A DNA stretch of 51,191 nucleotides, taken from the IMG/VR virus record IMGVR_UViG_3300033153_012783, positions 1-51,191 of that record; one strand, written 5' to 3'. How positions within the stretch are numbered: position 1 is the first letter of the stretch; each line of letters opens with the position of its first letter. Below the pieces are notes generated by a model. The model worked only from the letters and a program-made list of their open reading frames with translations. It was not told the origin of the DNA and searched no databases. The translations under genes were made by a program, and so were the position numbers. This DNA comes from a virus. Below are positions 1 to 51,191 of the stretch, piece after piece.

Positions 1-114
1 CAGCCTTACGCAGGTTCTGTATCGGGTGATATCGCCGGTACGGGCGCTGAGACCATGCAGAATATCTACCAATATTCGAAATATGCTGCCGCCCAGGAAC
101 AGGCTACGATCTCC
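1..114. repeat. Assembly overlap, left copy (identical to 51078-51191)
   Basis: Bases 1-114 are identical to the final 114 bases. Because one coding frame runs through the overlap unbroken, this is best read as the redundant end of a circular assembly, not a biological terminal repeat. It implies a circular or circularly permuted genome of 51,077 bp. Confidence 0.95.
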
Positions 115-891
115 ATTCAGGGACCTGGTACAGCGGATGCCGGCACAGAGGGTCGGTTCTATCGTAAATTGAAAGATGCCTATGCCGAGGTCAAGCCTGG
201 TAACCCATTTGGTGTGTATACGGGCTCAATGGCGTTTGGTCAGGGTTGGTTTTTGGATACGGGTTATGTGGCATCAGCCAATATTCGTGACTTCACGGTT
301 GTTGATGATAACGGCGTAACCCGATCACCACCTAACCTGCAATCACTTTCGATTACGGGTGCGGCGGTTGATTGGCGCTTAGCGGCATTCCGGTCAACTG
401 GTGCTGGATTGACCCCTATTCTTAGAAATGAATTTGATGTGGGTGTTGTGGGTAGTGGTAATAACCAAGCAGCAGATTCTACGATTTTGATTGGAGCAAA
501 CACCCGCACAGTATCTCCAACGCCTGCAGATGTGCCTGATACTGGCGTTTTGTATGCTCTTGATCCCAATGACACGGGGAATTATTTGCAGTTCCCTTAT
601 AGTTCGGTAAATCGGACAACCAACGTGTTCACACTAGCCTCTGGAACCATTGGTGATGTGACGGGCGCGGTTGATCTGACGCTGGATGATAATGTACATG
701 TAGCATTCATTCGTGATACAGCTTCTGGCTCGTCATTATCGAACACCATTCAATATCTGGCCGACATCCCGATTGTTTATAAAGCCCGTTTGAAAGGATT
801 TAAACCGTTTAGAGGTACGGGTACATTCTCCAGCACAGGGGCCACACTGCCGGTTAACCAACAGCCTGATACCATCGTCGACCTGCCGTAA
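1..891 (+). CDS. Large fibrous virion protein, C-terminal part (continues from 48885 across the circle)
   Basis: The frame is open from base 1 and is the continuation of the gene that starts at 48885; the two segments join in frame through the 114-bp end overlap and give a protein of 1027 residues. The ATG at 55 is only an internal methionine. The segment is rich in Gly, Thr, Ser, Asp and Asn and lacks long hydrophobic or coiled-coil stretches, as expected of beta-rich structural proteins. The last 38 residues (core RLKGFKPFRGTGTFSSTG, ending TIVDLP) closely match the C-terminus of the gene at 46661-48874, so the two share a terminal domain. The role is not known. The position between terminase and portal suggests a head fibre, decoration or other structural protein. 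Confidence 0.8.
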   Translation, partial: QPYAGSVSGDIAGTGAETMQNIYQYSKYAAAQEQATISIQGPGTADAGTEGRFYRKLKDAYAEVKPGNPFGVYTGSMAFGQGWFLDTGYVASANIRDFTVVDDNGVTRSPPNLQSLSITGAAVDWRLAAFRSTGAGLTPILRNEFDVGVVGSGNNQAADSTILIGANTRTVSPTPADVPDTGVLYALDPNDTGNYLQFPYSSVNRTTNVFTLASGTIGDVTGAVDLTLDDNVHVAFIRDTASGSSLSNTIQYLADIPIVYKARLKGFKPFRGTGTFSSTGATLPVNQQPDTIVDLP

Positions 892-2486
892 TGGCGGAAC
901 GCTCAGATATAACGGTGGACTGGGGCATCTCTCCGCGTCTTGCGGAGGTTGCCCTACCATCCACTGAGCTCGCGACGCAAGATGCGCACGATACATTCAA
1001 TTCCAACACCCTTCAGCCTGGAATGGCCGATGCCTCATTGGAAAACATTGATGATGAACCAATTATCGCCTCTGCTGGCAAAGAGGACCTGGGAGGCGGA
1101 ACATCAGTTGGCATCACGGCCACTTTGCTTGATATGCAGATTGCGTTTGAACGTACTGCATCAAGATCATCCGGAGCGGTAACCACAGCAGATTCTGCTG
1201 GTGAGTTACTTATCGATAATTTGGCTGATTTCGTCACTGAAGGCGTGCAGCGTGGTGACTGGGTTATTAATTTTACCGATCAGTCAGTTTGCGAAGTTTT
1301 ATCTGTTGTCGATCTAAATACACTGAGAACCAGGGCTCTATCTGACGGCACTGATAATCAATTCGATATTGCTGATGTTTATAAAGTCTGGGAAGTATCT
1401 GAATGCAACCTGGTTGGCGGTAACTATGTGGCCGAAGATGATGCAGGCGACCCAATCAACCCACTTTTTACCACTTTTGGGCGCTTTGCAACGCGAACAT
1501 CTTCCTCTTCAGCCACATCAACCTCACAGGCACTTTTGGAGCACGGAACCTTCAATGGCGGTATTTATTGGGACGCTATTGGTGGGAAAAGCTCAATAAT
1601 CGAGGATACTGATGGCAATGAGGCAGAGCCGTTATTAAATCTCGATGATGTATTAACCCAGGCGGTTGATAAAGGATTCTCAAAGATATATGTGGTGTCA
1701 ACCACAGCCACGGTTGCGAGTACAGACGTAATCGATGGTTATCAGCTTTATGGTGAGGGCCCAACTCAAACACTGATAACTTTCGAGGCCGGCTGTTCTA
1801 CCGTTAAAACAACAATCAATGATGCTGAGATCGAAGGGGATGTCGAAGGGGCGCTCGAAGTCACTAATTGCCACATATCGCCTTTTACCGATGTCGGCAG
1901 CGCTGTGACAGAGACGGTGTTCAAGGATTGCGTCCTAAAACCAGATGCTACCAACACGATCAAGCTGGCCACGACTGCTACACAAACCATACATATCATT
2001 AATGCCAGGAGTGGTTCACCTGGTGATACTCCGATCACTATCGACGCGAATGGTGCATCGGCGGGTATAAGAATGAGTGGTTATGACGGTGGCGTATTGT
2101 TTAAAAACATTACAAACCCTCTACAAGACATATCGATAGGTACGACGGGTGGCCATGTCGCACTAGATCCTACCTGTACTGACGTTGGATCATTTGTTTA
2201 CCGTGGCGATACCAAGATGACAAACCTCTCGACGATCGTGCCGATAGATCAATCATCGTCAGCGTTAGTATGGGAGCAAGATAGTGGGTCGTTCCTTGTT
2301 AAGATCGTTAAAAACCTGAAAGAAATAATAAAGATATCGGGCGTTTGGTATTTGATCATCTATGATGATGGGGAGGTATCGGGCGGCACGGAAATATTGA
2401 GGAAAGCGCTAAAAGATTCTACAGGGGCAAATATCACTGACCTTGCAGCAGGCACATTGGCAGCGGAGCTAGAAAGTAGTGTTTAA
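891..2486 (+). CDS. Virion structural protein, probable beta-helical C-terminal part
   Basis: The start ATG overlaps the previous stop (TAATG), indicating translational coupling. Residues 1-80 contain a pattern I associate with conserved phage structural proteins (DWGISPRLAEVALPSTE, then GKEDLGGGTSVGIT and LLDMQIAFE). The middle, about 240-460, resembles a right-handed beta-helix: short strands with recurring Asn/Gly/Cys turns. No catalytic motif is evident, and the last 60 residues return to a globular composition. It is the third large protein in a row between terminase and portal, so it may act with the two upstream fibrous proteins in one appendage. It could instead be a head decoration protein. 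Confidence 0.65.
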   Translation: MAERSDITVDWGISPRLAEVALPSTELATQDAHDTFNSNTLQPGMADASLENIDDEPIIASAGKEDLGGGTSVGITATLLDMQIAFERTASRSSGAVTTADSAGELLIDNLADFVTEGVQRGDWVINFTDQSVCEVLSVVDLNTLRTRALSDGTDNQFDIADVYKVWEVSECNLVGGNYVAEDDAGDPINPLFTTFGRFATRTSSSSATSTSQALLEHGTFNGGIYWDAIGGKSSIIEDTDGNEAEPLLNLDDVLTQAVDKGFSKIYVVSTTATVASTDVIDGYQLYGEGPTQTLITFEAGCSTVKTTINDAEIEGDVEGALEVTNCHISPFTDVGSAVTETVFKDCVLKPDATNTIKLATTATQTIHIINARSGSPGDTPITIDANGASAGIRMSGYDGGVLFKNITNPLQDISIGTTGGHVALDPTCTDVGSFVYRGDTKMTNLSTIVPIDQSSSALVWEQDSGSFLVKIVKNLKEIIKISGVWYLIIYDDGEVSGGTEILRKALKDSTGANITDLAAGTLAAELESSV

Positions 2487-2637
2487 TATTCAGCCAGGTC
2501 AAGGATTAGGGTTCACTGCCAGCAAGCAAATAGCATTAGGGCTTGGGACGACTACCTTTATAGAAAAGATCATATTGAGAGTGGTTCAGTTTGGATTGCA
2601 CATAACCAAATGCGTGAGGTTTACCGTTGAATATTGA
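2479..2637 (+). CDS. Small phage protein, 52 aa, GTG start
   Basis: A GTG start overlaps the end of the previous gene by 8 bases and the frame runs to TGA at 2635. The N-terminus FNIQPGQGLGFTASKQIALG followed by LG is a pattern I recognise from short proteins near the structural modules of other phages, which is the main reason for calling it. There is no membrane segment and no known function. The start codon and the overlap imply coupled translation. It is too short for statistical confidence. Confidence 0.55.
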   Translation: MFNIQPGQGLGFTASKQIALGLGTTTFIEKIILRVVQFGLHITKCVRFTVEY

Positions 2638-2785
2638 AACATTGTTTTTTCAGGTTATGATAACCAGAGAGATTGTTGGCAATGTAATTGTGAATCAAGC
2701 GATAACTGAGCAAATATCATTGACTCAATTAATAGCAGAGACTGTATCTGTCACACAAGAATTAAATAGTGAGGTCAGAATATGA
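2627..2785 (+). CDS. Small hydrophilic protein, 52 aa, TTG start (or ATG at 2657)
   Basis: This frame overlaps the end of the 52-aa gene before it and the start of the gene after it (ATGA-type overlap at 2782), fitting the tightly coupled array. The product ends in a Gln/Thr/Val-rich helical stretch (ITEQISLTQLIAETVSVTQE). The TTG start is inferred; ATG at 2657 would give 42 residues. I recognise no family. The overlap geometry on both sides is the main support. Confidence 0.4.
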   Translation: MNIETLFFQVMITREIVGNVIVNQAITEQISLTQLIAETVSVTQELNSEVRI

Positions 2786-3087
2786 GTGATATCTTTAAGG
2801 CCCAGACGCTCAAACTTGAATTCACTATTGTTGTCCAAGATGGTGCTGTCGTAGATTTATCAGCTGTTACCTCCTATGATTTGGAATTTAGAAAGCCTGA
2901 TGGCACTTGTGTTACCAAAACACCAAGCTTTGTGTCAGATGGTACGGATGGGAAAATACAATACACAACATTAACCACGGATCTTGATCAGGCAGGCTCC
3001 TGGTCAGTTCAATCCATTGTTATTGATGGGGCTAATGATTATCCGACAGAAACAGTGAGTTTTGTGGTCCAAGACCGTCTTTGCTAA
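2782..3087 (+). CDS. Small beta-sandwich-like virion or assembly protein
   Basis: The 101-residue product starts at ATG after GAGGTCAGAAT. Its pattern of alternating beta strands (TLKLEFTIVV, YDLEFRKPDG, GSWSVQSIVI, ETVSFVVQD) resembles the Ig-like, BppU-N-like proteins of about 100 residues often found near phage portal genes. No catalytic residues are seen. It lies directly upstream of the portal. A structural or accessory role in the head-neck region is inferred from shape and context only. Confidence 0.6.
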   Translation: MSDIFKAQTLKLEFTIVVQDGAVVDLSAVTSYDLEFRKPDGTCVTKTPSFVSDGTDGKIQYTTLTTDLDQAGSWSVQSIVIDGANDYPTETVSFVVQDRLC

Positions 3088-3104
3088 GTAACCAGGATAA
3101 CTTA

Positions 3105-4412
3105 ATGGCAAAATTCAAATTACAATGGCCTATTAAGTTAGGCGGCCATCGCACCGAGAAAAAAGCAGCACTAGGTACCAGTGATGCGCTCGGTAAATTC
3201 ATGATGTTTGGTGTGACGGGTGCTGAAACGCCATCATCGGCATTAAATCTTTATAAAGCATCCTCCGCTGTCAGCAATCCAGTCAATAGAGTAGCCGAGT
3301 CTTTTGCCAGCCTGGATCCTGTCATTGAAGAAAATGGCAAAATAATCAAAGATCATCCGGTATTGGAATTATTGAGAAACCCATCACCATACTACGATGA
3401 TGTACTTTTCCTTGAAACACTCGCCAAACATTACCTGGTAACCAATGAATCCGAGATTGTGGCCATCGGTAATATCAATCGACCACCACTGGAACTGCAG
3501 CCCATCAGCCCCGCCAATGTCTCCATCGTTGAGGGTCACAATGGTCTGGCGCAATCAATGGATATTTCGGGTAATACGTTGTCTGGCCAGTATATTCTTG
3601 AACTAAAAAGAAATAATGCCCGTTATTTATCAGGAAGCCTAAGAGAACTCAAACAAATCAGGGGATTTTCAGCCAATGGAAATTCGTTATTGCGCGGTCA
3701 GTCGTTGTTGGTACCAGCTGCAAAGGAAGCCAGGCAGCACATTCTCGGCAATGATCATAATGTCAGCTTGCTGGAAAAAGGTGGCCGGTTAAGCGCCGTA
3801 TTCCATTTCGATCAAGATTTGAATGATGATGATTTTAATGAAACCCGTGACCGGGTACGTGATCAATACGGTGGCGCCAGTAAAGCCGGTGAAATTGGAG
3901 TGACGGCCGGCGGCAAGATGAAAATCAACGAAATGGGCGTCAATAATAAGGATATGGATTATGTGAAGCTGCATGCTATGGCACAACAGGCGGTCGCTAT
4001 GCAGTACAAGGTTCCGTTGCCACTGATCACGATAGTTGCAGCCACATTCAATAATTACAAAGAGGCCAAACTGGCTCTGTACGATGATGCTGTATTGCCA
4101 CTGGCTGATCGCATATTTGGTGGACTGACATCGTTCCTGATGCCAAGGTATGGCCTTGATCCATCAAAGGTTCGCATTACTTACGATATCGATACGATTA
4201 CCGCCCTGGCTGTGCGCCGGAATGAAGAATTGAAGCTGAGAAAAGAACTGGGTGTCGAATCTGATAATGAATTGCGCACACTGATTGGCCGTGAGCCATA
4301 CGAAGGCGGCAATGTAATTCATAAACCAGCTAATTTGATTCCGGTTGGAAGCGATACCGATACCGACGATCTGGAGCCGGTAATTATTCGAAACCAGAAT
4401 GATGATGAATGA
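3105..4412 (+). CDS. Portal protein, HK97 family
   Basis: The 435-residue protein forms the dodecameric portal through which DNA enters and leaves the capsid. Family hallmarks are the N-terminal segment with SNPVNRVAESFASLDPV, HPVLELLRNPSPY, the central SLLVPAAKEARQHILGNDH region, and the C-terminal YKVPLPLITIVAATFNNYKEA helix pair typical of HK97-type portals. ATG at 3105 is preferred over TTG at 3081 because AGGAT lies about 7 bases upstream and the TTG would lie inside the previous gene. It is followed by minor head, protease and capsid genes in the usual order. Confidence 0.9.
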   Translation: MAKFKLQWPIKLGGHRTEKKAALGTSDALGKFMMFGVTGAETPSSALNLYKASSAVSNPVNRVAESFASLDPVIEENGKIIKDHPVLELLRNPSPYYDDVLFLETLAKHYLVTNESEIVAIGNINRPPLELQPISPANVSIVEGHNGLAQSMDISGNTLSGQYILELKRNNARYLSGSLRELKQIRGFSANGNSLLRGQSLLVPAAKEARQHILGNDHNVSLLEKGGRLSAVFHFDQDLNDDDFNETRDRVRDQYGGASKAGEIGVTAGGKMKINEMGVNNKDMDYVKLHAMAQQAVAMQYKVPLPLITIVAATFNNYKEAKLALYDDAVLPLADRIFGGLTSFLMPRYGLDPSKVRITYDIDTITALAVRRNEELKLRKELGVESDNELRTLIGREPYEGGNVIHKPANLIPVGSDTDTDDLEPVIIRNQNDDE

Positions 4413-4428
4413 AAAAAGCGTTTAAAAA

Positions 4429-4441
4429 GGGGTAAATTATG
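4429..4441 (+). promoter_or_regulatory. Recurring ribosome-binding leader GGGGTAAATTATG, copy 1
   Basis: The exact 13-mer, including the start codon, also occurs at 8914-8926 and, on the minus strand, at 30676-30688. AGGGG provides the Shine-Dalgarno sequence. Confidence 0.6.
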
Positions 4442-4654
4442 GGATCAGGAATAGATATGGCGAGGGGTGATGCCCCAGAACACGCGGCAATGCTTGATGA
4501 TTTAAAGGATCAACTTCTGATCGTATTGATCAAACGATTGGGCGGTAAAATCACACTGCCGGTCGCTGAGGTTGATGATACCGGTCAAGATATGCTTTCC
4601 ATGAGCGTTGATCCTGAAAAAGGTTTTTATTTTGAGGTTATTAAAAAATCATGA
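4439..4654 (+). CDS. Small conserved-looking phage protein, 71 aa
   Basis: The start is fixed by the strong AAGGGG leader. The product has an acidic N-terminal helix (HAAMLDDLKDQLLIVLIKRL) followed by a short beta region (GGKITLPVAEVDD, GFYFEVIKK). Short proteins of this shape occur between portal and head-morphogenesis genes in other phages. I know no function. Its stop overlaps the next ATG (TCATGAG), which suggests translational coupling. Confidence 0.65.
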   Translation: MGSGIDMARGDAPEHAAMLDDLKDQLLIVLIKRLGGKITLPVAEVDDTGQDMLSMSVDPEKGFYFEVIKKS

Positions 4655-4968
4655 GCGATAAACCCAAAACATGCATGACAGACGGTAGCGAAATTGCGCC
4701 AGACCATCGCGATATCAAAGAAAATGGTCAGCAAAAAGGATATGTTGTTTTATGTCCTGAAGAACGTGCAAAAGGTTACGTCAGACCACTTCGATTAAGT
4801 TATGTACATAATAAATGTGGCGCATTGACAACAATGGCGCATTCAATAGCAGAAACCTATGCCAGAGATCCGAATTTCTATGGTGGGACTTTCTGTGTTG
4901 GATGCGGCGACCATTTTCCGCTGGATGAATTCGTATGGGACGGAACTGACGAAATTGTTGGATCATAA
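4651..4968 (+). CDS. Conserved phage protein with a Cys pair, 105 aa
   Basis: The C-terminal half carries a pattern I recognise from many phage structural clusters: AETYARDPNFYGGTF, CVGCGDHFPL, then FVWDGT and a terminal VGS. The CxxC pair and an earlier Cys at the HNKCG segment suggest a metal-binding site. No enzymatic function is known to me. Overlaps of 4 bp upstream and 1 bp downstream (TAATG) place it firmly in the portal/minor-head operon. Confidence 0.75.
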   Translation: MSDKPKTCMTDGSEIAPDHRDIKENGQQKGYVVLCPEERAKGYVRPLRLSYVHNKCGALTTMAHSIAETYARDPNFYGGTFCVGCGDHFPLDEFVWDGTDEIVGS

Positions 4969-5780
4969 TGCCCACCCCAGCCAAGGATCTGAATAATAAA
5001 TTAAAGCTCGAGGCCAAATTACGCCCGAAGATCAAGGCCTATAACGAGAAAATCCTTCTTGAGTTCAAACGACAATACAAATTCGATGGCAATATCCTTA
5101 ATGTATCCCGATTTAACGATGATCTGAATGCCATACTTGCAGACCATTACAAGGAAACATCGGAGATATTCGACGACAATATCGGGCCAGGCTTGCCGGC
5201 AGACGTTAAGCCGACCGAAGAAGATCGCCGTGATATCGAGGCCGCACTGGCAGCATACTTCCTGCTGCAATCAAAGGAACGATCATCTGGTATCAATAAC
5301 ACGACCCAGGGGGACCTCGATCGATCAATCGTTGAAGCCTCCCAGGATGAGTTGGCGCAAGGCCTTATCGGCCGTGAGTTTGTTATTGTTGTTGCTACAC
5401 TGGCAGCCGTATTTGCAGGCCGGAAGATTAACGGTAGAACAGAATCAATTATTCAGACAGAAACACAGTTTGCAGCCGAAACCGCGAAAGGCACTGAGGC
5501 CGAGATATTAAGCGGTCGAGAGCCATCCATTGTGGCGCCAAGCCGGGCAAAGAAAGCAATAAAAAAAACATGGGATACCGTGGGTGATAGCAAGGTGCGC
5601 GAGGCTCATCTTGTTGCTGATGGTCAAGAACAACTGATTTCAGACCCATTTATTGTAGGTGGCGAGAAATTGAGATGGCCAGGTGATACGTCGCTTGGCG
5701 CCAGTTTGGGAAATATTATTAATTGTCGCTGTGGTGCAAGCTATAATAAATCAGACATTATTGAATCGAGGCGATCATGA
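4968..5780 (+). CDS. Minor head protein, SPP1 gp7 / Mu gpF-like
   Basis: The 270-residue protein probably sits inside the procapsid near the portal and helps head morphogenesis or DNA ejection. The C-terminal third carries the family signature: a conserved His in EAHLVADGQEQ, then FIVGGEKLRWPGD, and the closing NIINCRCGASY (the N..CRC motif). The N-terminal 150 residues are helical and charged. The gene starts at a TAATG overlap and ends overlapping the protease gene by 4 bp. Portal, minor head protein and protease appear in canonical order. Confidence 0.85.
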   Translation: MPTPAKDLNNKLKLEAKLRPKIKAYNEKILLEFKRQYKFDGNILNVSRFNDDLNAILADHYKETSEIFDDNIGPGLPADVKPTEEDRRDIEAALAAYFLLQSKERSSGINNTTQGDLDRSIVEASQDELAQGLIGREFVIVVATLAAVFAGRKINGRTESIIQTETQFAAETAKGTEAEILSGREPSIVAPSRAKKAIKKTWDTVGDSKVREAHLVADGQEQLISDPFIVGGEKLRWPGDTSLGASLGNIINCRCGASYNKSDIIESRRS

Positions 5781-7072
5781 CCCACTATCACGAAATGCCT
5801 GATGGAAGTAAAACAGGCAACTCCATCATTGACGAAGAAAACCCATCCAAGCATTATCATATGCTCAACGGTGTTAAATCATCAATCGAAGATAATAGTG
5901 ATACCCATACTCACACCATCGATGGCCAATTAACTGGTAAAATGATTGAAACAGACGATTCCCATAAGAGGACTGATCCAATGAATTTAGAAACCAAGCG
6001 GCTTGGCGGTGTTTTAATCAGCGTTAAAGAAACAGAACGTGCCGGGGTCAAAATTGGCATCGTCGAAGGTTATATCGCCACCTGGGATATCGATCGCGGT
6101 GACTGGATGGGCGTTAAAGACCAATTTGTTAAAGGCTGCTTCCGTGAATCCATCGCTGATCATCTAAAGCGTGGCCGACAGGTACGATTCAAAGATCATC
6201 ATGGCCGCACTATTGGTGGTTTCCCGATTGATACCGTCAGAGAAGATGATCGAGGCCTATTCGGTATCGCTGAAATTAATCTTGATGTGCAGCAAGGGCG
6301 CGAAGCCTATGCCCTAGCACTGCAGGGTGTATTGGTTGAATTCTCGATCGGTTTCTCTGTTGATGAATTCAGCATGGACGATGAACTGAGGGTTATCACC
6401 AAAGCAACCATATGGGAGGGCTCAATTGTTGATGAGCCAATGAATCCGGCTGCTGTCGTTACCTCTGTGAAATCCGTTGTGCCTTATCAGGACCTGCCAT
6501 TAGCCGATAAAAACCGTTCATGGAATGCCAGTGCCGCCATTGAAAGAGTGAAAGAATTCACCGACTCAGATGAGGCGCCAACCATTAACTATAAAAGCTC
6601 ATTTCTTCAGTATGACAAAGACCATGATGAGACATTTTCCGCCTATAAATTGCCCATTGCTGATGTAATCGATGGAAAATTACGCGCGGTCCCAAATGGT
6701 ATATTCGCAGCCGCCGAATCAATCAAAAGCGGTAATATGGATATACCGGAAGCTGATCGCCCTGGCGTCATTCGTCATATTGAGAAATATTATGCAAAAA
6801 TGGATTTGCCATCACCTTTTGAGGAAGATGATAAGCAGTATTTTATTGCCGACGATGTTGAGAAGATGGATGTTCGAACACTTGAAAAAGCTCTGCGAAA
6901 GACAGGATGTTTCAGCAAATCCGCTGGAAAAATGTTGGCCAAGAGATTGGCGGCTTCACCAAATGTTGACGATGAAGATGATTTGAACAATACTCAGCCT
7001 GAAAGCAAAACTTTTAAAGAAATTATTGATGATCTTAATGGCATAACGAAGTCATTAGCACCATCAGAATAA
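5777..7072 (+). CDS. Prohead maturation protease, HK97/U35 family, with His-rich N-terminus
   Basis: The 431-residue protein cleaves capsid and scaffold segments during head maturation. The protease domain spans about residues 78-235; the presumed catalytic His is in KDHHGRTIGG (141/142) and the Ser in EFSIGF (190). The C-terminal part, about 275-345, with AYKLPIADVIDGKLRAVP and IRHIEKYYAKMDL, is a segment seen with other phage proteases and may be scaffold-like. Residues 1-55 carry three His clusters (HYH, HYH, HTHT) spaced by DG turns, suggesting a metal-binding extension. An internal ATG at 5982 could give a shorter form without it. Confidence 0.88.
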   Translation: MTHYHEMPDGSKTGNSIIDEENPSKHYHMLNGVKSSIEDNSDTHTHTIDGQLTGKMIETDDSHKRTDPMNLETKRLGGVLISVKETERAGVKIGIVEGYIATWDIDRGDWMGVKDQFVKGCFRESIADHLKRGRQVRFKDHHGRTIGGFPIDTVREDDRGLFGIAEINLDVQQGREAYALALQGVLVEFSIGFSVDEFSMDDELRVITKATIWEGSIVDEPMNPAAVVTSVKSVVPYQDLPLADKNRSWNASAAIERVKEFTDSDEAPTINYKSSFLQYDKDHDETFSAYKLPIADVIDGKLRAVPNGIFAAAESIKSGNMDIPEADRPGVIRHIEKYYAKMDLPSPFEEDDKQYFIADDVEKMDVRTLEKALRKTGCFSKSAGKMLAKRLAASPNVDDEDDLNNTQPESKTFKEIIDDLNGITKSLAPSE

Positions 7073-7173
7073 TCCCCCCAGAGTGACGCGAGGTCATTTC
7101 TGTTGCTACGGCGAGAGGCCGATAGCGGTTTATTCCAACATAATCCGTTAACCTTTAAACAGGAGCAATAGTG

Positions 7174-8364
7174 ATGACTAAAGAAGTCACCATTCAAGAA
7201 GTCAAAGAGGCCGTTGGTGCCTTGCAGACGATGGTCGAGTCCAAAGCTGGCATTAACCAGGAAGTGCTCGATAAAATTAACACCACTCTTGATGCGCACG
7301 AAGTTAAAAATCAAGAACTCATTACCCAGCTAAAATCTGCTGAAGATAAAGAGACAGAATTCAAGGAACGTATGGATGTCCTTGAGACTGAACTCGCGCG
7401 CGCAGGCAGTACCGGTAAAAAGGATAATTACAAAGAGCAGCCTGAGTACAAGGCTCTGAACGAAATGGCCAAGATGGGCATTGAAGTTCTTAGCCAGGAA
7501 CATAAAGCATCGCTTCGCACTGATAATGATACCTCTGGCGGTTATCTTGTCCCGGTTGAAATGGACAATCTGATCACCAAGAAGATCATCGAGATCAGTG
7601 GTATTCGAGCCATTGCCCGGGTTCGTACTATCGGTAGCAAGTCTCTGGAAATGCCTATCCGTAACACCATCCCGAGTGCCACCTATGAAGGTGAATCTGA
7701 GGAAGGTGGCGATAGCCAGAGCGCTTACGATAACGAAACCATCACGGCATTCCGCCAGACTTTCACCACTCCCATTACCAAAGATATGCTGATGGATTCA
7801 GCCTTTGATATGGAAGCTGAGATTCTGGGTGATGCAGCCGAGGCCTTTGCCTCCGGTGAAGGTAATGGCTTTGTCGTTGGTACCGGTGCCAAGACTCCTG
7901 AAGGCTTCTTGGTTAATTCCGATGTCGTGGCAGCTGCCCGTAACACAACTTCATCCGGCACTATCGATCCAGAAGATGTCATTCTGCTGACCGGTGACCT
8001 GAAGGTTGGTTATGAGCCTGTCTACGTGATGAACCGCACCACATTGGCTTTCTTGCGTACTCTCAAGTCAACCACTGGTCAGTTCTTATGGCAGCCTGGC
8101 ATGAATGGCCCTGTGGCGAATACTTTGAACGGTTTCCCATATGTGCTGGCTCCCGATATGCCTGACATTGCAGCTAACTCGCTGTCCATCGCCTTTGGTG
8201 ATTTCCGCCGCGGTTATACCATTGTCGATCGTACCGGCATGAGCGTGATTCGTGATGAACTGACGTTGAAGAAAAAAGCCATCGTTGAATTCACCATGAA
8301 CCGCTGGAATACCGGTCAGGTCACGTTGCCAGAAGCCATCAAACTTCTGAAAACATTGCCTTAA
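7174..8364 (+). CDS. Major capsid protein, HK97 fold
   Basis: The 396-residue protein has a charged helical delta domain (about 1-95) acting as built-in scaffold, and a capsid domain from about 100 onward beginning near LRTDNDTSGGYLVPVEM, a typical mature N-terminal region. Other family features are IRAIARVRTIGSKSLEMPI, ETITAFRQTFTTPITKDML (E-loop/spine region), and the C-terminal FGDFRRGYTIVDRTGMSV. ATG at 7174 is placed 8 bases after AGGAG; GTG at 7171 is a possible alternative. A strong terminator follows. Confidence 0.93.
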   Translation: MTKEVTIQEVKEAVGALQTMVESKAGINQEVLDKINTTLDAHEVKNQELITQLKSAEDKETEFKERMDVLETELARAGSTGKKDNYKEQPEYKALNEMAKMGIEVLSQEHKASLRTDNDTSGGYLVPVEMDNLITKKIIEISGIRAIARVRTIGSKSLEMPIRNTIPSATYEGESEEGGDSQSAYDNETITAFRQTFTTPITKDMLMDSAFDMEAEILGDAAEAFASGEGNGFVVGTGAKTPEGFLVNSDVVAAARNTTSSGTIDPEDVILLTGDLKVGYEPVYVMNRTTLAFLRTLKSTTGQFLWQPGMNGPVANTLNGFPYVLAPDMPDIAANSLSIAFGDFRRGYTIVDRTGMSVIRDELTLKKKAIVEFTMNRWNTGQVTLPEAIKLLKTLP

Positions 8365-8373
8365 TAGTTAATT

Positions 8374-8399
8374 AGCGGGGTGTAAAAGCCCCGCTTTTT
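8374..8399 (+). terminator. Rho-independent terminator after capsid gene
   Basis: A 7-bp stem AGCGGGG/CCCCGCT (8374-8380 with 8389-8395) has an 8-base loop and is followed by TTTTT. It shares the core GGGGTGTAAAAGC with the hairpin at 8871-8902. Partial read-through would fit higher capsid expression. Confidence 0.85.
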
Positions 8400-8431
8400 A
8401 ACCCATCATTAATTTATAGAGGAATACGACG

Positions 8432-8842
8432 ATGGAATACGATCTTCATAACAACGTGAATGCGGCCATGGCTTTGAACGAGGCAGCAATTACAACCGAC
8501 ACGACAACTGTTGGTGAAATCATCGATACAGTTGGATACGAAAGCCTGGAATATATCCTTGCTTCCGGAACTATCACTGATGGCGCCTATGCATTGCTGC
8601 TAGAAGAAGGTGATGATTCAGGTCTTTCAGATGCCGTTGCTGTACCGGCTGATGAAATTCTGGGTGATTTGGTTGGCTTTGTAGCTGCTGATGACGATAC
8701 TGTTAAGCGCGTTGGTTCAGTTGGCAAAAAACGCTATCAACGCCTAAGCATTGTCTCCACCGGTACCACCACTGGCGCTGATTCAATCGGTGCTGTAGCG
8801 GTTCAGGGTCATCCAAAACACGGTGCTGTAGCTAATAATTAA
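8432..8842 (+). CDS. Small virion protein, probable head decoration or accessory protein
   Basis: The 136-residue product follows the capsid gene and is preceded by AGAGGAATACGACG. It is beta-rich with Gly/Thr/Ala turns (TTDTTTVGEIIDTVGYESLEY, GKKRYQRLSIVSTG, AVQGHPKHGAV). That pattern recurs in post-capsid genes of other phages, where the products are virion proteins. It is flanked by two terminators, so it forms its own short transcription segment with the capsid gene. Decoration is the favoured role but is inferred from location and size. Confidence 0.65.
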   Translation: MEYDLHNNVNAAMALNEAAITTDTTTVGEIIDTVGYESLEYILASGTITDGAYALLLEEGDDSGLSDAVAVPADEILGDLVGFVAADDDTVKRVGSVGKKRYQRLSIVSTGTTTGADSIGAVAVQGHPKHGAVANN

Positions 8843-8870
8843 AGATTAAGCTAATAATCTGCACCAAAAT

Positions 8871-8902
8871 AAATGCAGGGGTGTAAAAGCTCCTGCATTT
8901 TT
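8871..8902 (+). terminator. Rho-independent terminator after decoration-type gene
   Basis: A 9-bp perfect stem AAATGCAGG/CCTGCATTT (8871-8879 with 8892-8900) with a 12-base loop merges into a T tract. The loop core GGGGTGTAAAAGC matches the previous terminator, so the two are probably duplicates with diverged stems. Confidence 0.8.
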
Positions 8903-8913
8903 CACATCTAAAA

Positions 8914-8926
8914 GGGGTAAATTATG
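8914..8926 (+). promoter_or_regulatory. Recurring ribosome-binding leader GGGGTAAATTATG, copy 2
   Basis: This is identical to 4429-4441 and to the minus-strand copy at 30676-30688. It immediately follows a terminator, so it may be the 5' end of a re-initiated or read-through message. Confidence 0.6.
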
Positions 8927-9409
8927 CAACATGTTAAATTTAAAGAAGCCGGTAAGTGGGCTGATCGTCCATGTGATCCAATTTTAGAAGTTGAGGCTGG
9001 CCAAACAGTTCTTGTGTCTGATGCCCTGGCCAAAATTGTTGTCGACGATGCCAAGAAAGGTAAGCGTGTTGATGATCCTGACGCTGATCCAGAAGCCGCA
9101 GCCAAAAAGGAAGCTGATCGTTTAGAGGCTGAACAAAAAGCCAAAGCTGATGCTGAGGCTCAAGCTAAGGCAGAAGAAGAGGCTCGTATTAAGGCCGAGG
9201 AAGAAGCTAAGGCAGAAGAAGCGCGTCTGGCTGAAGAACAGGCTGCCAAAGACAAAGCGGAGCAGGAAGCCGCTGAGGAGCAGGCTAAAAAAGAGGCTGA
9301 AGAAGCGGCCGCTAAGGAAAAAGCTGATGCCGAGGCTGCCGAAGCTGCTAAAAAAGAAGCCAACAAAACTCCACCAAAAAAAGATAAGGGCAAAGCAGAG
9401 AGTAAATAA
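8924..9409 (+). CDS. Ala/Glu/Lys-rich coiled-coil protein
   Basis: The 161-residue product has a globular N-terminus of about 50 residues (FKEAGKWADRPCDPILEVEA, DALAKIVVDDAKKG). A long Ala-Glu-Lys repeat tract from about 55 to 150 follows and should form a single alpha helix or coiled coil. The tract is built from short EEA/KAE/AAKK units and is compositionally like TolA linkers, so the similarity is probably compositional. It lies between the capsid and connector genes; short proteins of this kind are found there in other phages. The role is unknown. Confidence 0.65.
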   Translation: MQHVKFKEAGKWADRPCDPILEVEAGQTVLVSDALAKIVVDDAKKGKRVDDPDADPEAAAKKEADRLEAEQKAKADAEAQAKAEEEARIKAEEEAKAEEARLAEEQAAKDKAEQEAAEEQAKKEAEEAAAKEKADAEAAEAAKKEANKTPPKKDKGKAESK

Positions 9410-9966
9410 TGTCCGATCTTTATACGCGAACCAATGCAGGGACGAGCCCGGTCTTACTTGCCGATGTTAAATCGTATTTAAAACAAACATCGACTGCCGA
9501 TGATGGTCTGATTCAGGTATTTATTGATTCAGCGACTGAATACGGTGAGACTTATACAGGCCGGGCTTTTCGCAAACAAACATGGACGTTGCTAATTGAT
9601 GCATTCGCTAATCGGATTGCTCTCAACAGAAACCCGATTGATGCCATAACAACCGTCAAATATCTCGTCAGTGACGTCCTGACCACTATTGTCGATACGG
9701 TTTATTATCTGAAAAAGAATGTCCAGTGCGGTGAAATCCTGTTAAAAGAGGATCAGGACTGGCCAACAGACCTAGATGAGATTGAGCATGGCATTGAAAT
9801 TATCTTTACGACCGTTGCTTACCAAGATATAAATCGCATCAAAGATGCTCTGTATCGCCATGTAGCCTATTTGTACACTAATCGCGGTGATTGTGATGTG
9901 GAGTCAGCAGGCAAAGCATCGGGCGCTGACGCCATTTACGATTTATTCCGCATCCCCAGGGTTTAG
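9409..9966 (+). CDS. Head-tail connector, HK97 gp6-like
   Basis: The 185-residue protein resembles the gp6-like connector that binds under the portal. The N-terminus has the typical LADVKSYLKQTSTADDGLIQ followed by IDSATEYGETYTGRAF, a helical region beginning most of these proteins. A beta hairpin segment (NPIDAITTVKYL) and a closing helix (RIKDALYRHVAYLYTNRG) complete the pattern. It starts at a TAATG overlap with the previous gene and is followed, after one large unusual gene, by the head-closure protein. Confidence 0.8.
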   Translation: MSDLYTRTNAGTSPVLLADVKSYLKQTSTADDGLIQVFIDSATEYGETYTGRAFRKQTWTLLIDAFANRIALNRNPIDAITTVKYLVSDVLTTIVDTVYYLKKNVQCGEILLKEDQDWPTDLDEIEHGIEIIFTTVAYQDINRIKDALYRHVAYLYTNRGDCDVESAGKASGADAIYDLFRIPRV

Positions 9967-9968
9967 TC

Positions 9969-11702
9969 ATGTCTGACAGTGTGATTATTACTGTCAAAAA
10001 TAATGATTGGACGGATATATCCTCCGATATTAATAATGGATATTTCACTAATCACGCAGATCAATATATTTTATATGTTGAAGCATCCATCAAGCCTGAT
10101 GCAGATATAGCAATAGGCCACAGGTTAAATCCTGGCGCAGAAAAAACATTTTACTTATCTGGTAAGCAAAAAATATGGGCAAGGGTTGTCAGTACGCTCA
10201 ATAATAATGCGCCTGTTGTCGTTACAGATAGCGATCCGGTCCCAGTAAATACTCAATTAAATCAATCTGCCTTTGGTGACCTGAAAGTCTCTGAAATGAC
10301 CCCAGTCGTTCAGATAAGTGCTGAATATGGTTTATTAAATCAGGTTTTAACTGTAATCGATGAGGGGGCAAGTGGCACTACTACGGTGGTGGATAATAAA
10401 TTCACGTCCCAATCAGGAACAGCATCTGATGGTCTCGCTGCCATCTTAACGTCTAGATTATTATCTTATAGGCCAGGGCAGGGAGCCGTCGCCAGACTCA
10501 CATCATTATTCTCAGCCGGTGTTGCCAATAGCCGTCAATTGGCCGGAATGATTACAGCGGAAAACTCTTTTGCATTTGGATTTATCGGTGCTGACTTCGG
10601 AATTATCCATACTCATGATGGAGAAAGCGAATATCAGGAATTAACAATCACGACACCGGCATCTGGGTCTGAAAATGCTACTGTTACTGTGAATGGTGTT
10701 GCCTATACGGTGCCACTGACTGCAGGAACGGTTCAACATAATGCTTTTGAGATAGCGGAAAGTTTAGAATCGCAAGTTCCAAACTATGATTTCACATCAA
10801 ATAATGATCAGGTATTAGCACAAGCTTTGATCAATGATCCTGCTGGGTCATTCGCATTTTCAAGTTCGACCGCTGTTGCAACATGGGCACAAATAGCAGC
10901 TGGGCTATTCCCAGAAACCGATTTTACACCGCAAGCCGATTGGTCCCAAGAATCATTACTTTCTGGAGATAGCCCTCTTGATCCATTGAAAGGGAACGTT
11001 TACCAAGTTCAGGTTCAATATTTGGGTTTTGGTGCAATTAAATTTTATGTCGAAAATCCAGATAAAGATGAAGGCTCTGGAGATTTTATTCTTGTGCATA
11101 TTATTAGATATGCAAATACCGCAACAATACCTAGCGTTACTAACCCATCATTTAGAATAGGATGGGTGGCCAGGAACTTCGGTAATACAACGAATTTAAC
11201 TGTTGCTGGATCATCGGCTGCTGGTTTTATTGAGGGTAAAGTAAAAATTACTACCCCACCAAGATCAGATGATAATGATCAAATTAATGTTGATACAACA
11301 TTGACCAATATTCTTGCATTCAGGAATAGACTTAATTTTGGCGGGAAAAGAAATAGGGCAGAACTTAAACCGTTATTACTCAGCCTATCAACACAGGCAG
11401 TTAAATCGGCATTCTTCCAGATCATTGCTAACCCGGTCTTTGGTGGCGATATGGATTTCAACTATATCGATAAAGACAACTCAATTATGGAAACGGCGAA
11501 AGATAAGGTCTCTGTAACTGGAGGTCAATTAGTTGGTGGTATCACTGTTGTTGCTGGTTCATCAGAATTGGTAGAATTTAATATTAGGGATGATATAGAG
11601 TTTTTTTCTGGTCCAGGACAAGTATTCAGTATTGCCGCGAGAGTATCTGGTGGCGCGGCTGCTGATATGCAGGCAACTGGAACATGGGTGGAGGATATCT
11701 AA
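9969..11702 (+). CDS. Large virion protein inserted in the neck module, 577 aa
   Basis: I cannot assign a family. The product is beta-rich with many Thr, Ser, Asn and Gly residues and no membrane or coiled-coil segment. The N-terminal 80 residues look like a small beta domain (VIITVKNNDWTDISSDI; YILYVEASIKPDADIAIGH). The central part, about 145-300, carries RPGQGAVARLTSLFSAG and GFIGADFGIIHTHDGE; the C-terminal part has GQVFSIAARVSGGAA. It separates the connector from the head-closure gene, which are normally adjacent, so it is probably a collar, whisker or decoration protein. That role is inferred from position alone. Confidence 0.6.
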   Translation: MSDSVIITVKNNDWTDISSDINNGYFTNHADQYILYVEASIKPDADIAIGHRLNPGAEKTFYLSGKQKIWARVVSTLNNNAPVVVTDSDPVPVNTQLNQSAFGDLKVSEMTPVVQISAEYGLLNQVLTVIDEGASGTTTVVDNKFTSQSGTASDGLAAILTSRLLSYRPGQGAVARLTSLFSAGVANSRQLAGMITAENSFAFGFIGADFGIIHTHDGESEYQELTITTPASGSENATVTVNGVAYTVPLTAGTVQHNAFEIAESLESQVPNYDFTSNNDQVLAQALINDPAGSFAFSSSTAVATWAQIAAGLFPETDFTPQADWSQESLLSGDSPLDPLKGNVYQVQVQYLGFGAIKFYVENPDKDEGSGDFILVHIIRYANTATIPSVTNPSFRIGWVARNFGNTTNLTVAGSSAAGFIEGKVKITTPPRSDDNDQINVDTTLTNILAFRNRLNFGGKRNRAELKPLLLSLSTQAVKSAFFQIIANPVFGGDMDFNYIDKDNSIMETAKDKVSVTGGQLVGGITVVAGSSELVEFNIRDDIEFFSGPGQVFSIAARVSGGAAADMQATGTWVEDI

Positions 11703-12091
11703 TGCCTAAATGCCAAAAAATTCAACGTAAGAAGCGCCAGGTCTGTATTGGCGATATGAATGAGCAGATTATCCTGCAGGACAGGGGAATCGGTGAGCCG
11801 TTATTTGGTAGCGTTGATTTCGGTGAGGATTTTACTAACATCGATACAGTATGGGCGGCTATCAATACCGTCAGCGGGAAAACTTTCTTCGATGGCGTTA
11901 ATACTGAAACCAATATTACCCATGAATTCTTTATCAGGTTTGATGCCAGCGTATCAGCAGAAACTTGGGTTGAATGGAATTCCAGACGGTTTGATATACT
12001 TAATCCTGAAGATTACGATGGCCGAAAGGAATTCATGAAGTTAACCTGTGCGGAACGTGGCGCCAAAACCATTGAGGCAACTAAGGCCTGA
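11702..12091 (+). CDS. Head closure / head-tail joining protein, SPP1 gp16-like
   Basis: The 129-residue protein fits the head-tail joining family. After a basic N-terminal extension it has GDMNEQIILQDR, then VWAAINTVSGKTFFDGV, and the conserved end with a Trp-Asn-Arg segment (WVEWNSRRFDILNPEDYDGR) followed by KLTCAERG. ATG at 11702 is chosen because GGAGG lies 8 bases upstream; the in-frame ATG at 11684 lies inside the previous gene. It closes the portal before tail joining and precedes the tail-completion genes. Confidence 0.82.
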   Translation: MPKCQKIQRKKRQVCIGDMNEQIILQDRGIGEPLFGSVDFGEDFTNIDTVWAAINTVSGKTFFDGVNTETNITHEFFIRFDASVSAETWVEWNSRRFDILNPEDYDGRKEFMKLTCAERGAKTIEATKA

Positions 12092-12095
12092 TGCT

Positions 12096-12560
12096 ATGAG
12101 CGTTCAATTCAAAGAGGATCCAAAAAATAAGGTCGTTTATGCTAAGATTGAGAACCTGGGTAAGATTACCAGTCGATCGATCAGGCAAGGTTTTTTTATG
12201 CTGGGCAAGGATTTAAAGCGAACCGCCAACAAGAATATCCTCAGTAAGCCAAAGGGCGGCAAGGTTTATATCGCTCGGACCAGAAGTGGTAGACGACGCA
12301 GGCATAGAGCCTCTGCTCCTGGTGAATCCCATGCCAATCGTTCAGGCATGCTGCGCCGTAGTCTTGGCTGGAAAGTTAATGGTTCAAAATCCATGGAATT
12401 CGGCTATGGTGTAGATAAACCCGCGCCTGACTACGGCAAATTCGTTGAAGATGGTACTTTTAAAATGAAGCCTCGTCCTTCTTTGGCAATAGCTGTGAAG
12501 CAGACTAACAGAAATAGTGAATTGTACGTTGGCCAAATGTTTGAGAAATTGACCCGATGA
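12096..12560 (+). CDS. Neck/tail completion protein, HK97 gp10-like
   Basis: The 154-residue basic protein belongs to the HK97-gp10-type or Mu virion-morphogenesis-like group. Features are an early helix (IRQGFFMLGKDLKRTANKNI), a basic Arg-rich loop (RSGRRRRHRASAPGE), SGMLRRSLGW, and the terminal DYGKFVEDGTFKMKPRPSL, where the Y..FVE.GT..M..RP pattern is diagnostic. Start ATG at 12096 lies just after the previous stop. The stop overlaps the next ATG by 4 bp. Confidence 0.82.
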   Translation: MSVQFKEDPKNKVVYAKIENLGKITSRSIRQGFFMLGKDLKRTANKNILSKPKGGKVYIARTRSGRRRRHRASAPGESHANRSGMLRRSLGWKVNGSKSMEFGYGVDKPAPDYGKFVEDGTFKMKPRPSLAIAVKQTNRNSELYVGQMFEKLTR

Positions 12561-13654
12561 AAGCCGAGGACATAATCAATCAGTTGGCGATCGCTCTGCC
12601 AAACTTCTCTGATAAATTCACCGCGAATTTTGATATCACCAGCCTGACCCGTAGCGGAACAACCGTCACGGCAGTTACCAGCGCAGTCCACAACCTGGTT
12701 GCGAATAAGCAGGTCAATATCATTGGTGCGAAAACGCCAATAAATATATCCACACTTACCCGGGCAGGCGTTATCGGCACATTAGTCACCGACGCTGATC
12801 ATGATATGACGGAGGTTTATTCGGCCAATGTTGAGTTAAATGGATCGACAGAGGCTGAATTCAACGGCACATTTATCGTTTTATCAGTTCCAAATCGTCG
12901 CACGATCACATTCACTATGACTGACTCTGGACCTACCACGGCGACAGGCAGTCCACTCCTGCTAAATGGTTCGTCTTATCTGAAGCAATACAACGGTCTG
13001 AAAGAGGTCGACACAGTCCCATCCACGACGTCATTTACTTTTGAAATCACTGATACCACGTTATTCACACCGGCTGCAGGCACTATCAAGGCAAAGACTG
13101 ATCCCAGGATATCGGGCGCCATATCAGTTGAGCGTATTGTCGATGCTTATACCAAAAAGGCACAGGATGAATATTGGGCATTTGTTGTCCTGGGCGATGT
13201 GTTCGCTTCAAAAAGCAGAAAAATTGAATCAGATGCTACAGATAATCAACAGCGTGGAAATGAATTCAGACAGCAGATAATCCAGCCTTTTACCATCGTT
13301 GTGGCGATACCTACTAAGACAGAAATTGCTGCGAGGGCTGCCAGGGATGAGGCTGAAGATTTGATGAGACCTATTTGCCGGTCGGTATTATTCAAAAAAT
13401 TCGATTCTCAGTTATTTGTCGGTGCACAAAATCCATCCCAGTTTGTTGACCATGGCTTTACAGCATATAACTCTGCTTTTTACATCCATTCCTATAACTT
13501 CGAGTCGACGGCTGACATTACATTTGATGATACTGTAGGCTATGATGATGACGTAGCCTTTCGAGATATCATTACAAATATGACGATCGACCTTGGCACA
13601 AGAGAAGATCCTCTCACAGCAAACATTGATCTGGATGATGAAATATTACCTTGA
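12557..13654 (+). CDS. Probable tail terminator with nested Ig-like insertions
   Basis: The position between the gp10-like gene and the sheath gene suggests the tail-terminator (gpU / Mu gp37) slot. Residues 1-26 and about 185-365 (RISGAISVERIVDAYTKKAQ; the D..AEDLMRPICRSVLF helix) would form that protein. Residues 27-183 are a foreign-looking beta region: one module begins ITSLTRSGTTVTAV..HNLV, is interrupted at about 65 by a second (ISTLTRAGVIGTLVTDADHD to TTATGSPLL), and resumes at YNGLKEVDTVPSTTSFTF. A related module occurs in baseplate J. The terminator assignment is by position; the insertion is seen directly. Confidence 0.65.
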   Translation: MKAEDIINQLAIALPNFSDKFTANFDITSLTRSGTTVTAVTSAVHNLVANKQVNIIGAKTPINISTLTRAGVIGTLVTDADHDMTEVYSANVELNGSTEAEFNGTFIVLSVPNRRTITFTMTDSGPTTATGSPLLLNGSSYLKQYNGLKEVDTVPSTTSFTFEITDTTLFTPAAGTIKAKTDPRISGAISVERIVDAYTKKAQDEYWAFVVLGDVFASKSRKIESDATDNQQRGNEFRQQIIQPFTIVVAIPTKTEIAARAARDEAEDLMRPICRSVLFKKFDSQLFVGAQNPSQFVDHGFTAYNSAFYIHSYNFESTADITFDDTVGYDDDVAFRDIITNMTIDLGTREDPLTANIDLDDEILP

Positions 13655-13669
13655 TAGAAGGATATTGAA

Positions 13670-13933
13670 ATGCCAACTATACTGATTAAGATTAATAAAC
13701 CGATCGATGGCCATAAATCTGGCGAAGAAATCAAAGTTGAGAGCGATGAATTCGGAACACCATTACAACATTCATGGCGTCGACGTTTAAAGGATGCTGA
13801 ATTTGATCAGTGCTGTGAAGTCGTGGAGCCTGTTGGCATATTAGATTTATCATCATCAGATGAACCGGAAAAAAAGACGTCAGACAAGCCCAAGCGCAGT
13901 TCAAAAACCAAACATCAGGAGACTGAAAAATGA
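13670..13933 (+). CDS. Mu gp38 / DUF2635-like small protein before the sheath
   Basis: The 87-residue protein directly precedes the sheath gene, the position of Mu gp38-type proteins. The segment PLQHSWRRRLKDAEFD resembles their conserved W.RRL.DA core. The N-terminus is a short beta hairpin (TILIKINKPIDGHKSG), and the C-terminal 30 residues are charged and probably disordered. Known relatives have no defined function. It overlaps the sheath start by 4 bp. Confidence 0.6.
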   Translation: MPTILIKINKPIDGHKSGEEIKVESDEFGTPLQHSWRRRLKDAEFDQCCEVVEPVGILDLSSSDEPEKKTSDKPKRSSKTKHQETEK

Positions 13934-15477
13934 CCATCGTGGCGCAACCTAAAGTATCGGTAAATATCGTCAATGCTTCACAAGCGGTGGAGAACACTGT
14001 TCAGAAAGTTCTCTTTGTTGGCCAGAAGGTCGCTGCAGGCTCCGCGGTTTCTGGTGACCTGCAGGAAAATATCCTTAACGATAATTCCGAAGATACATTA
14101 TTCGGTGTTAATTCAATGCTGGCCGGCATGATTCGAGCCGCAAAGAAAGAAAACAAAATTACCATCATGGATGCCATCGGACTTGATGATGCGGCTGGTA
14201 CCGCAGCCACTGGCACGATTGTCCTCGTTGGTACAGCGACAGAGGCTGGCACACTGGAAGTGATTATCGGATCTGAGAAGAATCACAAATACAGCATTGC
14301 TGTGGCATCGGCTGATTCAATTACTGATATCGGTGATGATATCGAGGCCGCAATACTGGCTGATCTGGATTGCCCGACGACAGCTGCGAATGTTGCCGGC
14401 ACAATTACTATGACTGCCGATAATCTTGGTACCTTGGGCGACGATATCGGAATAAGTATCTCTGGTACGGTAGCCGGAATAACGCATTCAGTGACCGCCA
14501 TGACGGGCGGTGCCACTGATCCAACATTAACCAGTGTCCTAGATGTGGTAGGTGAGAATCGTTACCAGACTATCATCTGGCCATATTCTGCCGATACTAG
14601 CGCCCTGAGAACCTTTCTGGATACCCGTTTCAACGTGGATAATAAGGTTCAGGACGGCATTGGTATCACGGCCTCTCAAGATAGCCTGTCGAACCACAAT
14701 GCCCTGCTGACGGCTCTTAACAGCGAAAGTCTGACTTATTTCACCGATAAGCTTGAGTCTGAAACCTCCTATAAGGGCCCAGCCATGATGGAGTTATCAC
14801 CGGTTAAATCATCCCAGTTTGGCGCCATACGCGCTCTCAGGCTGACAGACGGGGCAAGTATCTCCCAGTTCATCATTGCCACTAACGGCCCCAGTGACTC
14901 ATTTGGCGGCCCTGCGCTGGCTTCCAAGCCCTATTTCAACACCACCATGCCGAATTTGCCTTTAATTGGTGCAGGCCGCGGCTGGAATGATACTGAAATC
15001 GAGCAATTGCATGATAATGGCGGGTCTGTATTGGGCAATAATACAGCCGGCAATACCTCGATCGTCGGGGAAGTGGTCACCACATATAAAACTGATTCAG
15101 CCGGTAACCCTGATGTCAGCTTTAAATATATGAATTATGTGGATACCGCCAGCAATGCCCGGGAATATTTCTTTAATAACCTGAAGGCTCGGTTTGCACA
15201 ATCCAGACTGACAGAAGGTGATGTGATCCGAGGCCGTGATATGGCCAATGATCTGACTATCATTACATTCTGTGAAAAGCTGTATCAGGACTTATCCGGC
15301 CCTGATTATGTTCTTGTCCAGGCTGGTGAGACGGCGTTCAAGTTCTTTAAGGACAATATTACGGTCACTCTGGATCTGGCCAGTGGTCGCGCCACAATCA
15401 ATATGACGGCGCCTATCGTAACTCAGCTGAGAGAAATCCTGGCCACATTCAAGATTGCTTTCAGCACAACCTCATAA
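13930..15477 (+). CDS. Contractile tail sheath protein, Mu gpL-like
   Basis: The 515-residue protein identifies the phage as a myovirus. It begins with the typical N-terminus (VSVNIVNASQAVENTVQKVL, GQKVAAGSA). The middle has the YQTIIWPYSADTSALRTFLD and GPAMMELSPVKSSQFG segments of Mu-type sheaths, and the end has the conserved core (LKARFAQSRLTEGDVIRG, MANDLTIITFCEKLYQDLSG, REILATFKIAF). Residues about 75-195 form a Gly/Ala/Thr-rich surface domain. It is followed by the tube gene, as expected. Confidence 0.92.
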   Translation: MTIVAQPKVSVNIVNASQAVENTVQKVLFVGQKVAAGSAVSGDLQENILNDNSEDTLFGVNSMLAGMIRAAKKENKITIMDAIGLDDAAGTAATGTIVLVGTATEAGTLEVIIGSEKNHKYSIAVASADSITDIGDDIEAAILADLDCPTTAANVAGTITMTADNLGTLGDDIGISISGTVAGITHSVTAMTGGATDPTLTSVLDVVGENRYQTIIWPYSADTSALRTFLDTRFNVDNKVQDGIGITASQDSLSNHNALLTALNSESLTYFTDKLESETSYKGPAMMELSPVKSSQFGAIRALRLTDGASISQFIIATNGPSDSFGGPALASKPYFNTTMPNLPLIGAGRGWNDTEIEQLHDNGGSVLGNNTAGNTSIVGEVVTTYKTDSAGNPDVSFKYMNYVDTASNAREYFFNNLKARFAQSRLTEGDVIRGRDMANDLTIITFCEKLYQDLSGPDYVLVQAGETAFKFFKDNITVTLDLASGRATINMTAPIVTQLREILATFKIAFSTTS

Positions 15478-15519
15478 TTTATTTATTCAATTATTTATTG
15501 AAGATAGGAGATTAATGTA

Positions 15520-15912
15520 ATGGGAATCCAAGTCGCTGATGCCGCTGTCACGGTTAATAATAATGTTGTGGCCATCGTTCCGAATTCATTGGTATTCACC
15601 GAAGGTAAGGGTGAGCAGACCATGAGGGCTGCATCAGCCGGTGGTGGCCAGGTAGAGCCAGTATATTCAAACAACATTGAAACCAATCTGTCCATGTGTC
15701 GATTCGATCTACCGGCCACGGTCGAAAATATTGAGCTTGCCCGGGAATGGAAATCAAATTCTAATCAAAATCTGGTGCAGATTGCCGGCAGAACTGCTGA
15801 AGGTAATGTCACTCGCACCTTTACACAGGCCGCTTTGTTAGCTGATTATGAAGTTCCACTTGGTTCTGATACGAATATCACCGTAGAATTCAAAGCCAAC
15901 CCAGCAATTTAA
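15520..15912 (+). CDS. Tail tube protein, Mu gpM-like
   Basis: The 130-residue beta-rich protein follows the sheath gene. GIQVADAAVTVNNNVVAIVP, FTEGKGEQTMRAASAGGGQV, and the later FDLPATVENIELAREWKSN match the general pattern of Mu-type tube proteins, which stack as hexamers inside the sheath. AGGAG lies 9 bases before the ATG. The tail chaperone gene follows. Confidence 0.85.
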   Translation: MGIQVADAAVTVNNNVVAIVPNSLVFTEGKGEQTMRAASAGGGQVEPVYSNNIETNLSMCRFDLPATVENIELAREWKSNSNQNLVQIAGRTAEGNVTRTFTQAALLADYEVPLGSDTNITVEFKANPAI

Positions 15913-15939
15913 TAATTTATCATCAAGGGGTAAGGGATA

Positions 15940-16383
15940 ATGCAGGAAGAAATTACTTTTAATTTGACGGAGCCGTTTAACTATGCAGAAAAAGGTGAAC
16001 AGGTAGAAGCAAAATTCATCACTTTAAAGGCACCAACATCAAGGAATATGAGCCATATTGCATTTCTGAAACAGGCTTTTTATCGGGCACTTCCAAAAAA
16101 TCAGGAAGTAAAAAATCAGGATGATGTAAAAAAAGATGATGAAATTACCGGTGAAGATATTATGACCATATTATCGGCATCGATGGATGTTGAATTATCA
16201 TCAGTTCTGGTAACAGCAAAGGAATTATTCGCATCAAAAGATATCGCTCTTGTTGATGGTGAAACAAAGGTTACCAAACCAATATTGGATGATATGGGCC
16301 CTGATGATTTTTTTGCTATGACTGGAGAATATCTCGCAAATTTTATCCTTGCTTCGGTATTGCAGAAGATGAACAACGCCTGA
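15940..16383 (+). CDS. Tail assembly chaperone, short form
   Basis: The 147-residue protein sits between the tube and tape-measure genes, the conserved position of tail chaperones (Mu gp41, lambda G). It is helical and acidic, with an N-terminal FNLTEPFNYAEKGEQ typical of these proteins and a Glu/Asp/Lys-rich region. The C-terminus (DDFFAMTGEYLANFILASVL) contains two in-frame -1 slippery heptamers, T_TTT_TTT at 16308 and A_AAT_TTT at 16338. It is preceded by AAGGGGTAAGGGATA. Confidence 0.85.
   Translation: MQEEITFNLTEPFNYAEKGEQVEAKFITLKAPTSRNMSHIAFLKQAFYRALPKNQEVKNQDDVKKDDEITGEDIMTILSASMDVELSSVLVTAKELFASKDIALVDGETKVTKPILDDMGPDDFFAMTGEYLANFILASVLQKMNNA
16308..16344 (+). promoter_or_regulatory. 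Candidate -1 frameshift sites in tail chaperone mRNA
   Basis: The heptamer T_TTT_TTT at 16308-16314 and A_AAT_TTT at 16338-16344 both fit X_XXY_YYZ in the chaperone frame. From either site the -1 frame is open to 16538, and the zero frame stops at 16381-16383. Which one is used cannot be told by eye. Confidence 0.75.
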
Positions 16384-16538
16384 TTAGCAAGATTGTCGAC
16401 CTGGTTGCATTCTTTGAAGGCGGTGTTGATTATCACAAAATAAGAGATACACCATTACCGGAGCTGTCAATACTTTATAATGAGGCTCTCAGGATTGATA
16501 AGAAACGGCTTGAGGCAATAAGGAAAGGCAAATCATGA
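16314..16538 (+). CDS. Tail assembly chaperone extension (T part of G-T fusion), -1 frame
   Basis: This frame has no start codon of its own with a good ribosome site. It is open from the slippery sites to TGA at 16536-16538, which overlaps the tape-measure start. The downstream part (EDEQRLISKIVDLVAFFEGG, then LSILYNEALRIDKKRLEAI) is helical and coding-like. It is the expected second part of a frameshifted chaperone, which in other phages recruits tube subunits to the tape measure. With a slip at 16338 the fusion is about 199 residues. Confidence 0.8.
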   Translation, partial: CYDWRISRKFYPCFGIAEDEQRLISKIVDLVAFFEGGVDYHKIRDTPLPELSILYNEALRIDKKRLEAIRKGKS

Positions 16539-18037
16539 GCAACAAAGTCAGCTTTCTTTATATCGCCCAGGATAAGTTCACTCGAATTACCAATAAAATT
16601 GGTAACTCATCCGATAAAGCAAGAAAAAAATTCCGTAAGTTGGGCAATGAAGCCGATAAATCATCCAGAAAGTTTAAAAAATCATCTGGAATATTTACAT
16701 CAGGACTTCAAAAGATCGCCTTGGCAGCCACTGCTTTTGTCGGCATCAGAAAATTCATTCAAGTTGGTGCTGAATTCCAGGCCTCGATAGCCGATCTGTC
16801 AGCCATCACCGGTGCAGCTGGTAAAGACCTTGATATTCTGACCCAGAAAACTCTCAAAATGGCGCGTGTATCCGTCACATCCCAGGCAGAGGTTGCCGAG
16901 GCAATTAAGCTTGTGGCATCAGCAAAACCTGATTTACTTCAAAATCTGGATGCTTTGACAGCGACAACAGAACAAGTGTTGTTATTGAAAAATGCTGCCG
17001 GTATTGATTTGGCTAGTGCTGCCAATATCACTGCCCAAGGATTGAATATTTTCGGTGTCGAAGCATCAAAAGCCGGTGAATTTGTCAATATTTTGGCCGC
17101 TGGTGCAAAGCTTGGATCATCTGAGATCAGAGATACTGGCGAGGCTATGCTGCTTGCAGGCCCAGCGGCGCGTGCTGCAGGCCTGAATTTTGTTCAGTTG
17201 AACGCCGCCATTCAAACTGTGGCAAAAGGCGGCATCAAGGGTGCCAGGGCTGGTACCGCACTGAATGCCATTCTTGGACGATTACGTCGGCAAGGCATTG
17301 ATTTCCAGAAATTAGGTCTTGAAGGTGCATTCGAAGCCGTCAAGAAAGTGCTAGATCGCGTGACGGACAGCACAAAGCGTGCTCAATTAGAAGCCACAAT
17401 ATTTGGTGAAGAACATGCCAAGGTAGGTCTGGCTCTATTGAACAATACCAGGTTGCTTGGTCAGTATGAGGTCTCTCTGAAAGGTACCAGTATTGCCCAG
17501 GAGCAAGCTGATATTCGCCTGAAAACATTCAATAAGCGCTGGGAAAGGCTGGGAATTTTGATCAAGGATATCGTTATTAGAACATTCCTTAGACTTGAGC
17601 CCATATTGAGCAAACAAATAGATAATTTGTCAAAATGGTTTGATGCGATTGATCCAGCCCAGGTAGATAGTTTCGCCGAATCACTAAAGGGATTACTGCA
17701 AGTCGCTTTGTTTATTATCGATGCATTCAAAATTGTGGCAGCAGTGTTTAAAGGCGTCGGTACTGCTATTGGTGAGTTTGCCGGACAAATAGCGACACTC
17801 AATTTTGGGGAAGGGTTGAGCACTGATATTCGAGAGGCCTTTTCTGTAGGCGGTAAGCTATTTGGAATATTCGAGAATCAGAAATTAGAAGGAAATCTTG
17901 GCGCCGGCCAATCATCGAGAACTGATATTAATGTCAATCTAAAATCACCAGAGGGCGCTATTGAATCGGTGAAATCACGCACCACAGGATCCGCATCGGG
18001 ACTGAATGTGGGGCTTAATATGGCGACAGCACAATGA
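16535..18037 (+). CDS. Tail tape measure protein
   Basis: The 500-residue protein carries the TP901-type tape-measure core at about residues 85-290: FQASIADLSAITGAAGKDLD, AINITAQGLNIFGV-type repeats, GEAMLLAGPAARAAGLNF, and KGGIKGARAGTALNAILGRL. The N-terminus is basic and helical. A hydrophobic stretch near 390-425 (LLQVALFIIDAFKIVAAVF) may insert in the host membrane during ejection. At 500 residues it is short for a tape measure and predicts a short tail. Its ATG overlaps the chaperone-extension stop. Confidence 0.88.
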   Translation: MSNKVSFLYIAQDKFTRITNKIGNSSDKARKKFRKLGNEADKSSRKFKKSSGIFTSGLQKIALAATAFVGIRKFIQVGAEFQASIADLSAITGAAGKDLDILTQKTLKMARVSVTSQAEVAEAIKLVASAKPDLLQNLDALTATTEQVLLLKNAAGIDLASAANITAQGLNIFGVEASKAGEFVNILAAGAKLGSSEIRDTGEAMLLAGPAARAAGLNFVQLNAAIQTVAKGGIKGARAGTALNAILGRLRRQGIDFQKLGLEGAFEAVKKVLDRVTDSTKRAQLEATIFGEEHAKVGLALLNNTRLLGQYEVSLKGTSIAQEQADIRLKTFNKRWERLGILIKDIVIRTFLRLEPILSKQIDNLSKWFDAIDPAQVDSFAESLKGLLQVALFIIDAFKIVAAVFKGVGTAIGEFAGQIATLNFGEGLSTDIREAFSVGGKLFGIFENQKLEGNLGAGQSSRTDINVNLKSPEGAIESVKSRTTGSASGLNVGLNMATAQ

Positions 18038-19236
18038 GCCTGGTTGATGAATTATCACCCGGATCATATAAAGGCGTTTCTTTCCTGATCGCAAATTCGC
18101 GCGTGGCCGGTGGCCGGAAAGATGTTCTTCATTCATATCCAAATTCAGACAGGCAAACCATTGAGGATTTGGGGCTTAAACCTCGAGTCTTTGATGTTGC
18201 GGCAATAATTAACTCTGATGCCGATAATGAAAACTATATTCAACGGCGTGATCGTTTCCTGGCGATTCTCGAAGAAGGTGGTCCAGGCACACTGATTCAT
18301 CCGCTATATGGTCAGATTGAGAATATTGTTGCCAGAAACTGGACGCTGGTTGAGGATCTGACAGAGCTCGGCGATGGCAAGATCAACATTACTTTTACTG
18401 TTTCCAATGATCTTGGCGTACCGGTTAAATCTCAGAATACTCTCAGCGTTATTGAAAAGGCGAATGATGATTTATTGGCAGCTATAAATTCAGATGTCGC
18501 TGAAAATTACACCGTAAATACATCTAATCTAAATAGTTTTACTGATGCTGTCGCCATATTGGATGACATGGTGACAGAATTTAATTCAAACACTAATTTC
18601 TTGCAGGCGAATGCCGATAAAATTAATGCATTTACTAAGGATTTGAGTGAGTTCGAAGCAAATATAACCACACTTATAATCTCTCCACAGGCGTTATCAG
18701 ACAGCATTAATAACTTATTCACAACAATTGGAAATTTATATCCAACCGTCGAAGCTACGGCTGATGTGCTTGCTGGTTTCTTTGATTTCAACGATGGAAA
18801 AACGGTCAGAGATGAGACTACGGCATCAAGGATTCAGCGTAATAACAATGATAATCTGATGAAAGCATCTATGCAGAATATGTCTTTGAGCCTGGCTTAC
18901 TTCAGTACAGCACAAATTGATTTTGAAACAGTGGCTGACATTGAAACTCGTGCTGATGCCCTTGAAATTCAATATCAAAAAGTAATAGCAGCAGATGGAC
19001 TGCAAGAAGATACGAAATCCGAATTGAAAAATATGCGCAGTGAAATGCAGCAGTTTTTTGATGATCAGAAATTAACGGCCAGACAATTGGTTACTGTAAA
19101 TACTCATCTAACATCAGCAAGATTATTGGCATATCAATACTATGGAAGCTCTGATGAAGGTGAAAGGATTGCTGATCTTAATGATACAGACGATTTAACC
19201 TTTATCGAAGGCGATGTGACTATACTTACCGCATGA
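18034..19236 (+). CDS. Baseplate/DNA circularisation protein, Mu gpN-like
   Basis: The 400-residue protein begins with the conserved domain of the Mu gpN family: PGSYKGVSFLIANSRVAGGR, then YPNSDRQTIEDLG, and DRFLAILEEGGPGTLIHPLY (about residues 8-125). The rest is helical and varies between phages. In Mu this protein joins the tail hub; the DNA circularisation name is historical. It overlaps its neighbours by 4 bp at each end within the tape-N-P-V run. Confidence 0.85.
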   Translation: MSLVDELSPGSYKGVSFLIANSRVAGGRKDVLHSYPNSDRQTIEDLGLKPRVFDVAAIINSDADNENYIQRRDRFLAILEEGGPGTLIHPLYGQIENIVARNWTLVEDLTELGDGKINITFTVSNDLGVPVKSQNTLSVIEKANDDLLAAINSDVAENYTVNTSNLNSFTDAVAILDDMVTEFNSNTNFLQANADKINAFTKDLSEFEANITTLIISPQALSDSINNLFTTIGNLYPTVEATADVLAGFFDFNDGKTVRDETTASRIQRNNNDNLMKASMQNMSLSLAYFSTAQIDFETVADIETRADALEIQYQKVIAADGLQEDTKSELKNMRSEMQQFFDDQKLTARQLVTVNTHLTSARLLAYQYYGSSDEGERIADLNDTDDLTFIEGDVTILTA

Positions 19237-20318
19237 AACTTGAGGTCAACGGCATTGAGTACGAACATTTTACATCGGCCAGCGCAGAAATCCGGCTCGA
19301 TGCGTTAAGCAATACATTTTCTTTCACGGCAGTTTCAACAAACGATGAGCCATTGCCATTCCAGGGCGGCGAACCCTGTCGTGTGATTGTTGATGATCAA
19401 GCTGTGGTTACAGGATCTATTGAAATTGTCAGTGGTAGCCATGATGGAAATACTCACACTATTTCAATTCAGGGGCGCGATAAGACTGGCGATCTACTTG
19501 ATTCAAATATTTCATCGCTGTCTGATTTAAAAGAAACGATTACTCTGAAAGCTATTATTGAAAAGGTTCTGAAGAATATAGATCTTACCCTGAATGTCAT
19601 CGATGAAGCAGGCCCGGATCCATTTAATCCTGCTGAAGATATCCAGGCGCCAGAATCTGGTGATAATGCTTTCGAATTTTTGGAGGCATTGGCACGAAAA
19701 AGACAGGTTTTATTAACATCGAATGGTGATGGAGATATCGTGATCTCGGAAAGCCCGGGCGGCGATTCAGGCGGTATATTGCAGAACATCATTGGTGCGA
19801 ATGATAATAATATTCTCGCGGCATCCTATAGCTATGACCGGACCGGTCGGTTCAATATTTACAAAATGTCCTCCGGAATGAATCCAATTTCTCTTAATAA
19901 TGCCGGAACCACCTCAATCAGTTCCCTGGTTAATCAAAGCGGGATAATCACCGATGCACAGATCAGAGCCGGCAGGCAGCTTGTCTTAGTCTCAGAGGGC
20001 TCATTTTCTGATACCCAAGATGATAAACGGGCAATATGGGAAGCCAATATTCGGAAAGCCAGGGGACGTGTTTATTCTGCCACTGTGCAGGGATACAGGC
20101 CTGATCCTGATTCCGCCTTTTTATGGAATGTGAATGAATTGGTAACGGTCGTGGATAATTTTGCTCAAATCAATGCACAGATGTTGATTAATACCGTAGC
20201 CTTTGGCTTTGATCTCCAAGGTGGAAAGACCACAACATTATCGATGATTGAGAAAAATTCATATCAATTGACGCTTGAAGAGCCTGTTTCGCAGGATCTG
20301 GGTGGACTTTTCGGATGA
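19233..20318 (+). CDS. Baseplate hub protein, Mu gpP (gp44)-like
   Basis: The 361-residue protein has the beta-barrel hub arrangement of Mu gp44/T4 gp27-like proteins. An N-terminal domain (VNGIEYEHFTSASAEIRLDA; FQGGEPCRVIVDDQAVVTGS) leads to HTISIQGRDKTGDLLDSNIS, a segment diagnostic for the family. A middle domain contains ALARKRQVLLTSNGDGDIVI, and the C-terminal barrel has DSAFLWNVNELVTVVDNFAQ. It forms the trimeric hub carrying the spike encoded next. Confidence 0.87.
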   Translation: MKLEVNGIEYEHFTSASAEIRLDALSNTFSFTAVSTNDEPLPFQGGEPCRVIVDDQAVVTGSIEIVSGSHDGNTHTISIQGRDKTGDLLDSNISSLSDLKETITLKAIIEKVLKNIDLTLNVIDEAGPDPFNPAEDIQAPESGDNAFEFLEALARKRQVLLTSNGDGDIVISESPGGDSGGILQNIIGANDNNILAASYSYDRTGRFNIYKMSSGMNPISLNNAGTTSISSLVNQSGIITDAQIRAGRQLVLVSEGSFSDTQDDKRAIWEANIRKARGRVYSATVQGYRPDPDSAFLWNVNELVTVVDNFAQINAQMLINTVAFGFDLQGGKTTTLSMIEKNSYQLTLEEPVSQDLGGLFG

Positions 20319-20881
20319 TGAACCGACTAAAAAAATTAATCAGATGGGCGCGTATATCCAAAGGTGGATCTGATGATAAACAGTTCCCAGTTCAACAAGT
20401 AGAATATATGGGAAAAGTTGGTGATTGCATGATGATCTTTCCATACGGAATGCACGGCAATGCATCAGAGGATTCGTTGGTTTTGATGATGACTCCTAAT
20501 GCTGACTCAGCAAACAGAGCCGGAATACCTGGTACTCCACACGAGAGGCCAAAAATGGCCATCAATGAATTTTGCTTATATCACCCGAAAACACAGTCTA
20601 TAATTCATTTCAGAAATAATGGCGATATTGATATTGATACATCCAAAAATAAGTCCGGGAATCTTAATGTAAACACAACTCAGGCAAATATTACGGCAAG
20701 CAATTCGGTTAATATTACGGCACCGGATACCAATATTAATGGCAATTTGACTGTTACAGGAGATACATCATTGAGCGCAACGGTAACAAGCAATGGTAAG
20801 GATATCAGCGATACCCATACTCATCCTCAAGGAAATGATAGTGATGGTGATAGCCAGGTGAATACAGGAGGCGTGGTTTAA
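20315..20881 (+). CDS. Baseplate spike protein, gpV/gp45-like
   Basis: The 188-residue protein has an OB-like N-terminal region (QVEYMGKVGDCMMIFPYG) and a C-terminal beta-helical needle built from repeated NITA/NVNT/INGN units (about residues 110-165). The tip motif DTHTHPQGNDSDGDSQ contains the HxH arrangement that binds iron in P2 and Mu-type spikes. It pierces the outer membrane on sheath contraction. The stop overlaps the start of an HNH endonuclease gene, which separates it from its usual neighbour gp46. Confidence 0.88.
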   Translation: MMNRLKKLIRWARISKGGSDDKQFPVQQVEYMGKVGDCMMIFPYGMHGNASEDSLVLMMTPNADSANRAGIPGTPHERPKMAINEFCLYHPKTQSIIHFRNNGDIDIDTSKNKSGNLNVNTTQANITASNSVNITAPDTNINGNLTVTGDTSLSATVTSNGKDISDTHTHPQGNDSDGDSQVNTGGVV

Positions 20882-21372
20882 TGTCCGATATAACACAAAA
20901 TGAATTAAGAAAATTATTTTACTATGATAAAAAAATGGGTAATTTAATTTGGCGATTGTCACTGAATCGTGGTGTAAAGCCCGGCAATATTGCCGGCAGC
21001 ATGAATAAAAAAACAGGATATCTAAGGATTACTATACGAGGGAAGGGATATATGGCCCATAGGCTTGTTTGGTTGTGGCACTATGGATCATGGCCTAAAG
21101 ATCAAATCGACCACATCAATAGAAACAAAGCAGAGAATAAGATAGAAAACTTACGGGATGTCGATACATCAACAAATCATTTTAATATTGATTTGAGAAA
21201 AAATAATAAATCAGGTGTAACAGGCGTTCACTGGTATCAGATTACAAAAAAGTGGTGCGCAATGATAAAAATAAACAACAAAGGTAAAAATTTAGGATAT
21301 TTCGGTAATATTTTTGATGCCGCTTGCGCTAGGAAATCAGCAGAAAATAATCTAGGTGTCTTATGTCCGTAG
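20881..21372 (+). CDS. Free-standing HNH homing endonuclease with AP2-like domain
   Basis: The 163-residue protein interrupts the tail operon. The HNH core lies around residues 58-92 (MAHRLVWLWHYGSWPKDQ, then IDHINRNKAENKIENLR). An AP2/ERF-like DNA-binding unit follows at about 107-155 (KSGVTGVHWYQITKKW, GYFGNIFDAACARK). The gene is visibly A/T-richer and more lysine/isoleucine-rich than its neighbours, a sign of lateral arrival. It starts on the spike stop (TAATG) and overlaps the gp46 start, so it sits in a gene junction without breaking either gene. Confidence 0.92.
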   Translation: MSDITQNELRKLFYYDKKMGNLIWRLSLNRGVKPGNIAGSMNKKTGYLRITIRGKGYMAHRLVWLWHYGSWPKDQIDHINRNKAENKIENLRDVDTSTNHFNIDLRKNNKSGVTGVHWYQITKKWCAMIKINNKGKNLGYFGNIFDAACARKSAENNLGVLCP

Positions 21373-21806
21373 ACGCTATTTTAGTAGAATCGAACAACGG
21401 ATTCGATTTCAATATTGATTCAAATGGTGATATCGAGACGGAAAATTTCTTCGATACCGCTATCCTGATGTCAATATTTTGTGAGCGCCGTGCCACTGCT
21501 TCAGAGGTTCCACAATCACATCAACGCCGTGGATGGATTGGGAATGAGCAAGGTGATGGTTTTGAGATTGGTTCTAAACTATGGTTATTCGAGCAATCAA
21601 GGGTAACGAGATCATTATTGTCTGATATCGAAAAAGTAGTATTTAATTCTCTTTCGTGGTTAATTGATGATAATTACGCTGTTAATATTGAGGCAAAAGC
21701 AGAATTGAGTGATAACACTGTTACGCTCACAGTCACGATAGAAACACCAAGTTCAAAAGTAGAAAAGCGTTTTTACGAGCTCTGGACTAATACAGGAATC
21801 AGATAA
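21363..21806 (+). CDS. Baseplate protein, Mu gp46-like
   Basis: The 147-residue protein matches the gp46/GPW-gp25-like baseplate family. It begins with a beta segment (FDFNIDSNGDIETENFFDTA), followed by MSIFCERRATASEVPQSHQR and RGWIGNEQGDGFEIGSKLWL, a strong gp46 signature (S.ERR; GWWG-like; GS.LWL). The C-terminal VNIEAKAELSDNTVTLTVTI is the closing beta sheet. It starts inside the 3' end of the HNH gene and ends at a TAATG overlap with baseplate J. Confidence 0.87.
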   Translation: MSVDAILVESNNGFDFNIDSNGDIETENFFDTAILMSIFCERRATASEVPQSHQRRGWIGNEQGDGFEIGSKLWLFEQSRVTRSLLSDIEKVVFNSLSWLIDDNYAVNIEAKAELSDNTVTLTVTIETPSSKVEKRFYELWTNTGIR

Positions 21807-23119
21807 TGGCATTGAATCTTCCAGAATCAGCAGATGAAGTCGTTCAACGAGCCAAGACTGATGTTCAGCGTGAGGTTGTTGAAAGTAATCCATTCCTGAA
21901 GAATAGCTGGCTTGGCGCCATCATTACTGGTTATGCGAACCGTATTTTTGATTTTTATTTACAATTAAAAGAAGCTATTAAGCAGTCTATTCCCGATACA
22001 TCAACAGGTGATTTTCTCGAAAGATGGGCTTCGATCTGGTCTATTAATCGCCTTGCTGCTACATCAGGCGGAGGTAATATCGTCGCCACCGGTACCGCAA
22101 CGACATCGATACCTGCATCAACATTATTTGTATCAAGTGACGGCAAAGTTTATGAATCTGATAATGCTGTCGTAATTGCAGTATCAGTATTAAATGTGAC
22201 GTCTATTACCAGGAGCGGAACAACAGCCACGGTTACTACGGATGGTGATCATAATTTGGCAAATAATGTTCCTGTGACAATGGCCGGTGCAGGCGAGACT
22301 GACTATAACGTGACGGATGCTGAGATCATCATCACTGGTCCGGATACATTCACTTATCAGGTTTCAGGTGCTCCAACTACGCCAGCGACAGGTACTATCA
22401 CGGCCGCACATACATCAATTCCTGTTCCTGTTACAGCCCAGGATTTTGGCGCCGATACAAACCAGGTGGCTGGCACTGAGCTGAAATTACAATCACCAAT
22501 AGTTGGTGTGGATGATGAGGCCAATGTTGATTTTGGTGAAATTGGTGGTGGTACTGACCAGGAAACAGATGAAGAATTAAAGATCAGATTAATAGATCGT
22601 ATTCAGAATCCTATCGCCCATTTCAATGTTGCTGAAATTACAGCTGTTGCAAAAACAGTCGCTGGCGTTACCCGGGTATTTGTTCAGGAAATAACTCCAA
22701 ATGTTGGACAAGTAACTATTTATTTCATGCGCGATAATGATGCCGATCCGATCCCAACACCTTCAGAAGTGATTGATGTTGATACTGTTATTCAGTCAAT
22801 CAGACCAGCAAATACAGATCCATTAGATGTTATTGTTAATGCGCCGACAGGCATTTCAACTGATTTTATATTCACTGCATTATCTCCAAATACATCAACC
22901 ATGCAGGATGCAATCAGCGCGAATTTACGACAATTTTTTGATGAACAAACCAATGTCGGCGTCAATGTTGATCAGGATGCATATCGATCAGCTATATTTA
23001 ATACGGTTGATACCGTGACAGGTGATTCTGTTTCAACATTTACTATTTCTGCACCAATAGGTGATATCACGATTGCTAGTGGAGAGATTGGTATTCTCGG
23101 AAATATTACTTATCCATAA
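21806..23119 (+). CDS. Baseplate wedge protein J with inserted Ig-like module
   Basis: The 437-residue protein is the Mu gp47/P2 J-type wedge. The framework has ETDEELKIRLIDRIQNPIAH, then AVAKTVAGVTRVFVQEITPN, and GQVTIYFMRDNDADPIPT. Residues about 129-201 (SITRSGTTATVTTDGDHNL to SGAPTTPATGTITA) form an extra beta module that interrupts the usual N-terminal region and resembles the two nested modules in the putative tail terminator. This explains why the protein is longer than typical J proteins. Confidence 0.88.
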   Translation: MALNLPESADEVVQRAKTDVQREVVESNPFLKNSWLGAIITGYANRIFDFYLQLKEAIKQSIPDTSTGDFLERWASIWSINRLAATSGGGNIVATGTATTSIPASTLFVSSDGKVYESDNAVVIAVSVLNVTSITRSGTTATVTTDGDHNLANNVPVTMAGAGETDYNVTDAEIIITGPDTFTYQVSGAPTTPATGTITAAHTSIPVPVTAQDFGADTNQVAGTELKLQSPIVGVDDEANVDFGEIGGGTDQETDEELKIRLIDRIQNPIAHFNVAEITAVAKTVAGVTRVFVQEITPNVGQVTIYFMRDNDADPIPTPSEVIDVDTVIQSIRPANTDPLDVIVNAPTGISTDFIFTALSPNTSTMQDAISANLRQFFDEQTNVGVNVDQDAYRSAIFNTVDTVTGDSVSTFTISAPIGDITIASGEIGILGNITYP

Positions 23120-23727
23120 TGGTTACTATTATCAGAACAATTGATGATCAAGCAAAAAGCCTGGCGAATTATCTGCCAGGAGGTAAATTATTCAGAATCA
23201 AAAATTTCAAAAATAGTAATTTTAGGAATTTATTAATCGGCCTTGCAGGTGAATTATTTACTGCAGATGGATATTTGAGGAGCTATTCACAGGAAATATT
23301 ACCTGATCAGACTGTTTTATTTATTGATGAATGGGAAAAAGCACTAGGTATACCTGATGATTGTTTTTTTGGTAATGGAACATTAGATGAAAGACGCCGT
23401 GATATATTGGTAAAACTTGCATCATCTGGGATACAAACCGCACAGGATTTTGTTGATCTGGCAGCATTATTTGGAGTGTCGGTTATTGTAAAAGCAGGAG
23501 TTGATGGAAGCGTACCAACATTATTTCCAATGACATTCCCGTTATTATTTTCTGGTGATATAACACATCTTAGATTCACAATTATTATCCAATTTACAGT
23601 TCTTGATACCAGCAGATTTCCACTATATTTTCCATTTATATTCGGTTCAGAGCTAATAGTTACACTTGAATGTTTGTTTAATAAGCTAAGACCAGCAAAT
23701 TGTGCTTTAATATTTGAACAAATCTGA
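23119..23727 (+). CDS. Baseplate/tail protein, Mu gp48-like (DUF2313)
   Basis: The 202-residue protein follows J at a TAATG overlap, the position of Mu gp48/YmfQ proteins. Features include LANYLPGGKLFRIKN, LLIGLAGELFTADGYLRSYS, and FIDEWEKALGIPDDCF followed by ERRRDILVKLASSGIQTAQD, the EWE..LGIPD..F signature. It links the baseplate wedge to the tail fibre or spike, which is encoded next. Confidence 0.87.
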   Translation: MVTIIRTIDDQAKSLANYLPGGKLFRIKNFKNSNFRNLLIGLAGELFTADGYLRSYSQEILPDQTVLFIDEWEKALGIPDDCFFGNGTLDERRRDILVKLASSGIQTAQDFVDLAALFGVSVIVKAGVDGSVPTLFPMTFPLLFSGDITHLRFTIIIQFTVLDTSRFPLYFPFIFGSELIVTLECLFNKLRPANCALIFEQI

Positions 23728-23737
23728 GGAATGAATC

Positions 23738-25456
23738 ATGCAGGATTTAAACGATAAAATTACTGGAAATTCATTAACGGCAAATGAATGGAATGAAATG
23801 CCGACAGAGCTTCAAAATATAATTGAAGCTGTTGGTCAGACATTGAGTGCAGGCGATTTAGAACAAGTAAGAAAATCCTTAAATTTGGTATTTATTAGCT
23901 TCACGGAATTACGTGCTGTTGCAGCAGGAATGGGAACCGTTCTTGTTTCTGGATATGCTGCTTCTGGTGATGGTGGTGGCGGTGAATTTTATTGGGATTC
24001 TGCCTCTACTGAAACTGATAATGATGGAACAATTATAAAAGCCACATCAATAACAACTGGTCGGTGGAAACGACTTGTTACAGGTGAAGTTAATGTTAAA
24101 TGGTTTGGCGCTGTAGGTGATGGTGCAACAGATGATTCAACTGCTATTCAAGCTTCTATTGATGCAGTCACTGCTTCGAAAGGCATTGTATTTTTCCCAG
24201 AATCAAGCTCAAGCTACTTTATAGCATCGGCTCTAACCGTTCCACGAGGCGTCACTCTGAAGGGTCTAGGACATGATTCACCATCTACTATCGAGTGCGA
24301 CACTCTAAATAACGATATAACATTTATTACATTGGTCGGATATGCTCAGATTGAATCTCTGAATATAGAGGGTAACTCAACAACTCAAGGAATACTTGTT
24401 GCCATAACTGGCGGTATTTATACATTCACCGGCAATGTAAAATTAAAAGATGTAAGAATTACCGGGGCAGAGGTTGGTTTATTCATTAACAGCGTATTTA
24501 ATCTTGTTTTAGATAATGTTGAGGTTATATATAACGTAATCGGCGTCGATATGTCGCCATTAACTGATGCTGGAGATAATGGTTATATTAATGTTGTAAG
24601 TTTTAACTCCTGTTATTTTATTGGAAATACTGACTATGATGTATATGCGAATCCTGCAGTACGAATGTCAGATATTGTTTTCAATAATTGCACTTTCGAT
24701 CCTGGCCCAACTATTGCAAAAGTATATGCTTTTACCTCATATCCACTATCATTTAATGATTGTTATTTCGAGGGCGGGTCAACAGTTCCAGCCTTTAGCG
24801 GATATTTATCGACGGTTGGTTTTACAGCATGTTATTTCAACGGCACAAAAGGTGTCCTGCTCGACGCTACTGTTGCAGGAACTTTGTATATGGAGAGGTG
24901 CAGAACTACATCAACAGATATTATTGATTGTAATTATGCACTCCATGTTGTTCGTTTAAAGAATCAGACGCTCCCCTCATCTGGTAACGTATTCCTTACT
25001 GGACAAACTCGATTTTGGGACGATGCCATAGTAAATGGTACGACTTACGATCAAGTTGGTGCACCAGCTGGACATACTCCCGTTTTAACTGGAGCATCAA
25101 CGCCAGGGTCACCAACTTATGCAACTCAAACTATGCGCTACCAAGTAATTGGTAAGCGATGCTTCTTTAATGGCAGAGTGGCAATTACTGCTATCGGGGG
25201 GATGATCGGATCACTGGAGATTTCATTACCGTTTACGGCTGTAAATGTTTCAAACACTTATAGTATGTGCGCATTAGGCACAACGGGCGTAACACCTCAG
25301 TCTGGTAAAACTTCTTTCATGGGAAGGATAACCCCAAATACTGCGCTAATGTTATTGTATCAAGATGGAGATGCTACTGGCCTAGTGCCGATACTGGCTG
25401 CTGATATAGCGGCTACCACATCATTTTTCTTTAGTGGCGATTTTGAAATAGCATAA
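23738..25456 (+). CDS. Tail spike with pectate-lyase-like beta-helix (possible depolymerase)
   Basis: The 572-residue protein is the only long fibre-type product after gp48. Residues about 60-115 form a head-binding-like adaptor (GYAASGDGGGGEFYWDS). VKWFGAVGDGATDDSTAIQA at about 120-140 is the classic entry to a right-handed beta-helix, seen in phage depolymerases. Helical rungs with recurring NC/FNNC/FNDC turns continue to about 410. The C-terminal region is a beta-rich receptor domain. No catalytic residues can be assigned by eye. It likely binds or degrades a host surface polysaccharide. Confidence 0.82.
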   Translation: MQDLNDKITGNSLTANEWNEMPTELQNIIEAVGQTLSAGDLEQVRKSLNLVFISFTELRAVAAGMGTVLVSGYAASGDGGGGEFYWDSASTETDNDGTIIKATSITTGRWKRLVTGEVNVKWFGAVGDGATDDSTAIQASIDAVTASKGIVFFPESSSSYFIASALTVPRGVTLKGLGHDSPSTIECDTLNNDITFITLVGYAQIESLNIEGNSTTQGILVAITGGIYTFTGNVKLKDVRITGAEVGLFINSVFNLVLDNVEVIYNVIGVDMSPLTDAGDNGYINVVSFNSCYFIGNTDYDVYANPAVRMSDIVFNNCTFDPGPTIAKVYAFTSYPLSFNDCYFEGGSTVPAFSGYLSTVGFTACYFNGTKGVLLDATVAGTLYMERCRTTSTDIIDCNYALHVVRLKNQTLPSSGNVFLTGQTRFWDDAIVNGTTYDQVGAPAGHTPVLTGASTPGSPTYATQTMRYQVIGKRCFFNGRVAITAIGGMIGSLEISLPFTAVNVSNTYSMCALGTTGVTPQSGKTSFMGRITPNTALMLLYQDGDATGLVPILAADIAATTSFFFSGDFEIA

Positions 25457-25458
25457 CA

Positions 25459-26010
25459 ATGACCACAATTAAAGATAAAATCATTAGTGGAATCATCCGT
25501 GTTGAAGGTGGATATTCTAATGATTTATCCGATTCAGGTGGTGAAACAAATTACGGCATCACTGAAGCCGTAGCACGTTCATTTGGTTACACAGGTTCAA
25601 TGCGTGATATGCCTCGTGAGATCGCTTTTGATATTTATTCTGCGATGTATTGGGATTCGGTTTATGCAGATGGATTGTCTGAACTATCTGAACCTATTAC
25701 TGATGAAGTGGTTGATACTGCTGTCAACATGGGACCAGGCAGAGCCGGTGAATTTTTGCAGCGCTCATTGAATGTGCTCAATAATCTTGGAAGTCTTTAT
25801 CCAGATATCGTGGTTGATAATGCCATTGGGAAAGCTACGGCATCAGCCTTGAAACAATTTCTGTTTTATCGAGGAAAGGAAGGTGAGGAAACACTCGCTA
25901 AAATGCTGAATAGTTTGCAGGGTGCATTTTATGTCGAACTGGCGGAACGCCGGGAAAAAGACGAAAAATTTATTTATGGTTGGTTCAAAAATAGAGTCAA
26001 ATTGCCTTAG
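25459..26010 (+). CDS. Endolysin, GH108 N-acetylmuramidase
   Basis: The 183-residue protein cleaves peptidoglycan. The N-terminal IIRVEGGYSNDL with Glu16 in the E-GGYS motif, SGGETNYGITEAVARS, and MYWDSVYADGL followed by ELSEPITDEVVDTAVNMGPG are the GH108 hallmarks. The C-terminal half fits the predicted peptidoglycan-binding domain (LQRSLNVLNNLG; AFYVELAERREKDEKFIYGW). No signal peptide is visible, so it depends on a holin. It opens the lysis cassette. Confidence 0.92.
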   Translation: MTTIKDKIISGIIRVEGGYSNDLSDSGGETNYGITEAVARSFGYTGSMRDMPREIAFDIYSAMYWDSVYADGLSELSEPITDEVVDTAVNMGPGRAGEFLQRSLNVLNNLGSLYPDIVVDNAIGKATASALKQFLFYRGKEGEETLAKMLNSLQGAFYVELAERREKDEKFIYGWFKNRVKLP

Positions 26011-26019
26011 GAGTTTTCG

Positions 26020-26406
26020 ATGTCTGGTGATGAAGTCCCAATGGTATCCCGTGAACATATGGAAACTCAGATTTCCATGGGTCGGGTTGAAACAATGCTA
26101 TCAATGCATCGTGAAGATTTTCTCGATCATTCAGCCAAAGATGAAAGGATATTTGGTGAACTATTTACACTTTCACGCAAGATTGAAGATGATGTTTTAT
26201 CCATCCCAGAAAAAATGTCTAAATGCCGAATAGAATTAAAGGGCGAAGTTATTGAGGATATGAAGGAAAACTTTGTTAGTAAGCCAGAATTTGATCTTTT
26301 TACGACCAAGATTGTATATGCCATTGTTGGCGGTGTTTCTGTCGCTGGCATAATTCAATGGATTCTTTCTAACTACATCAATGCATCTGCAATCGCCGGA
26401 GGTTAA
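26020..26406 (+). CDS. Single-span membrane protein with helical N-terminus, lysis-associated
   Basis: The 128-residue protein has a charged helical region with scattered Met (residues 1-90). One C-terminal membrane segment follows at about 97-120 (IVYAIVGGVSVAGIIQWIL). The arrangement resembles phage membrane proteins annotated as haemolysin XhlA-like or holin-associated. TAGGAG lies 7 bases before the ATG. It sits between the endolysin and a GTA-holin-like gene. A role in lysis is inferred from position and topology only. Confidence 0.65.
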   Translation: MSGDEVPMVSREHMETQISMGRVETMLSMHREDFLDHSAKDERIFGELFTLSRKIEDDVLSIPEKMSKCRIELKGEVIEDMKENFVSKPEFDLFTTKIVYAIVGGVSVAGIIQWILSNYINASAIAGG

Positions 26407-26407
26407 T

Positions 26408-26980
26408 ATGGATTTTGGTAAATTATTCGATACATTGAAGGGACCTGCATTAACCCTTGCATCAACGCTCATACCAGGTGGTCCGGCTATCCTTGGTGCG
26501 ATCAACCTCATGCTACCTGATGATAAAAAGCTCCCAGAAACCGCGACAGGCGCCGACATGCGTACTGCTGTTAATCAACTTCCACCGGAACAGCGTAGTT
26601 CTTTAATGGAAAAAGAGCTCGATGTGGAGATTGCTGACATTGAAGCATGGGCAGATATTCAGGAATCAATGGCCAAAGCTGATGCTGCCGGGGCAAGCAC
26701 ACGGCCAAGAATTGCGGTCATGATGGCGCAAGTAGTTGTATTCGTGATTTTGGTTTTTACATCGGTATTGGCAATCGCTATTTTTAATGAAAATACCGAA
26801 ACGCTGAAAATACTGAATGATTCCTGGGCAACAATATTTGCCGTAATTGCGACTCCGACTGCCTTATTGCGTGCTTATTTCGGTATGCGCACTACAGAAA
26901 AGAAAGCTCGATATAGCGCCATGTCTGGCAATAATGTTTCCGGTGGGCTTTCCTCTATAATTAAAGCATTCAAGGGGTAA
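26408..26980 (+). CDS. Probable holin, GTA-holin/3TM type
   Basis: The 190-residue protein has a soluble N-terminal region with a hydrophobic Gly-rich stretch (GPALTLASTLIPGGPAILGA). After TRPRIAVMMAQ, two strong membrane spans follow at about residues 107-128 (VVVFVILVFTSVLAIAIF) and 140-160 (TIFAVIATPTALLRAYFGM). That arrangement matches the three-span holin family first described from gene transfer agents. ATG at 26408 is chosen for GGAGG 7 bases upstream. It would form the inner-membrane lesion for the GH108 endolysin. Confidence 0.75.
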   Translation: MDFGKLFDTLKGPALTLASTLIPGGPAILGAINLMLPDDKKLPETATGADMRTAVNQLPPEQRSSLMEKELDVEIADIEAWADIQESMAKADAAGASTRPRIAVMMAQVVVFVILVFTSVLAIAIFNENTETLKILNDSWATIFAVIATPTALLRAYFGMRTTEKKARYSAMSGNNVSGGLSSIIKAFKG

Positions 26981-26983
26981 GAT

Positions 26984-27286
26984 ATGAATCTGGAAAAGAC
27001 GGCAAAGGCAATGGGTGATTGGCGCACCATCTGGATGGGTGTACTAATGATGATATCGTTGGCGGCATGGGCTGGTGATACCAGGTGGATGCTTAAGACA
27101 GGCGGCGAACAAATCTCAGTTCAGATAAAATTCGATGCATTGGAAGAAGATATCGAAGAACTTACCCTTGAGAAACGATTTGAAACTAATCCTGCAAAAG
27201 TCAAAAGACTGGATGCCATGATCGAGTACAAGAAAAATAAAATGGATTCTCTGATAAAAAAATATTCAATATCCAAGGATAATTAA
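26984..27286 (+). CDS. Membrane-anchored coiled-coil protein, possible inner-membrane spanin
   Basis: The 100-residue protein has a membrane segment at about 16-32 (IWMGVLMMISLAAWAG). A charged helical periplasmic-type region follows (FDALEEDIEELTLEKRFET; RLDAMIEYKKNKMDSLI). This is the topology of an Rz-type i-spanin, and its place after the holin fits. No embedded Rz1-like lipoprotein frame was recognised. The AAGGGGTAAGAT leader belongs to the shared ribosome-site family. Confidence 0.6.
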   Translation: MNLEKTAKAMGDWRTIWMGVLMMISLAAWAGDTRWMLKTGGEQISVQIKFDALEEDIEELTLEKRFETNPAKVKRLDAMIEYKKNKMDSLIKKYSISKDN

Positions 27287-27287
27287 A

Positions 27288-27614
27288 ATGGGAAAGAAAT
27301 TAATTTTATTGTTGATATGCCTTTCTCCTGGGTTCCTGTTTGCGAGTGAACCGCACCATACAACTGTGGTTATCACCGATACAGCTAAAACCACAAAGAT
27401 GCAGGGAACGGCCTTAAGCCTCGCTGCTGCTTCTCATACGTTTGACTGGGGCACCAAGGATTTGCAGGGCTCTGTTGGACTGGGTGGGTATAGTGGTGAG
27501 AATGCTCTATCTTTTGGCATTGGTAAGCGTTACGGGAGAACCCTTCTAAATGGCTCTCTGGGCGTGTCAGATGGTGAAACAGGGTACTCAGCTGCCGTTA
27601 ATTGGCATTTCTGA
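27288..27614 (+). CDS. Secreted mini YadA-anchor-like outer-membrane protein in lysis cassette
   Basis: The 108-residue product has a clear signal peptide (KKLILLLICLSPGFLFA, cleavage near residue 20). A mature part of about 88 residues follows. Its helix plus four-strand pattern (GTALSLAAASHTFDWG; LQGSVGLGGYSGENALSFG; LLNGSLGVSDGETGYSAAV, ending NWHF) closely resembles the membrane anchor of trimeric autotransporters, including the C-terminal aromatic residue needed for barrel assembly. No passenger domain is present. In this position it could disturb the outer membrane at lysis, replace an o-spanin, or modify the surface against superinfection. Confidence 0.72.
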   Translation: MGKKLILLLICLSPGFLFASEPHHTTVVITDTAKTTKMQGTALSLAAASHTFDWGTKDLQGSVGLGGYSGENALSFGIGKRYGRTLLNGSLGVSDGETGYSAAVNWHF

Positions 27615-27862
27615 TGGCACATGATCTGCACGACTGGCTGAAATTACTGCTTGAATATTTGAAGGGAAGCAAGGCTATTATTGCTGTCTGGATTCTGTTC
27701 TTCGGTACTGGAGCTTATACGGTGATTGATCTTATCCCCGAGAACGATCCCAGTGAACCTGAGATAACGGCTCCGGTAGTCCTTACCCCGCCAGCTACTA
27801 AGCAAGACCCTGTCGCTCTCTGCCGAAAGCTCCTTAGCGATCACATCATTGATCTGCACTGA
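27614..27862 (+). CDS. Small single-span membrane protein at end of lysis operon
   Basis: The 82-residue product starts at ATG overlapping the previous stop. It has an amphipathic N-terminus (HDLHDWLKLLLEYLKGS), a membrane span at about 22-42 (AIIAVWILFFGTGAYTVI), and a Pro-rich exported tail with one Cys. The shape could suit an inner-membrane spanin or antiholin. A minus-strand open frame overlaps all but its first 30 bases, so one of the two may be spurious. Coupling to the upstream gene favours this one. Confidence 0.55.
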   Translation: MAHDLHDWLKLLLEYLKGSKAIIAVWILFFGTGAYTVIDLIPENDPSEPEITAPVVLTPPATKQDPVALCRKLLSDHIIDLH

Positions 27863-28021
27863 TTCCATATCGCTGTATTTAGATTCCAGGAGAGACATTA
27901 ATAATTCTTTCTCCATATCCGGTATATCTGGGCATTGCATTTTATGCTCATAACTCCCTACAGAGATCGAGCCAGCAAGTAATAAGGCTGTGAGTTCTAT
28001 CGGGGTCGGCATTGCATACAT
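27644..28021 (-). CDS. Doubtful exported protein, antisense to lysis-operon end
   Basis: From ATG at 28021 (or 28012) the frame gives about 125 residues. The N-terminus is signal-like (PTPIELTALLLAGSISVGS), and a polar remainder includes DMEKELLMSLLESKYSDMES. It overlaps the 3' end of the upstream minus-strand membrane gene by 25 bases and runs antisense to the last lysis gene. I recognise no family. The N-terminal half (27863-28021) is the more credible part because nothing competes there. Confidence 0.3.
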   Translation of the reverse strand: MYAMPTPIELTALLLAGSISVGSYEHKMQCPDIPDMEKELLMSLLESKYSDMESVQINDVIAKELSAESDRVLLSSWRGKDYRSRYLRFTGIVLGDKINHRISSSTEEQNPDSNNSLASLQIFKQ

Positions 28022-28146
28022 TCTGGCATCGTTATACATCCAGAAGTTAAGACCAAAATTGCAATAAAGATGGATACAATAATGATAAATTTCACAATAT
28101 CCCAAAGCGTCATTTCTTCATATTCTTCATCGGTTATTAACGGCAT
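27997..28146 (-). CDS. Tiny membrane protein with lipobox-like end, 49 aa
   Basis: An acidic N-terminus (LITDEEYEEMTLWDIVKF) leads into one strongly hydrophobic span (IIIVSIFIAILVLTSGC) ending in a lipobox-like LTSGC and a short Cys-containing tail. The ATG lies one base after the stop of the upstream zinc-ribbon gene, behind AGGAAG. Acidic residues before the span are unusual for a lipoprotein signal, so it may simply be a single-span membrane protein. Membrane or exclusion functions are possible but unproven. Confidence 0.5.
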   Translation of the reverse strand: MPLITDEEYEEMTLWDIVKFIIIVSIFIAILVLTSGCITMPECMQCRPR

Positions 28147-28147
28147 A

Positions 28148-28300
28148 TTATTTCTTCCTCATGGATGTTAAATGGTAACAACTACATTGATTGCAATAAT
28201 AATGTCTGGTCTCAGATTTACCGCGCCCCCGTCTTTTTCTAAGCCTGGATAGTGCTTTTTTGGCACCAATGAGATCATATTTTACTTTTACGCAATTCAT
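28148..28300 (-). CDS. Small zinc-ribbon-like phage protein, 50 aa
   Basis: The product has a basic helical N-terminus (GAKKALSRLRKRRGRGKSE). A knuckle RHYYCNQCSCYHLTS follows and resembles the Y.C..C..WHLT pattern of many tiny phage proteins. ATG overlaps the stop of the J-domain gene (ATGA), indicating one operon. The function of this common type is unknown; nucleic-acid binding is plausible given the basic charge and Cys pair. Confidence 0.65.
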   Translation of the reverse strand: MNCVKVKYDLIGAKKALSRLRKRRGRGKSETRHYYCNQCSCYHLTSMRKK

Positions 28301-28899
28301 CTCAATTCTTGTTCAGCTTGTTCCCATGCCTGATTGACCAAATGGAATCTGTCTGTGTCGCCGCCTTTGTCCGGATGAGCGGTTGCACGCGCTATTTTAT
28401 AGGCAGTATTGGCATCATCTATATCATCGCCGTAATAGTCTAGTATATCGCGCCAGGATGGCTGTGCGTCCGGATTAGGCAGGGCTGTAAAGCCGGTGAA
28501 GGTGCGTTCCAGTATCTCGCCGCCACCCCATCGCTCAATGCCTCTCATGGCTTCGATGGTCTTTCCGATGGCGTAAATGTTATCTGCTATGCGATCGTAC
28601 TTGTCCAGAGCAATGACACGCTGCTGATCGCCATCCTTCCACCACACTGATACACCTTTATCATCTGGATCCCGCTGATTTGAGTATGGCAACCCGTCCT
28701 GTCGAAGCCGTAAATCAGTGGAAATGATTATATTCCAGTCACCGGTGCCCATCCGGCGCAATTCTTCCAGCACAAAAGTCGTGGCCACGGCGATCGATAC
28801 CGGTTTCTGCCATTTACCAAAGCGGCTGCGCTCTGGCGAATTTGTTCTGGTCCATCCATCTGGCCAGGTCAGGGGCGAGGCTGTTATATGCTCTGTCAT
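28297..28899 (-). CDS. Phage J-domain protein (C-terminal J domain)
   Basis: The 200-residue protein begins with a region I recognise from phage and prophage proteins (SPLTWPDGWTRT; VATTFVLEELRRMGTGDW; LRQDGLPYSNQRDPDDKGVS; ERWGGGEILERTFTGFTALP). It ends with a compact J domain whose HPDKGGDTDRF loop carries the HPD tripeptide needed to stimulate DnaK. ATG at 28899 is fixed by GGAGG. It may steer host DnaK during replication or assembly. A second, unrelated J protein is encoded at 41027. Confidence 0.82.
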   Translation of the reverse strand: MTEHITASPLTWPDGWTRTNSPERSRFGKWQKPVSIAVATTFVLEELRRMGTGDWNIIISTDLRLRQDGLPYSNQRDPDDKGVSVWWKDGDQQRVIALDKYDRIADNIYAIGKTIEAMRGIERWGGGEILERTFTGFTALPNPDAQPSWRDILDYYGDDIDDANTAYKIARATAHPDKGGDTDRFHLVNQAWEQAEQELR

Positions 28900-28901
28900 G
28901 A

Positions 28902-29105
28902 TCAAGCCTCCATGAGACGTTGGCGTCTTTCTTTTGCATGTTGGATCAGATCATTTTTCCATTGTTCAGCAAATACATTGAGCTCTTCATCGGTTAATTC
29001 AGCAATATCTACCCGACCGCCGCCGCTGGAACGTATCCCAACTACGGTAATAAAATTAGGCAACTTTGGCGTTTTCAGTTTTAGTGTAATCGTAGAATCC
29101 GACAT
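28902..29105 (-). CDS. Small hypothetical protein, 67 aa
   Basis: The sequence has a short beta N-terminus (STITLKLKTPKLPNFITVVG), a Gly-rich turn, and a helical C-terminus (LTDEELNVFAEQWKNDLIQH). An AGGGATAA leader precedes the ATG. The ELTDEEL..FAEQW pattern resembles other small phage accessory proteins with no function known to me. It lies between the methylase and J-domain genes in the minus-strand operon. Confidence 0.6.
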   Translation of the reverse strand: MSDSTITLKLKTPKLPNFITVVGIRSSGGGRVDIAELTDEELNVFAEQWKNDLIQHAKERRQRLMEA

Positions 29106-29121
29106 TATTTATCCCTCGTTA

Positions 29122-29610
29122 TTAAATAGAAATATATTTTCCTGATATCCCACAACATCGAAGTAATTCAGCATCTTTGTTGCCATAGGCCACCAATATA
29201 GACGGGGCTCCAGCATTAGCCTTTGCCCGGGTTCCATCGATATGATGAAAATGCAATCGACCATAAATGAAAAGCACTGCTGTAGCCTTTTCCCAGACCT
29301 CAGTCACGAACATTTCGGTTTCTGTCCTGGCGAATATCAGAGCAGTTCCTTGACCATGCTTTGCCAGTCTAGCCAGCCATTTGCCCGTCTTTCTACCATA
29401 TGGAGGATTGCACCAGACGCGCCCAAACCATTCTTGCCATAGCCCATCATCCTCAGTGGTGTAATGGGTTTTTGCGGTATTCCATGGCCGCTGCATTGAT
29501 GCGCATGGATCCAGATCGAATTGACCAAGAGCCTTTAATATTTCAGGCGGGGTTAGCCAATCTTCTTTTTTCATATTGGCCGATTGATGGCTTCCCATTC
29601 CCTTAGTCAT
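29122..29610 (-). CDS. Phage DNA N6-adenine methyltransferase (Dam-like)
   Basis: The 162-residue protein fits the short phage Dam family (PF05869-type). It has DWLTPPEILKALGQFDLDPC, where the DPC pocket binds AdoMet (about 34-36), and the catalytic NPPYG at about 68-72. WLARLAKHGQGTALIFARTE and GRLHFHHIDG complete the family pattern. ATG at 29610 overlaps the previous gene. Such enzymes methylate phage DNA and can block host restriction. No cognate nuclease is seen, so it acts alone. Confidence 0.9.
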   Translation of the reverse strand: MTKGMGSHQSANMKKEDWLTPPEILKALGQFDLDPCASMQRPWNTAKTHYTTEDDGLWQEWFGRVWCNPPYGRKTGKWLARLAKHGQGTALIFARTETEMFVTEVWEKATAVLFIYGRLHFHHIDGTRAKANAGAPSILVAYGNKDAELLRCCGISGKYISI

Positions 29611-29878
29611 TTTCAAACATATCCTCTGTTCTGGTGCACCGCGGAGTCAGCCTAGTTTCTGTGTTGTGATTGTATGCAGCGCACATCGGCTTTCCGTTTT
29701 CGTCATACGTCCACTCACCAGGATAGTTATCATCATCAACATTAAAGGCGAATGTATCACCGAGAATCTGGCAGTATTCCTCTGTCTCTGGGTCTTTATA
29801 ATGCAGGCAATTACCGCACCATTCGGCGGTGAATATATCGCCCTCTGTCCCGTTACTTGGTCGATATTTTTCTGGCAT
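29603..29878 (-). CDS. Cys-rich conserved phage protein, 91 aa
   Basis: The opening KYRPSNGTEGDIFTAEWC followed by GNCLHYKD, a later EYCQILGD, YPGEWTYDENGKPMCAAY, and the terminal PRC are a pattern I know from small phage proteins lying next to Dam-like methylases. Five Cys residues suggest zinc binding. No function is established. It overlaps the methylase start by 8 bp. Confidence 0.7.
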   Translation of the reverse strand: MPEKYRPSNGTEGDIFTAEWCGNCLHYKDPETEEYCQILGDTFAFNVDDDNYPGEWTYDENGKPMCAAYNHNTETRLTPRCTRTEDMFEND

Positions 29879-29879
29879 A

Positions 29880-30074
29880 TCAATCCGCTTCCACGAACAA
29901 AATCCAATAAATAATGATGTACGGCCAGAGGCATAGAATCATAAATCTGACCGGTCTCGGTAGTTTCACAATATCTTTGGCAAGCGAATCGTGCATGGTG
30001 TCAATTAGATGGAAGAATAAAAATGCGCCGCCTATATGTAGCGCTACCACCCAGATTGTTAAAAATATGATCAC
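29880..30074 (-). CDS. Small two-span membrane protein, GTG start
   Basis: The 64-residue product has two hydrophobic spans, about 2-22 (IIFLTIWVVALHIGGAFLFF) and 43-61 (RFMILCLWPYIIIYWILFV), joined by a short charged loop. GTG at 30074 is supported by AGGGAG 8 bases upstream. I recognise no family. Membrane proteins of this size in early operons sometimes act in exclusion or anti-defence, but nothing here shows that. Confidence 0.55.
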   Translation of the reverse strand: MIIFLTIWVVALHIGGAFLFFHLIDTMHDSLAKDIVKLPRPVRFMILCLWPYIIIYWILFVEAD

Positions 30075-30138
30075 ATCAATTTCTCCCTAAATAATTCGGT
30101 ATTAGCCGCACACAACCGAAGCTATGCGCGGCCATTGA

Positions 30139-30363
30139 TCAGAAAGTTGTCGGCTGGGCTATGCCTCGTATCGCCCACATGAAGCCTTGCTGAAGGTTAG
30201 TTTTACCGAGAGCAACATTCCGTTTATCGGTACTCTCCGTGGCTTCCAGTTTGGCGATGAATTCACCACATTTTTCGGCCAATTCTTTGCCTTCGTTCAT
30301 CAGGTCAATTTCTTCCTGTGATAAATCACGGTATCCCTTAATTTTTTGGTGTTGATTATCCAT
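30139..30363 (-). CDS. acb2: Probable Acb2/Tad1-type cyclic nucleotide sponge (anti-CBASS)
   Basis: The 74-residue helical protein has the pattern I associate with the Acb2 family: NQHQKIKGYRDLSQEEIDLM at the N-terminus, a charged middle helix (ELAEKCGEFIAKLEATES), and a closing DKRNVALGKTNLQQGFMWAI followed by RGIAQPTTF. Acb2 hexamers bind cyclic di- and trinucleotides in the cytoplasm and stop CBASS effectors from firing. The GAGGATAAA leader supports the start. The surrounding small early genes fit a counter-defence island. Ligand range cannot be judged from sequence. Confidence 0.78.
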   Translation of the reverse strand: MDNQHQKIKGYRDLSQEEIDLMNEGKELAEKCGEFIAKLEATESTDKRNVALGKTNLQQGFMWAIRGIAQPTTF

Positions 30364-30423
30364 TTTATCCTCGCTTTCAATAATGCCCGAACTTATTCCA
30401 GCATCAGGCAGGCTCTGGTTAAT

Positions 30424-30678
30424 TCAGGACTGTAATTCGTGCGCTTTAATATCTGGCATGCCTTGCTCCCAACCATCAAGCAGAGATTTCATGGCGGCCA
30501 CTACATCAGATCGCTCACAATTACTGATATAATTCATTCTTGAATTTGGTTCTGTTTGAAACACAATCAGGCTGAATTGCATTTTTTGCCCTGCGATCTC
30601 TTCCAGCGCCTCATCCAACTCATCAGCAAGACTTCTGAGTGATTCTGATATTTTCCGATCCGGTGTGCTTAATCCCAT
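30424..30678 (-). CDS. Conserved small phage protein, 84 aa
   Basis: Helical N-terminus (ISESLRSLADELDEALEEIA) is followed by QFSLIVFQTEP and MNYISNCERSDVVAAMKSLL and DGWEQGMPDI. The F.LIVF, YISNC.R..V, L..W..GMPD pattern recurs in small phage proteins upstream of Acb2-like genes in my recollection. No function is known to me. The start is fixed by the leader GGGGTAAATTATG, shared with two late genes. Confidence 0.65.
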   Translation of the reverse strand: MGLSTPDRKISESLRSLADELDEALEEIAGQKMQFSLIVFQTEPNSRMNYISNCERSDVVAAMKSLLDGWEQGMPDIKAHELQS

Positions 30679-30690
30679 AATTTACCCCTC
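30676..30690 (-). promoter_or_regulatory. Recurring ribosome-binding leader GGGGTAAATTATG, copy 3
   Basis: On the minus strand this reads GAGGGGTAAATTATG and ends in the start codon of the 84-aa gene. The upstream gene's stop codon (TAA, 30682-30684) lies inside it. The same 13-mer precedes late genes at 4439 and 8924. Confidence 0.6.
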
Positions 30691-30846
30691 GTATTTATCA
30701 ATTATCGATTTAAAATGCCGGTAAACCCTCAATACCGCCAAATGGTAAAACGGTATATTTATTCGCCCATTCTGGCATCTGCACTCAATATATGGCCGCC
30801 AGGATGTGTATCCAAAACCATCACATTTCGGGCAGGTTATTTTCAC
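30682..30846 (-). CDS. Small zinc-knuckle protein, 54 aa, GTG start
   Basis: GTG overlaps the upstream stop (GTGA). Residues 1-26 read KITCPKCDGFGYTSWRPY then IECRCQNG, with a CxxC and a CxC pair in the manner of DnaJ-type zinc knuckles. A short helical basic tail follows (VYRHFKSIIDKYEG). Its stop is embedded in the GGGGTAAATTATG leader of the next gene, so translation is likely coupled. Function unknown. Confidence 0.6.
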   Translation of the reverse strand: MKITCPKCDGFGYTSWRPYIECRCQNGRINIPFYHLAVLRVYRHFKSIIDKYEG

Positions 30847-31358
30847 TGATCAACAAACTCAGGTAGTGGAATGATGCAGTAGCGGGCTACGTTTATAGAA
30901 ATCCTCGCCCTGAAATCAACCCCTATTTTTAGTTGCGTAATAGACCCAGATATAGCTTGTGAAATAATAAAACTATTGTCTGGGCAGAGAATAATATCTG
31001 GCTGAGATTCGTCATATTCCACCCAATTAGGTAGGCTCACAGCATCGGGGTCGGGTTTGCAATTGTGCCATCTGGTTCCTTCTCCGTGCCAGACAACAAA
31101 AGGTTGATATCCAACAGTGTCACCACTTGGTGTTTTCATATAGCTGTCAAAATGCCCTTTAACCCAACGCTCTTTATCTTGACTTACCAACACTGGCTGA
31201 CCCTTATAGAATCTGGGTTTTGGCGCCATTGCAGCCTTAACTTTTTTAGCGGATTCTCTCGCCTTCGCTCCAATCTTAGCCAGCGAGATTAGGTAGCCAG
31301 GGTCTTTAGCCAACTCCATTAATAATTCATATCCTTCTTTTCTTAATTTCTCATCCAT
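30843..31358 (-). CDS. Hypothetical protein, 171 aa
   Basis: I do not recognise this product. Residues 1-45 are helical and basic (GYELLMELAKDPGYLISLAK; AKARESAKKVKAAM). The middle part (PRFYKGQPVLVSQDKERWVKG; VVWHGEGTRWHNCKPDPDAV) looks like a small beta-barrel typical of phage accessory proteins. The C-terminal 60 residues are mixed and end ARYCIIPLPEFVDQ. It overlaps neighbouring genes by 1-4 bases in the minus-strand operon. Confidence 0.6.
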   Translation of the reverse strand: MDEKLRKEGYELLMELAKDPGYLISLAKIGAKARESAKKVKAAMAPKPRFYKGQPVLVSQDKERWVKGHFDSYMKTPSGDTVGYQPFVVWHGEGTRWHNCKPDPDAVSLPNWVEYDESQPDIILCPDNSFIISQAISGSITQLKIGVDFRARISINVARYCIIPLPEFVDQ

Positions 31359-31891
31359 TATCTTTCCCTCGGATAATAATCATTGAATTTTTCGCGCCCG
31401 GCACAGTGGCCTTTCGGTGCTGTTTTATCCCAGCCTTTTGATGCTTTCACATCATATGGTTGGTGATACATGACAATGGGCTCATCTTTAACTCGCCTCA
31501 GAAACCCCCACCCCTTTATCCTGGGCCCATGCACAAATAGCGTATAGGTTTCAGGCTTGGCGTCGCCGATCCGATGGAACACTGGCGCATTGATGATATT
31601 GATCTTGCCGCGGTGAATGTTTCTGGTTTTCGATACCCATCCGCCATTTTTCAGGTCGAAATACTGAAGGCGCTCTTCCTTGTAACCACCGGCTAGGACA
31701 ATGGCAAAAGCCCAGCCCCATGGATGATCGTGCACGTTGCGCTCTGTATCGGCGCTGACGAACCGGTGGAGATAAAACGTGATGCCAAATATCTTGCCGA
31801 TGTAATACCGTTCCAGATATGGATTGCCATCTATTTTGATCAGCCGGCAGGGCAGGTTGGCGCCCAGGTTAAAGAGTAGTTTTTTAATCAT
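31358..31891 (-). CDS. Cupin-like conserved phage protein with HDHPW motif
   Basis: The 177-residue protein carries NVHDHPWGWAFAIVLAGGYK and later APVFHRIGDAKPETYTLFVH followed by GPRIKGWGFL. The two His-containing strands suggest a double-stranded beta-helix (cupin) that could hold a metal ion. The N-terminus (NPYLERYYIGKIFGITFYLH) is typical of the same phage proteins. ATG at 31891 is chosen; the frame extends further upstream only into the neighbouring gene. The substrate is unknown, and the call is by fold-like pattern. Confidence 0.65.
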   Translation of the reverse strand: MIKKLLFNLGANLPCRLIKIDGNPYLERYYIGKIFGITFYLHRFVSADTERNVHDHPWGWAFAIVLAGGYKEERLQYFDLKNGGWVSKTRNIHRGKINIINAPVFHRIGDAKPETYTLFVHGPRIKGWGFLRRVKDEPIVMYHQPYDVKASKGWDKTAPKGHCAGREKFNDYYPRER

Positions 31892-31892
31892 A

Positions 31893-32426
31893 TCAATCCA
31901 CCCCCATAACAGTAAAAGTACCACCGACACTCGCTATTGAGTCTGAAGTAATACTCAGCGCCTTTTTAATTCTTGCTTCTGGTCGCATTTTGTCTAATGC
32001 CAACACTGCGCCCATAGCAACCTGCTCACCGGAACCAACACAACTGATACCGTTGGTCGGTTTTATGATAGAAAAATCGTTTTGCAATTCATATATCTTC
32101 CCAGCAAGACCTATGATGCAATTCCCGCCAAAGTCAACGCTGTCTTTAATCTTCGCCGCACCATGCTCTTTTAAGCATCTGCGAATCTCTGGAACAATGT
32201 GGGCAACCAGGTAGTCATACGATGTGTTATTTTTTGTTATTATTTCCCTCATGTGATGTTGGATGATTTGCCCAAATCTGTAAGATGTGGTGTACCCAAA
32301 GACCATCCCATACTTCTTAAATAACTTTGGCGTATCGTATGTGGCTTTCCGCCACCCATCAGAACCTAAGCTATCTGCTCCAATGTATGCTTTACCTTTA
32401 TGTTCTAAACCGATAATACAAGTCAT
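31893..32426 (-). CDS. HslV/proteasome-like Ntn hydrolase
   Basis: The 177-residue protein begins M-T-C-I-I-G, so removal of Met would expose Thr2 as an N-terminal nucleophile. YIGADSLGSDGWRKATYDTP and the following KLFKK are strand/turn features of proteasome-type subunits. GNCIIGLAGKIYEL, SCVGSGEQVAMGAVLALD and a final VGGTFTVMG fit the rest of the fold. HslV has the same length. It may be a small self-assembling peptidase acting on host or phage proteins. No HslU-like ATPase is encoded, so it could use the host's or act without one. Confidence 0.68.
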   Translation of the reverse strand: MTCIIGLEHKGKAYIGADSLGSDGWRKATYDTPKLFKKYGMVFGYTTSYRFGQIIQHHMREIITKNNTSYDYLVAHIVPEIRRCLKEHGAAKIKDSVDFGGNCIIGLAGKIYELQNDFSIIKPTNGISCVGSGEQVAMGAVLALDKMRPEARIKKALSITSDSIASVGGTFTVMGVD

Positions 32427-32427
32427 A

Positions 32428-32610
32428 TTATCCACCCACCTTCTTCGGCTGATTATTAATAATATCGTCCCGTTTGACCTGCATGTGCTTTGGTGCATCA
32501 ATAGCAATGCGCACCTGTCTATCGCCACGAAGAAATTCAACTATGGTAATTTTAATATCATCGCCAATCGTAAAAGATTGAAGCGCCTTTCTAGTGATTA
32601 CGAGTGCCAT
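32428..32610 (-). CDS. csrA: CsrA/RsmA-like post-transcriptional regulator
   Basis: The 60-residue product aligns by eye along its whole length with CsrA: ALVITRKALQSFTIGDDI, KITIVEF, then RQVRIAIDAPKHMQV and KRDDI. The two RNA-contact regions (first strand LVITRK; V-R-I-A-I-D-A-P-K followed by V-x-R) are present. CsrA dimers bind GGA motifs near ribosome sites and repress or stabilise messages. GGAGGGAG lies before its own ATG, so autoregulation is possible. Phage CsrA could redirect host metabolism or tune phage leaders. Confidence 0.88.
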   Translation of the reverse strand: MALVITRKALQSFTIGDDIKITIVEFLRGDRQVRIAIDAPKHMQVKRDDIINNQPKKVGG

Positions 32611-33001
32611 CTTTTTCTCCCTCCTGTAATTTTTGTGCATATATTTTTTTAACTTCAATCATGTGCCTTTCCAAAATAAGCCCAAGATGGTGTACCACTG
32701 AGTGGACTTTGCGGCCTGATCCATCTGGAATAATGTAATCTCCGCCAGGTTGAAAGGTTTCCTTCATGTCGGCAATAATTCTGCTTATTGGTGCACCATC
32801 TTCAAGCTGTCGGCTCCATGACGTCATGAGTCCCGTGATCCATTGGAATGATTCCATTTCTTTGCTGTTTAGCATGAAAGCAATTGGATCCGGCACACCG
32901 ATTACTGTGAAATATCCGGCATGATCGCTGACCCCAGGCGATCTGAATTTATAGGTGATGCCATCATCAACGCTCACATTATCGTCAATGATTTCTGTCA
33001 A
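32591..33001 (-). CDS. TSCPD-domain-like protein, 136 aa
   Basis: The stretch DGAPISRIIADMKETFQPGG, then DYIIPDGSGRKVHSVVHHLG and a helix LERHMIEVKKIYAQ, resembles the C-terminal TSCPD region of B12-dependent ribonucleotide reductase and its small stand-alone phage relatives. The N-terminal part (SVDDGITYKFRSPG; AGYFTVIGVPDPIAFML) is a beta region. No reductase catalytic domain is encoded. A role in nucleotide metabolism is therefore speculative. It overlaps the csrA-like gene by 20 bp. Confidence 0.6.
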   Translation of the reverse strand: MTEIIDDNVSVDDGITYKFRSPGVSDHAGYFTVIGVPDPIAFMLNSKEMESFQWITGLMTSWSRQLEDGAPISRIIADMKETFQPGGDYIIPDGSGRKVHSVVHHLGLILERHMIEVKKIYAQKLQEGEKDGTRNH

Positions 33002-33303
33002 GATTTGCCCCTTGCTTTGGCTAACGTTGCATCAGTGTCAATTATTCCTTGAATATGATCGGTGCAATCAGGCCCGATACCATCTTCGTTGTTTTGCATA
33101 AATTTCAATGAATCCTGTAGCAGTGTTCTTGTTCTGATCAAGAGTTCATACATATTCGGTGATTCAGCCATAAGAACGGCATCGTATTTCCATGGACCAA
33201 AGTCTTGGAAAACCTCAGCAATCTCATTTCCATCAGCATCAAGGATCGAGGCTGCATCATCTTTGTTAATTTTCCACGGGCTTTTTGAAAACTTAGTATC
33301 CAT
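32998..33303 (-). CDS. Conserved phage protein, 101 aa
   Basis: The N-terminus FSKSPWKINKDDAASILDAD followed by EIAEV is a short beta unit, and MAESPNMYELLIRTRTLLQD begins a helical part. The W......IxDAxGxxIAxV..A.SPxMYxxL order is seen in many small phage proteins of early regions. No function is known to me. Overlaps of 4 bases with the next gene support the operon. Confidence 0.65.
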   Translation of the reverse strand: MDTKFSKSPWKINKDDAASILDADGNEIAEVFQDFGPWKYDAVLMAESPNMYELLIRTRTLLQDSLKFMQNNEDGIGPDCTDHIQGIIDTDATLAKARGKS

Positions 33304-33306
33304 AAT

Positions 33307-33474
33307 TCATTCCTTTTTTAATAAAATTGTCTCAACCAATTCGCGCACCCTGAAAGCAACCTCTACTGGAGATTTCAACCACATGGTCATATCTGGAAGC
33401 TCATGGCCATCCTTCAGTAGAATGACGTCACAGCCGCCTTTGTCTGGAATGATTTCTATTGAGAACATGGCCAT
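33307..33474 (-). CDS. Small hypothetical protein, 55 aa
   Basis: ATG at 33474 overlaps the stop of the upstream gene. The alternative ATG at 33468 would remove two residues. The sequence alternates beta (FSIEIIPDKGGCDVILLKDG) and helix (SPVEVAFRVRELVETILLKK), a compact fold. I recognise no family. Packing between coupled genes supports it as real. Confidence 0.5.
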   Translation of the reverse strand: MAMFSIEIIPDKGGCDVILLKDGHELPDMTMWLKSPVEVAFRVRELVETILLKKE

Positions 33475-33752
33475 TAATTAATTTTCCAGACAATCGATCG
33501 ATCTCGCCTTTCACAGCTATCTTTCACCATGTAACGCCTGGCCAGCGGTCTCATGCGTGGTGAAATCGTTACATGATCATAGCCAGTAGCAGCAGCGATC
33601 TCCTTCGTTGTGGCACCATCAAATCCATTTCGTTTTCGATCTTCCAGATAATCGAGAACAATTTTTTCGAGTTTCTGGATTTTCCCGGTGACACGCTCTG
33701 CCGCATTGTGTGAAGTATCTGGATCGGTATTCCTTGATAGTCCTTGTTCCAT
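33474..33752 (-). CDS. Winged-helix-like small DNA-binding protein
   Basis: The 92-residue protein opens with RNTDPDTSHNAAERV, a motif I recognise in phage proteins with a winged helix. GFDGATTKEIAAATGYDHVT and ISPRMRPLARRYMVKD form the helix-turn-helix, and the end RDRSIVWKIN the wing. It may regulate early genes or bind replication/recombination intermediates. AGGAGC precedes the ATG. Confidence 0.65.
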   Translation of the reverse strand: MEQGLSRNTDPDTSHNAAERVTGKIQKLEKIVLDYLEDRKRNGFDGATTKEIAAATGYDHVTISPRMRPLARRYMVKDSCERRDRSIVWKIN

Positions 33753-33778
33753 GATTGCTCCTTTTGTTTAGATGAAAA

Positions 33779-34843
33779 TCATCTTTTCCACTTCTTCGCA
33801 TCGATCAATAATTTTTTAAATGAAACTATTGCCTGCCGGCGCATATATTTTTTATTTTTACCAAACCATTCATCCAATTCCTGATGAACTGAAATGTCGA
33901 GTTTGTAATCTTTGACATCGGCCTGGTATGCAGAAGTGCTTTTGACAATTCCCCCGTAATAACCGCCGCTGACATAAACTTTCATGCCTTTTTCTACCAG
34001 AGAATCAAGCTCTGATTGGTCCTTGGCAATGACTTCTTCGGGATGTTGAGCCCTGAAATGTCTATAACATGCATCTTTTACTATTTCTGGCGTATTCCAG
34101 TCGGCATATCCAACATCATCCAAATTGGCCTCGATTAGACTGACCACCAATTCCATATCATCAGACTCAAACCACATTTTGGTGGTAATCATTTGGAGAT
34201 CATAGTTGCTGACCGTTTGTCGATCTCGCTCTAATTTAATATGGCGGGGCTCTATATCGTATCCATAGCGCAAATCGTTATTGCAAATAAACAGACCACC
34301 AACATAAAGTCGGCCAGGCTTATTAATGAGAATTTTTCCGTATTGGGTTTGCTTTATTTCGCCGATTTCATCTTGAAGATGTAGGCAAGTATCCTGAATT
34401 TGATCGAAATCGAAATCAGAAAGACCTGATACTTCGAACGTCACTCCCTCATTGATGGTGCTTGCTGATGTGGATACCACATACAACATTTCAGATTCAT
34501 ATTTGCGATTGAAACGGAACTCAGGCGTCCAAATATTCCGGCAGTTGTGGATTTTTACATCATAACCAAGGCGGGTGAGAACCAGCATGGCGATTTTGTA
34601 ACCTTCACCAAAATTACCTATTGATTCAGGATCGTCTGCTTTGTTGGATGTCCCAAGTAGTAGAGTTTTTGGCTCCAGTTTGCTAAAACGTGAATGTAAC
34701 AACAGCGTGCCATCTGAAAATTCCCACTCGAACGGTGAATCGCTATCGATCGCGTTCTGAAGCAACTCCCGTATGCCTTCGACCATTCCCCAGTGGCTGA
34801 CATAGTTTTTTGACATCGATAATTCATATGATTTATTTAACAT
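33779..34843 (-). CDS. GHKL-type ATPase (Hsp90/gyrase/MutL-like N-terminal fold)
   Basis: The 354-residue protein shows Bergerat-fold motifs: GIRELLQNAIDSD at about 23-34 (E and N that hold Mg-ATP), a strand pair in LLHSRFSKLEPKTLLLGTS, and IGNFGEGYKIAMLVLTRLG at about 75-92 (G2 box). The middle has RLYVGGLFICNNDLRYGYDI. The remaining 150 residues resemble no histidine kinase or topoisomerase part I know. It lies downstream of exonuclease and recT and may assist recombination or act against host defences. The ATPase fold is likely; the role is open. Confidence 0.7.
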   Translation of the reverse strand: MLNKSYELSMSKNYVSHWGMVEGIRELLQNAIDSDSPFEWEFSDGTLLLHSRFSKLEPKTLLLGTSNKADDPESIGNFGEGYKIAMLVLTRLGYDVKIHNCRNIWTPEFRFNRKYESEMLYVVSTSASTINEGVTFEVSGLSDFDFDQIQDTCLHLQDEIGEIKQTQYGKILINKPGRLYVGGLFICNNDLRYGYDIEPRHIKLERDRQTVSNYDLQMITTKMWFESDDMELVVSLIEANLDDVGYADWNTPEIVKDACYRHFRAQHPEEVIAKDQSELDSLVEKGMKVYVSGGYYGGIVKSTSAYQADVKDYKLDISVHQELDEWFGKNKKYMRRQAIVSFKKLLIDAKKWKR

Positions 34844-34859
34844 TTTTATTCCTTTAATT

Positions 34860-34948
34860 AGGTGGAGTCTGGCTTTTACCGCGGCTTGACCAAATACCAG
34901 AAAGGCGTTAGGGCAGCTCCGTTCCGCTGACTAACCAGACCCCTTAAC
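34860..34948 (-). ncRNA. Structured intergenic RNA candidate after recT
   Basis: On the minus strand, GGGGTCTGG (34935-34943) can pair with CCAGACTCC (34864-34872), a 9-bp helix with one G-U, enclosing about 62 bases. Inside, TTAG/CTAA and CAGC/GCTG stack into a hairpin with one small internal loop. It begins 5 bases after the recT stop and ends before the GHKL gene's AAAGGA site. It could be a cis-regulatory element or a processed small RNA. No family was recognised. Confidence 0.5.
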
Positions 34949-35968
34949 TTATTTCAGCAGTTCTTTAATCTTGGCCTCTGCCATTTCTGACAATTCTGCC
35001 TGCTGTTTTTCATCCTCAATCTGGCCGATCAAATCACTCACCAGATCCACATCATCTGTGGTCTTGGCTTCGTTAATTTTCTCGGCCAGCTCTGCGAAGG
35101 TGACAACCGGTGCGCCATCTGATCCGGTTTCCTTGATCTCGCCGGTATCTGTATCCACATCAACCGCTTCCTCATTCTGATCGCCACCAGATAGGGAAGC
35201 ATTCAACGCATCGGCGCTTCCAGCATCCGGCGTAATATCGATTTCCATGGATTCAAATTCGATCTCGTCGGACTCCTGAATGGCTTGCTGCAGTTCGACC
35301 GATGCCGGGCAGAATTTCAATACCCGCTTGATGACCGTTTTCCATGCCATAGCTTCGTAATCAGTTTTCCATGGGCCGTTGTTCTTGGCTTTCGATCTGG
35401 CCTTGATGGCGTCAATTTCTTCTGGCGTCATAGGACCGGGGCCAAACGTAGTAGTGCCATCCGTAAATTGAACAACAGCGTAATAAAGAATTGCCTCGCC
35501 GCGGTCTTTGATGGCCGGTTTGTGCACCAGCTTTCGATTAAGGCCAAGCTCAAATTCAAACTCATCGTTTTCACGTACCGTGGCTGGGAAAATATCAGCG
35601 ATTTGCCCAGAACGTCTGGCCAGATCAATCAAGCCTTGATACATGGGAATAAATTGGCACTCCATGACGCCTTTCTGGTTATTTCTGAAAGGTACCAAAG
35701 CCCCGCCGCGGCCATCGGGTATCAGTCCATGCTCCGCTGCTCTCATAACGCTTGCCACAATCGATTCCTGCGTGGCGTTGGCTAGTGTTGGGTTGCGCTG
35801 CACCTGCAGGAAAACAATTCGCATGAATCGCTCTGGGCTGATCTGGGGTGGCAGCAAGGTTTTCAGCTGAGTCAGTTTGCCAACTAAACTTTCTTTCAAA
35901 GTCGGAAGTCGGTTTTCAGTCTGGGCAACCTCTTTCGATTTTTCTGGTTTCTGTTTATCTTTTGACAT
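34949..35968 (-). CDS. recT: RecT-family single-strand annealing protein
   Basis: The 339-residue protein pairs with the adjacent exonuclease. The RecT core spans about 25-240: PERFMRIVFLQVQRNPTLAN, SIVASVMRAAEHGLIPDGRG, QFIPMYQGLIDLARRSGQIA, and WKTDYEAMAWKTVIKRVLKF. The C-terminal 90 residues are acidic (Asp/Glu-rich), a tail often controlling DNA binding. It anneals complementary single strands, supporting recombination, repair and genome concatemer or circle formation. Confidence 0.93.
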   Translation of the reverse strand: MSKDKQKPEKSKEVAQTENRLPTLKESLVGKLTQLKTLLPPQISPERFMRIVFLQVQRNPTLANATQESIVASVMRAAEHGLIPDGRGGALVPFRNNQKGVMECQFIPMYQGLIDLARRSGQIADIFPATVRENDEFEFELGLNRKLVHKPAIKDRGEAILYYAVVQFTDGTTTFGPGPMTPEEIDAIKARSKAKNNGPWKTDYEAMAWKTVIKRVLKFCPASVELQQAIQESDEIEFESMEIDITPDAGSADALNASLSGGDQNEEAVDVDTDTGEIKETGSDGAPVVTFAELAEKINEAKTTDDVDLVSDLIGQIEDEKQQAELSEMAEAKIKELLK

Positions 35969-36013
35969 TTTCTTTTCCTTTTATTGGTTTACATTTACAT
36001 TGCTGGTTTACAA

Positions 36014-36958
36014 TTATGAATATTTGCCGCGTTCAGCCCATGGGGGCAGAATTAAATCCCTGACTTCAGATGGATAGCAGGGCCATTCATCGTTCTTTTT
36101 ACATTCATCAAATGTGCGCATATCCTGTCGCCACATAGCATGTCCGATATGTTTAGCCTCTTTGTCGAGCGTATAAATCCCAATGGCATAAGGTGGTTTT
36201 TTCTCAACCACCACAAATACAAAGGCCTGAACCGGAACTTTAGCGGCCTTGAGCCCAGCCAAATACATCTGCTCCTGTACGTGGTATCGATAATCGCTGA
36301 CCGCCCTTATGAAGTCCGAATACCTGGCGCTGGCTGCAGTTTTCAGATCAACCGCTACTCCATGTGCCTCGTTGAAGAAATCAACTCTACCGCGGCATAG
36401 CCGTCCGATTTCTTTGTCCATCCAATACATCGACTTTTCCGCCCAGCCTTGGTCTGGATCCAGAAGGATTGACGCTACTGGGTGTGCACGAACCGCATCT
36501 CGAATATTATGAAGCGTTGCCCAATCGCCGGGCTCCCAAAATGGGTCTTTACCGGGCTTGTCTTTGATGATGGTTTTGCCGAATGCGGCTGCTTGCCATT
36601 GATCATAAACCTCAATTTGAGCCTGCGTTTTCGGCGTGATGGTCTTGGCATTAATCTGGGCTGATGTTGGCTTTTTCGGCGCATCATCCTTGATATATTC
36701 CTGATCAAACCGTTCAGGCTCTAGCACCAAGCAATGCAGCGCTGATCCGATAATCATGGCCGGCGTGGCCGGTGGCGGATTCTCTTTTTCGGTTAAGTAA
36801 TGCAGTGGACTGACGTTGATATTGTCCAATCCGTGCTTATTTATTCCTGGCGATCGGTGGTAAATATGCTCGGGAATATCATCCCTCAATCCTAATTTAC
36901 TAAAATCATATTCCGGCTTTTCATTAGCCTCGGTTGTATCGGTTTCGGTATCCGACAT
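36014..36958 (-). CDS. PD-(D/E)XK exonuclease, RecE/DUF3799-like
   Basis: The 314-residue protein has a YHRSPGINKHGLDNINVSPL start (HR.PGIS.SGL pattern), GSALHCLVLEPERFDQEYI, and the nuclease core with E/D in GRVDFFNEAHGVAVDLKTAA (the D..K motif near 205) and YHVQEQMYLAGLKAAKV. This matches the RecE C-terminal/DUF3799 family, normally paired with RecT, as here. It resects double-stranded ends to give single strands for annealing. AGAGGGATAACATT precedes the ATG. Confidence 0.88.
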   Translation of the reverse strand: MSDTETDTTEANEKPEYDFSKLGLRDDIPEHIYHRSPGINKHGLDNINVSPLHYLTEKENPPPATPAMIIGSALHCLVLEPERFDQEYIKDDAPKKPTSAQINAKTITPKTQAQIEVYDQWQAAAFGKTIIKDKPGKDPFWEPGDWATLHNIRDAVRAHPVASILLDPDQGWAEKSMYWMDKEIGRLCRGRVDFFNEAHGVAVDLKTAASARYSDFIRAVSDYRYHVQEQMYLAGLKAAKVPVQAFVFVVVEKKPPYAIGIYTLDKEAKHIGHAMWRQDMRTFDECKKNDEWPCYPSEVRDLILPPWAERGKYS

Positions 36959-36985
36959 AATGTTATCCCTCTTGTTAAAAATTAA

Positions 36986-37168
36986 TTACGCGGCTCCCAA
37001 ATATCTAAAAAATGGTTGTTTTATATCTCCATCACCATAAAAATCCATTCCAATTTTTCTCCATTCTCCATTTTTCCATAGGAAGGCGCTTCTCTTTGTA
37101 GTGCCTAGCCATCGCTGACTGAGCCTAAATACTAATTTACCAACATAAAATCTTTCTTCTTTTTCCAC
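36986..37168 (-). CDS. Small basic hypothetical protein, 60 aa, GTG start
   Basis: The GTG is two bases past the stop of the upstream gene, with GGCGG within reach. The product is basic and aromatic-rich (FYVGKLVFRLSQRWLGTTKR; FLWKNGEWRKIGMDFYGDGD), looking like a single small beta sheet. I recognise no family. Spacing within the operon is the only strong support. Confidence 0.45.
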   Translation of the reverse strand: MEKEERFYVGKLVFRLSQRWLGTTKRSAFLWKNGEWRKIGMDFYGDGDIKQPFFRYLGAA

Positions 37169-37170
37169 TA

Positions 37171-37518
37171 TTACTTACCGCCTTCCAGCAAGTTAATGAT
37201 TGGCGTCACGGTGTAATCTTTGAATTCCTGGGGCGCTGAGTCATCAGGCTCGAGCATCGTGTAGATTTCCTTGCTCACACCACCAGCGGCGGCCAAAATG
37301 TCCTGCTGGTCATCGGTATACGCTTGGAATTTAACAACGACATCGGTAAGTGAATCAGCGGCCTCTGCGGCTTTGGCGATCCAGTTGGAACGATCATCCA
37401 AGCATGCGACAAGCAGTCTAACGAGCTCTTTATCGCAGTCCTCGGCATTGCCCTGGACGATGGCCTTGGCTGCTAAAACGTCTTTGTTGTCTTCTTTCTG
37501 TGGATCTAAATGAGACAT
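37171..37518 (-). CDS. First gene of leftward operon, helical acidic protein, 115 aa
   Basis: The acidic, mostly helical product (DVLAAKAIVQGNAEDCDKEL; SNWIAKAAEAADSLTDVVVK; AAGGVSKEIYTMLEPDDSAP) has no recognised family. As the promoter-proximal gene of the early operon it may be a host-takeover or recombination accessory factor. AAAAGGAATTGAATC precedes the ATG. The C-terminus ends INLLEGGK. Confidence 0.6.
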   Translation of the reverse strand: MSHLDPQKEDNKDVLAAKAIVQGNAEDCDKELVRLLVACLDDRSNWIAKAAEAADSLTDVVVKFQAYTDDQQDILAAAGGVSKEIYTMLEPDDSAPQEFKDYTVTPIINLLEGGK

Positions 37519-37566
37519 GATTCAATTCCTTTTTTCGGTATTATTTTGGTGTTTCTCTCTACTTCT

Positions 37567-37577
37567 GAAATTAATAC
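37567..37577 (+). repeat. Direct repeat GAAATTAATAC, copy 1 (candidate operator)
   Basis: This is identical to 37612-37622, 45 bases downstream. It lies upstream of the TATAAT box. Confidence 0.55.
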
Positions 37578-37611
37578 TAGATTATTTGGAAAGGAATGTC
37601 TATAATAAATC

Positions 37612-37622
37612 GAAATTAATAC
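37612..37622 (+). repeat. Direct repeat GAAATTAATAC, copy 2 (candidate operator)
   Basis: This is identical to 37567-37577. It lies just downstream of the TATAAT box, near the expected transcript start, where a bound protein would block the promoter. Confidence 0.55.
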
Positions 37623-37639
37623 AGAAAAGGCGAAATCAG

Positions 37640-37927
37640 ATGGTGCAAGCAGCGGAAAATATCAAAGAATCAACCAAATCAGCCCTGGAATTGTGCGAGG
37701 AAATGCAGGCATTTTTCAAAGAAGGCAGCCTTTTGACGAGAGCCTGTGATGAAACAGGGCTTGATTATGACGCCACCAGGTACGTTTTAAAGGGTGCTAC
37801 AAGCAAAGTACCAATGATGACAGCTGTTGTTCTGCCTAGATGGGTTGCCTTATGGAGATCCGCTGAGGTCGAGCGTAAGGCCTTGTCAAACATAGTTAAA
37901 GGGATAGCTGATAATAATGGGCGTTAA
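37640..37927 (+). CDS. Small helical protein at the divergent switch, possible regulator
   Basis: The 95-residue product starts at ATG after AAAAGG. Its frame is open further upstream, but that part holds the promoter. The sequence is helical, with a turn-like LTRACDETGLDYDATRYVLK then GATSKVPMMTAV that could be a divergent helix-turn-helix, and a basic C-terminus. Location as first rightward gene beside the repeats suggests a Cro/anti-repressor-like role. The family is unrecognised. Confidence 0.55.
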   Translation: MVQAAENIKESTKSALELCEEMQAFFKEGSLLTRACDETGLDYDATRYVLKGATSKVPMMTAVVLPRWVALWRSAEVERKALSNIVKGIADNNGR

Positions 37928-37997
37928 TCACCGATTTTTCTATTTTCTGGGGTTGGTAACCGGAATCATAATCCATATGCTCTGGGTTGAATTATAA
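37917..37997 (+). CDS. Tiny membrane peptide, 26 aa
   Basis: ATG at 37917 overlaps the end of the regulator gene. The peptide is one hydrophobic span (FFYFLGLVTGIIIHMLW) with short polar ends. No clear ribosome site precedes it, so it depends on coupling. Single-span peptides of this size exist in phages, but this may be chance. Confidence 0.3.
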   Translation: MGVNHRFFYFLGLVTGIIIHMLWVEL

Positions 37998-37999
37998 GC

Positions 38000-38029
38000 G
38001 GGGCGGCGGGAGGGATGGCCTGCCGCCCC
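38000..38029. other. Very stable GC-rich hairpin
   Basis: An 8-bp perfect stem GGGGCGGC/GCCGCCCC (38000-38007 with 38022-38029) has a 14-base loop, in otherwise A/T-rich DNA. It is not followed by a T tract, so it is not a standard terminator. It may protect an mRNA end, attenuate, or belong to an origin region. Confidence 0.6.
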
Positions 38030-38102
38030 TATTCGCCTAGCCAGTACCGAAACCAGCCGTGGATGGCGAACAGCCGAAGAGTATCATAAGAAAAGGGATA
38101 TC

Positions 38103-38267
38103 ATGAAACATTTGACGCTGGAACAATTAAACCGAAAACAGGAAATTGCCCGCAAATCTTACCATAGGCGAAAAAACAGGCCGGTTTTGACACTACAGCA
38201 ATATGCGTGGCCAGCCGGTAAAACAATCGCGTGGATGGCCTTGTCAATGCCTTGGAGGCGGTGTTAA
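38103..38267 (+). CDS. Small basic protein, 54 aa
   Basis: An AAAAGGGATATC leader supports the ATG. The product is strongly basic (LTLEQLNRKQEIARKSYHRR followed by KNRP) with a Trp-rich C-terminus (YAWPAGKTIAWMALSMPWRR then C). It may bind nucleic acid. No family is recognised. It lies between the regulator and the replication genes, where small early regulators are common. Confidence 0.5.
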   Translation: MKHLTLEQLNRKQEIARKSYHRRKNRPVLTLQQYAWPAGKTIAWMALSMPWRRC

Positions 38268-38274
38268 TGTTCGT

Positions 38275-38346
38275 TGTGTCGGCTCACCTTAGATTGATCC
38301 CTGGGGGACAGCCGAAACCTAACCACGGTTGCCGACACACTTTTTT
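38275..38346 (+). terminator. Terminator-like structured element before replication genes
   Basis: A 9-bp stem TGTGTCGGC/GCCGACACA (38275-38283 with 38331-38339) encloses 47 bases with a small inner hairpin TCCC/GGGA and is followed by TTTTTT (38341-38346). The long branched interior is unlike a simple terminator and suggests an attenuator, anti-termination site or small RNA end. Transcription must pass it to reach the replication genes unless a promoter follows. Confidence 0.55.
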
Positions 38347-38381
38347 ATTGGTTAGCGTGCTGGGTTAGGAAAAATAATAAA

Positions 38382-39110
38382 ATGGCCAGATCGAGAAATA
38401 TCAAACCTGGATTCTTCCATAACGAAGATTTGGTTGAGCTTCCTTACGAATATCGCCTTCTTTTTATCGGTTTATGGTGCATGGCCGACAGAGAAGGCAG
38501 ACTCGAAAATCGCCCGAAAAAGATAAAAATGCAGATTTTCCCAGCCGATGACCTAGACATGCCCGAGGCAATACTAGGGCTTTCACTCGCCAAACTAATA
38601 ACGCTATATACCATTGATAGTATTGATTATATCTATATAGATAACTTCTTAAAGCATCAGCATCCTCACCATAAAGAGACGAAAAGTGTGATTCCGCCGC
38701 CCAACACCGAGGCAAGCCCAGTAAAGGCAAGTGCTGACCCGTCTGATTCCCTATTACCTATTACTGATTCCCTTAACCCTATAAAGCAAAAAAAAGAGTC
38801 TCCCAAAAAACCATTTGTTTTGCCAGGTTGGGTGAACATGAAATCATGGGATGAGTTTGAACAACATCGGCGTGATATTAAAAAGCCGCTGACAGATTTG
38901 GCACGCAAAAAGAATCTAACCATCTTGGAAAAACACAAAGACCGTCAAGCGATGATCATCAATAACACCATCGCAAACCGTTGGACGGGATTGTTTGAAC
39001 CTAAAGGCGGCTTTCAGGGAAACAAACGAACCAATTTTGATGACGCCCATGAGAATTTGAGGCGACAGGCCAACGGCACCGATAACAAAGGGATCGGATC
39101 TGATGGATGA
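38382..39110 (+). CDS. Probable replication initiator (phage O-like), 242 aa
   Basis: The N-terminus (ARSRNIKPGFFHNEDLVELP, then EYRLLFIGLWCMADREGRLE, NRPKKIKMQIFPADDLDM) matches a family of phage replication proteins with a winged-helix DNA-binding domain. IYIDNFLKHQHPHHKE completes that domain. The C-terminal half is Pro/Lys-rich and charged and probably contacts the helicase loader. The next gene fits the loader. The replication origin may lie within or near this gene. Confidence 0.78.
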   Translation: MARSRNIKPGFFHNEDLVELPYEYRLLFIGLWCMADREGRLENRPKKIKMQIFPADDLDMPEAILGLSLAKLITLYTIDSIDYIYIDNFLKHQHPHHKETKSVIPPPNTEASPVKASADPSDSLLPITDSLNPIKQKKESPKKPFVLPGWVNMKSWDEFEQHRRDIKKPLTDLARKKNLTILEKHKDRQAMIINNTIANRWTGLFEPKGGFQGNKRTNFDDAHENLRRQANGTDNKGIGSDG

Positions 39111-39447
39111 ATGGCAAGAAAAACACTTCGCTCATTTTTGGGCGCGGATGTTGGGAATTTATGGCAAACGCTGGATTGATGATCACGGATCAGAAGCAAA
39201 CCCAAGCTGGCGCGATGTGCTGAAAACCATGTCATTCAAAAAAGCAGCGGCCACAATTGATGTTTGTTTAAATTCTAATGATGCGCACCCGATCACCCTG
39301 TCACAGTTCGTCTACAGGGCTCGAAATGTAAGAATACAGCCTGATCGGCCAATTTTGAGCCTGTCACCACCAATCAGCAAAGAACAACAATTGATCAATA
39401 TTCGCAAGGTCAAAGAAATGATCAAATCAACGGGAATTACAAAATGA
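39103..39447 (+). CDS. Replication P-like helicase-loader protein, 114 aa
   Basis: ATG lies inside the end of the initiator gene. FAHFWARMLGIYGKRWIDDH then SWRDVLKTMSFKKAAATIDV and DAHPITLSQFVYRAR resemble the core of lambda P-type and related loaders (W..L...YG..W; P.L..F). The protein is shorter than lambda P, covering only that core. The host helicase DnaB is the expected partner, since no helicase gene is encoded. Confidence 0.65.
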   Translation: MDEWQEKHFAHFWARMLGIYGKRWIDDHGSEANPSWRDVLKTMSFKKAAATIDVCLNSNDAHPITLSQFVYRARNVRIQPDRPILSLSPPISKEQQLINIRKVKEMIKSTGITK

Positions 39448-39677
39448 GCCAAGTAATATTCAGAGGATTACAAGAAACCGCATCAGTCAGAGGGATCATG
39501 CGCATGGCACTTGAAAACAGGATTGTAATGGCCGTATACCGTTACAAATTAATTGATGGCACCGGCGGCACATACCGATCAAGCGCCCCAACGATTTACC
39601 AGGCTACCAGGGAATTGAAAACTAAATATGGCAATCGTCTGGATAAAACCAGCATTGAAAGGGTCATGGCATCATGA
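39444..39677 (+). CDS. Hypothetical protein, 77 aa
   Basis: The product begins with SQVIFRGLQETASVRGIMRM and continues VVMAVYRYKL-like beta and YQATRELKTKYGNRLDKTSI helix. No family is recognised. It overlaps neighbours by 4 bases on both sides, so it is very likely translated as part of the replication operon. Confidence 0.6.
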   Translation: MSQVIFRGLQETASVRGIMRMALENRIVMAVYRYKLIDGTGGTYRSSAPTIYQATRELKTKYGNRLDKTSIERVMAS

Positions 39678-40138
39678 GCGCAATACCACGCCAAAGGCGA
39701 AACGGCCAACGCCGCTGGACATCCAAAACCGATTCATTTCAATCAGCCATCAAAGTCTGGGCCTGTAAAAGCTGCGTTACCTGGCACGAGAGAAAAAAGC
39801 CAACCCATTGTCAGAGTTGCGGATTCACTGATTTTTATTATTTCGCCAGCAAGTTTGAGGCTGTTCGATTCGGTGAATTAAAATTGCAGCAAACCATTGG
39901 CCATATTACTGACCTGCAGACCCAGGTGACATTTCCTATCAAGGTCAATGGTGTGCATATCTGCAAATATGTGGCTGATTTCACATACAAGAATCTGGCC
40001 GGTGATCTGGTTGTTGAGGATACCAAGGGCCACGAAAAAGCTGTTACCGATGTTTTCAAATTGAAGCGCAAATTGGTCGGGGCGGTTCATGGTGTTGATA
40101 TAAAACCGATCTATCAATCAACTAGCAGGAGAAAATAA
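39674..40138 (+). CDS. DUF1064-like nuclease-fold protein with zinc ribbon
   Basis: The 154-residue protein has an N-terminal zinc ribbon (VWACKSCVTWHERKK, then HCQSCGFTD, about 32-58) fused to a DUF1064 domain. The latter shows FASKFEAVRFGELKLQQTIG, CKYVADFTYKNLAGDLVVED followed by TKGHEKAVTDVFKLKRKLVG, with the D..(19)..E-x-T/K arrangement of a PD-(D/E)XK fold (ADF...VVEDTKG). In phages these replace RusA-type Holliday junction resolvases by position. Activity is inferred. Confidence 0.75.
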   Translation: MSAIPRQRRNGQRRWTSKTDSFQSAIKVWACKSCVTWHERKKPTHCQSCGFTDFYYFASKFEAVRFGELKLQQTIGHITDLQTQVTFPIKVNGVHICKYVADFTYKNLAGDLVVEDTKGHEKAVTDVFKLKRKLVGAVHGVDIKPIYQSTSRRK

Positions 40139-40140
40139 TC

Positions 40141-40530
40141 ATGGGCGAACCAGAAAAAGCACTGGACGGTACCGTTGGTGGTGCGCTGGACCAGGGCGGC
40201 GCAAAGAAAGACGAAGCCTCAAACGAGGATCAAAAACCTACCCGGGAAGAACAACTGCGAGAAAATGACATAGAAAATCTCGTAAAAGAAGGGCAGGAGG
40301 CTGTCGCTCAAATCAACGAGCTCAACAAGGAATCTGCCGTAATTAATGCCAAGAAAAAGGAAGTTCGGGAACGTATGGAAGCCAAAGGCATTAATCGTCA
40401 TGCGCTGGCAGGCGCTGTCAAGGTTTCCAATATGAGCGAGGATGCGCTGGATGGCTATGATCTTTCCAATATGATCTTGCGCAAAGGTATTGGTAAGCCG
40501 ATCCAGACCGAGCTATTTGCTGTTAAATAA
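40141..40530 (+). CDS. Helical coiled-coil phage protein, GapR-like in outline
   Basis: Residues 1-45 are polar and disordered. VKEGQEAVAQINELNKESAV, INAKKKEVRERMEAKGINRH and ALAGAVKVSNMSEDALDG form a long helix, a turn at the conserved-looking A-K-G, and a second helix. The arrangement recalls GapR/DUF2312 DNA-binding proteins, though the match is loose. It may bind or coat phage DNA during replication. AGGAGAAAATAATC precedes the ATG. Confidence 0.5.
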   Translation: MGEPEKALDGTVGGALDQGGAKKDEASNEDQKPTREEQLRENDIENLVKEGQEAVAQINELNKESAVINAKKKEVRERMEAKGINRHALAGAVKVSNMSEDALDGYDLSNMILRKGIGKPIQTELFAVK

Positions 40531-40565
40531 TTGAACCTGCCAAGGAAGGCGGTTGAGGAATGATT

Positions 40566-40694
40566 ATGACTATCAGGAATACCGGAGCCCTTTACACTGT
40601 TGCCGTGTTTATGGGTTATGACAGAATCAGCGAGTCATGGTTGGCGAGGGGATTAGCTGCAGCCAGGATGTGTGATCGGTTTAATGCTCGGTGA
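40566..40694 (+). CDS. Small protein, 42 aa
   Basis: GAGGA lies 6 bases before the ATG at 40566 and directly abuts the upstream in-frame ATG at 40560, so the second start is preferred. The product (RNTGALYTVAVFMGYDRISE, WLARGLAAARMCDRFNAR) is mixed helix. I recognise no family. Short length makes it uncertain. Confidence 0.4.
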   Translation: MTIRNTGALYTVAVFMGYDRISESWLARGLAAARMCDRFNAR

Positions 40695-40824
40695 ATTCAA
40701 ATGCCTGCGGTGCGCACATGAATTTAATGCCACACCCAGCTCACATCTCGTTTGCCCTGGCTGCGGCCACCTATACCTGAAATGGCTCAATTACGAAGAA
40801 ATGAAAAAGAGAAACTTCAAATGA
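40684..40824 (+). CDS. Mini zinc-ribbon protein, 46 aa
   Basis: The sequence FKCLRCAHEFNATPSSHLVC then PGCGHLYLKW has two CxxC knuckles 16 residues apart, a rubredoxin-like zinc ribbon. It overlaps its neighbours on both sides (ATGA-type at 40821). Nucleic-acid or protein binding is the usual use of such ribbons. The spacing of the Cys pairs makes a chance frame unlikely. Confidence 0.6.
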   Translation: MLGEFKCLRCAHEFNATPSSHLVCPGCGHLYLKWLNYEEMKKRNFK

Positions 40825-41057
40825 GTGGAAAAAAAGACAAAGAATCCAGGCGGTTAACTAAATCCGTCGATGAGAAGATGAAAAAGCATCTCAAGAGCCT
40901 TGAAGGTGCTAAAAAGATCGACCATGCCGAAGTGATCGCAACCTATAATCACTATCTGAGAACCATGCCATTTAGAAAGAAATGGTCATTCGCAATGTCA
41001 TTATTATTTTCTGGGATTAAACAAAGATGCTTGAATATTATACTATTTTGGAAATAG
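40821..41057 (+). CDS. Basic helical protein, 78 aa
   Basis: ATG at 40821 overlaps the previous stop. The in-frame start at 40752 lies within the previous gene and is not used here. Residues 1-45 are Lys-rich and helical (KKDKESRRLTKSVDEKMKKH), and the C-terminus is hydrophobic and aromatic (RKKWSFAMSLLFSGIKQR; LNIILFW). It overlaps the J-domain gene by 31 bases. No family is recognised. Confidence 0.5.
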   Translation: MSGKKDKESRRLTKSVDEKMKKHLKSLEGAKKIDHAEVIATYNHYLRTMPFRKKWSFAMSLLFSGIKQRCLNIILFWK

Positions 41058-41614
41058 CGCAGGATGCGTCTCAGGGCCAGATAAAGGCCGCCTGGCGTGC
41101 AAAAGCAAACAAACTGCATCCGGACAAAAATCCAGATGATGAAGAGGCTGCTGAACTTTTTAAATCCGCCCGGCATGCTTATAACATCCTGATCGATCCC
41201 ATAACCCGCAAAATATATGACTCTGAAGGTAATGTTGAGGACGATCCGCTATTTCTCGATGCTATTAAAAAGATCACTGAGGCCATCATCGGGATAATTG
41301 AGACTACTCAGGACGTAGAAAACCATGACCTGTTAGCCTTGCTGCAGATGAATATCGGCAATTACATCAACAGCAATGAGCAAACGAAAGCAGATTTGAT
41401 CATAAGCCGCAGAAAATATGAAAAAGTGAGTAAGAAATTTATCAAGCGGCGCGGTGGTTTCAATATTTTTACCACAGCCATCCAGGCGAAGATGGCCTGG
41501 TATGATAAAACCATTGTTGAGATTGATCACAATATCGCCGTCGCTGAAAAAATGCTGGATATAACCAAGGAATATAATTATCAGCAGATGCTTTATTTTG
41601 TTAACTACCATTAA
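41027..41614 (+). CDS. J-domain protein with N-terminal J domain
   Basis: Residues 1-65 form a full J domain (YYTILEIAQDASQGQIKAAW, KLHPDKNPDDEEAAELF, AYNILIDPITRKIYDSEG), with HPD at 31-33. The remaining 130 residues are helical and charged (IIGIIETTQDVENHDLLALL; KKFIKRRGGFNIFTTAIQAK) and have no zinc domain. It should recruit host DnaK, perhaps to activate a replication complex, as lambda P needs DnaJ/DnaK to release DnaB. The other J protein at 28297 has a different build. Confidence 0.85.
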   Translation: MLEYYTILEIAQDASQGQIKAAWRAKANKLHPDKNPDDEEAAELFKSARHAYNILIDPITRKIYDSEGNVEDDPLFLDAIKKITEAIIGIIETTQDVENHDLLALLQMNIGNYINSNEQTKADLIISRRKYEKVSKKFIKRRGGFNIFTTAIQAKMAWYDKTIVEIDHNIAVAEKMLDITKEYNYQQMLYFVNYH

Positions 41615-41625
41615 AAGGGATAAAA

Positions 41626-41844
41626 ATGGGAAAACGATATCTGTATCACAAGCGCGGAAAAACTCAGTGCGGCGGAAAAGCTTTGGTTTATTTACCAGAA
41701 ACTGACCCCGATTTTGGTGTATTGGTATCGGCCAATGATTTTGAGCACCTGGATGGCAGATCATCCCATGTAGGCGAACTGATGGTCTGCGGCACGTGCG
41801 GGAGACGAATGGATCTTTCCTGCATTGAGGATATCGCTCCATGA
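41626..41844 (+). CDS. Small CxxC protein, 72 aa
   Basis: A beta-rich N-terminus (RYLYHKRGKTQCGGKALVYL) leads to VGELMVCGTCGRRMDLSC, a Cys cluster that could hold zinc together with the first Cys. AAAAGGGATAAAA precedes the ATG. Similar small zinc proteins are scattered in phage early regions without known roles. Confidence 0.6.
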   Translation: MGKRYLYHKRGKTQCGGKALVYLPETDPDFGVLVSANDFEHLDGRSSHVGELMVCGTCGRRMDLSCIEDIAP

Positions 41845-42029
41845 AAATATTAATTGTGGCGCTGTATCTCTTGACGCAATTCACGTTAGTTATGATTATT
41901 GTTGGTTTGAAATTAAAGACCAATATTACAGAATTTGACGGCTATGTAGTCGGATTTTTCATTGTTAATTATGGTTTTTTAATGGGCTTAAGTGATTATT
42001 TTCGTCGGAAATATTGGCCTGGAAAATGA
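41841..42029 (+). CDS. Small two-span membrane protein, 62 aa
   Basis: Two hydrophobic spans at about 3-24 (ILIVALYLLTQFTLVMIIVG) and 36-52 (VVGFFIVNYGFLMGL) flank a short polar loop, with a basic C-terminus (DYFRRKYWPGK). It overlaps both neighbours by 4 bases. Unknown family. Position within the early rightward operon suggests an accessory membrane role. Confidence 0.55.
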   Translation: MKILIVALYLLTQFTLVMIIVGLKLKTNITEFDGYVVGFFIVNYGFLMGLSDYFRRKYWPGK

Positions 42030-42277
42030 TAAATTACTGCTCCGTTTGTGATGGTATTGGCCACGTTAAGGACATGAATGTGCCTTGGTGGAATTTCTGG
42101 AAACGAGCAACATGCTATGAATGCGGCGGATCAGGTTATCAAAATCCCCCATATGAAAATCCGAAAGACAGGCCAAAGCCACCACCCGCGCCGCCGAAGA
42201 ATAATTATATTTGCAGAAATTGTGGCCACGGTAGAGACATTATTAATTTATCAAAATGGACAGGTGGCCCATTATAA
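42026..42277 (+). CDS. DnaJ-like zinc-knuckle protein, 83 aa
   Basis: Start ATG overlaps the previous stop (ATGA). CSVCDGIGHVKD and CYECGGSGYQ are two CxxCxGxG-type knuckles like those of DnaJ's zinc domain. After a Pro-rich linker (ENPKDRPKPPPAPPK) a third knuckle follows (ICRNCGHGRDI). It might cooperate with the nearby zinc-less J protein, but this is only a suggestion from proximity. Confidence 0.65.
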   Translation: MINYCSVCDGIGHVKDMNVPWWNFWKRATCYECGGSGYQNPPYENPKDRPKPPPAPPKNNYICRNCGHGRDIINLSKWTGGPL

Positions 42278-42412
42278 GTTTATGGACACGGATCCTAACC
42301 CGATCACGTAAAAGGAAAATGCTCAGTCAGGGGCTCAACGAGATATTGGCGTGTTTCAACCCTAACAAGAGCATCCCGTCCGCCATTTTATAATTTGATG
42401 AGGGATATATTG
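42278..42412. other. Short spacer with no confident gene
   Basis: The 135 bases hold only 9- and 24-codon frames. The longer one follows AAAGGA at an unusually short distance. No hairpin with a T tract was seen. Confidence 0.4.
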
Positions 42413-42565
42413 ATGGAATTAAGCAACTGTTGCGATGCTCCAAGATGGATGGATTTAGAATCTGACATTTGCTCTGATTGCAAAGAGCATGCTGATTTTT
42501 ACGATGAGGGTGATGAGTCTCTCGAAGATGGCCAAAATCAAAGTGGGGCAAATAAAACCGATTAA
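42413..42565 (+). CDS. Small Cys-containing acidic protein, 50 aa
   Basis: AGGGATATATTG precedes the ATG. The product has NCCDAPRWMDLESDICSDCK then EHADFYDEG, a pattern I recognise from tiny phage proteins (CC.AP....G.CSDC.EHA). Four Cys residues suggest zinc binding. The C-terminus is polar. Function unknown. Confidence 0.6.
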   Translation: MELSNCCDAPRWMDLESDICSDCKEHADFYDEGDESLEDGQNQSGANKTD

Positions 42566-42584
42566 TAAAAAACAAGGAAAGATA

Positions 42585-43310
42585 ATGACTACGCACTTGG
42601 TAGCTCTATCAGGCGGTAAGGACTCAACGGCAATGGCTATGCGGCTCGCTGAAATAGAGCCGAGAGATTATATCTATTTCTGCACACCCACTGGCGACGA
42701 ACTGCCTGAAATGATTGAGCACTGGAATAACCTCGAATGCATCCTTGGCAAGCCGATCATCAAATTAAAAGCGAAACTTGATCTGCATGGATTAATTGCT
42801 GAATTTTCAGCATTACCAAATCATAGGCAGCGATGGTGTACCAGGATGCTAAAAATTGAAGTGGCAAAAGCATTCTATTTAAAGAATTCACCGGCGATCG
42901 CTTATGTAGGCTTGAGGGCGGATGAAGAAGATCGAAAAGGTGGCATATATGGTGATATTGTCGATCAGAAATATCCAATGCGTGAATGGGGTTGGGATAT
43001 AAATGACGTCAAAAACTATCTGTATGAGAAGAATGTACAGATCCCAGAAAGGACGGATTGTGCGCAATGTTATGAACAAAGGCTGGGCGAATGGTGGGAT
43101 TTATGGAAAATTCATCCTGAATTATATGCAAATGCAGAAGCTCAAGAAGAAAAATATGGCCATACATTTCGAAGTGATACCAGAGATACTTGGCCAGCAA
43201 GCCTTAAATTAATGCGCGCTAGATTCGAATGTGGTGAAATACCAAGAGGATCCAGGAATCAAGAGGATTTGTTTGGCTATAATTCGAGATGCAGAGCATG
43301 TTCTTTATAA
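42585..43310 (+). CDS. PAPS-reductase-like PP-loop protein
   Basis: The 241-residue protein has the PP-loop LSGGKDSTAMAMRLAE (residues 8-23) that activates a substrate with ATP, then YIYFCTPTGDELPEMIEHW, RWCTRMLKIEVAKAF and YVGLRADEEDRKGG. Cys residues in the C-terminal part (DCAQCYEQRLGEWWDLWK; CRACSL at the end) may hold a metal cluster, as in DndC. ATG at 42585 is supported by AAGGAAAGATA. Phage members may act in sulfur, DNA or RNA modification; which one is unknown. Confidence 0.78.
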   Translation: MTTHLVALSGGKDSTAMAMRLAEIEPRDYIYFCTPTGDELPEMIEHWNNLECILGKPIIKLKAKLDLHGLIAEFSALPNHRQRWCTRMLKIEVAKAFYLKNSPAIAYVGLRADEEDRKGGIYGDIVDQKYPMREWGWDINDVKNYLYEKNVQIPERTDCAQCYEQRLGEWWDLWKIHPELYANAEAQEEKYGHTFRSDTRDTWPASLKLMRARFECGEIPRGSRNQEDLFGYNSRCRACSL

Positions 43311-43327
43311 TTTAATTGGAGATAATT

Positions 43328-43681
43328 ATGGAAACGAAAGGCACAGCATTAGCAAGAATTTTAAATTCTGAAATTGATGGTCAAGTTGATGATAATACGT
43401 CGAGAGGCGATGTTATCGCCAGGATGGCAAGGGCAGCCGGAATATCGGCATCAACTGTTGGACAAATATTGGGTGAAGATGTCAACTGCCCACCACTTAA
43501 TAGGCTCGAAGGATTCGCAGAAGTTCTCGGGATTTCAATGTCACGCTTAAGATCAGCTGCCGAATCAGATGGTTGCGAATATGTTGAAGAAAGCGGCAAT
43601 GCGAAGTGTGCCGTTTTAAATCTCGAGTCGAAAATTATAAACGATTTGAATGAAATGACAGAATCGATAAAAAACAATTAG
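43328..43681 (+). CDS. XRE-like helix-turn-helix protein, 117 aa
   Basis: The helix-turn-helix lies at about 27-75 (GDVIARMARAAGISASTVGQ; LNRLEGFAEVLGISMSRLRS) and resembles lambda-repressor-type DNA-binding domains. The remainder is short and helical, so it lacks a CI-type self-cleavage domain. GGAG is 6 bases before the ATG. It stops five bases before the GTTTCACGTGAAAC palindrome, which might be its operator. It may regulate the adjacent late promoter region. Confidence 0.72.
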   Translation: METKGTALARILNSEIDGQVDDNTSRGDVIARMARAAGISASTVGQILGEDVNCPPLNRLEGFAEVLGISMSRLRSAAESDGCEYVEESGNAKCAVLNLESKIINDLNEMTESIKNN

Positions 43682-43685
43682 ATAA

Positions 43686-43699
43686 GTTTCACGTGAAAC
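43686..43699. promoter_or_regulatory. parS-core palindrome GTTTCACGTGAAAC
   Basis: The 14-bp perfect palindrome equals the inner 14 bases of the bacterial ParB consensus TGTTTCACGTGAAACA; the outer T/A bases are replaced by A and C. It lies between the HTH gene and a terminator, and I found no second copy. It could be a real ParB site, a decoy, or an operator for the adjacent HTH protein. Confidence 0.6.
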
Positions 43700-43710
43700 C
43701 ATAAGGCAAG

Positions 43711-43748
43711 AAAAAGCCGCTTGACCGGGGGAGACCAAGCGGCTATCT
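43711..43748. terminator. Bidirectional terminator
   Basis: A 9-bp stem AGCCGCTTG/CAAGCGGCT (43715-43723 with 43736-43744) has a 12-base loop. Reading left (minus), the stem is followed by TTTTTC; reading right, by ATCTTTT. It should end transcripts from both sides. Confidence 0.8.
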
Positions 43749-43749
43749 T

Positions 43750-44200
43750 TTACAGCCTGTTCAGCAGAGTTTGCGCTCTCTGAACTCGAAGGGCTTCAAG
43801 GGGCCGATCGCGTTAACCCGCATTATAGTAATCTCCCCAATGAAATCAAGCCCTTCCGGTATTTATCGGGACGGGGCCAACCACCAGCCGATTTAAGCCG
43901 TGATATTGATCCTACTGGGTTACTCAAAGGATCAGCGTGGGCGTAAAACCTAGAGCGCGAGGGGTGGAAGGTCACAAACTTCCTAATAGTCTGGGTAAAG
44001 TCCGGCCATCGTGACAGGTGCCTGACCCGTATAACAACTGTGATTCTGAGAGTCATGATACGGATAAAGCGCGACACTTGAGATTAAGTTCTTAGGGTGG
44101 CGTATTTCCGGACCCAAGCTGCTCAAACTGAACGTCATATAATTAACCAAACAACCTAAATTTAGCTGATCGCCTAACAGCACCTAAATACCGAAAAGGG
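43750..44200. ncRNA. Non-coding block with many potential helices (structured RNA candidate)
   Basis: No coding frame of note occupies this block. Possible helices are a 10-bp hairpin with one bulge at 43759-43785; a 9-bp pair GAAGGGCTT/AAGCCCTTC (43788-43796 with 43848-43856); TGATCC/GGATCA (43907 with 43929); CCGTAT/ATACGG (44027 with 44058) enclosing a 5-bp hairpin (44042-44054); and long-range GTCCGG/CCGGAC (44000 with 44108). The strand is undecided. No tRNA, RNase P or tmRNA core was recognised. It could be a large ornate RNA, a small RNA plus a regulatory region, or an origin. Confidence 0.45.
43822..43849 (-). promoter_or_regulatory. Candidate leftward promoter inside the non-coding block
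   Basis: On the minus strand TTGATT (43844-43849) and TATAAT (43822-43827) are spaced by 16 bases, close to the housekeeping consensus. A transcript would pass a 10-bp hairpin and end at the 43711-43748 terminator, giving about 105 nt. No gene lies in that transcript, which suggests a small RNA. Confidence 0.45.
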
Positions 44201-44207
44201 ATAAGTG

Positions 44208-44672
44208 ATGGAATATTACACAAGCGATATGATTGGAAGTGGGCAACACGGGATTTGTGCCAAATGCAAGAAAGAGCCAACCAAAGAAGGTCATGATGGT
44301 TGTTTAGGCACCCTGCCAGGTGTAATGAATGCCTGTTGTGGTCATGGGCAAGCGAATCAAGCGTATGTTCAATTTTGGGACAGAATTTGTATCCGTGGTC
44401 GCTCTGCAATCATAATTATGACGGAATTAAAAAATTCAAAGCCAGATTTTACAGCCGGCATAGGTGCAGAAATGACGATTGTTGATCCAGCCGCACTTGA
44501 AATCATCAAGAATAAAGCCATGATCAGCCTATATCCATGGATCGGTAAGGGCCCAATAATATTCAACGGTAAAACCATTGGATATTCAGATGGTAAGGGA
44601 ACGATAAAATGGGAAAATATTAAATATACTCCAGGAAAATCAGAACTGGTTAATGTCATGCCAACCGCTTGA
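44208..44672 (+). CDS. Conserved phage protein with N-terminal Cys/His cluster, 154 aa
   Basis: Residues 14-60 contain GICAKCKKEP, then GHDGCLGTLPGVMNACCGHG followed by QANQAYVQFWD, a pattern I recognise in short phage proteins (GC.G.LPGV.NACCGHG). The remaining part is a beta region (GPIIFNGKTIGYSDGKGTIK). ATG at 44208 follows AAAAGGGATAAGTG. It may bind zinc. The function is not known to me. It stands alone between the non-coding block and terminase. Confidence 0.65.
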   Translation: MEYYTSDMIGSGQHGICAKCKKEPTKEGHDGCLGTLPGVMNACCGHGQANQAYVQFWDRICIRGRSAIIIMTELKNSKPDFTAGIGAEMTIVDPAALEIIKNKAMISLYPWIGKGPIIFNGKTIGYSDGKGTIKWENIKYTPGKSELVNVMPTA

Positions 44673-44748
44673 AATAGCAGAAGAATATTAATCTGTGCTA
44701 TAAATACAATATTGACATATTAGTAACCGGACAAATGAGTCAAATATT

Positions 44749-45177
44749 GTGGCCAAACAAAACAAAACATCGAAAGCAAAAGCTGGGAAGCAAGAGAAGC
44801 AGGAAAAGGCTCTCAAACTCAGGATTGAAGGAAATTCATATCGTGCAATAGCAAAAAAAATGGGATGCAGCAGAACACAGGCTCATACCTATGTTGTTGA
44901 AGCGCTTAAAGAAAGTACCTCAAGGATTGCTAAAAATGCTGATGATCTGCGCGATCTTGAGTTGGAACGACTTGATACTCTAATTAAGGGTTTGTATCCA
45001 AAAGCAAAAAAAGGCGATCCGCAGGCTGTTGATAAAATTCTAAAAGTAATGGATCAGCGCCAGAAGCTGACCGGCATTCAGGCCGCTCCGCAGGTACTGG
45101 GTGAAATCATCGCTGAGACTGGATCCGTTGATAAACCAAGCCTGAGAGTCCGTGTTACCTATGTTAAACCAGAGTGA
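44749..45177 (+). CDS. Terminase small subunit
   Basis: The 142-residue protein starts at GTG. The N-terminus is Lys-rich, and the HTH (IEGNSYRAIAKKMGCSRTQA then HTYVVEAL, about 29-55) should recognise the packaging site. The helical remainder (ADDLRDLELERLDTLIKGLY; AVDKILKVMDQRQKLTG) forms the ring oligomer. It overlaps the large subunit gene and fits the usual S-L order. No strong ribosome site is seen before the GTG. Confidence 0.85.
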   Translation: MAKQNKTSKAKAGKQEKQEKALKLRIEGNSYRAIAKKMGCSRTQAHTYVVEALKESTSRIAKNADDLRDLELERLDTLIKGLYPKAKKGDPQAVDKILKVMDQRQKLTGIQAAPQVLGEIIAETGSVDKPSLRVRVTYVKPE

Positions 45178-46384
45178 CGTCGATGATGGCCCGATCGTTG
45201 ATGTCAGCATACCGGCAATATTCGAACCATTAGCACAACCAGCCAGGTACAAAGGCATCCATGGCGGCCGGGGAAGCGCGAAATCCTGGTCTGTAGCCCA
45301 GCAGCTGATCATTGATAGCCTGGCTGGTTATGAGCGTATTCTTTGTGGGCGCGAATATCAGTCAACCATCAAGGATTCCGTGAAACATATCCTCGATTCC
45401 CAGATTCGGAATATGGGTGTGGCAGACCTGTTCCACTCCACCAATAGCGAAATAATCAACAAGGAAAATGGGGCGCACTTCATATTCCATGGCCTGCGTC
45501 GTGATCCGCATAAGGTTAAATCACTCGAGGGCATCACAAAGGCCTGGATTGAAGAGGCTAATACCGTCAGCCAGGAAAGCATCGATGTTTTGGTACCGAC
45601 CGTCCGCGTTGAAAATTCAGAACTCTGGTTCACATTCAACAGCAAGGCCAAAACTGATCCCGTTTATAAGATGTTCGTTGAGAACCCGCGTGAAGATGCG
45701 ATCATCATCAAAGCGAACTATTACGACAATCCATTCTTCCCAGATGTGCTTCGCAAGGAGATGGAATACGACAAAAAGCATGATGATGGTAAATATCGTC
45801 ATATCTGGCTGGGTGAGCCCCAGGTTAATTCAGAGCAGCTGGTATTCAATGGAAAATGGAAACGTGATTCAGATATTGCGCCAGGTGAAGATACCGTTCT
45901 TTACTTCGGTGCTGACTGGGGCTTCTCACAAGATCCAACATGCCTGGTCCGGATGTGGCTCAATGAAGAAAAGCGGGAAATCTATATTGATTACGAGGCC
46001 TACGGCATCGCCGTTGAGATTGATGATCTACCGGATATGTTTGAGACAATACCCGGGGCAAAGAGATGGAAAATAACAGCGGATAGCGCACGCCCTGAAA
46101 CAATCAGCTATATTAAGCGGAAAGGTTTTAAGATCGAAGGGGCAAAGAAGGGCCCTGACAGCGTTATCGAAGGGATTGAATTTCTAAAAAACTATACAAT
46201 CGTTGTCCATCCAAGGTGCACACATGTTATTGATGAGCTCGGGCTGTATAGCTACAAAACGAATAAATTAACCGGGGAAGTTTTGCCTATACTCGAAGAT
46301 AAAAATAACCATACAATCGACGCCATCCGATATGCCTTGGAGCAGGTCGCCTTTAACAAAAGAGCCAGGATTCACATAGGATAA
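45161..46384 (+). CDS. terL: Terminase large subunit (packaging ATPase/nuclease)
   Basis: The 407-residue protein carries Walker A GGRGSAKSW at about 35-43, a Walker B-like KAWIEEA at 127-133, and the coupling segment SELWFTFNSKAKTDPVYKMF. The RNase H-like nuclease domain has GADWGFSQDPTCLVRM near 245, TADSARPETISYIKRKGF, and NHTIDAIRYALEQV near the end. The order fits the XtmB/Terminase_3-type family. Headful packaging would agree with the circular assembly. ATG at 45161 is preferred over GTG at 45152. Confidence 0.93.
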   Translation: MLNQSDVDDGPIVDVSIPAIFEPLAQPARYKGIHGGRGSAKSWSVAQQLIIDSLAGYERILCGREYQSTIKDSVKHILDSQIRNMGVADLFHSTNSEIINKENGAHFIFHGLRRDPHKVKSLEGITKAWIEEANTVSQESIDVLVPTVRVENSELWFTFNSKAKTDPVYKMFVENPREDAIIIKANYYDNPFFPDVLRKEMEYDKKHDDGKYRHIWLGEPQVNSEQLVFNGKWKRDSDIAPGEDTVLYFGADWGFSQDPTCLVRMWLNEEKREIYIDYEAYGIAVEIDDLPDMFETIPGAKRWKITADSARPETISYIKRKGFKIEGAKKGPDSVIEGIEFLKNYTIVVHPRCTHVIDELGLYSYKTNKLTGEVLPILEDKNNHTIDAIRYALEQVAFNKRARIHIG

Positions 46385-46386
46385 TC

Positions 46387-46659
46387 ATGATTTATAAAAG
46401 AAGAGAATTGCAGAGCTTATTTGAGGTCAAGATATACACAGGCAATCCTGACGCCAAACGACCAAAAACAAAGAAAGAAACGGTTATCGCATGGAATCAT
46501 GTTGATGCAATTAGGCAATTCGGAAGTAAGAAAGTCGCAGAAATGCCAAAATTTATTCATCACGTCACATGGCCTGATGTTGAAGATGGCCCTCGCCACA
46601 AAATCACGAGTACAGCGGGCCCAGATAACCAGGAAATACAACCTACGCTAAAGGTTTGA
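46387..46659 (+). CDS. Small phage protein after terminase, 90 aa
   Basis: The product has RRELQSLFEVKIYTGNPDAK, a segment ETVIAWNHVDAIRQFGSKKV and MPKFIHHVTWPDVEDGPRHK, suggesting one small alpha/beta domain like those of other small proteins following terL. No function is known to me. Two bases separate it from terL, and the next gene starts one base after its stop. Confidence 0.6.
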   Translation: MIYKRRELQSLFEVKIYTGNPDAKRPKTKKETVIAWNHVDAIRQFGSKKVAEMPKFIHHVTWPDVEDGPRHKITSTAGPDNQEIQPTLKV

Positions 46660-46660
46660 G

Positions 46661-48874
46661 ATGGCTATTACCTACTCAGCCGGTGCCGGTACTGCAATCA
46701 CCTCGTTTCTGGTGACTCAGGTCCTGGGCGATCAATCCCAGCAAACAGGAAACAATACTATTGTCCTTGATGACATTCCGTCTGCGGCCACTGGATACGG
46801 CGGCAATGTAGGCGATGGCACGCTTGGAATTGGGGATTCTTACGATACTCGTCGGATAATGATTGGCCGTGGTGGCACGATTCAAGAGCGGATTGTCATC
46901 AATGATGCCGCAGGCACGGGCAATACCAGAATATTAACCGTCCATGAGGATTGGGATACAAACCCTGTCCAGACTACCGATACCGTTGATGTTTATTATG
47001 AGATCGCAGATGTTGAAGATGGCGGTGCAGGCGGCGGTATTTCATTTGCTACCCGTACTGGTTTATGGACTCTGACCCGTATTATCACCATTGGTAACGG
47101 CACTGATCCAGCCGGACTTGGAATGCATGGCGGCCAGGCGCTCGAGTGTGCTGATCGTGGTGCTGCAGATTCATTCCTGGTCAAAAATAACGGGTTTTTC
47201 CGTTTTGGCTATTATTCTGGAGGCCTGCCGATCTCCGGTGGAATTATCACGTTAACGGCTGCTACTGATGATGAGCCGGCGCAGAGTTTCGAATCAGGTG
47301 CCGATTCCGCATTTCTTGATACCTTAATCTGGGCGCAGGTCGCTACTCTTAGCCAAATCAGCAATACAGGCGCGGTTGTCTTATATGACAAAACCAAGCT
47401 ATTGAAGGCCACAGAGGAATGTGAATTATACGGCGATGCGGTCACTGATCTGAGTGTCTCAGGCCTCGGCGCAACTACTGAAATTGTCAGAGTAGATTCA
47501 GCAACCGTATGCCTGGCTTTAGTATTGGTTGACGTACAGGTCTTGGATTCCGTGGCCGATACCACAACCGAAACGATAGAGCTGACCGGCGTAGTATTTT
47601 CTGGTGTGCCTGGCTATGTCGATGTTCGCCAGAATAAAACGTGGGATCTGATTGATCCGGTATGGGATGTCACTACCTATACGGAGCTGACTTGGACGGG
47701 AACCAGTACAGGCAACGAGCTCAACGATAAGCGAAGTATTACCGCTGTGGTGCAGGAGGCTGATGGCACAAAATTGCAAGATGCTCTGGTTAATATTTAT
47801 GAAAATACCCAACTTGCCGATCTTGTTCAGGAGCTCGTAACAGATTCAAACGGTCTTGCCACAGGCTCATTTATATACAAAAAACATGCCACAAATTCAG
47901 TAACAACGACCTATGGTGGTCATGCGCTGCAGTCAGGAAAATGGTTATATCTTCCGTTTGTATCAGCGCAGGTATCAACAGAAAATTTTAATGGATCAAT
48001 TGTCTTATCTGACGATACAAATATTGTCCAAACAACTCAGGCAACAGCTATTTCTGACGGTTCAACCATTACCTGGAATGAAGATACTAATCCAAGCTCA
48101 ATTGTCGTATTTTCCGCAGGCACAGGCACGCTGTCGGTCGGAGACACGATAACGGGCGGAACCTCTAGCGCGACAGGCATTGTTACGCAGATTTTAGATG
48201 GTGATTCGGTGGCAGGAACTGTTCACATGAAGACGAGAAATGCGAATGCATTCACTGCCGGTGGCGAATCTTTGAGTAATGGTGCAGGCTGGACGGCAAC
48301 GATGACCGCGGCATCTGAACAAAGATTTAGTATATGGGCTGATGCCGTTACAAAAAGCTTCCAGACAGTCTACGATTACTGGGCTGCTAGAATGACAGAA
48401 ACAACGCTACTTTCTGCAGGAGAATTAATATGGGAATGGTGTCGATCTGCGCAATCCCAGCCGCTTTATAACACTGGAGCAAGTTTTTTCACTGAAAGAT
48501 CAAATGCAAAAGGTATTATTATTGTAAATGGTGGCGCTGGAGCAATTGATTATTTTACTGATGATGCCGGTGGAACATATACCCCACCAGATACGGTAAC
48601 ATTAACGATACAGGTAGATGATTCAGGTGGTAATGCGGTTGTTGGTGCAAGATGTAGAATTGAAAAAACATCTGATGGCAGTCTTATTTCAAACGGATCA
48701 ACGGATGGTTCTGGCGCATATACCGATTCTTATGTCTACACTACTGATGTAGCTGTTAATATTAAAGTGAGACTCAAAGGATATAAGCCATTCAGAACAA
48801 CTGGAACAATTTCTTCGGCAGGACTTACAGTTGGTGTAACATTCCAAAATGACAATATAGTGGACTTACCATAG
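46661..48874 (+). CDS. Large fibrous virion protein, 737 aa
   Basis: The protein is Gly/Thr/Asp/Ala-rich and beta-rich throughout. Residues 1-120 contain LVTQVLGDQSQQTGNNTIVL and GRGGTIQERIVINDAAG. The middle, about 120-320, looks like a beta-solenoid. KRSITAVVQEADGTKLQDAL and TLTIQVDDSGGNAVVGARCR are carboxypeptidase-regulatory/Ig-like units. A GDTITGGTSSATGIV unit resembles the repeats of the next gene. The C-terminal 38 residues (RLKGYKPFRTTGTISSAG to NIVDLP) match the end of the 1027-residue neighbour. It may form a head fibre or collar structure with it. Confidence 0.7.
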   Translation: MAITYSAGAGTAITSFLVTQVLGDQSQQTGNNTIVLDDIPSAATGYGGNVGDGTLGIGDSYDTRRIMIGRGGTIQERIVINDAAGTGNTRILTVHEDWDTNPVQTTDTVDVYYEIADVEDGGAGGGISFATRTGLWTLTRIITIGNGTDPAGLGMHGGQALECADRGAADSFLVKNNGFFRFGYYSGGLPISGGIITLTAATDDEPAQSFESGADSAFLDTLIWAQVATLSQISNTGAVVLYDKTKLLKATEECELYGDAVTDLSVSGLGATTEIVRVDSATVCLALVLVDVQVLDSVADTTTETIELTGVVFSGVPGYVDVRQNKTWDLIDPVWDVTTYTELTWTGTSTGNELNDKRSITAVVQEADGTKLQDALVNIYENTQLADLVQELVTDSNGLATGSFIYKKHATNSVTTTYGGHALQSGKWLYLPFVSAQVSTENFNGSIVLSDDTNIVQTTQATAISDGSTITWNEDTNPSSIVVFSAGTGTLSVGDTITGGTSSATGIVTQILDGDSVAGTVHMKTRNANAFTAGGESLSNGAGWTATMTAASEQRFSIWADAVTKSFQTVYDYWAARMTETTLLSAGELIWEWCRSAQSQPLYNTGASFFTERSNAKGIIIVNGGAGAIDYFTDDAGGTYTPPDTVTLTIQVDDSGGNAVVGARCRIEKTSDGSLISNGSTDGSGAYTDSYVYTTDVAVNIKVRLKGYKPFRTTGTISSAGLTVGVTFQNDNIVDLP

Positions 48875-48884
48875 GAGCTAAAAA

Positions 48885-51191
48885 ATGAGCATCAGCGATG
48901 ATTGGGACTTAGATTATGCCAATACAATACTGAGCCATATCGATGGTGTATTGAGTTATGACACAGGCGGCGGTCGTCAGCCTGCCGTTGGCGAATATAT
49001 TATCGGCAATACTTCCGGCGCTGTGGGTAAAATCCTCGCTGTCACTGGAAATACAACATCTGGCACGATGACGCTGACCGATACGGTGGGCTTCTTTGAA
49101 GATAACGAAACATTCGAGATTTTATCATTTGTCGGATTTGATAATGTCACCACACAGGGTAATGGTTTTTCGTTAGGGACTACCGTCACTGATTCTGTAA
49201 CTGGATCCATTGATGTAAAGGCCATTGAGTACAATGATGATGGTTTGGGGACAGGTACTCTATTTGGAACTAATTTCACCGCATTCGCGGACAGCTTGGT
49301 ACTGAAAGAGACCGGAGGATCGACCGATATTGCTGATTCTGTTGGCACCGGTACCGACAACGATGCAGAATTAACGACAACGCAAACCGATGGTACTTTG
49401 GCTGTTCCTGGTACTGCACAAACAAATGATTCGGTGATTATCCATTACGATGCAGGCACTGTGGCTATCCCAGAGCAAGCATTACTAGAGGATGCCACTA
49501 CGGGTGCGATCGGCTTGGTAGAGCAGGTTAGTGGCGTAGCGGCAACTGGGTCAGTGAGACTTGTTGATTACGATTCAACTGGTGGTGTGTTCACTGATAA
49601 TAATACGCTGAGAGTGGATCAGGTTATTGCTTATAATAACCAGGTTGCCGGTCAAGTATTCTCGGTTGGTGATGTGGTGGTGGGCGGTACTTCCGGTGCC
49701 ACTGGCCGCGTGCTGGCTGATACCGGTACAGAGCTTATTTTGGCGGACGAATCCGGCACATGGACCACAACTGAAGATTTAGAGGTCGGCGGTACCAAGA
49801 TTGCCGAGGCCAACGGAACCAATACCACGCTGAATGTGGCTACTTGTGATATTCCAAGCGGTATCCGTACTGAACAACGCCCCAATTCAATCGGCGGCGG
49901 CTCTCAGCAAGGCGGTATTTATGCTGCTGCAACCGGGCTTAATATTGTTCGTAAATTCAACAGTCTATACACCTATAACCAAGATACTTTCGATGAGCTT
50001 GATCAGTTGGATGATGACGAAGCAATGGAGGCCTTTGGTAAGGGTACATCTTATGCTCTGACCTTCGGATGGAGAGTTCCAGACCTTTCATTCCGGTTCG
50101 TGAGACAGGCAGGTGTTGTGGATACTACGGGCGCCAACGTCTGGGCTAATCCTCAGACGGTGGGTGCACAAAATAAAATCACCGATACCGCTTTTGATTA
50201 CACATCGGCACAACCCTATCGTCAGCCTCAATTATATATTGAAAAAGATGGCGTGAAGGTCGACCCTTGGTGGTTAGAGGGTCAAATTGATGTGCTCATT
50301 AAGACCAAAACGCGCACCGATACAAACTATATCGATCCTGCGACTCCAGGCCTGGGACAGTTGATTCCAGGTGGCGATCCGGCTGTCAATGGTTCCTATA
50401 CGGTATTAAATCGTGAATTTCATGTCTCTACCTATGACGCCACACAATCACCAGCCGCGGCAGCAGGCGTTAATACTATCGCTCTTGGTACGGGCGCTGA
50501 TGTAGCCAGTGATCGCAACCCTAACGGCACGCATACCATGGATTACACGGGCGGCTCTGGCGCTACGTTGATCGTTGGTGAAGAATTCACCGCTGGTATC
50601 GGTAATGGTTTGAAGGTGGGTATTGTGGTATCCGATACAGGTGGCGCAGGGGCTACTGGCACACTTGAATATGTGCTGAAAACTGGCACTAATTTCGTTA
50701 ATACAGACTCATGTACTGCTGAAATATCAGGCAAGACATTTACCTCACCAACTCCAACTAATGTCGTGGCTGGTTTTGGTACAGATATTCGCTTTAGCGT
50801 TATTGATCTGGCGGCCACACCTTCTGGCGGTACGGGCATCACTGGCACCTTCATTCCCGGCGAACCTGTCACTCAGGCGGTAACTGGTGCCACAGGCTTT
50901 GTTGTTCTCGCTAATACCACTACCGATCTGCTTTATATTGAGGTTAATACTGGAACATTCTCAGGCGATAACGATATTACCGGCGATGTATCAGCAGCTT
51001 CCTGGGATGCAGGTACAGGTGCAACCTATCCATCGGCTACCGAGTTTAACGGTGATCTGAACAATGGTGATGGCGCACAGCCTTACGCAGGTTCTGTATC
51101 GGGTGATATCGCCGGTACGGGCGCTGAGACCATGCAGAATATCTACCAATATTCGAAATATGCTGCCGCCCAGGAACAGGCTACGATCTCC
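48885..51191 (+). CDS. Large fibrous virion protein, N-terminal part (continues at base 1)
   Basis: Start ATG follows AGGAGCTAAAA. The frame is open to the window end and continues in frame at 1-891 (total 1027 residues). At least four copies of a unit with consensus G-x-TSGATG-x-V then a Thr-rich strand are visible: GNTSGAVGKILAV, EDATTGAIGLVEQV, GGTSGATGRVLAD, QAVTGATGFVVLA. A central stretch (SIGGGSQQGGIYAAATGLNI; GWRVPDLSFRFVRQAG) looks globular. Repeats of this sort build long shafts or coat surfaces in phages; the exact role is unknown. Confidence 0.75.
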   Translation, partial: MSISDDWDLDYANTILSHIDGVLSYDTGGGRQPAVGEYIIGNTSGAVGKILAVTGNTTSGTMTLTDTVGFFEDNETFEILSFVGFDNVTTQGNGFSLGTTVTDSVTGSIDVKAIEYNDDGLGTGTLFGTNFTAFADSLVLKETGGSTDIADSVGTGTDNDAELTTTQTDGTLAVPGTAQTNDSVIIHYDAGTVAIPEQALLEDATTGAIGLVEQVSGVAATGSVRLVDYDSTGGVFTDNNTLRVDQVIAYNNQVAGQVFSVGDVVVGGTSGATGRVLADTGTELILADESGTWTTTEDLEVGGTKIAEANGTNTTLNVATCDIPSGIRTEQRPNSIGGGSQQGGIYAAATGLNIVRKFNSLYTYNQDTFDELDQLDDDEAMEAFGKGTSYALTFGWRVPDLSFRFVRQAGVVDTTGANVWANPQTVGAQNKITDTAFDYTSAQPYRQPQLYIEKDGVKVDPWWLEGQIDVLIKTKTRTDTNYIDPATPGLGQLIPGGDPAVNGSYTVLNREFHVSTYDATQSPAAAAGVNTIALGTGADVASDRNPNGTHTMDYTGGSGATLIVGEEFTAGIGNGLKVGIVVSDTGGAGATGTLEYVLKTGTNFVNTDSCTAEISGKTFTSPTPTNVVAGFGTDIRFSVIDLAATPSGGTGITGTFIPGEPVTQAVTGATGFVVLANTTTDLLYIEVNTGTFSGDNDITGDVSAASWDAGTGATYPSATEFNGDLNNGDGAQPYAGSVSGDIAGTGAETMQNIYQYSKYAAAQEQATIS
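51078..51191. repeat. Assembly overlap, right copy (identical to 1-114)
   Basis: This is the redundant end of the circular assembly; see the left copy. The genes at the two edges are one gene. Confidence 0.95.

Follow-up and report, generated by a model that had tools for sequence, protein, structure and literature searches.

A passenger-less YadA-type anchor gene overlapping a one-TM protein gene in viral lysis cassettes: a candidate spanin-like pair

The window, by which we mean the whole stretch of 51,191 nucleotides of the IMG/VR virus record IMGVR_UViG_3300033153_012783, contains a lysis cassette in which a GH108 endolysin gene is followed by the genes for a 128-aa transmembrane (TM) protein, a holin-like protein, a coil protein, and two overlapping genes, after which genes on the opposite strand begin (Table 1). 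The products of the two overlapping genes are referred to as the OM and IM proteins, according to the membrane, outer or inner, in which they are predicted to reside. The initial annotation had located the OM gene in the lysis cassette, after the holin gene. This was borne out, since it lies at the end of the cassette, after the endolysin and holin-like genes. The region 46661-51191 of the window, which follows the terminase large subunit gene, encodes a 737-aa protein without a PHROG match and then, over ~2.3 kb, is free of any long closed plus-strand frame in the list of open reading frames (ORFs).

Table 1. Features of the lysis cassette in the window and position of the OM/IM pairs in three further viral contigs
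Feature	Positions	Strand	Description
Endolysin	25459..26010	+	Glyco_hydro_108 (PF05838, E 3.2e-22) and PG_binding_3; phrog_315 endolysin, E 3e-42
128-aa protein, C-terminal TM segment	26020..26406	+	Flanked by the endolysin and holin-like genes; no match to any family
Holin-like membrane protein, 190 aa	26408..26980	+	phrog_1544 (unknown function), E 8.5e-7; holin PHROG at 0.019 only
Coil protein, 100 aa, N-terminal TM and charged helix	26984..27286	+	Possible i-spanin of the initial annotation; relatives in L003, L004, L017
OM half	27288..27614	+	Predicted signal peptide and passenger-less YadA-type anchor, 108 aa, C-terminal Phe
IM half	27614..27862	+	82 aa, one predicted TM segment (23-41), basic residues ahead, acidic Pro-rich tail behind
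L002 pair	OM 3604-3945, IM 3945-4250		Reached by OM protein
L004 pair	OM 6373-6795, IM 6795-7157		Reached by holin-like protein
L016 pair	OM 2042-2458, IM 2458-2823		Reached by holin-like protein

The OM gene starts with ATG, and its translation ends in AAVNWHF. The protein consists of a signal-peptide-like start, which by sight resembles a Sec signal peptide, a stretch of ~40 residues that separates the expected cleavage site from the anchor match, and a YadA anchor that extends up to the last residue, Phe. The Pfam family YadA_anchor (PF03895) matched residues 60-108 with positions 10-60 of its 60-position profile (E 7.5e-8), and the score of 32.8 bits is above the curated cutoff of 22.7; no further domain was found above cutoff, and a surface passenger (head, long stalk) is absent. 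An AlphaFold2 model of the single chain, calculated from a four-sequence alignment, comprises a helix (41-48) and four strands (60-68, 71-82, 85-96, and 99-107), with block means of pLDDT of 70-82 across residues 41-100 and of 62 across 101-108 (overall, 63.7). The top five fold matches to this model were all trimeric autotransporter anchors, namely, Hia 3emo (Z 8.5, 69 residues, 2.1 A), Hia 2gr8 (Z 8.2), AtaA 9vnj (7.5), Hia 2gr7 (7.2), and YadA 2lme (6.9); the first unrelated match was at Z 5.8, a modest margin to the lowest-scoring anchor. Foldseek retrieved 3emo at E 5.4e-3 and nothing below 0.001. A sequence search of the PDB reached YadA at E 0.12 with the window OM protein and at E 1 with profile A6, in the latter case below an unrelated signal-peptide match, and an NCBIfam search with the OM proteins gave no match. 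The earlier proposals of a YadA-type anchor with a C-terminal Phe, of a missing passenger, and of a beta-barrel segment in the predicted structure are thus upheld by the Pfam score above cutoff, by the lack of head and long stalk, and by a single-chain model of a helix and four strands whose best matches are trimeric autotransporter anchors, respectively.

As a size control, the PF03895 model was run on 369 gammaproteobacterial genomes. Sixteen of them yielded a total of 33 YadA_anchor matches, and the open frames that hold these matches range from 293 aa, the shortest, up to 4043 aa. By comparison, the open frames of the OM genes measure 118 aa in the window and 143 aa in the viral contig L016. 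The passenger-less form is unlike the chromosomal adhesins of this control.

The ATG of the IM gene and the stop codon of the OM gene, TGA, have one base in common, the last of the TGA; the TTG at 27602 is merely the mechanical start of the ORF. Hydropathy analysis of the IM proteins of the window and of the three contigs described below gave a single TM segment in all four, with Lys or Arg directly ahead and a tail of 41-75 aa behind, the window tail being short at 41 aa. The topology expected from these sequences is N-in, C-out. One-nucleotide overlaps are frequent in the window phage, where they were seen in 7 of the 33 neighboring gene pairs listed, the OM/IM pair among them; such an overlap says little in one phage and means more in four diverged ones. 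A 153-aa ORF on the minus strand (27644-28105) overlaps most of the IM gene, and codon-position G+C does not discriminate between the two strands as the coding one. The relatives of the plus-strand product lend support to the IM gene over this minus-strand ORF.

The lysis loci of related phages were searched for a similar pair, and OM and IM units were found in three further, diverged viral contigs, L002, L004, and L016 (Table 1). The one-base overlap of the OM stop codon and the IM ATG is present at all four loci. The OM proteins of the three contigs are 19-38% identical to that of the window. In leave-one-out tests, the OM protein left out was retrieved by the profile of the other three at E 5.5e-9 to 1.2e-11 or, once the signal peptides had been removed, at E 1.6e-8 to 5.9e-4; the best match among 200 shuffles reached 0.2 to 2. 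Judged by these sequence comparisons, the four OM proteins form one family. The predicted mature proteins start with SEPHH, DSSHH, ENPHN, and EHPHV and thus hold a His in every case; together with this His-containing mature start, the four diverged copies have retained the signal-peptide-like N terminus, the anchor, Phe as the last residue, and the overlapping partner gene. With PF03895, the L016 protein scored 19.9 bits, under the cutoff, and the L002 and L004 proteins gave no Pfam match. The model of the L004 protein has the same layout as that of the window, with a helix at 66-82 and four strands, and its best fold matches were Hia (Z 9.2 and 9.0) and AtaA (8.8), with low confidence; because its mean pLDDT of 46 is poor, even the match at Z 9.2 is weak support. 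The IM proteins resemble each other weakly (window-L004, E 1e-6; L002-L004, 2.6e-4; L016-L004, 0.12, not significant), and leave-one-out profiles missed L002 (E 14) and found the window (0.034) and L016 (0.37) weakly. Kinship thus appears less certain for the IM than for the OM proteins, and layout, order, and overlap provide the stronger argument.

Several searches bear on the distribution of the pair. (i) A rule-based search of 95 sequences for a short secreted protein with an aromatic last residue and a one-TM gene close behind returned the four pairs and no other. (ii) In the viral_contigs set, the window OM protein reached a single locus, L002, and the OM profile gave no match, its patterns having fallen within the signal peptide; the coil protein gave no match by single sequence and three by profile. 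(iii) No further OM/IM pair was present among the 25 loci listed by a portal scan, the 3 loci of an endolysin scan, or the 3 loci of a genome scan with the holin-like profile, nor in 8 of the 9 phage records with holin-like relatives (all except VP16C). (iv) In bacterial genomes, the OM profile matched 0 of 3 and 1 of 369 genomes and then, at E <= 0.01, 10 of 398 and 8 of 390 in overlapping draws. Only two of the matches, L087 and L080, were in frames shorter than 200 aa; L087 was rejected as a short anchor, being a repeat-rich secreted protein without the look of an anchor. No prophage copy of the pair with a known host was found in the genome draws searched with the OM profile.

At three of the four loci (window, L004, and L016), the pair lies behind an endolysin gene and the same holin-like gene. 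The order in L016 is endolysin (66% identical to that of the window), 100-aa TM protein, holin-like protein, OM, and IM; in L004, it is a different endolysin (phrog_465), TM protein, holin-like protein, basic 92-aa protein, OM, IM, coil protein, and portal. In L002, a portal or adaptor gene and the gene for an 88-aa protein precede OM and IM, structural genes follow, and no lysis genes, endolysin included, were seen in the ORF list of the contig, the end of which is ~3.6 kb upstream of the OM gene.

The initial annotation had reported no classical o-spanin nearby on the plus strand, in agreement with our lipobox scripts, which detected no plausible lipoprotein in the window. A 49-aa ORF on the minus strand (27997-28146), convergent with the lysis cassette, has a hydrophobic stretch, an LTSGC lipobox that the script rule misses, and a 13-aa mature part; it is a candidate rival outer-membrane component, though too short for a usual o-spanin. 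A credible lipoprotein gene was not detected in the window (51 kb), L002 (28 kb), L004 (25 kb), and L016 (13.5 kb); the scripts listed eight ORFs of 35-76 aa in these four contigs, at least six of which are inside or largely overlap larger genes. This absence is weak evidence, because the pair-bearing contigs apart from the window are fragments and because L003 and L017, fragments of 8.9 and 6.6 kb with related cassettes and no pair, likewise show no lipoprotein of note. In L049, related by its endolysin (64%), the cassette ends in a gene for a 160-aa lipoprotein (1597-2079, plus strand; LSAC) instead of the pair; this protein matched an Rz-like spanin PHROG weakly (E 1.9e-4, signal region included).

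A YadA anchor had been called unexpected in a phage. This does not hold, since yadA homologues are in print (PMC3728262) and in PHROGs 8062, 17426, and 26246. They were reported in 2013 in phiEco32, FSL SP-058, FSL SP-076, and others, and those of the Salmonella phages FSL SP-058 and FSL SP-076 are described as not close to tail genes (PMC3728262). When 50,697 phage records were searched by tblastn with a chromosomal YadA anchor, 77 were matched at E up to 10, including records titled as Salmonella. In the 16 of these records that were examined, the YadA proteins have 140-721 aa, and their genes are located away from annotated lysis genes and have small genes as neighbors. None of the 13 records in which the next gene was translated had a TM protein gene starting within 10 bases of the YadA stop codon; in three of the 13, the next gene overlaps the YadA gene by 11 to 26 bases, and the products of these three are an annotated dUTPase and two non-TM proteins. 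The window OM protein resembles the phage homologues (phiEco32 gp119, FSL SP-076, and the three PHROGs) in its signal-peptide-like start and C-terminal YadA anchor but differs from the 16 examined in being shorter, in being encoded in a lysis cassette, and in having a coupled partner. It matched phrog_8062 at E 0.01 and over residues 55-108 only, versus 2.1e-51 for the 140-aa protein of Salmonella phage vB_SnwM_CGG4-1, and a profile comparison of A6 with the latter protein was poor (probability 6). In the phage collection, tblastn with the window OM protein gave 12 records, all Eib-type adhesins or the like (best E 1e-3), and the OM proteins of L002, L004, and L016 and the coil protein gave no match. 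Judged by search listings, the open-licence PMC literature yielded no description of such a pair of a mini YadA anchor and a one-TM protein. A YadA anchor in a phage is therefore already known, and the mini-anchor with its coupled partner is new beside a known, uncharacterized group.

Three members of this group were inspected individually. The 140-aa protein of the T4-like phage vB_SnwM_CGG4-1 (L072, 2318-2740) is a secreted YadA-anchor protein encoded among small genes near tRNAs. In phiEco32 (L057, 3048-4228), the YadA homologue has a collagen-like passenger, and a cell wall hydrolase (PF07486, E 1.7e-7) is encoded 110 bases further on; the two are annotated as a tail protein and a hypothetical protein, respectively. 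In Erwinia phage RF1 (L067, 1691-3286), the YadA-anchor gene is followed by two genes: one encodes a TM protein of 81 aa, and the product of the other, of 83 aa, combines an LVGC lipobox with a TM segment at its C terminus, which is the layout of a unimolecular spanin. The RF1 locus is a second hint that YadA proteins may occur close to lysis genes.

The pair shares features with three known systems. (i) Like YadA and Hia anchors (PF03895; 2lme, 2gr8, and 3emo), the OM protein has the anchor sequence, the predicted helix and four strands, and the terminal aromatic residue; unlike them, it has neither stalk nor head, at 108 aa versus chromosomal open frames in the hundreds to thousands. (ii) With two-component spanins such as lambda Rz/Rz1, it has in common adjacent overlapping genes, a single-TM IM protein combined with an OM protein, and location in a lysis cassette. 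The differences from Rz/Rz1 are that the OM half is a predicted beta-barrel segment and not a lipoprotein, that the OM gene comes first, that the Pro-rich part belongs to the IM protein, and that cysteines are few or absent. None of the four OM proteins has a lipobox at its start; their cysteines are C11 in the window and C9 in L016 (within the signal stretch) and C68 and C81 in L002, with none in L004. A periplasmic cysteine for a disulfide link is usual in spanins, ~4% being without one (PMC6139136); besides the two of the L002 OM protein, the pairs hold C70 in the window IM protein; the L004 pair and the mature L016 pair have no such cysteine. (iii) In AtaA-TpgA (9vnj), a partner binds the anchor of a trimeric autotransporter adhesin (TAA) on the periplasmic side (PMC13082670), and the phage pair likewise would combine a TAA anchor with its own partner on that side. 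TpgA, however, is soluble and peptidoglycan binding, whereas the phage IM proteins contain a TM segment and lack a Pfam domain of that type.

We tentatively propose, with somewhat less than even confidence, that the OM and IM genes form a two-gene unit that acts like a two-component spanin, joining both membranes at the end of infection. That it constitutes a third kind of spanin, composed of a trimeric beta-barrel o-spanin derived from a YadA anchor and a short Pro-rich i-spanin, is put forward with still more reserve. Because a defining feature, the lipoprotein OM subunit, is lacking, the pair is not classified as a two-component spanin. In the proposed mechanism, the OM protein would be exported by Sec, folded by BAM, and form a trimer in the outer membrane, each subunit contributing four strands to a 12-strand barrel of the YadA and Hia type. 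A single TM helix would hold the IM protein, N-in, with the Pro-rich tail in the periplasm, where the tail may bind the periplasmic face of the barrel or its N-terminal segment. After murein cleavage by the endolysin, the linked complexes would gather and collapse, and the outer membrane would be broken or fused with the inner one. By an estimate not derived from a structure, the inner tail of 41-75 aa and the residues ahead of the anchor could, if extended, span the periplasm. In this scheme, the signal peptide and the topology are read from sequence, and we infer the trimer, the contact between the OM and IM proteins, the timing, and the effect on lysis. The earlier idea of a new route through the outer membrane is plausible and is strengthened by the overlapping partner gene at all four loci; its functional part stays conjectural.

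Four other readings were weighed against this spanin-like one. The OM protein may be a late surface barrel that blocks receptors, either for superinfection exclusion or to keep virions off debris, with the IM protein as a helper in export or stability. A surface role is plausible, since lytic phages have other YadA-anchor proteins away from lysis genes, and TAAs can have helper proteins, TpgA being an example (PMC13082670). We nevertheless consider this reading unlikely: the window OM protein exposes almost nothing, the location of its gene at the end of the cassette predicts late expression, and a conserved TM partner is left unexplained.

It is distinctly unlikely that the OM protein weakens the outer membrane alone, as a pore that is poorly plugged for want of a long helical stalk, and that the IM protein acts apart from it, as a holin-like or antiholin-like protein. 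The shortness of the predicted pore helix in the window and the small size, single TM segment, and holin-like neighbor of the IM protein fit this reading, but the helix predicted for L004 is longer (at low confidence), pairing with a one-base overlap at all four loci indicates a joint task, and a pore alone does not achieve virion release.

The initial annotation had regarded the coil protein as a possible i-spanin, so that it and the OM protein would be the i- and o-spanin and the downstream gene incidental. The coil gene is directly upstream of the OM gene, its product has the usual i-spanin layout of an N-terminal TM segment and a charged helix, and L002 encodes a 94-aa protein with a TM segment and a helix, possibly analogous, ~3 kb ahead of its OM gene. 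However, the L016 pair has no such protein adjoining, L003 and L017 encode the coil protein but neither an OM protein nor the pair, and in L004 the coil gene is located after the IM gene. The fixed partner is therefore the downstream IM gene and not the coil gene, which makes this reading improbable. That the OM protein is a decayed trimeric adhesin, a functionless remnant of one of the longer phage TAAs after loss of its passenger, is hardly credible given the features kept in four diverged copies, which are unlike those of a remnant.

If the spanin-like reading is correct, the pair would bear on a gap in the spanin literature. In the main survey, 91 of 677 phages were without a recognizable spanin, and an outer-membrane protein acting as o-spanin was named there as an untested possibility (Kongari et al. 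2018, PMC6139136). The OM/IM pair, with genes of ~330 and 250 bp, is a concrete candidate for that idea. It would mean that a YadA-type anchor has been turned from display to membrane disruption, would supply annotators with a signature for seemingly spaninless phages, namely, a mini YadA anchor and an overlapping one-TM gene, and would be one way in which phages that lack a lipoprotein spanin disrupt the outer membrane.
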